From a virus, in the IMG/VR virus record IMGVR_UViG_3300034190_002531, positions 1 to 25,596 of that record: a stretch of 25,596 nt of DNA; one strand, given 5' to 3'. Position numbers and translations under genes: made by a program. Below the pieces are notes generated by a model, which was given only the letters and a program-made list of their open reading frames with translations, had not been told where the DNA came from and made no database searches. This document shows, piece after piece, positions 1 through 25,596 of the stretch. The stretch's first letter is position 1; every line of letters starts with the position of its first letter.

Positions 1-314
1 TCGCGGACTCGTGCTTCAAGCTCAGCAATCCGCTTGTCCTTGGCTTCAGCAGCCTCGCGGAACTGCTGCTCAAGAGCTTGACGCGCCTCGGTGTACTTGC
101 CTTCTGATTCAAGTTTGTTCTGCTCAACGTTGCGCTTGAACTCAAGCAGCTCTTGAACATCGACACCGTCAGGGATTGTTTTTGCTTCCTTGAGCTTGCC
201 AATCAGCTCATAATTCTTTTTCTCCAACGCTTGGATGCTGTTCTTGAGTGCATCCAGCTCGGCATTGTTTGGAGCTGCGGGAGACGTAATCTCCAGATTC
301 TGCTCTTCAGACAT
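1..314 (-). CDS. Scaffold-like capsid assembly protein, 3' end cut by window edge
   Basis: The frame is open from an ATG at 314 to the left edge, giving 104 residues of the N-terminal part. The protein is charged and largely helical. A short Pro/Ala/Asn linker near residues 10-18 is followed by heptad-like Leu/Ile spacing and Glu/Lys/Gln-rich coiled coil (for example ELDALKNSIQALEKK and RQALEQQFREAAEAKDKRI). Such proteins commonly sit between portal/minor head genes and the major capsid gene and act as scaffolds, so the next gene off the left edge should be the major capsid protein. A 5-bp inverted repeat TAACC/GGTTA (318-332) lies just upstream of the start and no clear Shine-Dalgarno is visible. 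The scaffold role is inferred from position and composition, since the C-terminus is not seen. Confidence 0.7.
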   Translation of the reverse strand, partial: MSEEQNLEITSPAAPNNAELDALKNSIQALEKKNYELIGKLKEAKTIPDGVDVQELLEFKRNVEQNKLESEGKYTEARQALEQQFREAAEAKDKRIAELEARVR

Positions 315-355
315 TGATAACCCGTAAGGTTAATTTCACGCTCACTGTAACTGGC

Positions 356-637
356 TCAAGACCACTTCACCCGATTCGCCCACCAAGCCGCCGACGTTTT
401 GCCCTTCGCGATATTTTTTGCGTGGCGCGCTTTAAATGACTTGCGCTTAGCTTTGTCCTTAGCACTCTCGCCTTTTCTAGGAGGCTTCGTCTTAGCACCC
501 TGCATTCCGAACCTAATGAGCCTCGGTTTGCCGCCTTCCTTAATGACAACAGCGTGAGACTTACCGCTCGGATGGTTCGGCGTGCGGATGGGCTTATCAA
601 AGCCTTGAAACGTATGGCCACCGCGTTTGATGCTCAT
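356..637 (-). CDS. DUF6321-like small basic phage protein
   Basis: A 93-aa Lys/Arg/His-rich protein. The pattern IRTPNHPSGKSHAVV, IRFGMQGAK, KRKSFKARHAKNIAKGK and a C-terminal SAAWWANRVKW matches what I recall of the DUF6321 family, small proteins common in phages near portal, scaffold and capsid genes. Function is unknown. Its ATG overlaps the TGA of the upstream gene (ATGA, 634-637), so translation is probably coupled. It is the last of a run of six small genes before the scaffold-like gene, 41 nt further on. Family assignment comes from memory of the motif, not a search. Confidence 0.82.
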   Translation of the reverse strand: MSIKRGGHTFQGFDKPIRTPNHPSGKSHAVVIKEGGKPRLIRFGMQGAKTKPPRKGESAKDKAKRKSFKARHAKNIAKGKTSAAWWANRVKWS

Positions 638-789
638 TTACCTTTCCTGCTCATAGCCAAACGATGTGCCTTGGTGAAGCTCATGCCCTCACGCATCTTG
701 CGCTTCATAAAGTCCATGTGCGCCTTAGTGTGCCCATGCGCCTCTTGGTGCCGCTTCAAAGCGTTTTTTTGACGGGTGGTGAGCTTCAT
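634..789 (-). CDS. Very small basic protein (51 aa), unknown
   Basis: A 51-aa protein (begins MKLTTRQKNALKRHQEAH, ends RLAMSRKGK) with about one third Lys/Arg/His residues and two His-rich helices. It has no domain I recognise. Support comes from the start codon at 789 inside the end of the upstream gene (4-nt overlap) and a stop that overlaps the ATG of the DUF6321-like gene. No other gene fits this stretch. The His/Lys spacing (RHQEAHGHTKAHMDFMKRKM) suggests a nucleic-acid or metal binder, but that is only inference. Confidence 0.66.
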   Translation of the reverse strand: MKLTTRQKNALKRHQEAHGHTKAHMDFMKRKMREGMSFTKAHRLAMSRKGK

Positions 790-1040
790 TTCTTTTTCTT
801 GCCCTTTTTCAACAGATCAGCGTCGGCCTTGCGCGCTCCGCCTTTGCCTGAGATGAAGCTATTGACACGACCCATAGCCCAGGCAGCCATCGGGACATTG
901 CGCGAGCCGCTGCCAAGATATGCGCCTTGGCCACGCCGATACACTGCGGCTAGCTGACCGTAGGTAAAGCGGGTGCCCTCAGCCTTTTTACGAAGAGCCT
1001 TTTTTACGCTTTCGCTTAGTGGTTTTCTTTTTGGTGCCAC
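786..1040 (-). CDS. Small basic protein with WAMGRVNSFI motif (possibly DUF5824-like)
   Basis: I place the start at a GTG at 1040, giving 84 aa. The frame is open further upstream to 1151, but that part overlaps the upstream gene and has atypical composition. The core TRFTYGQLAAVYRRGQGAY...MAAWAMGRVNSFI resembles small phage proteins of the type KVYDRGxxAW...WAMARVNSF, sometimes filed under DUF5824. I am not certain of that number. The tail is Lys-rich (LLKKGKKKK). It overlaps the upstream gene by 53 nt and the downstream one by 4 nt. Function is unknown. Confidence 0.7.
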   Translation of the reverse strand: MAPKRKPLSESVKKALRKKAEGTRFTYGQLAAVYRRGQGAYLGSGSRNVPMAAWAMGRVNSFISGKGGARKADADLLKKGKKKK

Positions 1041-1218
1041 CTTGTTTGGCCCTCGATGCTGAAACGGCTTTGATGTCGATAAACTCGCCGCGCTTGTAAG
1101 CCTCGGCGGTTCGCTTGATCTCTCGTGCCTTGGCAGCGCGGTTCTTTGCACCTGACAGGTACTTCTTAGGCAGGCCGGTGGCCTTGTCCTTCGGAACGCG
1201 ACGCTGCTTCCGTGCCAT
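988..1218 (-). CDS. Small, highly basic protein (76 aa), unknown
   Basis: A 76-aa protein rich in Lys/Arg/Ala. A conserved-looking centre (GLPKKYLSGAKNRAAKAREIKRTAEAYKRG is the region around residues 15-44) is followed by a short IDIKAVSASRA segment and a Lys/Thr tail (TKKKTTKRKRKKGSS). The ATG at 1218 overlaps the upstream TAA (TAATG). The central KYLSG...RAxxAREIKRT pattern resembles short hypothetical proteins of cyanophages. The tail looks like a histone-like DNA-binding arm. Function is unknown. Confidence 0.7.
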   Translation of the reverse strand: MARKQRRVPKDKATGLPKKYLSGAKNRAAKAREIKRTAEAYKRGEFIDIKAVSASRAKQGGTKKKTTKRKRKKGSS

Positions 1219-1283
1219 TACTTCTTCTTGCCGCCCTTCTTCTTCTTTTTCTTGGGCTTACCCATCCCGTAATGTCCAGGCAT
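1218..1283 (-). CDS. Micro-ORF: MPGHYG... polylysine peptide (21 aa)
   Basis: A 21-aa reading frame beginning MPGHYGMGKP and ending in a Lys-rich run (KKKKKKGGKKK). It is locked between neighbours by TGATG at its start (1283-1285) and TAATG at its end (1218-1220). I recall similar MPGHYG-Lys peptides near this position in cyanophage genomes, which is the main reason to call something this short. An alternative start is the internal MGKP. Confidence 0.5.
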   Translation of the reverse strand: MPGHYGMGKPKKKKKKGGKKK

Positions 1284-1396
1284 CAGTCGGCCTCCGAAGG
1301 TGCTTCCTTTTTAGCGGACTTTTTCTTGGCCGTCGCCTTGGGCTTGGCCTCAGCGCCTTGCTCTGTGAATTGATACTTAGCTGGCAGAGGTGCCAT
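1283..1396 (-). CDS. Small Lys/Ala-rich histone-H1-like peptide (37 aa)
   Basis: A 37-aa frame beginning MAPLPAKYQFTEQG and continuing into a Lys/Ala/Pro-rich stretch (KPKATAKKKSAKKEAPSEAD). Its ATG at 1396 lies inside the last codons of the minor head gene (20-nt overlap in another frame). Its TGA overlaps the next ATG. The tail resembles histone H1 C-terminal or AlgP-like repeats, which bind DNA through charge. It is the first of six overlapping small genes. Existence is supported by overlap geometry, and its function is unknown. Confidence 0.55.
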   Translation of the reverse strand: MAPLPAKYQFTEQGAEAKPKATAKKKSAKKEAPSEAD

Positions 1397-2522
1397 AGCC
1401 ACGGTTGCGTAATTCATCCAAGGTTAGCTCCGAGCCATCCTTGGCCACAAACTTACGGATGGCATCAGAAGGGCCGTACTTTCTGACCAGTCCTTTCCAC
1501 ATAGCAAGACGCTCAGGCCCAAGAGCATCACGCTTCACAGCATCACTTTGATCGTTTAACCACGCACCGTAATCCTCACGCGCTTCCTCAAACTCCTTCT
1601 CAAGCCCGATCGGAATGTTGATGTAACGCGAGCGACAGTTGAAATGTTGCGGTGGATATGGGCCTTGCCCGTGCTTGAACACCTTGCCATCTAACGCGCG
1701 ACAGATCGGTGAAGTCCGGCTATCGAGCGTCGCCGTGTAGCGGTACTTTGCCGTCGCGTCGGGATTCTCGGCAGCAATGATCCGATCGGCGGCGACAGCC
1801 ACTTGATTCACACTGGTGCGAACAATGGCTCTGATCTGATTGTTCGGGATGCTGGTTGCCTGGCCGCCTGCCGCAATAATCGTGTCAATAGACCCGCGCT
1901 GCTCTTTGGTCAGCCGTCCCTTCAACCTGCGAACAATGGTCGGTACTGATTCGCCTTCTAACAGGCCGTTCCGCACCGCAACGCTAAACAGCTCGGCCTG
2001 CCTGGCGGACATCTTGCTGAAGGCTTCGCGGACAACCTCACCATTGGGCAGGCTTATCTCTTGCCCGACGGTTAGCTGGAAAGTGATTGGGTTGCTTGCG
2101 ATCCGCTCGAAGCTATCGCTCAAATTGACAACACCGGCCATCGTCGGCTGACTCGTGACGATCGCTTGGCCCAAAGCTGGGCTGACCTCCACAGTGCCAA
2201 CGGTTGCAGCTGCCCCGGCAGGCAGCGCCTTCTGTAGTTGCTCCGCTGCAAACTCCGACTGCAGCACAGCCAAGCCCTGCAGCTCCTCGGTCATCGTCGC
2301 AATGCTGTCGCCAGACCAAGTGCGAAGTGAATCGTTTAGTTGCGCGAGAATGGCCCGAAGCCGTGCAGCTTTAACAGGAGACGCAAGCTCATCAATCCCA
2401 CGCAGCTGATCAACAGCATCCAACACAGCGTCGTTGTATGCACGGATCAAACGTCGCGACACACTGTTGCTATAGCGATTCAGATCGATCGCGTTTCGGA
2501 ATATCTCGCGAAGTTCACTCAT
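1377..2522 (-). CDS. Minor head / head morphogenesis protein (SPP1 gp7 / Mu F type)
   Basis: A 381-aa protein with a mostly helical N-terminal two thirds. It carries the C-terminal signature of SPP1 gp7/Mu gpF minor head proteins: an Arg-Thr segment (IRAIVRTSVNQVAVAADR, about residues 230-248), then YRYTATLDSRTSPICRALDGKVF and GPYPPQHFNCRSR with the typical paired Cys/His. Members bind the portal and a few copies enter the procapsid. The position directly after the portal with one small gene between them is standard. It overlaps the upstream gene by 4 nt (ATGA) and the downstream micro-gene by 20 nt. Confidence 0.92.
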   Translation of the reverse strand: MSELREIFRNAIDLNRYSNSVSRRLIRAYNDAVLDAVDQLRGIDELASPVKAARLRAILAQLNDSLRTWSGDSIATMTEELQGLAVLQSEFAAEQLQKALPAGAAATVGTVEVSPALGQAIVTSQPTMAGVVNLSDSFERIASNPITFQLTVGQEISLPNGEVVREAFSKMSARQAELFSVAVRNGLLEGESVPTIVRRLKGRLTKEQRGSIDTIIAAGGQATSIPNNQIRAIVRTSVNQVAVAADRIIAAENPDATAKYRYTATLDSRTSPICRALDGKVFKHGQGPYPPQHFNCRSRYINIPIGLEKEFEEAREDYGAWLNDQSDAVKRDALGPERLAMWKGLVRKYGPSDAIRKFVAKDGSELTLDELRNRGYGTSAS

Positions 2523-2797
2523 GCCGGCTCAATCCCCAACTCGTCAGCCGCTGTAACGCAAAGCGCCGAAACATCAGCCCCAGCCTTGAGGGCAAACTTG
2601 ACGGTGCTGTAAAACTTTGCCCTGGCATTCAGGTCGTAGCAGTGGATATGCATCTCAGTCACTTTGGATATTTTGCCCTTGCTGAAGTAGCTCATTCGAA
2701 TCACGGCAAAGTATTCGTTCGTTAATTCCTCTTTGGCAAAGAACAGCAACTGCTTACGTGGCGGCTCTGGTCTCCGCAGGTTATCCAGCCAGCTCAT
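2519..2797 (-). CDS. Small protein between portal and minor head gene, unknown
   Basis: I chose the ATG at 2797 (92 aa), preceded by GAGG. A TTG at 2809 would add four residues. It overlaps the portal gene end by 17 nt and the minor head start by 4 nt. The protein has a mixed alpha/beta look with a Pro-rich start (RRPEPPRKQ), a central FAKEELTNEYFAVIRMSYF and a C-terminal helix. I recognise no family. Head-operon position suggests a structural or assembly accessory. Confidence 0.72.
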   Translation of the reverse strand: MSWLDNLRRPEPPRKQLLFFAKEELTNEYFAVIRMSYFSKGKISKVTEMHIHCYDLNARAKFYSTVKFALKAGADVSALCVTAADELGIEPA

Positions 2798-4223
2798 CAG
2801 CCTCGCCAACCGCTTCTGGCATTGTGGCCTCTGTTTCAGGCGCAGGCTCAGGCTCTGGCTGCTGCATCTCGATCATGCCGCCGCTTTGGGTGGCCTCGAT
2901 CTCTTCCTCAACATCAAAGTCGTCGCCCAGCACTTCGCCAGCCTCAAGCTGAAGCAGCAAAGTTTCCTGGGTGATCGTGCCTGCGGTGTAGAGCTGCAGC
3001 AAGGCTTGGATCTCTTGAGGCTCAAGCCTTGTGCCCATGAAGTCGCGATTGACCAAGCTACTGCCGGCATTCGCCTCGCCCATGTACTGAGCGTGGAAGC
3101 GCAGGCAGTTGTCGATCAGATCCTGCATCTGCTGGGCCACCACCATCATGGTGCTGTCGCCTTGGCTGCGGTCGATCCGCTTGGCCTCTGCAGTTTCGCC
3201 GACCAGCTTTGCGCCAAGAACTGCAGCTAATCCCAGCTCGTTTATTTGAGACGCAATTTGATCCAACCGGCGGAACTGAGCGTCGTAGCTGTTGCCTGAT
3301 GGCTCGATGTATTGCGCCGAAGCCCCTTCAGGCAAGGCCATCGCTTCACCAGGGCCGGCACTGATCTCTTCAGCAGATTGCGGGAAACCAAAAATCGCCA
3401 ACATCGGCACTGCGCTGATATGGAGCTGATTCGCTAAATCACTTTGGGTTTGGTAGTGCTGCAGGTTCAGCTCAGCAATATCAGCCAAGGGCGGGATTGA
3501 TTCAAGAAGGCCCATCCGGTTGGAATAGGCCACGCTGAACGGGATCTCGCTCAGGCTCGTGCGGCCTTCATCAACAACGCGGAAGTCGCCCTTCGCGTCC
3601 TTTTGGTGAATCTCAAAAGCGCCAGGGGTTAAGACGCGAACTTGCACCACCTCCTTTTCGCCATAAAGACCATCGGGGACAAGAATCTTTTCCTGCAGCC
3701 GCAGCTGAGTCAGCTTCTGCTCTCCGTCTGCCAGCTCGGTCCGCCAGCCCAAGATGTCCCTTGGCGTGTAGGTCACGTAGTAGGGACGCCCGCTCTGACC
3801 GGCAGATGGGGCATCAACAAGAACGCCAACGTGGCCGTACCGGATGCAGACCCTAGTTGTCGAAAACAACCAAGTTTGTAAATCGTTGCCCTGCAGATCA
3901 ACATCAAACAACTGCTCGCGGATTTGATCTGCCACGTCGTCGAGCCGCACTGGCTTACGGGTCAACATGCCCGCAAGCATCCTCTCCAAGCGAACGTAAT
4001 AAGGGGCTAAGACTGATCGCTGCAGCCTGTTGTCATATGCCTCATCAAGTTCTCGAGGTTCTTGTGGAAGAAACTTGCGATGTCCCTTGCGAATTTTGTA
4101 AGTGCCGCCGAGAAGGTGCTCTATAAGGCCCCAATGAGGCTCCATGTTGACCCAGGCGGTACTGGGGTCATTGACCTGCGTCACATTGCCAATACGTTGC
4201 CGCCCGGAGAAACCTGAATACAC
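2781..4223 (-). CDS. Portal protein (DUF4055 type)
   Basis: A 480-aa protein located between terminase and minor head protein. The N-terminal half has KFLPQEPRELDEAYDNRL, then LERMLAGMLTRKPVRLDD and VRYGHVGVLVDAPS-like segments, typical of DUF4055 portal proteins. The second half is helical (LAELNLQHYQTQSDLANQLH, then AAVLGAKLVGETAEA). The last 50 residues are acidic and Pro/Glu-rich, as in the clip or tail of many portals. Portal subunits form the dodecameric DNA channel at one capsid vertex and dock the terminase. It follows terL with a 27-nt gap. Length fits the family. Confidence 0.92.
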   Translation of the reverse strand: MYSGFSGRQRIGNVTQVNDPSTAWVNMEPHWGLIEHLLGGTYKIRKGHRKFLPQEPRELDEAYDNRLQRSVLAPYYVRLERMLAGMLTRKPVRLDDVADQIREQLFDVDLQGNDLQTWLFSTTRVCIRYGHVGVLVDAPSAGQSGRPYYVTYTPRDILGWRTELADGEQKLTQLRLQEKILVPDGLYGEKEVVQVRVLTPGAFEIHQKDAKGDFRVVDEGRTSLSEIPFSVAYSNRMGLLESIPPLADIAELNLQHYQTQSDLANQLHISAVPMLAIFGFPQSAEEISAGPGEAMALPEGASAQYIEPSGNSYDAQFRRLDQIASQINELGLAAVLGAKLVGETAEAKRIDRSQGDSTMMVVAQQMQDLIDNCLRFHAQYMGEANAGSSLVNRDFMGTRLEPQEIQALLQLYTAGTITQETLLLQLEAGEVLGDDFDVEEEIEATQSGGMIEMQQPEPEPAPETEATMPEAVGEADELAG

Positions 4224-4250
4224 AGCTAAAGCCCACCCGATGGCATCAGC

Positions 4251-5603
4251 TTAGTAAAGCCTGATTCCTGTGCCTCGACCAGCACGAGCATGGATCATTG
4301 AGAACTCTCGATAGACCAAATATCCGAGAGCGTCATTCATATGGTCATAACCTGCGTCTTTATCAGGATCGCCGGCCTCGGTGTAACTCTGCAGCTCTAG
4401 GCACTCAATCGTCCGCTTGCAATTAGCCGCAACCTGCAGCCTTACTTTGCCTTTGCCGTTCTCCAGCAGAGCTTGTAGAGAAGCCACCCGATCACGGACG
4501 GGAGGGTTGGCTTTCGGCGATTGATTGCTGAACCCGTAGGATTCCAAGATCTGAATGTCCGTTCGTGAGGCATTCGTGCTTCTGTTGCCGCCTGATGCGT
4601 CAGGGTAGATGTAAACCTTGCGTCCGTTAGCGCGGAGTTGTATCTCTTGGGCCATTGCGTCGGTGTCATGTGCACCGCTGATCTCGTCGATCAGGAGAAG
4701 GTTTTCTCCAAGACGAACACCAATCACCGCTGACATGTTGCCGATATTGAAGTCAACACCCACGCGAAGTGGTTCCATGCTGACGTCAGGAATCGAGTTA
4801 GTGACATGTTTTTCGCGATTGAACCGGTCATAAACCTGACCAGTTGTGAGATTGCAAAATTGGCCTTCTAGGTAAGCCTGCAACAGGCTCGGATCGTAGT
4901 TGGCTTGCAGTCTCTCGATAAAGTCTTGGGGCAGATAGGGATTATCTGCTGAGCGCATCCTAATGAGCTTGCGGTCTTCGCGCTGCTGCGCCTCTTCTGT
5001 GCCGAACGTGTTCCACATCCAACGGAAGCCCTCTGGCGTTGATGCGGCGCTGAACTGGCGCACGTTGCCGGCCCTGAGGCGGCCAAGGATCTTGGGGAAC
5101 GCGCGCGTGCAAATTGCAGGGTTCACCGTATCAATTTCATCGCAGAGGATATACGCCAAGTTCAGGCCGATGATGCGGGAGTAATTCTCGAAGGAGCGGC
5201 ACAGCAATTTGCTGTCTCCGCCTGGAAAGTGCAGCAGATATTCCGGCAACGGTGATGCGCGGAAGGTGTACGGGATCTCGTACTGCTCAAGGAAGCCTTC
5301 AAAATCCGCCTGCCAAATATCACGAATCAAAGGCCCAGTAGGCTCCATGACGCAGCCGGTAAAGCCTTGATTGGCGGCTGCCATGAAGACGCTCTTCGCA
5401 GCTAACGCTCTCGTCTTGCCGGCCCCGTAGCCAGCAGAGATACCAAGGATCTCGGTCTTGTCGTCATCAACAAAGGCACGCTGGCCTGGGTGCAGATCTT
5501 CCCGGATCCGATTGAGCAGCTTGGCAACGTCAAGTTGGGAGTTGCCCTCGCCGATGCGGTGTAGCACCGAGCCAGTCGGGATGTGGCTCAAGATTCCGCT
5601 CAC
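4251..5603 (-). CDS. terL: Terminase large subunit (TerL)
   Basis: A 450-aa DNA packaging motor. The N-terminal ATPase has Walker A GISAGYGAGKT (residues 54-64), Walker B YILCDE (151-156) and a coupling motif SAASTPEG (185-192). The C-terminal RNase H-fold nuclease has VGVDFN (D284), YPDASG (D335) and DHMNDALGY (D420/D424), so both activities look intact. It translocates DNA into the procapsid and cuts the concatemer. The start at 5603 overlaps the terS stop by 4 nt. The YPDASG and DHxNDALGY signatures are typical of phage terminases that act with a DUF4055 portal. Confidence 0.96.
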   Translation of the reverse strand: MSGILSHIPTGSVLHRIGEGNSQLDVAKLLNRIREDLHPGQRAFVDDDKTEILGISAGYGAGKTRALAAKSVFMAAANQGFTGCVMEPTGPLIRDIWQADFEGFLEQYEIPYTFRASPLPEYLLHFPGGDSKLLCRSFENYSRIIGLNLAYILCDEIDTVNPAICTRAFPKILGRLRAGNVRQFSAASTPEGFRWMWNTFGTEEAQQREDRKLIRMRSADNPYLPQDFIERLQANYDPSLLQAYLEGQFCNLTTGQVYDRFNREKHVTNSIPDVSMEPLRVGVDFNIGNMSAVIGVRLGENLLLIDEISGAHDTDAMAQEIQLRANGRKVYIYPDASGGNRSTNASRTDIQILESYGFSNQSPKANPPVRDRVASLQALLENGKGKVRLQVAANCKRTIECLELQSYTEAGDPDKDAGYDHMNDALGYLVYREFSMIHARAGRGTGIRLY

Positions 5604-5920
5604 TGAAGCACCTGGGCAATCTGCGCGGCGGTCTTGATGCAGCCCAGTGCAGCGTTGAGGTTATTGGTCTTGCGGGCCTCCTTTTGGAGCGTGGCGAGCT
5701 GGGCCAGGATCTCTGCTGTAAAAGTCAAGCGGTCCGTTTCCCAGTCAGCGCGCAAGATGTCCCGCGCACGGGCGATGTACGTGTCAGCTGAACGCTCGGA
5801 CGCCTCCCACTCCTTTGCTGCGTACTGCAGGATTTCGGACCGCACTGCGCCGTTCGCCAAAAGGCGTGCAACGCGGTTGATCCGCATGTCCATTTCAATT
5901 TTGGTTGACTTTTTCCCCAT
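5600..5920 (-). CDS. terS: Terminase small subunit (TerS)
   Basis: A 106-aa helical protein directly upstream of terL with a 4-nt overlap. The start is the ATG at 5920, with GGGAGG four bases upstream. A TTG at 5923 is too close to that site. A helix-turn-helix-like N-terminus (RINRVARLLANGAVRSEILQ, then ASERSADTYIARARDIL, about residues 15-58) would recognise the packaging site, and the helical C-terminus would oligomerise. Its ATG overlaps the stop of the methyltransferase gene (TGATG), tying modification and packaging genes into one transcript. Confidence 0.9.
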   Translation of the reverse strand: MGKKSTKIEMDMRINRVARLLANGAVRSEILQYAAKEWEASERSADTYIARARDILRADWETDRLTFTAEILAQLATLQKEARKTNNLNAALGCIKTAAQIAQVLQ

Positions 5921-7122
5921 CAATCCTCCCGAGGAGCCAGCACAGCGTCCTTACCAGTGAATTCTGACCAACGCTGGACGATGACGTCGCAATAGGCGGG
6001 GTCAAGTTCCATGAGTCGAGCGTGACGCCGAATCCGCTCACACGCAATGATCGTGGTGCCCGAGCCACCGAAAGAGTCCAAGACCAGTTGGTTTGGCTTG
6101 GTTGAGTTGTCGATTTGATACTGGAAAAGGTCAACCGGCTTCATGGTTGGGTGCTGCCCGTTCCGACTTGGTTTGTCGAACTCAAGGACGGTGGTTTGTT
6201 TGCGGTCTGCGTTCCAGGTGTGAGCGGCTCCTTCAGTCCAGCCGTAAAGGCAAGGCTCGTGCTTCCAGTGGTAATCCTGCCGGCCCATGACAAGGGATGA
6301 CTTGAGCCAGATCAGGCATTGCCGAACCTTCCAGCCGTTGTCGTGAGCAGCGCCTCGGAAGTTGTAGCCCTCGGAGTCTGCGTGCCAGATATAGAACGCC
6401 GCGCCGGGCTTAAGGACTTGATTGGCTGAGGAGTAGACGTCGCAAAGGAACTGACGGAACTCACCGTCGGCCATGCTGTCGTTTTTGATCGTCAGGGCGT
6501 CCTTGGTTTTGCCTTCGTAATCGACGTTGTAAGGCGGATCAGTGAGCCACAGGTCGGCGAGCTGGCCGTCCATCAAGCGTTGGAGGTGCTGCGGGTTAGT
6601 TGAGTCGCCGCAGAGCAAACGGTGGTTGCCAAGGATCCAAAGGTCGCCTGGTTTAGTGACCGGCTCCTCTGGCGCGTCGGGAACCGCGTCTGGATCCGTG
6701 TTGCCCTCAACAGGGTCAACCTCGACAACGTTCAACAGCTCATCAAGGTCGTCTTGGTTAAACCAAGGGTCAAGCTCGTGCTCCTCAGACAGGCGATGCA
6801 GCATCTCAAGATCCCACTCGCTGAGATCGGCGGTGCGGTTGTCGGCAAGAGCGAGGCCGACCTTCTGCTCTTCGGAGAGGCCAGTGCGCCGCACTGCGAT
6901 GACTTCGTCGCCTTCTGACTCGATGATCCGGACGCGGCGGATGCCGGCGGCCTTGGCTCCGTCAATGGTGCCGTTGCCGGCGAGAATGCGATTCTCCTCG
7001 TCGATGACGATGGAACGTGCAGCGCCGTAACGCTGCAGTGATTCTTTGATTAAGTCTGAAGAACGATCTGTGCGACGGCGTGCATTCTTGTGATCAGATT
7101 TCAGATCGTTGATTGATGCCAC
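5920..7122 (-). CDS. ParB-domain DNA methyltransferase (beta-class N4/N6)
   Basis: A 400-aa fusion. Residues 1-105 are a ParB/Srx-like nuclease-fold domain (NARRRTDRSSDLIKESLQ, RILAGNGTIDGAKAAG, KVGLALADNRTADLSEWD). Residues 155-400 are an amino-methyltransferase with catalytic DPPY (195-198), HPTMKP (324-329), S-adenosylmethionine motif SFGGSGTT (350-357) and ELDPAYCD (372-379). DPPY before the glycine motif marks the beta class, which methylates adenine N6 or cytosine N4. Such ParB-methylases often sit directly before terS in phages. No restriction partner is visible, so self-protection or control of packaging is likelier than restriction. The start is a GTG at 7122 without a clear Shine-Dalgarno. 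Confidence 0.93.
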   Translation of the reverse strand: MASINDLKSDHKNARRRTDRSSDLIKESLQRYGAARSIVIDEENRILAGNGTIDGAKAAGIRRVRIIESEGDEVIAVRRTGLSEEQKVGLALADNRTADLSEWDLEMLHRLSEEHELDPWFNQDDLDELLNVVEVDPVEGNTDPDAVPDAPEEPVTKPGDLWILGNHRLLCGDSTNPQHLQRLMDGQLADLWLTDPPYNVDYEGKTKDALTIKNDSMADGEFRQFLCDVYSSANQVLKPGAAFYIWHADSEGYNFRGAAHDNGWKVRQCLIWLKSSLVMGRQDYHWKHEPCLYGWTEGAAHTWNADRKQTTVLEFDKPSRNGQHPTMKPVDLFQYQIDNSTKPNQLVLDSFGGSGTTIIACERIRRHARLMELDPAYCDVIVQRWSEFTGKDAVLAPRED

Positions 7123-7285
7123 CAGCTTGATGTCTTGACTTCCACGCTGACATTAGCTGATTGATTTTGACGTCAACTAAGTGCATTGAAGAAACAGTTC
7201 CGACGTATTCACCTACTTGAATCCTGAGGCATCCGTCTTCGAGGGTGCGGATCTTTGGATTTGGCGTAGGCGGCTCTGAGTGCAT
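7094..7285 (-). CDS. Small protein before the methyltransferase, unknown
   Basis: A 63-aa frame from an ATG at 7285, ending 29 nt inside the methyltransferase gene. A farther ATG at 7315 is possible. The sequence (IRTLEDGCLRIQVGEYVGTV, then LVDVKINQLMSAWKSR) suggests a short beta-rich start and an amphipathic helix. No family is recognised. It overlaps the next upstream small frame by 77 nt, so one of the two may be spurious. A TTGACG/TAATGT pair inside the gene (7150-7176, spacer 15) could be an internal promoter for the methyltransferase, but is weak. Confidence 0.5.
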   Translation of the reverse strand: MHSEPPTPNPKIRTLEDGCLRIQVGEYVGTVSSMHLVDVKINQLMSAWKSRHQAGGINQRSEI

Positions 7286-7355
7286 TTTCGTACCGGATGA
7301 AGACGGCAAGGTCATTTTGACGCTGTAGTGCGCGAAGGTCGTGGTCCTTAGTCAT
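7209..7355 (-). CDS. Possible small protein (48 aa), unknown
   Basis: An ATG at 7355 opens a 48-aa frame beginning MTKDHDLRALQRQND, helical and Arg/Lys-rich towards the end. It fills an otherwise empty stretch and reads like real protein for its first 33 residues. Beyond that it overlaps the neighbour for 77 nt and turns into an Arg/Pro-rich tail, which is weak evidence. There is no Shine-Dalgarno. Confidence 0.4.
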   Translation of the reverse strand: MTKDHDLRALQRQNDLAVFIRYENALRAAYAKSKDPHPRRRMPQDSSR

Positions 7356-7486
7356 GTTGCAAAGAGTGAGTCGGGGGATGGATCACGCTGCTCGTTCGTG
7401 CCCTGCTTTTCCCTGAGGCACCCAGGGTGTTGTATGGCTTTCAGCCTGAGCGGGGGACAGCTCAGGCGTCAGGCTCCCCGACAGGC
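7356..7486 (-). other. Gene-free stretch with two hairpins
   Basis: This 131-nt non-coding gap lies in the minus-strand operon. It holds a perfect 8-bp inverted repeat GCCTGAGC/GCTCAGGC with an 8-nt loop (7444-7467) and a 5-bp repeat CCCTG/CAGGG (7411-7427). GGGGA/TCCCC blocks give alternative pairings. There is no run of U after the stems on the minus strand, so it is not a standard intrinsic terminator. It may be an attenuator, an mRNA-stabilising element or a small RNA. Confidence 0.5.
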
Positions 7487-7738
7487 TCACTTAAACTCCT
7501 GAAAGGAGAGGGTCAAGCCTGCGTCACGGGCCTCACGAACAAGCAAGTGGTAGTGATCGTCGCTTTGCACCCACTCGTCCCAGATCAGTGAGCCGGGCAA
7601 GCCAAAGAGTCGCTGGAAGAGGTTGGGCTTGCGCGCCTCGCAAAGGATGCTGGGCTCGTCGGGTTCGGGCTCAGGTTGGTCTTCCCAAGCTTGCCGGGCC
7701 TCGTAGCAGCCGAGGGAGTAGTGATGCCAGTCGGACAT
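7487..7738 (-). CDS. Small acidic protein (83 aa), unknown
   Basis: The start is the ATG at 7738, two bases after the upstream stop. The 83-aa protein begins MSDWHHYSLGCYEARQAWED, then an acidic Pro/Glu segment (QPEPEPDEPS) and a C-terminal half rich in Trp, His and Leu (LIWDEWVQSDDHYHLLVREA). I recognise no family. It is likely translated with the two genes upstream from the promoter near 8182-8213. Confidence 0.65.
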   Translation of the reverse strand: MSDWHHYSLGCYEARQAWEDQPEPEPDEPSILCEARKPNLFQRLFGLPGSLIWDEWVQSDDHYHLLVREARDAGLTLSFQEFK

Positions 7739-7740
7739 GA

Positions 7741-7896
7741 TCAAGCCTCCCGCTGGGTGATTTCGCCGTAGATCTCGGCAACTCGACTGAGGTGCCATTC
7801 TCTGAGCTTGAGCAAAGCGTCGCTGCTTAGCTCATGCAAGGGGGAGTCCAGCAGGAGCTGGATGTCGCGGGGGACTCCAAAAGAGGTGATTGCCAT
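7741..7896 (-). CDS. Small helical protein (51 aa), unknown
   Basis: The ATG at 7896 gives 51 aa. It is mostly helical: DIQLLLDSPLHELSSDALLK, then REWHLSRVAEIYGEITQREA. The frame is open further upstream, but that sequence is the antisense of the neighbouring gene. It sits 19 nt after the previous gene and 2 nt before the next. Function is unknown. Confidence 0.6.
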   Translation of the reverse strand: MAITSFGVPRDIQLLLDSPLHELSSDALLKLREWHLSRVAEIYGEITQREA

Positions 7897-7915
7897 AGGT
7901 TTTAGAAATTCTCGT

Positions 7916-8149
7916 TCAACCAAAAATTGCTCTGATTTGCTCTTCTGCGCGAAGGGCGAGCTTGCCGTTGCAATACACGCGAAACAGCTTGATGCCTTTT
8001 CTTTCGCCGTAGTAATGAGCAATCGAGTAGGTCTTGCCTGATTTCGCAAAGGTGACCTCCCAGCTGGCCTTGACAGGATCGACGCCGATGGCGATCAAGG
8101 CTTCGATGGTTTCCTCTGAGGTGTGAGGAGCTTTGGTTTCAGAAATCAT
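7916..8149 (-). CDS. Small protein (77 aa), first gene after a regulated promoter
   Basis: The start is the ATG at 8149 (MISETKAPHTSEETIEALI). An upstream in-frame ATG at 8203 would lie inside the promoter. The rest looks like a compact alpha/beta fold (SWEVTFAKSGKTYSIAHYYG, LFRVYCNGKLALRAEEQI). I recognise no family. It is the first gene downstream of the -35/-10 pair with a GGCGCGCC palindrome in its spacer, so it and the next two small genes may have their own timing. Confidence 0.66.
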   Translation of the reverse strand: MISETKAPHTSEETIEALIAIGVDPVKASWEVTFAKSGKTYSIAHYYGERKGIKLFRVYCNGKLALRAEEQIRAIFG

Positions 8150-8181
8150 GGAACAGTGCCGTCTCCGGCTTGGGCTCCCCA

Positions 8182-8213
8182 ACATTAAACCGTGGCGCGC
8201 CACGCGTCAAGTC
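8182..8213 (-). promoter_or_regulatory. Promoter with a palindromic operator in its spacer
   Basis: On the minus strand a TTGACG -35 (8205-8210) is followed by a 17-nt spacer and TAATGT (8182-8187). A TTTAAT reading at 8184-8189 with a 15-nt spacer is possible. The spacer contains the perfect 14-bp palindrome CGTGGCGCGCCACG (8191-8204). The -35 overlaps the stop codon of the cytosine-methylase-like gene. A protein bound there would block RNA polymerase. The same layout recurs on the plus strand at 13773-13801. Confidence 0.55.
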
Positions 8214-8800
8214 AAAAGGCTCAGCTGCTCCACGACTGGTGGAAGCAGGCGGCTGCCCCATTGATAGGCCATCGCATCAGCAACGCCTTGATAAGTGCGG
8301 CTGCGCTCCTTCCATCGGTCGGGCCCTGGGCTCATCAGGTGGACCTTTGGCTCTCGGCCCTCCACGCAGTTTGAGGGGACAAGCCTTGGCAAATTCTGCA
8401 GCCAAAAGCAGGTGGCCTTGGTTTCTCCGTGCCCGTGCTCCCAAGGCTGAATGATTTGATCCGGCGGCCTGATCGCGCTGCTGATCACGCTCACTGGGTT
8501 TTCAATGCACCAACGAGGGATAGGTGCGGACATCAAAAGCCGAACAAAATTCAACGCATCTCGCTGTTCACGCTGTTTGCGGTGGAAATGACGAGAACCG
8601 CTGACTGCAAGGTGGGTGCAAGGCGGATGAGCCACCATCAAATCCCAGCCTTCATGCAACAACTCCTCGACAGGGCCTTGGTGATGCCACTGCGGATCAG
8701 CCTCGCACTCAAGAAGGTCGCAAGACCACGCATCGTGCCCGCGCTTGCGGAAGGCGTCTCGCACCCTGCCGCTGTATTCACAGGCAACGAGGATTCTCAT
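8207..8800 (-). CDS. Cytosine-5 DNA methyltransferase-like protein
   Basis: A 197-aa protein. The N-terminus RILVACEYSGRVRDAFRKRG (residues 2-21) with AWSCDL resembles a S-adenosylmethionine-binding motif I. HPPCTHLAVSG (58-68) carries a catalytic-type Pro-Pro-Cys, and IENPV (99-103) corresponds to the ENV-type motif VI. This matches short phage proteins related to C5 cytosine methylases that lack a large target-recognition domain. It would modify cytosines in phage DNA, possibly against host restriction. Its ATG overlaps the preceding gene by 4 nt. With the ParB-methylase the phage has two modification genes of different chemistry. Confidence 0.8.
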   Translation of the reverse strand: MRILVACEYSGRVRDAFRKRGHDAWSCDLLECEADPQWHHQGPVEELLHEGWDLMVAHPPCTHLAVSGSRHFHRKQREQRDALNFVRLLMSAPIPRWCIENPVSVISSAIRPPDQIIQPWEHGHGETKATCFWLQNLPRLVPSNCVEGREPKVHLMSPGPDRWKERSRTYQGVADAMAYQWGSRLLPPVVEQLSLLT

Positions 8801-9060
8801 GAGGCTTCAGTTGCCAAGGCTTTGACAACAGCATTCACTAGGCGCACGAGGTTCTCCTGAGGAACGCCCACGAAGTGCTCGCTGAGGTTCCTGACCGCCC
8901 GCTCCTGCGCCTCAGGCTCCATCTGCACGCGGGGGATGATGCCGGCGTTCAAGGCGCGATCACGGACCAGCTGCGCGCGAGACACGCCATGCGCTGCGGC
9001 CTCAATATCCAAACGGTCGCGCTCCTCGGGAGTGACGGCGAACTTGATCTCCTTGGACAT
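8797..9060 (-). CDS. Ribbon-helix-helix / MobC-like DNA-binding protein
   Basis: An 87-aa protein from the ATG at 9060, which overlaps the helicase stop (TGATG). EIKFAVTPEERDRLDIEAAAHGVSRAQLVRDRALNAG (about residues 4-40) has the beta-strand, helix, helix pattern of ribbon-helix-helix repressors and plasmid MobC accessory proteins. The rest (PEAQERAVRNLSEHFVGVPQENLVRLVNAVVKALA) is helical and may oligomerise. The position directly after the helicase suggests a role in replication initiation or local transcription control. Confidence 0.72.
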   Translation of the reverse strand: MSKEIKFAVTPEERDRLDIEAAAHGVSRAQLVRDRALNAGIIPRVQMEPEAQERAVRNLSEHFVGVPQENLVRLVNAVVKALATEAS

Positions 9061-10706
9061 CAAAAATCAAACGGGTCAAGAGGTTCAGAATCGTCAGGGT
9101 GTGGGCCTTCGTCAAGCTCCCAAGGCTCAGGCTCGTAATCGGCCTTGAACGGGCTGGATTGACAGAGGCGAATGTCCAGGTCCGGGCGCTGGTTGCGGAA
9201 CTGAACGAGCGGGTTCCCGAGCTTGGCGATCGTGATGGACAAGGGATTGGAGTTGTCTTGGACAACCCAGCCGTTTGACCAAACCCCGGCACTGAAACGC
9301 TCCACCGCATCACCGACCGACAGGGGTGACAAAGGGGGGTCTCCCCCTGCAATGGGTGACAAGGGTGATAAAGGTGACAAAGGCTTCGTATCGTGTGTGT
9401 AGGGGGTACTTTGTCCCCTTTGTGACGTTTGTCCCCCCTCTAGGGAGGAGACCCCTGAGGGTCGGAACAACAGCGCCGGACGACCGCCTTCCGTCTCCGC
9501 TTGCCCGGCTTGCTCGACCAGTCCCTTGCGTTCCAACGAGCGCAAGCAGCGGTGCGTTTTGTTCCGCTCCAAGTTGAAATGGCCCGACAGCTCGGATGCG
9601 GCAACCGGAAACTCACCGAGCATCCACCGCTCCTTGATGTAATCGAACACGTCAGCCTGCCGGCCTTGCAGATCGTCAGCGGCCTCCTGCATCGCCTCAG
9701 CAGCCAGCACGCTTTCGCCATCGCCGTGGTGAATCCAGCCGTCGTCCTTCAACTCGATCAGCAACGTGGTGCCTTTGGCGCGGCCCTGCGTTTTGACCAC
9801 AACGCGGTGGTCGTTCTGCGTTTGCCCCTCCGCAGGCTGGCGAAACCAGTTCATCAAGATCGTGAGGCTGGCCGCTGCCGGCAAAGCGTTCGAGCCGCGT
9901 GATGCGTTTGTCGCGTTCCCGCCTGCCACCGATTTATTAGTGTGGTGGATCATCGCCAGCGTGGCGTGATGCGGTGCCAACGCCTGGGCTAGGTCGCGTG
10001 CCGGGCCATCAAAGGCGCTGGTGGCCTCGTCAACGCCGAGAGGGCTGATGCAGGCGTGGTAGCTGTCGAGCAAGAACAGCGAGCCAGGGTTGGCCTCTGC
10101 TAGGCCACCAAGGTGCTCAATCCCTTCCGCCGTCAAGTGCAACGGTGCACCCGTGTGCCAAAGCATCTCGATCGGGCCGCCCATGTCACCCTCTGGCGTG
10201 ACGAGCCCCTCGCGCTTAAACAAGGTGAACCAGTCGTTCTCCGGCTGGTCAGTGCCAACGATGAAAACCTTGGGGCAAGTGCCGTGCAGGCGCAGGCCGC
10301 AGAACTCACCATCGCCGCGCCACCAAGCGCCGATCATCCCGACCATCAACGCTGACTTACCGACCTTGGGCGGGGCCACCAGCAAGTTGAACGTGCCGGC
10401 CATCAACACCCCTTCCCAGGCCCAAGGAGTGGGCGTTGTATCCATGCGCTCGCCACGCAGGCGGGGCAGGGTCACACCGGCAACCTCCCCGCGAGCACGA
10501 GCCAAATAAACGGCGGCGGTGCGTTCGCTGATCGGGCAGGCCAGCTCCTCGGCCATGAGGCGGAGCCGCTGGTTTTGCAGAAAAGGATCGGCTTCGTCAG
10601 AGAGGACCGCCTTTGCGGCGGACTGGACGCGCGCGAGGAGTTCCTTGTGATCGCTCAGGCTTTCTGGACTGATGAAGACTTCGGAGTCTTCGGGTGTAGT
10701 AACCAT
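9060..10706 (-). CDS. RepA-like replicative helicase (AAA_25, RecA fold) with winged helix
   Basis: I start at the ATG at 10706 (548 aa). The frame is open to 10835 but the extra part is antisense-like and overlaps the upstream gene heavily. The RecA-type ATPase has Walker A APPKVGKS (111-118), KVFIVGTDQPENDW (146-159), Walker B LFLLDS (210-215) and AMIHHTNKS (251-259), as in RepA/KaiC-like hexameric helicases. Residues about 350-400 (VFDYIKERW, ELSGHFNLERNKTHRCLRSLERKGL) form a winged helix. A low-complexity PLSPLSPLSP linker (442-451) and an acidic tail follow. It should unwind phage DNA at the fork. No primase is visible in the window. Confidence 0.87.
   Translation of the reverse strand: MVTTPEDSEVFISPESLSDHKELLARVQSAAKAVLSDEADPFLQNQRLRLMAEELACPISERTAAVYLARARGEVAGVTLPRLRGERMDTTPTPWAWEGVLMAGTFNLLVAPPKVGKSALMVGMIGAWWRGDGEFCGLRLHGTCPKVFIVGTDQPENDWFTLFKREGLVTPEGDMGGPIEMLWHTGAPLHLTAEGIEHLGGLAEANPGSLFLLDSYHACISPLGVDEATSAFDGPARDLAQALAPHHATLAMIHHTNKSVAGGNATNASRGSNALPAAASLTILMNWFRQPAEGQTQNDHRVVVKTQGRAKGTTLLIELKDDGWIHHGDGESVLAAEAMQEAADDLQGRQADVFDYIKERWMLGEFPVAASELSGHFNLERNKTHRCLRSLERKGLVEQAGQAETEGGRPALLFRPSGVSSLEGGQTSQRGQSTPYTHDTKPLSPLSPLSPIAGGDPPLSPLSVGDAVERFSAGVWSNGWVVQDNSNPLSITIAKLGNPLVQFRNQRPDLDIRLCQSSPFKADYEPEPWELDEGPHPDDSEPLDPFDF
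9325..9383. repeat. GGTGACAAA 9-bp tandem repeats within the helicase gene
   Basis: Three adjoining 9-nt units (GGTGACAAG, GGTGATAAA, GGTGACAAA, from 9355, 9364 and 9373) follow a separate copy at 9325-9335. They encode the PLSPLSPLSP linker on the minus strand. Related sequence in the opposite orientation (CCCCTTTGTGACGTTTGTCC) lies at about 9416-9435. They may simply be a coding repeat, or iteron-like sites for a replication protein. The window gives no way to decide. Confidence 0.6.
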
Positions 10707-10959
10707 CCTTCGCTCTGGAGGGTGAATAGAAGTTTTGTTGGGAGTAGATGCGAAGGCGCTCAAGCTCGCGAAAGGCAGCAAGTTCTGCGCTGGTTTCATG
10801 AGGATGGGCCGCGTCCCAAGCATCGAGTGCGGCATCAGACCGCGCGCGTTGCGTTTTTGAATAGTGCCCTAAAAGGACAAGCTCTTCATCGCAATCGGCT
10901 GGAAGAGAAAAGGGAACCCATTGAAGGAGTTCGTACGCGCGAAGCTCCTTGTCAATCAC
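10597..10959 (-). CDS. Hypothetical protein (120 aa) upstream of helicase
   Basis: The start is a GTG at 10959, overlapping the upstream stop by 8 nt. The first 80 residues look like true protein: helical and acidic (PADCDEELVLLGHYSKTQRA, ALDAWDAAHPHETSAELAAF, LERLRIYSQQNFY). The last 37 residues are Arg/Pro/Lys-rich and overlap the helicase gene by 110 nt, so that tail is doubtful. The real helicase start could lie further in, or a frameshift may join the two. I recognise no family. Confidence 0.6.
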   Translation of the reverse strand: MIDKELRAYELLQWVPFSLPADCDEELVLLGHYSKTQRARSDAALDAWDAAHPHETSAELAAFRELERLRIYSQQNFYSPSRAKDGYYTRRLRSLHQSRKPERSQGTPRARPVRRKGGPL

Positions 10960-11164
10960 GCGGCAAGGGCTCCGGCTCGGAAGCGATGGCCTTTTGCAGC
11001 AGCAGGTTGACCCAACCAGTGAAGCTCACCCCGATCGGACGCTTGCGCTCTACCTCGTCGGAAACACGTGGGTCCAGTCGCACGCGTGTCGGGCTGGGAT
11101 CCAGGATGGGATCGTTTTGGATCAGTTCAGGCATCAAGGAGGGGTTGCTTCCGGGCCAGATCAT
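10952..11164 (-). CDS. Ribbon-helix-helix protein, first gene of the minus-strand early operon
   Basis: From the ATG at 11164 the protein has 70 aa. An internal ATG at 11134 would give 60. After a Pro/Asp-rich start comes TRVRLDPRVSDEVERKRPIG-VSFTGWVNLLLQKAI, a beta-strand plus two helices as in Arc/CopG-type DNA-binding proteins. It is the first gene of the leftward operon and faces the exonuclease gene across about 30 nt that contain palindromes. It is therefore a good candidate to repress its own and the opposite promoter. Confidence 0.6.
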   Translation of the reverse strand: MIWPGSNPSLMPELIQNDPILDPSPTRVRLDPRVSDEVERKRPIGVSFTGWVNLLLQKAIASEPEPLPRD

Positions 11165-11167
11165 GCC

Positions 11168-11188
11168 AAGGTTGGCCAGCCTTGCAAG
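11168..11188. promoter_or_regulatory. Candidate operator between divergent operons
   Basis: AAGGTTGGCCAGCCTT (11168-11183) is an imperfect palindrome with one mismatched pair, immediately followed by and overlapping the perfect 8-bp palindrome CTTGCAAG (11181-11188). They fill the gap between the ribbon-helix-helix start (11164, minus) and the proposed exonuclease start (11195, plus). I see no good -35/-10 pair here, so promoters may lie inside the flanking coding sequence. Confidence 0.35.
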
Positions 11189-11194
11189 CCCCTG

Positions 11195-11842
11195 TTGCTT
11201 GATCCGATTCCCGAGCTGACCCTCGACCACGATTCGCACCGCTACACGTACAAGGGCCAGCTGCTTGCCCGCTCCGTTTCAGAGGTGATCGGTCACGACC
11301 TGACGCCGGAGCAGCGCGCCGGCATGGAGCGTTACAAACACGGCCCCGACGGTTGGGCTGCCAGGGGGACGGCGATTCACAAAGTGCTCGAGCACCACCT
11401 CAAAGGCCAGCCTTGCGTGATGGATGACAAGTGGAGCCCGTGGGTGGACGCGTTGCTCGACGAGTCGATCTTTGGCCGCTTCCGGCTGCTGGCCTGTGAG
11501 TTCCTGCTGGTTGACGAGCGCCGGTCGATGGGCGGCAGCTTCGATTTCTTAATCGAATTAGAGGAGCTGGGCGTCCCTGAGGGCAAAGGGCTAATTGTTT
11601 TAGGAGACCTCAAAACCGTTTCTCACAAGACCGGCGTTGGACGGCGCAAACCAGCAACGGCGCAACTGGGTGCATACCTTTCCATGCTCAAGCGGCTGCG
11701 GCCGAAGGTGCAGGTGAGTCAGTGCGTGACAGTCGTGTCGGGGCCGGAACGCTGCAAGGTCATCAGGGAGGATCCTGAGGACTGCCACGCCGCTTGGGAA
11801 GAAGCGTGGTCTCGCTACAACCTCGATTTGCCCGAGTTTTGA
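11195..11842 (+). CDS. PD-(D/E)XK exonuclease (Cas4/RecB-like)
   Basis: The frame runs from 10949, but there is no in-frame ATG between its beginning and the conserved region. The first 80 residues are antisense to the ribbon-helix-helix gene, so I use the TTG at 11195 (215 aa). Nuclease motifs: GTAIHKVLEHHL (His near residue 61), CEFLLVDER, GGSFDFLI (D117) and LGDLKT (D138, K140), followed by QLGAYLSML. This is the RecB/Cas4/YqaJ nuclease pattern. In phages such enzymes resect ends to give single strands for an annealase, and here an ERF annealase, RusA and an SSB-like protein lie in the same operon. Confidence 0.83.
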   Translation: MLDPIPELTLDHDSHRYTYKGQLLARSVSEVIGHDLTPEQRAGMERYKHGPDGWAARGTAIHKVLEHHLKGQPCVMDDKWSPWVDALLDESIFGRFRLLACEFLLVDERRSMGGSFDFLIELEELGVPEGKGLIVLGDLKTVSHKTGVGRRKPATAQLGAYLSMLKRLRPKVQVSQCVTVVSGPERCKVIREDPEDCHAAWEEAWSRYNLDLPEF

Positions 11843-12078
11843 TGAAGTGCCCTCACTGCGGATGCTCTTGGATCAGCGTCTTGGAATCGCGCCACACGAA
11901 CGCCAAAGCAATTAGTCGCCGTCGCAAATGCAAAGTGTGCGACCACGTTTGGGCAACAGCAGAAATCAGCGTTCCCGACGACGAATGGGGCTACAAGGCA
12001 ACGCCAAGGCCCAACCAGCGCGAGAAAGCGGAGTTTGGCGTCAAGGCGAGGATGCTTGAAAGGCTCCAGGCCGCCTAA
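11842..12078 (+). CDS. NrdR-like zinc-ribbon protein lacking the ATP-cone
   Basis: A 78-aa protein from an ATG that overlaps the exonuclease stop (TGATG). MKCPHCGCSW (Cys3, Cys6), VLESRHTNAKAISRRRKC (residues 13-30) and CKVCDHVWATAE (Cys30, Cys33) match the zinc ribbon of the NrdR repressor of ribonucleotide reductase genes, including the ESR...AI.RRR signature. The ATP-cone that normally follows is absent, and only about 30 residues remain. It may bind NrdR boxes without nucleotide control, or bind other DNA. No nrd gene is in the window. Zinc binding is well supported; target is unknown. Confidence 0.78.
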   Translation: MKCPHCGCSWISVLESRHTNAKAISRRRKCKVCDHVWATAEISVPDDEWGYKATPRPNQREKAEFGVKARMLERLQAA

Positions 12079-12147
12079 AGCGTGCGCGCGTTGCGAACGC
12101 TCTGCATCGGTGTTACGTTGCGGGGCGTCCGCGCCTCTTCTGCGCTC

Positions 12148-12741
12148 ATGACCATTTCATTGCCCACACGCGAGAAGCCGGCAAAGGCTGAGTTTCCTCG
12201 CATTGAAAAAACTCCCTCAGAAATTGCCGAGCGCCTCAAGGTTGACGATCACGCCTTAAGCAATCTTTTTCTTGAGTCATCGGCTTGGGCTCCTTGGGTG
12301 TGGAAGGGCTCGGATCTTTCTGCGCCTTTGCGTGCTCTTTACATCGCCGAGACGCTCGGGCTTCTTCAGCAAGATGAAAGCCAACGGACCAAGGACGTTC
12401 CCATCACGGACATCACTGCAGCAGTCAATCGTTGGTTGATGGATCGCGGGCAAAACCCTGTCGCCGAAACAACGATCTACGGCAATCTCAAAAGCGCCGC
12501 AACATTTGTCCACGTCGCGCTTGGGCTGAGCATCGTGCCGATCAAGAAAACCATGACGGTTCGGCTAACTGATCAGAAGCAAAACCTGGCAAACCTTGAG
12601 AAGTACTTCGCTCTTGCTGAAACACAGCTGAGCAAAATTCTTAAAGAGCTGCAGGTTGCTGAAAGCCACAACTGGGAAACGCAGCACATCCTTGACCGCG
12701 TTGCCAGCGACACAGGCTTACGGATCGGGCCAGCCAATTAA
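12148..12741 (+). CDS. Unknown protein (197 aa), possibly DNA-interacting
   Basis: The start is the ATG at 12148 (MTISLPTREKPAKAEF). The 66 nt of open frame upstream are atypical and the gap there could hold a promoter. The N-terminal region has Lys/Glu-rich helices. The middle DITAAVNRWLMDRGQNPVAETTIYGNLKSAATFVHVALG (about 115-153) looks like a helical DNA-binding or winged-helix unit. The C-terminus is helical with coiled-coil character (NLEKYFALAETQLSKILKEL). No family is recognised. A strong hairpin follows the stop. Confidence 0.7.
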   Translation: MTISLPTREKPAKAEFPRIEKTPSEIAERLKVDDHALSNLFLESSAWAPWVWKGSDLSAPLRALYIAETLGLLQQDESQRTKDVPITDITAAVNRWLMDRGQNPVAETTIYGNLKSAATFVHVALGLSIVPIKKTMTVRLTDQKQNLANLEKYFALAETQLSKILKELQVAESHNWETQHILDRVASDTGLRIGPAN

Positions 12742-12750
12742 TCAAACCCA

Positions 12751-12766
12751 GGGGGCTTCGGCCCCC
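12751..12766 (+). terminator. UUCG-loop hairpin after the 12148-12741 gene
   Basis: GGGGGC-TTCG-GCCCCC is a perfect 6-bp stem (7 with the flanking A-T) closed by a C(UUCG)G tetraloop, followed by TTCTTC. It lies 10 nt after the stop. The U-tract is broken, so it may act as a leaky terminator or as a 3' RNA stabiliser. Confidence 0.65.
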
Positions 12767-12786
12767 TTCTTCATTGAGACACGCTT

Positions 12787-13776
12787 ATGACTTCTGCAAT
12801 CGTTCCTGAAATCGTCGACGTCGAGATCCTTGAAGACTCCGCAATGACGGACGTTGAGGAAAAAGAGCTGGTGATTGTCAAGACTGCCATCCGCACCGCG
12901 TATTGCAGTCGCATGGAGCAAGACCTAGCGATTGGCGCGGGGCTGACCAAGATTTTCAATCGCAAGCTATATCGAGGCAAAAATGGCGGACGCTCTTGGG
13001 AAAACTGGCTCAAAGATGAGTCGGCTGAACTGACCTCTGGACGAGGCCCTCTCAACAAGATGACCGCCCAGCGCCTGCGTGGGTTTTATTTGTTCCGTTG
13101 CGAAGTGTTACTGCCGGCGACCGGCCGGTCGGCCGATCTCCCGTTACCAACCTGCGCCTACCAAATCAGGCCGCTGCTAGCTCAACTCGAGAGTCACCCA
13201 AGAGCGGCGGTTGAAATGTGGAAGGCAGCCTGCGCCGACGCCGGCAAGGGCAAGGTTCCAAGTTTTGAACAGGTTCAACGCGCTGCCCTTGCCTTTAAAG
13301 CAAACGAAGCGAACGAAGCCAGGCGTTTGTCCGCAGGACAACAGGCTTCTTTAGACGCAGCAAATGCGGCTCGAGCCGAGAAAAGAACTTGGGAGCAAGC
13401 AGAGCCAGCGCCTAAAACCGAACGTCTCAAAACTGAAGAGGAGGTCAAAGGCTGGACTCTTCAAAAAGACGACGGCGCACTCGACGCCATCGAAGAGTGC
13501 AAAGAGATCACGCGCGCAATCAACAAGGCGCATGAGGCCGTTGGCCTGCTGCGCGGCATTCTCTACAAACGCATCAGCGTTCACGGGCGCGACTACATGG
13601 GTTTCCTGCGCCAGGTCGATGCCGGCGTTTACAGCCTCTCGACCATCGACCACGAGGTTAGGCAGATCGGGGAGGACGTGGACTTCGTGCTGGCGTTACT
13701 GGTCGCAGACGTCGGAGAGGGCGAGCTGTCCCAGATCACCGTTGACCTTTCGGCGATTCCGACACGAGAGACTTGA
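12787..13776 (+). CDS. Unknown protein (329 aa)
   Basis: The start is the ATG at 12787, just after the hairpin. No Shine-Dalgarno is visible, and MTDVEE at residue 20 is an alternative. The N-terminal third has a helix-turn-helix-like composition (MEQDLAIGAGLTKIFNRKLY, GRSWENWLKDES, NKMTAQRLRGFYLFR). The middle is an Ala/Glu/Lys-rich likely coiled coil (FKANEANEARRLSAGQQASL). The C-terminus is helical (DAIEECKEITRAINKAHEAV, then DYMGFLRQVDAG). The N-terminus recalls phage proteins that combine a DNA-binding head with a long helix, but I cannot name a family. Confidence 0.72.
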   Translation: MTSAIVPEIVDVEILEDSAMTDVEEKELVIVKTAIRTAYCSRMEQDLAIGAGLTKIFNRKLYRGKNGGRSWENWLKDESAELTSGRGPLNKMTAQRLRGFYLFRCEVLLPATGRSADLPLPTCAYQIRPLLAQLESHPRAAVEMWKAACADAGKGKVPSFEQVQRAALAFKANEANEARRLSAGQQASLDAANAARAEKRTWEQAEPAPKTERLKTEEEVKGWTLQKDDGALDAIEECKEITRAINKAHEAVGLLRGILYKRISVHGRDYMGFLRQVDAGVYSLSTIDHEVRQIGEDVDFVLALLVADVGEGELSQITVDLSAIPTRET

Positions 13777-13801
13777 CGGGCGCGCCACGCCTAGGCAATG
13801 T
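13773..13801 (+). promoter_or_regulatory. Promoter with GGCGCGCC in its spacer
   Basis: TTGACG (13773-13778), a 17-nt spacer beginning GGCGCGCCACG, then CAATGT (13796-13801). The -35 overlaps the stop codon of the upstream gene, exactly as at 8182-8213, where -35, spacer length and the AATGT of the -10 also agree. Here only the right arm of the palindrome is complete. It would drive the gene at 13840 and, with readthrough of the following hairpin, the recombination genes. Confidence 0.5.
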
Positions 13802-13839
13802 GTGGGAGCCGAGAGGCACTGCTCAATTGCTTTTTTGAC

Positions 13840-14022
13840 ATGACTCCCCTGGAGCGTCTCAACCGCGCGCTTGTCATCCGCAAGGCCCTGACCGACCTGA
13901 TGACAGCCGAGGAGGCCGAAGCCCACGAGGGCATCACCGACTACCTCGAGGATTACGTGCGCGATCTCGTCATCGATTACGAGAACAGCATCAAGGTCGA
14001 CCTTCCTTCCTTTCTGTCCTGA
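13840..14022 (+). CDS. Small acidic helical protein (60 aa), unknown
   Basis: The ATG at 13840 gives 60 aa (MTPLERLNRALVIRKALTDL...). The ATG at 13798 would overlap the proposed -10. The protein is helical and acidic (MTAEEAEAHEGITDYLEDYV), ending in DLPSFLS. No family is recognised. It stands alone between a promoter and a strong terminator, so it may be expressed separately, as early phage host-takeover proteins often are. That last point is inference. Confidence 0.62.
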   Translation: MTPLERLNRALVIRKALTDLMTAEEAEAHEGITDYLEDYVRDLVIDYENSIKVDLPSFLS

Positions 14023-14025
14023 CCC

Positions 14026-14046
14026 AAGGCCCTTCGGGGCCTTTTT
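14026..14046 (+). terminator. Rho-independent terminator with UUCG loop
   Basis: AAGGCCC-TTCG-GGGCCTT followed by TTT makes a perfect 7-bp stem with a UUCG tetraloop and a U-tract. It lies 4 nt after the stop at 14022. The next gene starts at 14050 directly after the U-tract. Confidence 0.82.
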
Positions 14047-14049
14047 CTC

Positions 14050-14382
14050 ATGAACACCAGCGACCTGCCAATTTTCAACCATCCGACGGCACCCCACAAC
14101 GGTGTCGACACCAGCCGAGAGGCAGCCGACAGCGTGCGCGACCAACTCAACGCCATGTGCAAGCAAGTGCTTGAAGCGGTCCGCAATTGCCCTGGCGGCC
14201 TCACCTGTGAGCAGGTTGAGCAGCTCCTCGGCATGAAGCATCAGACCGCTAGCGCCCGGCTGCGCGACCTGATGTGCCTTGAGCCTTGCCCGCTTGAGTT
14301 CCGGCCTGATGAGAAGACAGGCAAGCCCCAGCGTCGGAGCACCGCCTCCGGCAGAACCGCCCGCATCTACTTCGCAAAATGA
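14050..14382 (+). CDS. Winged-helix protein (110 aa)
   Basis: After a Pro/His/Asn-rich start comes VDTSREAADSV, then a winged-helix core: CKQVLEAVRNCPGGLTCEQVEQLLGMKHQTASARLRDLM (about residues 37-75). The basic tail TGKPQRRSTASGRTARIYFA probably forms the wing. This TSREAA...HQTASARLRDL layout is common in phage early-region proteins of unknown target, with a recognition helix around HQTASARLRDL. The ATG follows a terminator by 4 nt, so expression depends on readthrough or an embedded promoter. The stop overlaps the next start by 4 nt. Confidence 0.78.
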   Translation: MNTSDLPIFNHPTAPHNGVDTSREAADSVRDQLNAMCKQVLEAVRNCPGGLTCEQVEQLLGMKHQTASARLRDLMCLEPCPLEFRPDEKTGKPQRRSTASGRTARIYFAK

Positions 14383-14867
14383 CTGAATCCATCGACCGTC
14401 AAGCCCAAAACGAGTTTGTTGAAAACGACGAGGGCTACAAGCTGGTCCGCGAACGTCACAACAAAATGCATGCGGAAGCTCGGAACGCCAAGCGCGACAT
14501 TTTGTTTGAGCTTCGGAAGATCAACATGCTGCTTATGGCTTTTGACCTTTGCGTTGAGAAATCATGGGAGCACGAGGACATTGAGGAAGGCAGCGAGCTG
14601 GACAAACAGCTCAAGCGACTCACTCCTGATGGCAGCGACCTTTGGTACGGCCACTACAACGCTGCTGCAGAGCTGATCAAGGATCAAATGGTTGAGCAAT
14701 GCAGCAACGTGCTCACTGCACGGTTTAAAGCAAAGAAAATGCAGGAGGAGGCTGCTTCGCATTGCGACAGCCTTCGCGCCGCCCGCGAGGAAGCTGAAAA
14801 GCGTTACGTCGCTTCGCTGCAGCCAGTAAAGCGCGGCCCTGGCCGCCCGAAGAAGAACGCAGCTTGA
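14379..14867 (+). CDS. Unknown helical protein with C-terminal AT-hook
   Basis: A 162-aa, mostly alpha-helical charged protein. Heptad-like segments lie near residues 20-60 (AEARNAKRDILFELRKINML) and 118-145 (FKAKKMQEEAASHCDSLRAA, REEAEKRYVASL). The end, KRGPGRPKK (151-159), is a classic AT-hook that binds the minor groove of A/T-rich DNA. The gene overlaps both neighbours by 4 nt in the recombination operon, so a DNA-linked role is likely. The remainder matches nothing I know. Confidence 0.7.
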   Translation: MTESIDRQAQNEFVENDEGYKLVRERHNKMHAEARNAKRDILFELRKINMLLMAFDLCVEKSWEHEDIEEGSELDKQLKRLTPDGSDLWYGHYNAAAELIKDQMVEQCSNVLTARFKAKKMQEEAASHCDSLRAAREEAEKRYVASLQPVKRGPGRPKKNAA

Positions 14868-15292
14868 GCAGCTTCACTTTCACGGTCATGGGCAAGCCTG
14901 CCCCACAGGGGAGCAAACGCTCCCTCGGTGGTCGGGTGATGATCGAGTCCAGCAAGCGCTGCAAACCATGGCGGCAAGACGTCCGCCACGCGGCGCTGGA
15001 CTTGACACCTAAAGCGTGGCGCGCCACACTACCGATGAAGGTCGAGGTCGACTTTCTTTTCAGTCGCCCGAAGGCGGACTACCGCACCAACGGCGAGCTG
15101 AAACCATCTGCTCCACTTCATTTGACTAAGCGCGTCGGCGATGTCGACAAGCTTTGCCGCGCGCTTCTCGATGCCATGACGGGCGTCGTCTTTGATGACG
15201 ACTGCCAGGTCGTGACGCTTATTGCCAACCGCCGTTATTGCCTCTCACATGAGCGACCAAGCGCAATCATCACAGTTACAGCCCTCGGCTGA
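14864..15292 (+). CDS. rusA: RusA-like Holliday junction resolvase
   Basis: A 142-aa protein starting at a TTG at 14864 that overlaps the previous stop. Starting at the ATG at residue 9 would remove the first beta-strand. Family marks: FTFTVMGKPAPQGSKR at the N-terminus, then KRVGDVDKLCRALLDAMTGVVFDDDCQV (residues 89-116) with the conserved acidic residues D93, D95 and the DDD at 111-113 that bind magnesium. RusA dimers cut four-way junctions symmetrically. Here it would resolve recombination or replication intermediates before packaging. A GTGGCGCGCCAC palindrome lies inside the gene. Confidence 0.9.
   Translation: MSSFTFTVMGKPAPQGSKRSLGGRVMIESSKRCKPWRQDVRHAALDLTPKAWRATLPMKVEVDFLFSRPKADYRTNGELKPSAPLHLTKRVGDVDKLCRALLDAMTGVVFDDDCQVVTLIANRRYCLSHERPSAIITVTALG
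15002..15027 (+). promoter_or_regulatory. TTGACA plus GTGGCGCGCCAC palindrome inside rusA
   Basis: A perfect -35 hexamer TTGACA (15002-15007) is followed by the perfect 12-bp palindrome GTGGCGCGCCAC (15016-15027), which is 13/14 identical to the site at 8191-8204. No convincing -10 lies at 16-18 nt. It may be a distant operator copy or a promoter remnant within coding sequence. Confidence 0.35.
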
Positions 15293-15950
15293 ACTGGTCG
15301 CCGCGCTGATCAAATTTCAGCAGTCGGTTCCGACCATTCACGACAACGACAACAGCTACCACGGTGGCTTTGCCAACCTGCCCGGCATCCTCTCAACCAT
15401 CGGGCCAAAGCTGCGCGAGAACGGCCTCGCCGTCTCTCAGCTGCCGGAGGAGATCAACGGCCAGCCTGGCCTCCGCACCACATTGCTGCACACCAGCGGC
15501 CAGAGCCTGACTGCCGTCACTCCGCTTGCGGTCAACGCAGGGAAGAACGGAACCCAAGAGTGGGGCAAAGCAATGACCTACTCCCGGCGCTACGCCCTTC
15601 AGGCGGTTCTTGGCCTTTGCGTTGGCATTGAGGACAACGACGCGGACATGGATCCAGAGCCGACGCGCACGCGCACGATTGAGCCGAAGGCAAAGCCTGC
15701 CCCGGCTGCAGCAGCCCCGGCAATCAAAACTGAGCTGTCAGATGCCGATAAGCAAACCTGCATCGACATGATCAGAGCGATTGGTTTGCCAAAAGAAAAA
15801 GGCGGCTTAGGCAAAAAGTATGAGATGCACAAGATCCTCAAAGAATTTGGGGAAGCTTTTGAAATTAAATCTGAAAAAGTCTCTGACGGGATCCAAACGG
15901 TTGTCCATCAAGAATGGATTGCCAAGCGTTGCATGGCTGCTGAGGCATGA
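15249..15950 (+). CDS. erf: ERF-family single-strand annealing protein
   Basis: A 233-aa protein from the ATG at 15249, overlapping rusA by 44 nt. The ERF core spans about residues 15-130: LVAALIKFQQSVPTIHDNDN, GGFANLPGILSTIGPKLRENG, LLHTSGQSL and EWGKAMTYSRRYALQAVLGL (104-123). A Pro/Ala linker and a Lys-rich helical C-terminus follow. ERF proteins bind single-stranded DNA and anneal complementary strands. With the exonuclease, RusA and SSB-like genes in one operon, it forms the phage recombination system. Confidence 0.92.
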   Translation: MSDQAQSSQLQPSAELVAALIKFQQSVPTIHDNDNSYHGGFANLPGILSTIGPKLRENGLAVSQLPEEINGQPGLRTTLLHTSGQSLTAVTPLAVNAGKNGTQEWGKAMTYSRRYALQAVLGLCVGIEDNDADMDPEPTRTRTIEPKAKPAPAAAAPAIKTELSDADKQTCIDMIRAIGLPKEKGGLGKKYEMHKILKEFGEAFEIKSEKVSDGIQTVVHQEWIAKRCMAAEA

Positions 15951-16126
15951 CCGATGGGCGGACATCACAAGCGCGTCGTGATGCACGGCGGCGCAAATTT
16001 CAATTCGGTGTGCGGTTGGATTCCGATCTAGCCGCGCAACTGCAGCACTACGCCGACAAACGCCACGACGGCATCATCAACGCTGCTCTTCAAACGATCA
16101 TCCTCAAATTTTTCAACGGCAAGTAA
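15947..16126 (+). CDS. Small ribbon-helix-helix-like protein (59 aa)
   Basis: An ATG at 15947 (overlapping the ERF stop by 4 nt) opens 59 codons ending in TAA, which overlaps the next ATG (TAATG). An Arg-rich start (GRTSQARRDARRRK) is followed by KFQFGVRLDSDLAAQLQHYADKR and IINAALQTIILKFFNG, a beta-strand plus two helices typical of Arc/CopG proteins. Small size and overlaps on both sides make it easy to miss. It may regulate the recombination genes. Confidence 0.7.
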   Translation: MTDGRTSQARRDARRRKFQFGVRLDSDLAAQLQHYADKRHDGIINAALQTIILKFFNGK

Positions 16127-16443
16127 TGGCTGACTTCAACATCGGTTTCGTCCAGTTCACTCAACTTGAGGAGGACAAGCGGACAGAAAAAAGCCCAGAC
16201 GTCACAGGATCCATTGAGGTTCTTGCAACCGACGTTGACGCACTGATCAACTACCTGCAAACGGCAGAGCGCGAGGAGGACTACCGAGGCGACGAGGTGG
16301 TCAAGCTGCGCCTGGCTGGCTGGAACGGCATGACCCGCAAGAACAAGCCCATGCTGAAGGGCAAGCTCAGCGAGCCGTATCGCCCTGACGCAAAGCCTGC
16401 GGCAACTGTTGCAGCTAGCAGCGGCGGCGACTTCGACTTCTGA
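16126..16443 (+). CDS. SSB-like protein with acidic-aromatic C-terminal tip
   Basis: A 105-aa protein. The core looks beta-rich: FNIGFVQFTQLEED, VTGSIEVLATDVDALINYLQ, DEVVKLRLAGWNGMTRKNKP and MLKGKLSEPY. A flexible Ala/Pro linker leads to the last residues SSGGDFDF. A disordered linker plus an acidic tip ending in Phe is the hallmark of bacterial SSB, whose tip docks partner proteins. The location after ERF, RusA and exonuclease supports a single-strand-binding role. I see no clear SSB OB-fold signature, so this is inference. Confidence 0.65.
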   Translation: MADFNIGFVQFTQLEEDKRTEKSPDVTGSIEVLATDVDALINYLQTAEREEDYRGDEVVKLRLAGWNGMTRKNKPMLKGKLSEPYRPDAKPAATVAASSGGDFDF

Positions 16444-16531
16444 TTAACGGGGCATCATGCGTGCAGTACCGGAAACGGCTGCAGGAGACAAGGACCTCCA
16501 ATAGGCGCTTCGTGTAAGTCCCCGCCTTCTT

Positions 16532-16696
16532 ATGACAAAACCCATCATCAAGCAGGTCAACACGAACGGCGTCATTCACTGGGAGGTGACACACGCAGGC
16601 ATGACGCGCCTCTTCTTGCACGATTGGAAGGCGCGCTGGTACTACGAAGCGTGCATGCGTTACTACCGCACAAAAGTTTTAGGCAGGGGCTCCTAG
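16532..16696 (+). CDS. Small basic protein (54 aa), unknown
   Basis: The ATG at 16532 opens 54 codons: VNTNGVIHWEVTHAGMTRLF, then HDWKARWYYEACMRYYRTKV. A beta-hairpin followed by an aromatic, basic helix is plausible. Nothing is recognised. The preceding 88 nt (16444-16531) hold no gene I can support. The TAG stop (16694-16696) overlaps the opposite-strand stop in a CTAG, so two operons end on the same four bases. Confidence 0.6.
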   Translation: MTKPIIKQVNTNGVIHWEVTHAGMTRLFLHDWKARWYYEACMRYYRTKVLGRGS

Positions 16697-16890
16697 TCCC
16701 AGCAAGCAAGCTTTGCGTCGAGTTCCCCGATGCGCCCTACGGCTTGGCTCAACAAGCGAGATTGGTGGAACTGCTGTCTGACCAAGGAAACGCAAAGCGT
16801 CTTCAATACTTCTTCGTCTTTGCAGTTCTGCACTTCTCTAACGCTGCGCTCCACCTCAAAGAGTTCTTCGGTCGAAGGGTTAAAAGTCAT
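16693..16890 (-). CDS. Small helical protein (65 aa), last gene of the lysis operon
   Basis: The start is the ATG at 16890 (MTFNPSTEELFEVERSV). The protein is almost wholly helical: VREVQNCKDEEVLKTLCVSL, then RQQFHQSRLLSQAVGRIGEL. It resembles short cyanobacterial proteins of unknown function. It shares the size and helical character of NblA phycobilisome-degradation proteins, but the NblA motifs are not evident, so I do not use that name. It overlaps the upstream gene by 11 nt. Confidence 0.62.
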   Translation of the reverse strand: MTFNPSTEELFEVERSVREVQNCKDEEVLKTLCVSLVRQQFHQSRLLSQAVGRIGELDAKLACWD

Positions 16891-17101
16891 CCAGTCGGCC
16901 CAGCCCATCGGATTGTTTCAGAACCTTTCGTTCTGAATGGTACGGTTGGTTTTTGTGCATGTCCATGGTGTCCCTGACCCATGGGACCAGCCATTGGTCA
17001 ACCTGTGCGCATCGCTCCCAGTTCACCGGCTTGGCGCACTGAACGACAACAGTCGTCCAGAACGCGCTGATAAAAGCCCAAAGCCAATACCAGTCAGCCA
17101 C
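16880..17101 (-). CDS. Small membrane protein (73 aa), lysis-associated candidate
   Basis: A GTG at 17101 overlaps the peptidase stop by 8 nt. The N-terminus ADWYWLWAFISAFWTTVVVQ is one strongly hydrophobic, Trp-rich membrane segment, followed by a charged 50-residue tail. One transmembrane helix beside a cell-wall peptidase suggests a holin, pinholin or spanin-like role. No lipobox is seen. Function is inferred from context. Confidence 0.62.
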   Translation of the reverse strand: MADWYWLWAFISAFWTTVVVQCAKPVNWERCAQVDQWLVPWVRDTMDMHKNQPYHSERKVLKQSDGLGRLDDF

Positions 17102-17801
17102 GGATGAAAATCATCCAGCCTGTGCCTGGGCCATCAACCAGCCACCGATAATTGAACTCGGACTGACGGACCCGCACCGATTTGCCAGACCGTGAGCGGT
17201 CGTGCCCTCCCTGTTGCATGAGGGGTTGGCCCATCGGATCATGCATCACCCAATATTGGTCGCCGACCGGGCTCCGCTTGCCTTGGAAGCCCGTGATTAC
17301 GGACCAGTGGCCGCAGCTGTAGTTGTCGCACATCGGCGGCTCACCGCGGGTCAGGTCGCCAGAGTGGAGCCATCCCACAAGAACCGCAGCCCCGCGAGAA
17401 ATGGACTCCTCGATCATCTCCGGAGTGCCTTTCTGAGTGAACTCAACATCCAGGCCCAAGCCCCGGAGCGTTTGGAGCTGGGCGTCAACACTGGTGGTGT
17501 CGCCGTGGTGGGCCAAGTGGAAGATGTACTCGTTATCTGAATCGACCAGACCGGCGCTGGCTGCAAGCATCGCGGCGGCGGAGGCAAAACATTCACGCCA
17601 GCCGTCTTGTCCGTTGTCGAGTTGCTGAAAGTAAGGGACGAAAACTTCTTGGTCAATACCAGCGGCCAGCCAAGCCTCGAGCCACTCGCTGTCTTCCTGA
17701 AAAAGCTCAGAAGGCATGGTTTCTTGTAAGGCTGCAACGCCAGCCAAGTGGTGGGGCGAATCATCCCGGAAATGCTGGAAAAAGGGCAGCAGACTCAGCA
17801 C
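17094..17801 (-). CDS. C39-type cysteine peptidase, candidate endolysin
   Basis: I use the GTG at 17801 (235 aa), 12 nt after the preceding gene's end. An ATG at 17717 would also keep the catalytic domain. Papain-like C39_2 features: YFQQLDNG with an oxyanion Gln (Q60), DGWRECFASAAAML with nucleophile C71, SCGHWSVITGF with H165, and VMHDPMG with D188. The order Q-C-H-D and spacing fit C39 peptidases. There is no ABC transporter domain. In cyanophages such proteins take the lysin position, and here it sits among small membrane proteins. It probably cleaves a peptide bond in peptidoglycan, although virion maturation or bacteriocin-like processing cannot be excluded. Confidence 0.78.
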   Translation of the reverse strand: MLSLLPFFQHFRDDSPHHLAGVAALQETMPSELFQEDSEWLEAWLAAGIDQEVFVPYFQQLDNGQDGWRECFASAAAMLAASAGLVDSDNEYIFHLAHHGDTTSVDAQLQTLRGLGLDVEFTQKGTPEMIEESISRGAAVLVGWLHSGDLTRGEPPMCDNYSCGHWSVITGFQGKRSPVGDQYWVMHDPMGQPLMQQGGHDRSRSGKSVRVRQSEFNYRWLVDGPGTGWMIFIRG

Positions 17802-17812
17802 ACCTAAAAAAC

Positions 17813-17959
17813 CTACAGACGGCTTGATGAGACTTGGCCACAGGCGCTCTCGCCAGCTGTGTATCCGGCAATGAAAATCAGCATTGAACTGCACAGCAGC
17901 AGCATGACCGCGCCGCCCGCAACGAACCAACCCGTCACGGAGAAGACGGACATTTTCAT
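17813..17959 (-). CDS. Small single-pass membrane protein (48 aa), lysis cassette
   Basis: The ATG at 17959 overlaps the preceding stop (ATGA). After MKMSVFSVTG comes the hydrophobic stretch WFVAGGAVMLLLCSSMLIFI (residues 11-30), then a short polar tail (AGYTAGESACGQVSSSRL). A Cys lies within the membrane span, but there is no clear lipobox. Too short for a classical two-helix holin, it could be a pinholin or spanin part. The next gene is the C39 peptidase. Confidence 0.6.
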   Translation of the reverse strand: MKMSVFSVTGWFVAGGAVMLLLCSSMLIFIAGYTAGESACGQVSSSRL

Positions 17960-18129
17960 TTGTCAACACGGGTCTCCGGGTACATGGATTTGACCACAAA
18001 CGACACAACTTGATCGTCAATTTGTGATTCAGTTGATTCTGCGTAGGCGGTCAAAAGATCGACCACCAGTTTTTTGACCCCTTCCGATTGCAAGAACCGA
18101 AATAGGATTGGGCGGATCAGTAGCAGCAT
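17956..18129 (-). CDS. Small protein (57 aa) at head of lysis operon
   Basis: The ATG at 18129 gives 57 aa: a hydrophobic/basic start MLLLIRPILFRFLQSEG, then VKKLVVDLLTAYAESTESQI and a short tail ending PETRVDK. It reads like an amphipathic membrane-surface helix. It is the first gene of the leftward lysis operon and faces the holin-like gene across a short divergent gap. Its stop overlaps the next start by 4 nt. Confidence 0.58.
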   Translation of the reverse strand: MLLLIRPILFRFLQSEGVKKLVVDLLTAYAESTESQIDDQVVSFVVKSMYPETRVDK

Positions 18130-18218
18130 GGGTGGGCCTGATCGTTACCCTTAAAGCGTAGCTCTGTTGCGTCATGGCAGAAACTCCAGACGATCATCAC
18201 GAAAAGGAAGGCATCTCA

Positions 18219-18440
18219 ATGGCAGATGTCGTCAAGGCTTTGGTGCTGGCGTGGAGTGCCGCACTTTTGACAGCCTCATATCTGGGGATCTTCCCTCAAA
18301 TGAAAATGGATAATACTTTCGTTGCCAGTTTGCTCACAGGGGCGATGGCTTCATTTGGCATTGAGCGCAAGAACAATGGTGGTGGCAATAAGAAGCCGAA
18401 TATCATTGACAACAAAGATTCCAAAGCTGGCATCAAATGA
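18219..18440 (+). CDS. Holin-like small membrane protein with possible dual start
   Basis: AAGGAAGG ends 7 nt before the ATG at 18219, which I therefore choose (73 aa). An in-frame ATG at 18174 would add 15 charged residues (MAETPDDHHEKEGIS). Two hydrophobic spans, VVKALVLAWSAALLTASYLG and NTFVASLLTGAMASFG, are followed by a Lys/Asn-rich tail. That is the layout of class II holins. It sits divergently next to the lysis operon. Its stop overlaps the next start by 4 nt, linking it to the secreted-protein operon. Confidence 0.7.
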   Translation: MADVVKALVLAWSAALLTASYLGIFPQMKMDNTFVASLLTGAMASFGIERKNNGGGNKKPNIIDNKDSKAGIK

Positions 18441-18958
18441 CCCGCGCACTTTTGGTATTGGGAATCACTTTGTTGGCAGCCCCTGCCCATGCTGATCTGC
18501 GGCATGTGATGACCCAAAGCGCCCAGATCTCGGTGGATCAGGCATACAGCTCAGCCACCCGTGGCGGCACGACCTACAGCAGCCAAGGCAGCAACGTCAC
18601 CCCATCGGTGACGGCCAGCGGCACAACGACAAGCAATCGGATCGGTGGCTTGGACATGTCCACCATCACTAGCGGTGTGCCGGACATCGTGGACACGGAC
18701 TATGACGTCACAACCCCCGGTTCGGCTTATTCCATGACTGAGTCGCTGACCGTCGGCGACAGTATCCCCAGCTCCACCACCGTGACGAATGGCGTTGTGC
18801 CTTCTCTCCCGGCAATGATGACGACCATCACTGGCGCGGGCGGCGAGACAGGATCACTGGCGGCCACCGTGACCAGCTCAGGCCAAGCAACCGTGACGGC
18901 TGGCGACGCTGGCACCTCGGCCATCCTGTCCACCAAGATCGAGCTGGAAATTGACTAA
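18437..18958 (+). CDS. Secreted Ser/Thr-rich protein, paralogue A
   Basis: A 173-aa protein with a signal peptide (RALLVLGITLLAAPAHA, cleavage expected after residue 19). The mature part is Ser/Thr/Gly-rich and likely all beta (ISVDQAYSSATRGGTTYSSQ, PGSAYSMTESLTVGDSIP). The next gene carries a related PG-x-x-x-S-x-TES block. I recall similar proteins in marine cyanophages and picocyanobacteria, without known function. Export to the periplasm or outer surface is the only firm prediction. Confidence 0.8.
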   Translation: MTRALLVLGITLLAAPAHADLRHVMTQSAQISVDQAYSSATRGGTTYSSQGSNVTPSVTASGTTTSNRIGGLDMSTITSGVPDIVDTDYDVTTPGSAYSMTESLTVGDSIPSSTTVTNGVVPSLPAMMTTITGAGGETGSLAATVTSSGQATVTAGDAGTSAILSTKIELEID

Positions 18959-19382
18959 GGCTTGGCTGCTGGTTTTGCTGCTGCCTGGCTCAGCCATGGC
19001 CGCGCCAATCGTGCCTCAGTTCACCCAAGGCCAGCTCAATTCGCGGGTCGAGTCGAGCACGGTGATTCAGGAATCGATCACCAGTTACAACTACCGAACC
19101 GGCTACAGCTATTCAGCAGCAGGCCACAACGTCGAAACGGTGGGCGATGTGCCCATCTCTCCTGATGCCACCGTCACCAACAATCAGACCGTCGGTGGCG
19201 TGAACTTTTCTTGGACTAGCCCCCACCTTGAAACCAAGCCCCAATGGCAAGTCGTCAATCCTGGCGAAAGCTGGAGCATCACAGAATCGTTCATGGCCCC
19301 TGGCCTAGACGCAGTGACTCAGGTTCAAAGGACTATCACCACGGAAAGCGTCACAGAAAGCACCTCGGTGTTCTCGCAGTAA
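18951..19382 (+). CDS. Secreted protein, paralogue B
   Basis: A 143-aa protein starting at a TTG at 18951 that overlaps the end of gene A by 8 nt. A signal peptide (AWLLVLLLPGSAMA, cleavage expected near residue 18) precedes a beta-rich domain: VTNNQTVGGVNFSWTS, VNPGESWSITESFMAPG, then a Thr/Ser-rich end. Alignment by eye with gene A (VTASGTTTSNRIGGLDMS, TPGSAYSMTES) indicates tandem duplication with divergence. Function is unknown. Confidence 0.76.
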   Translation: MTKAWLLVLLLPGSAMAAPIVPQFTQGQLNSRVESSTVIQESITSYNYRTGYSYSAAGHNVETVGDVPISPDATVTNNQTVGGVNFSWTSPHLETKPQWQVVNPGESWSITESFMAPGLDAVTQVQRTITTESVTESTSVFSQ

Positions 19383-20014
19383 TCGCTGCGCTCGGTAGCC
19401 CTGCTTACGCCAACACAACAGTCGCTAATCCATCCAGTACGTCTACTGGCTCAGTGGTCAATAATGCGTATCAGATGATGACGGGACCGCATCCGATTTA
19501 CCGGATGTCGCAGGGGATCCAGTGCCCAGGGCCAACGCTTACGGTGTCGCCATTCATCACAGGCAGCAGAAACTTTGACCTGCCGTTTGAGGCAACAACG
19601 CGGACGCCTGTTTATTCAACAGCAGACAGCAATGATGACGGCGAGCCTGACTCCCCAGGCAAGGTGCTCTACTACTCAGAGTTGCCACGATTCGAGAAGG
19701 ATCGGCGCTCTCTGAACTACGGCATCACGGCCACCTTTTCTGTGCCGTTGGATCGTGGCTTGGCGGATCAATGCAAACGAGCTGTCAACACAAACATCAA
19801 GCTGCAAGAGCAGTTGCTAGCCACTAAACGCCTTGAGCATGAGCTTTTTCGCGCTGCTAAGTGCGGGGAACTTGCCAAAGCGGGAGTGCAATTTACGGGT
19901 CAAATGTCCGTTGTATGTAGCGACCTGATTGTCACCGTTCCACCCGTGAAGATGGTTCCGCACACGCACGCTATTTCCGCGCCTTCCGCTGCGCCTGCTT
20001 CCTCAAAAAAGTAG
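19244..20014 (+). CDS. Predicted secreted protein with coiled coil, third of the group
   Basis: The ATG at 19244 is the only canonical start before the signal peptide and gives 256 aa, overlapping gene B by 139 nt. Residues about 35-56 (KRHRKHLGVLAVIAALGSPAYA) look like a signal peptide, leaving an unusually long leader. Its mature part has QGIQCPGPTLTVSPFI, GITATFSVPLDRGLADQCKR, then a helical coiled coil (LQEQLLATKRLEHELFRAAK) and paired Cys. This layout, CPGPTxxVSPF plus FSVPLD plus a helix, is one I recall from cyanophage proteins of unknown function. Its 3' end overlaps an opposite-strand gene by 44 nt. Confidence 0.74.
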   Translation: MASRQSWRKLEHHRIVHGPWPRRSDSGSKDYHHGKRHRKHLGVLAVIAALGSPAYANTTVANPSSTSTGSVVNNAYQMMTGPHPIYRMSQGIQCPGPTLTVSPFITGSRNFDLPFEATTRTPVYSTADSNDDGEPDSPGKVLYYSELPRFEKDRRSLNYGITATFSVPLDRGLADQCKRAVNTNIKLQEQLLATKRLEHELFRAAKCGELAKAGVQFTGQMSVVCSDLIVTVPPVKMVPHTHAISAPSAAPASSKK

Positions 20015-20684
20015 AAGGCCGCACCTCCTTCTTACGGGTCACAATCTCCTTCGCCTTGGTCAGCAGTTTCTTCACCACGGGCTTGATGATTCGCACCAAG
20101 AACGGCGTGCTCAATGCAGCGGTAGTTGCAACGACAGCGATGCCTGCGGTCTGCGCTGCCTCGTAGGGCGACGGGATTGCCTTGACCAGCTGCTCCGTCA
20201 CAGGAACGTTGCGGTAGACCTCTTTGCACACGCCATTCACCAGCTCGTAAGAATCCAAGATCTTGCGGCCGTTGGGTGACAGCGTGCCCACCTCTGTCGC
20301 GTCTGCTGGCGGACACTTCACCTCCGGCGGTTGCTTGGCCTTTGGCGGCGGTGGTTTGGGGTCAGCCTTTTTCTGTGCTGGCGGCTCCTCTTGTTCTTGA
20401 TTCTGTGTCGGCGTCGGCTCAATGATCTGAAGTTTGCGCGGGTTCCAATCCAGCGGGACATAGCTAGGCATCTCACCTTCAGGGCAAGAAATGCCCACGC
20501 CGTTTGGGTCATCCCGCAGCAGGGATGGGTTTAGGTGTGCATCTCTGTGAACCCTAAAACAACCTGGCTTTTGATATATCGGACGCGGCGCTAGGTTCTG
20601 TGTGACCGGCGCTGGGAAAACATGCGGCTCAGGGATGGGCCGTATCTCAATCGTCGGGATCTCAATATCAGGAATGTCCGGCAT
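19971..20684 (-). CDS. Proline-rich membrane-anchored protein
   Basis: A 237-aa protein. The N-terminus is a Pro/Ile repeat (MPDIPDIEIPTIEIRPIPEP), followed by a Cys-containing domain (KPGCFRVHRDAH, GVGISCPEGEMPSYVPLDWN), a Pro/Lys/Glu-rich linker (PPAQKKADPKPPPPKAKQPP), a small domain (NGRKILDSYELVNGVCKEVY) and one membrane segment near residues 180-200 (AGIAVVATTAALSTPFLV). The tail is very basic. No signal peptide is seen. It resembles cyanophage proteins found near secreted-protein genes. Its start shares CATG with the opposite-strand gene and its end overlaps the plus-strand gene. Confidence 0.75.
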   Translation of the reverse strand: MPDIPDIEIPTIEIRPIPEPHVFPAPVTQNLAPRPIYQKPGCFRVHRDAHLNPSLLRDDPNGVGISCPEGEMPSYVPLDWNPRKLQIIEPTPTQNQEQEEPPAQKKADPKPPPPKAKQPPEVKCPPADATEVGTLSPNGRKILDSYELVNGVCKEVYRNVPVTEQLVKAIPSPYEAAQTAGIAVVATTAALSTPFLVRIIKPVVKKLLTKAKEIVTRKKEVRPSTFLRKQAQRKARK

Positions 20685-21000
20685 GAAATCAGGCGATCGA
20701 TTCGTGGCAGGTCAGCTTTTCATTGAGCGGAACCGCAGAAGAGAGGGGCCGCCCATTGTTTACACCGTAATGTCCGGAAATAGTGCTAGGCCGTTTACAG
20801 ATACAAAGGCGATCTTGAAATGGGTCAAGTGGCCGAAGGGAACACCAACTGGGGACGCCTTGCGTGAATGGCTAGCTTCGTTTGAGCAGAAACAAGAGGC
20901 ACCCACGCCAGAACTGGATATGGCGAAAATCAAGGCGGAAGGCTTCGGGCCGGAGGCTCACGACGATGATCCGACCGCCAATACCAAGATGATTACTTAA
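20683..21000 (+). CDS. Small protein (105 aa), unknown
   Basis: The ATG at 20683 forms a CATG with the ATG of the opposite gene. ATGs at 20674 and further upstream are alternatives. Protein-like core: DRFVAGQLFIERNRRREGPP, then KAILKWVKWPKGTPTGDALR, then an acidic tail (EAHDDDPTANTKMIT). No family is recognised. The end overlaps the next minus-strand gene by 8 nt. Its promoter and ribosome-binding site must lie within the antisense of the neighbouring gene. Confidence 0.62.
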   Translation: MKSGDRFVAGQLFIERNRRREGPPIVYTVMSGNSARPFTDTKAILKWVKWPKGTPTGDALREWLASFEQKQEAPTPELDMAKIKAEGFGPEAHDDDPTANTKMIT

Positions 21001-21211
21001 AGGGGATCGCAGGCCCTGTGGCTTTAGGCAGTTCAGGAACTTCAGGGACGGGCACCTGATCAAGAATCGTCTTTGTCAGCTCCAGCTTCAAATCGCTGAT
21101 GTACTTCTTAGCCATTGATGGAACGCGGGTGTAAAACAACACGCCGCCGACTGCCATCGCTCCAGACATCACAAAAGATGCGACGGCCATCACGTTGAAA
21201 ACTTTTTGCAT
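20993..21211 (-). CDS. Small membrane protein of the MQKVFNVM type
   Basis: A 72-aa protein: MQKVFNVMAVASFVMSGAMA and VGGVLFYTR make one N-terminal membrane helix. Then comes a charged helix (AKKYISDLKLELTKTILDQV) and a Pro-rich end (VPEVPELPKATGPAIPF). This layout, one helix and a tail ending in TGPAxPF, is one I recall as conserved across many cyanophages, with no known function. It follows the beta-barrel-like gene after a terminator, so it may have its own promoter or depend on readthrough. Confidence 0.74.
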   Translation of the reverse strand: MQKVFNVMAVASFVMSGAMAVGGVLFYTRVPSMAKKYISDLKLELTKTILDQVPVPEVPELPKATGPAIPFK

Positions 21212-21230
21212 AGCTGCTTAGGTAACAAAA

Positions 21231-21261
21231 AGCCCCCGCGCTCTGCACAAGTACGGGGGCT
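21231..21261 (-). terminator. Rho-independent terminator after the beta-barrel-like gene
   Basis: On the minus strand AGCCCCCG, a 15-nt loop and CGGGGGCT form a perfect 8-bp G/C-rich stem followed by TTTTGTT. It lies 43 nt beyond the stop at 21304, so it ends the leftward tail-side transcript. Confidence 0.85.
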
Positions 21262-21303
21262 CCCTGCTGTCTGTGTGAGGAGACAGTTAGGTTCTAGCAG
21301 CGA

Positions 21304-21648
21304 TCAGAAACGAGCGCCAATCTTCACGTTACCGGTAGTTTCGGTGTCGCCAGTGGCGAATGAAAGCTCACCGTAAAGAGGGCCACCGCTGATGCCAGCT
21401 TTTCCTGAGAATTCAATCTCAGAATCGCCGGTGTCAGGCGTCACGAGGCTAGGGCCGATCTGTGCATAGGCACCGTTCGAGAACTCGTAACCAACGTGCA
21501 GGTCGGTGACAGCGCCACCCACGCCGGTCTCAGTTCCGACGCCGATGTTGATCTCGGGGTTCACGTAGAAGCCCTCATCTGCGCGGGCAGAGAGGGGAGC
21601 CAAGGCAAGTGCGCCAGCGGCTACACCAAAAACAAGACGCTTGATCAT
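21304..21648 (-). CDS. Small secreted beta-barrel-like (outer-membrane type) protein
   Basis: A 114-aa protein with a clear signal peptide: MIKRLVFGVAAGALALAPLSARA, with cleavage expected before DEGF. The mature 91 residues alternate hydrophobic and polar residues in short strands (FYVNPEINIGVGTETGVGGA, VTDLHVGYEFSNG, AYAQIGPSLVTP, LYGELSFAT, NVKIGARF) and end in Phe, as outer-membrane beta-barrels do. I recall similar small proteins in many cyanophages. A mature part this short would form only about eight strands. A role in altering the host envelope or excluding other phages is inference. Confidence 0.8.
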   Translation of the reverse strand: MIKRLVFGVAAGALALAPLSARADEGFYVNPEINIGVGTETGVGGAVTDLHVGYEFSNGAYAQIGPSLVTPDTGDSEIEFSGKAGISGGPLYGELSFATGDTETTGNVKIGARF

Positions 21649-21656
21649 TAGTTGAA

Positions 21657-21782
21657 TTAGCGTTTTCCCTGGCCACGGTACTTCTTTCGGCCCTTTTTGG
21701 GGCGGGAGTGCTGACCATTTCCCTGTGTGGTCCGTTTGGGTTTACCGACAACAAATGTTTGACCGTTAAGTGATTTGGCCAT
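21657..21782 (-). CDS. Small basic protein of the MAKSLNGQTF type (41 aa)
   Basis: A 41-aa protein from an ATG at 21782 that overlaps the upstream TGA (TGATG). MAKSLNGQTFVVGKPKRTTQ is followed by GNGQHSRPKKGRKKYRGQGK. The pattern MAKS-x-x-G-x-x-F-x-V, K-x-T-x-QGNGxH, KKYRGQGK is one I recognise from tiny proteins widespread in cyanophages. It is rich in Lys, Arg and Gly and might bind nucleic acid. Function is unknown. Confidence 0.76.
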   Translation of the reverse strand: MAKSLNGQTFVVGKPKRTTQGNGQHSRPKKGRKKYRGQGKR

Positions 21783-21973
21783 CAGATGCCGTCAGTCGAA
21801 GTCAAGTTCTGATACTTCAGAGCCAAACCCGTAAACAGACCGTATTGAGGGTGTGACACTTGGTCACGGCCATCAAGGAAATACAACTCTTCAAGCCATA
21901 GCGTCCGAGCAGCCATCGCTTGCACGTCCTCCGCCCCAGGCTTAGCGGCGATCATCGGGTCAGGGCGTTGCAT
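21782..21973 (-). CDS. Small protein with LEELYFLDGRD motif (63 aa)
   Basis: A 63-aa protein. Its centre and end, TLWLEELYFLDGRDQVSHPQ and YGLFTGLALKYQ, resemble short cyanophage proteins of unknown function found beside the MAKS-type gene. Its ATG at 21973 lies inside the upstream small membrane gene (22-nt overlap). A second ATG at residue 7 is possible. It may be structural, as it lies in the tail-side operon. Confidence 0.68.
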   Translation of the reverse strand: MQRPDPMIAAKPGAEDVQAMAARTLWLEELYFLDGRDQVSHPQYGLFTGLALKYQNLTSTDGI

Positions 21974-22107
21974 TGCTGTTGTGCAGGGAAGTCACGTTGG
22001 GCTTGAAAATAGCCAGCCCGGTACATGATATTGGTGCTCCCCAGGATCACCATCACAAAAGACGTGACTGTTAATGCAAGGCACCAAGCCAGCCGATAAG
22101 CCGACAT
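21952..22107 (-). CDS. Small membrane protein (51 aa)
   Basis: The ATG at 22107 overlaps the upstream stop (TGATG). The sequence MSAYRLAWCLALTVTSFVMV and ILGSTNIMYRAG gives one membrane helix, followed by a polar tail (QAQRDFPAQQQCNALTR). It has 51 residues and no recognised family. It lies in the run of small tail-side genes. The overlap geometry on both sides supports it. Confidence 0.6.
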   Translation of the reverse strand: MSAYRLAWCLALTVTSFVMVILGSTNIMYRAGYFQAQRDFPAQQQCNALTR

Positions 22108-22439
22108 CACCAGCTAGAAGGTTTGCCAGACGCTTGGGTCGGCGTGATCTGTTCAACAATGCGTGCAGCCAGTGCATCTTGAATCTCGGTAACCTTTTCA
22201 GCTCCACCGAGCTTGGCCTGCACAGCAGCCACAATGTCAGCCTCAGTCAGATCCTCAAAATCGGCCAAGGTGTTAGGACGATCCAAGCCGATGCTGCCGT
22301 AAGCGCCTGAATTGTAGGCATTGCCTTCAGAGTCAACCTGATCGCTGATTGCGGTCACGGTGTAGTGAGCCGTATGGGCAAAGCCGTCACTGAGGTCTCT
22401 GTTGAGATCAGCGATCTTCCAGACGTAGGTGTTAGCCAT
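22107..22439 (-). CDS. DUF7936-like protein
   Basis: A 110-aa protein: TYVWKIADLNRDLSDGFAHTAHYTVTAI at the start, AYGSIGLDRPNTLADFEDLTEADIVAAVQ in the middle, then a helix and a tail ending TQASGKPSSW. The YxWxIxxLxR...DGFxxTAHYxV and YGSxGxDRP...F.DLTE pattern is that of the DUF7936 family as I recall it, frequent in cyanophages next to tail fibre genes. It may be a tail or fibre accessory. Function is unknown. Confidence 0.78.
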   Translation of the reverse strand: MANTYVWKIADLNRDLSDGFAHTAHYTVTAISDQVDSEGNAYNSGAYGSIGLDRPNTLADFEDLTEADIVAAVQAKLGGAEKVTEIQDALAARIVEQITPTQASGKPSSW

Positions 22440-22466
22440 GATGATGTGAAGTCAGAGGAAGTTTAC

Positions 22467-24455
22467 TTAGCCAGCCTCAAGGGCTGCAACTTTGGTTTTA
22501 AGGGTATCTACTTCGGCAGACAGTTCCTTAATAGCGTTAACGAGCACAGGAATCAGCTGCACATACTCCATGCCGAGCTTGGTGCGGTCACCCTCTTGAT
22601 GGCCTGGTAGCTCGTCATTGCTGTCAAATACAGCTTCAGGAATGATCGACTCAACTTGCTGAGCGATAAATCCCAACTTATTCGTATCAGGCTCGGTTTT
22701 AAGAGCATATTGCTTCGGTTGAAGTTGCTTAACCTCAGCAAGGCCGTAAGTAACATCTCCTGCAATGTTTTTCAGTCTTTCATCTGAAGTTTGCGTGCCG
22801 ATGACGGTGCCCGATTGCAAGCCAATGTTTCCTGATGAGGTTGAAAACCTCAAAAGATTACTGTTGTCAAAGTAGACATAGTTGGTAGACCCATCATCAG
22901 GGTCCATGCGTAGATAAGCCCCAGGGTTAATGTTAGAGCTATTTTTATAAAGGCCAATTTGCGCGATCCGCGTGCCACCACTTCCACTGCTACCTCTTGC
23001 GGTAAAGTTGCATACTTGAGCATTGCTCAGATCTTGGCTTCTGATGTCAACAATCATCGGCCCTGAGGATCTATCTGTTTGAATAAAAGCGTTTGTGTCT
23101 CTTACAGCGGTTTGGTTGATCAACAACTGCCCCGAGCTGTCGATACGCATCCGCTCGGTGTTGTTTGTTCTAAAAACCTGCGGCTGGTTTACAACGGTAC
23201 TTAGTATTCCGCCATTGTCATTAAACTCGATAAACCCATTTAAGGTTGAATCAGCATTATTCCTGAAATCAATTTCAGCACCCCCATTAGCGGATTTGCC
23301 AATTAACTTAATACCGCTGCCGCCGTTGCTATTTGTCGCAATTACAAGGTTTGCACCACTGGTTGTAGTGGTAGAAATACCAACATTTCCCGAGCTGTCG
23401 ATCCTGACTCTCTCCGTCGGGCTGCTTGCACCGTCCGCACAGGTCGAAAATACGAGCCTTCCTGGCATGTCGTTAGTGCCAGGGGTTGCGTCTACATTTG
23501 CCTCAATAGTTGCGGCTGGTATAAAATTGGTGCCGTCCGACCCCGAAAACGTCAGACTTCCGAGTTGATCGCCGTCGCTGACAATAGTAGTGCCGCCGAC
23601 AGATGCGCTGCGGTGTTTGCCTAAAACGATTTCTGCACCATTTGTATTATTGCGCCCAAAAATTACACTTAATGCTTTGGCTGTGTCACTGTTGGCGGTC
23701 TCAAATTGAAACTGTGGCGTAAGAGTATTCCCTCCATCCCCGTCCAGAACATTGCTACGGGCAGTAGACGTCCCCACGAGGAGCCTGCCACTTGAATCGA
23801 TTCGTGCGCGTTCTGTATCGCCTGTATAAAAAATTGTATTTGCAGACTCAGCATTAGATATCTGAAGATCACTGCCGCTCAATGTGATATAAGAACCGTC
23901 GCTAGCCCCTGTGCCTGTTGTTGAATTTCTAAAAGTCAACAAACGTCCGCTATCTGCTTGAACTGATAACGATCCATTTGGCGACGACGCTCCAACACCT
24001 ACGCGATCATTTCCTGCATCGACAAACAGCATGTGAGTGTTGCCGTTTGACTCCACGCGGAAGTCAACATCATTGCTGGGGTCGTTAAATACAACCTCAG
24101 AGCTGCCAATCTCAAGGCGCTCTGCACCGCCAGTCGCAAAGCCAATTTGATCAGCAGCAGGGCTAAAGATGCCAGTGTTTACATCGTCAGCAAAAGCAAG
24201 ACCAGGCGTTGAAGCACTGCCGTCCTCAATCAGCATCGTGCCGTCAAGCTCACGCAGCGTGATCCAACCGTCGTTAGAGCTGTTCCTGATCTTCAGGACG
24301 TTGGCGTTAGTGTCTGCCCACCATTGATATGCGTAAGTCGTCCCAGGCTCAGAACTGCCGCTGTTGTTGCTGACGATTGCCGCAAGGGCGTTATTCAAGT
24401 CAGAACGGACCGCAGCCCCCGTTCCATTAGCAATCACATAATCGTGAGTAGCCAT
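22467..24455 (-). CDS. Tail fibre/spike with C-terminal S74 autoprocessing chaperone
   Basis: A 662-aa protein. The N-terminal about 100 residues (YAYQWWADTNANVLKIRNSS) are an attachment domain. The long centre is made of Ser/Gly/Asn-rich beta repeats, three of which carry the signature ERxRIDSSG. From residue 557, S-D-E-R-L-K begins a peptidase S74 intramolecular chaperone. S557 and K562 match the catalytic Ser-Lys spacing of endosialidase-type chaperones, and a C-terminal coiled coil (IKELSAEVDTLKTKVAALEA) follows. The chaperone trimerises the fibre and is then cut off. The fibre is the likely host-recognition protein. Part of the coding region looks more A/T-rich than its neighbours. Confidence 0.9.
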   Translation of the reverse strand: MATHDYVIANGTGAAVRSDLNNALAAIVSNNSGSSEPGTTYAYQWWADTNANVLKIRNSSNDGWITLRELDGTMLIEDGSASTPGLAFADDVNTGIFSPAADQIGFATGGAERLEIGSSEVVFNDPSNDVDFRVESNGNTHMLFVDAGNDRVGVGASSPNGSLSVQADSGRLLTFRNSTTGTGASDGSYITLSGSDLQISNAESANTIFYTGDTERARIDSSGRLLVGTSTARSNVLDGDGGNTLTPQFQFETANSDTAKALSVIFGRNNTNGAEIVLGKHRSASVGGTTIVSDGDQLGSLTFSGSDGTNFIPAATIEANVDATPGTNDMPGRLVFSTCADGASSPTERVRIDSSGNVGISTTTTSGANLVIATNSNGGSGIKLIGKSANGGAEIDFRNNADSTLNGFIEFNDNGGILSTVVNQPQVFRTNNTERMRIDSSGQLLINQTAVRDTNAFIQTDRSSGPMIVDIRSQDLSNAQVCNFTARGSSGSGGTRIAQIGLYKNSSNINPGAYLRMDPDDGSTNYVYFDNSNLLRFSTSSGNIGLQSGTVIGTQTSDERLKNIAGDVTYGLAEVKQLQPKQYALKTEPDTNKLGFIAQQVESIIPEAVFDSNDELPGHQEGDRTKLGMEYVQLIPVLVNAIKELSAEVDTLKTKVAALEAG

Positions 24456-24489
24456 GCCTCAGCCCGTTTTGGACAACATTGCTTCTATG

Positions 24490-25596
24490 TTAAACCGCCT
24501 TGCCATAGCCCACAGCCGCGTAGGTGAAGTTCCTGTCAACGTTGACATCACTGCTGTTCAAGATGTCCACGTCAAAACCAGTAGCACTGACATTGCTGAC
24601 GTTTAGCCGCTCACCGTTGCCGAGGTTCTGAACCGTTACCGCAACACTGGGCAGATAAGCGTTCGTTCCACCAAGCGATGCTGTGCCTGTAAAAAACGCC
24701 TTATCGAAAGTCACGCTCTTGGTGCTGGTGCCTGAAGCGATAGTGCCGTTGCTGTTTTCTTGACGCCGCTGGAACGTTGCCTCGTAACCCAACTCATCGA
24801 TCAAGATGTTCTGTGCAATATCAGAGCTGTTCAGCTCCGCTTTGAACTGAAACGCCCTAGCCTCAAACGTTCCAGAAATGAACTCCTGCCATGCGCCGTA
24901 AGTCGGAGAGCCTGCTGGATCGTCGTTGGTGCTTCTGAAATACAGCTTGGCATTTACTGCGTCAGCCTCATCACCATCAAAATCGCTCCAATCATCCACA
25001 TTGGCGCTACGGGAATCGATCAAGGCATTTGGGAAAAATGCTCGCGTGACAAACCGGCGCTGAATATCCAACGAGAACCGTGCGCCAAGATCAAGAGCAT
25101 TTACGAACTGGTATTCAGCAGAGGACAGAATGTCACCAAGCGTGTCAAGAGAGCTGATCTCGTCAAAATCTGTCTGATCGTCTAACTCCTCGTCACCGTC
25201 AATAATCAGCGCGTCTAAATCCTCGTCATAGAAGCAATCGGTTCTAGTCCCTTGGAACGGTGGGCTATCTAGATCCTCTCTACGGGTTTCAACTGCAAGT
25301 CGTCCCAGAGTGTCTGGGAACTGCATGATGACGCTAGTCGCATTCGTGCTCTTGTTGCCTAAGTCGTCTTCAAACTTGGCAAATATCTCACCGGCTACCA
25401 ACGGCACAATGGCCTCAGTTGAGTTGCCAGCAACTGCTTCAATCAGGTCAACAGAATTAGGCCAAGTCGCTGTCCCGTCAGTCAAGCTACTGTGCTTGAT
25501 GTGAACAAGGCCATTGACCTTCACGTCAAGGTCAACAGTCTTATCCCACCGCAGACGAGCACTGTTGGCGCTGATTGCTTCAATCGACAAGTTCTG
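24490..25596 (-). CDS. Tail-tip / host-specificity protein (J-like), 5' end cut by window edge
   Basis: The frame is open to the right edge (368 residues visible, C-terminal part). A TTG at 25590 is the only start-like codon near the edge, but the frame continues, so I treat the gene as truncated. Residues start with a fibronectin-like segment (ARLRWDKTVDLDVKVNGLVH), then an acidic stretch (DEDLDALIIDGDEELDDQTD) and a beta-rich module (ARAFQFKAELNSSDIAQNIL; VQNLGNGERLNVSNVSATGF), as at the C-terminus of phage J-like tail-tip proteins. It sits just upstream of the tail fibre with a 34-nt gap. Confidence 0.75.
   Translation of the reverse strand, partial: QNLSIEAISANSARLRWDKTVDLDVKVNGLVHIKHSSLTDGTATWPNSVDLIEAVAGNSTEAIVPLVAGEIFAKFEDDLGNKSTNATSVIMQFPDTLGRLAVETRREDLDSPPFQGTRTDCFYDEDLDALIIDGDEELDDQTDFDEISSLDTLGDILSSAEYQFVNALDLGARFSLDIQRRFVTRAFFPNALIDSRSANVDDWSDFDGDEADAVNAKLYFRSTNDDPAGSPTYGAWQEFISGTFEARAFQFKAELNSSDIAQNILIDELGYEATFQRRQENSNGTIASGTSTKSVTFDKAFFTGTASLGGTNAYLPSVAVTVQNLGNGERLNVSNVSATGFDVDILNSSDVNVDRNFTYAAVGYGKAV

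Follow-up and report, generated by a model that had tools for sequence, protein, structure and literature searches.

Downstream of a DNA methyltransferase gene in a cyanosiphovirus contig, a promoter carries a palindrome in its spacer and shares its -35 hexamer with a stop codon. Does this arrangement belong to a phage regulon, and which protein would read the palindrome? The window, by which we mean the whole stretch of DNA analysed, is a virus record of 25,596 bases. Its TerL/portal region shows ~69% DNA identity to the cyanosiphoviruses KBS-S-2A and S-H1; the RepA region matches S-CBS3 at 68%. DNA methyltransferases are encoded on the contig; an Rfam search of the window gave no match, and a tRNA search found none.

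The preliminary description had proposed a TTGACG promoter with 17-nt spacing at 8182-8213, a perfect 14-bp palindrome in its spacer and a stop codon overlapping its -35, and our analysis confirmed all of these. The feature is real and lies on the minus strand, with TTGACG at 8210-8205 and, 17 nt past it, the -10 hexamer TAATGT at 8187-8182. The palindrome CGTGGCGCGCCACG occupies 8191-8204, and the TGA at 8209-8207, within the -35, ends the upstream methyltransferase ORF (8207-8800, minus strand). As a functional unit, the 14-bp palindrome was given up for a 10-bp operator core, TGGCNNGCCA. At this locus, called element 1 here, the operator is TGGCGCGCCA (8193-8202, strandless), inside the longer palindrome. 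The order is -35, 17 nt with the operator, -10, a hairpin right after the expected RNA start (GCCG-GAGA-CGGC with a GNRA loop; 8158-8169, minus strand) and the ATG of a small ORF of 77 aa (7916-8149, minus strand). The -10 of element 1 differs among close relatives, in which it reads TAATGT, TATTGT, TAATTT or TAAGGT.

A close copy had been described at 13773-13801 on the plus strand. Its TTGACG (13773-13778), 17-nt spacer, CAATGT (13796-13801) and TGA stop (13774-13776, closing ORF 12787-13776) were found as claimed, but the 14-bp palindrome is not common to both copies. The second copy, element 2, has only GGCGCGCC, 3 nt closer to the -35 than in copy 1, and a degenerate operator, GGGCGCGCCA (13778-13787), that matches at nine of ten positions. 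On the other hand, the two copies are alike further than had been described, through GGGAGCC and a GAGA-loop hairpin and CACTG to the ATG; their common string is ...TTGACG..GGCGCGCCACG..AATGT.tGGGAGCC, followed by the hairpin (GCCGGAGACGGC or GCCGAGAGGC), CACTG and ATG. The hairpin of element 2, GCC-GAGA-GGC (13808-13817, plus strand), has longer stems in relatives (GTTGCC-GAGA-GGCAAC in L015, GTTGCC-GAGA-GGCAGC in L021). Behind it lies a 60-aa ORF of the MTPLERL family (13840-14022, plus strand), whose orthologues on other contigs likewise stand behind an element. TTGAC-18-nAATGT without mismatch occurs in the window at two sites only, copies 1 and 2, and 0.01 occurrences of TTGACG-17-WAATGT are expected there by chance.

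Two further hairpins were observed in this region. A perfect hairpin with an AGGGGGC stem (12750-12767; TTCG loop on the plus strand) lies between ORFs 12082-12741 and 12787-13776 and is terminator-like on both strands. The winged-helix gene of the window (14050-14382) follows a terminator-like hairpin (14026-14043) instead of an element.

The third GGCGCGCC of the window lies inside the gene of a RusA-like Holliday junction resolvase (14864-15292, plus strand), where a perfect operator TGGCGCGCCA is found at 15017-15026. Together with TTGACA (15002-15007) and, at 17-nt spacing, CACACT (15025-15030), it makes up element 3 (15002-15030, plus strand), and the RusA codons TGG-CGC-GCC (W-R-A) are part of the operator. 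A generic promoter scanner with stricter rules listed none of elements 1-3.

Related contigs gave 202 distinct elements whose operator reads TGGY(AT or GC)RCCA. The commonest 10-mer palindromes over these contigs were TGGCATGCCA (57 distinct sites) and TGGCGCGCCA (26), the next reaching 18; each contig listed carries one of the two, and none listed carries both. The operator centre is constant within each contig, being AT in most contigs (AT type) and GC in two clades (GC type). In the 202 elements, the distance from the start of the -35 to that of the palindrome is 6-8 or 15 nt, apart from single sites at 14 and 18. Spacer length peaks at 17 (122 sites), with 0-14 sites at every other length from 12 to 23. 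The elements have sigma-70-type hexamers at the corresponding spacing, and many are near consensus (TTGACA in 56, CATAAT in 45 of the 202), alongside some weak -10 and -35 hexamers. Among the ORFs examined, elements stand in front of small, unrelated ones that fall into at least 17 clusters, usually 50-60 nt from the ATG. As in a regulon, several copies of one operator stand at promoters and are coherent within each genome. In some AT-type elements (L077, L073, L080 and L227), a second, imperfect operator (TGGCTTGCCA) lies over the -35, ~19 nt from the perfect one, which suggests paired dimers.

In a first IMG/VR pattern search, several of 14 loci were unrelated chance matches, and the scans for GCCGGAGACGGCACTG and for TGGCNNGCCA with a hairpin gave many chance matches, of which only the promoter-bearing ones were kept. 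The matches listed from a scan of genome contigs came from scattered bacteria and archaea, with no cyanobacterium among them, and have little bearing on host genomes.

In relatives, the block formed by promoter, operator and leader stays constant while the flanking genes change. In L009, which lacks the ORF corresponding to 7916-8149, the block leads directly to the next gene. In L024, L025 and L026 the methyltransferase is missing and the block adjoins the gene of a NikA-like ribbon-helix-helix protein (RHH1), with the TGA of TGACG as its stop.

A GNRA hairpin lies within 60 nt of the -10 in 97 of the 202 elements, compared with 0-4 in shuffled sequences, and is missing in the other 105. It usually begins 5-13 nt past the -10, close to where the RNA should start. 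The loops are GAGA (76), GGGA (11), GCAA (6) and GCGA (4), on 28 distinct stems. All four stem pairs show changes on both sides in an alignment of 25 leaders, which were picked for having the hairpin and are therefore biased towards it; the shuffle test is the fairer test. Folded as single sequences, the two window leaders were not above shuffles (z -1.1 and -0.1), and copy 2 of L015 gave z -2.7. Because the window leaders fold no better than shuffles, the case for the hairpin rests on comparison. The hairpin may affect mRNA stability or translation. In AT-type leaders such as L361, L372 and L398, the stretch from hairpin to ATG is often G-poor, with repeated ACCTC/CCTCAA; it holds no Shine-Dalgarno sequence in these leaders, and the sole GGAG is within the hairpin.

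As candidate regulators, the preliminary description had named the ribbon-helix-helix and zinc-ribbon proteins encoded here. Our data favour the ribbon-helix-helix class, but the favoured protein is neither the NikA-like one (8797-9063) nor the zinc ribbon; it is a 59-aa Arc-like protein, RHH2 (15947-16126, plus strand), whose gene lies between Erf and an SSB-like gene. Its assignment to the class is based on weak matches. The window protein scored E 0.087 against RHH_1, below the cut-off; the best values within the family were 0.0015 (RHH_1) and 0.0017 (Arc), and Pfam Arc matched 3 of 12 members. With the family profile, the best solved structure was SvtR (2kel, E 0.0058, again weak), a viral ribbon-helix-helix protein. 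The AlphaFold monomer was poor (pLDDT 62), with helices 26-37 and 44-56, an extra N-terminal helix and no beta-strand, and a Foldseek search with this model gave no match. The strand motif QF[Q/G/S]VRL, part of KFQFGVRLD in the window protein, aligns with Arc Q9-F10-N11-L12-R13, which places Gly21 of RHH2 at the position of Arc Asn11. In Arc, Gln9, Asn11 and Arg13 contact bases (PMC12645479).

Residue 21 of RHH2 tracks the operator centre in all 72 contigs compared, being Q in 63/63 of the AT type and G or S in 9/9 of the GC type; the pattern used to search for RHH2 admitted Q or S alone at this residue. Of the 53 RHH2 columns, no other separates the types by disjoint residues. One disjoint column is not rare in itself, and such columns were also found in RusA (3/137) and Erf (4/69); the match gains its weight because the sole RHH2 column falls on a base-contact position, for which the chance is roughly 3/53. 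For Q contigs without perfect palindromes, AT-centred variants had been predicted in advance, and the scan that followed gave TGGTATGCCA and TGGCATACCA, each set in a promoter with a hairpin; one site, in L062, departed from the pattern. In a larger set, 54 of 56 sites were AT-centred. Counting TGGYNNRCCA sites in contigs with RHH2, we found that 119 of 129 AT-centred sites of Q contigs lie in a promoter, compared with 0/4 GC-centred sites and 6/114 with other centres. In G/S contigs, the corresponding counts were 13/14 for GC centres and 2/9 for other centres. These embedding statistics over many contigs rule out chance copies. GC-type contigs are more GC-rich on average, with overlapping ranges. 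The proposal of a phage regulon under one repressor or activator is thus supported by the embedding in promoters, the spread before unrelated small genes and the 72/72 residue match.

How often did residue and operator change? In the TerL tree, the GC type has at least two origins, on well-supported branches, and in a tree of RHH2 plus RusA both residue and operator changed twice, together. With two events, significance is out of reach (sign test, p = 0.5). In the Erf tree the G and S clades group together, which leaves room for an exchange of the early region and for a common ancestry of the operators. The RHH2 of the window resembles the Q-type homologues of L063 and L123 (65-67%) more closely than S-type ones (49-51%), which argues for a separate substitution in the window lineage. 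The MTPLERL ORF, the winged-helix gene, 14379-14867 and Erf (13840-15950 in the window; also L078, L092 and L229) are common mainly to GC-type phages, which looks like an exchange of early regions among phages that have one operator type in common.

The operator within RusA follows the same division. Forty-two contigs carry it in the RusA codons, as TGG-CGC-GCC-A (W-R-A) in 9/9 G/S contigs and as TGG-CAT-GCC-A or TGG-TAT-GCC-A (W-H/Y-A) in 33/33 Q contigs with the site. The base after the W-x-A codons is always A, though the next residue varies, and the operator is flanked by TTG and CANNNT at 17-nt spacing. Since the middle residue (R, or H/Y) goes with the operator type of its genome, the protein residue is apparently set by the DNA site. 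The remaining Q contigs mostly lack W-x-A in RusA, and most have an operator-promoter ~1.5-1.9 kb upstream of RHH2. Overall, an operator-promoter lies upstream of RHH2 on the same strand at 81 of 111 loci (79 of the 87 for which 1.5 kb or more of upstream sequence is available), 0.8-2.0 kb away in all but two loci. Given this position, autoregulation is predicted.

We propose that each element comprises a putative sigma-70-type promoter, TTGNNN-17-NANNNT, with a 10-bp operator TGG(C/T)NN(G/A)CCA, often followed by a GNRA hairpin, and then a small gene. Host RNA polymerase would read the elements early in infection, and an RHH2 dimer would bind the operators through its beta-ribbon and block the promoters. 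The promoter inside RusA, being upstream, could drive the RHH2 gene and thereby create negative feedback, and the leader hairpin would stabilize the short mRNA or set its translation. Such a regulon, in which candidate RHH2 represses a set of promoters including its own in related viruses infecting marine cyanobacteria, is in our judgement the probable explanation. Operators lie over or within the promoter in two registers, so a repressor that occludes RNA polymerase suits the arrangement; the near-consensus promoters and the feedback site before RHH2 make early transcription followed by shut-off the simplest model. It is conceivable, at a little under an even chance, that in a clade of cyanosiphoviruses the small accessory genes are portable one-gene cassettes, every one equipped with an operator-promoter and a 5' GNRA hairpin, under RHH2, whose specificity switched at least twice by a single Gln to Gly/Ser substitution at the Asn11 position together with all operators, including the one in RusA (His/Tyr to Arg).

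The same regulon could be served by another binder, such as the NikA-like RHH1 (8797-9063, minus strand), an NrdR-like zinc ribbon, the winged-helix protein (14050-14382) or a host regulator, which we regard as unlikely. In both operator types the RHH1 gene does lie a short way upstream of element 1, but RHH1 was not found in the element-bearing contigs L078, L088, L092, L094 and L229, which are incomplete. Likewise, a zinc ribbon is present in many contigs but was not found in the element-bearing, incomplete contigs L153, L172, L182 and L203. The winged-helix gene stands behind its own element in L078, L092 and L229, yet among the AT-type contigs, themselves incomplete, none has the protein, though elements are present. 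The RHH2 residue match comprises few independent events, which favours another binder. One would not expect the specificity of a host factor to change along with a phage residue.

We find it improbable that RHH2 binds the sites as an activator of middle genes or is mainly an architectural or replication protein. Recombination and replication genes surround its own, a number of -10 and -35 hexamers are weak, and ribbon-helix-helix proteins can act as activators or as repressors, as a study on AmrZ indicates (PMC3325190). Nevertheless, operators placed inside the promoter in two registers suit occlusion better, and many of the promoters are near consensus at 17-nt spacing. That the repeats serve chiefly as recombination cassettes or as gene boundaries for gene swapping, like T4 PeSLs, or as methyltransferase sites, with regulation secondary, seems very improbable indeed. 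Genes are gained and lost exactly at the block borders (L009; L024, L025 and L026), elements precede the clusters of unrelated ORFs counted above, and methyltransferases are encoded on the contig. However, conservation is confined to the operator, the -35/-10 spacing and the hairpin fold, with variable sequence in between; homology alone would preserve neither a 17-nt spacer nor compensatory hairpin changes nor the switch of the operator centre within RusA codons.

The ingredients of the proposed RHH2 regulon are already known: phage operators, ribbon-helix-helix repressors, PeSL-like cassettes and SAS/ESAS repeats. A limited search of the open-access literature found no description of the combination or of a protein for this operator. 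PeSL (promoter early stem-loop) cassettes were reportedly described by Arbiol 2010 and Comeau 2014. Their stem-loop is a terminator of the upstream gene. The hairpin of our elements is not such a terminator: it stands between the -10 and the ATG, its loop is of the GNRA kind and, in the leaders examined, no T-run comes directly behind it. The elements also differ in having an operator in the promoter spacer. T4-type PeSLs consist of an intergenic host-type promoter and a stem-loop and are short units before small hypervariable genes that are swapped at their borders (PMC4503421); the elements similarly combine promoter, stem-loop and gene shuffling at gene borders. The SAS/ESAS repeats of cluster K mycobacteriophages are multi-copy blocks before the start codons of many gene families, in which an inverted repeat is paired with a start-associated motif and the repeat consensus varies by subcluster. 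SAS is a 13-bp GGGATAGGAGCCC at the ribosome-binding site/start codon, and ESAS has 17-bp imperfect arms plus a spacer and is not known to have an assigned protein (PMC3203893, PMC12699233). Our elements differ in motif, length and position, having a 10-bp operator within a sigma-70-type promoter and, as candidate regulator, a protein with a residue that matches the operator type. Cluster A stoperators resemble them in that one repressor serves many genome-wide sites whose consensus diverges between phages, but are 13-bp asymmetric sites that stop elongation and are bound by a monomeric repressor (PMC6550527, PMC9283540), whereas the element sites are palindromes inside promoters and have a ribbon-helix-helix protein as their candidate regulator. 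With Arc of phage P22 and its superfamily, RHH2 shares small size, the aligned strand Q-F-x-V-R-L and, as proposed here, short palindromic recognition. Arc, however, is known for one tetramer-bound 21-bp operator; RHH2 would serve many promoters, and its sequence matches are weak only (SvtR 2kel, E 0.006).

Among isolates, S-CBS3 encodes a divergent RHH2 homologue of the Q type, gp32, found by profile only, and has two TTGACC-17-CATACT/CATAGT promoters with TGGTATGCCA, near 26,118 and 28,918 on the minus strand of its record; it grows on Synechococcus CB0202. This version is weaker than that in the metagenomic contigs and is usable in the laboratory. A BLAST search of INPHARED with the element or RHH2 gave no isolate relative, and in KBS-S-2A and S-H1 the proteins beside SSB are different ones and elements of this kind are absent.

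Little is known of gene control in cyanosiphoviruses, and function is lacking for most of their small genes; the shared operator would define an early regulon among them. With an operator hidden among its codons, RusA clearly exemplifies the overlap of protein and regulatory code. Moreover, a tiny regulator whose key residue tracks its candidate operators offers a natural test case for how a protein and its many sites change together.
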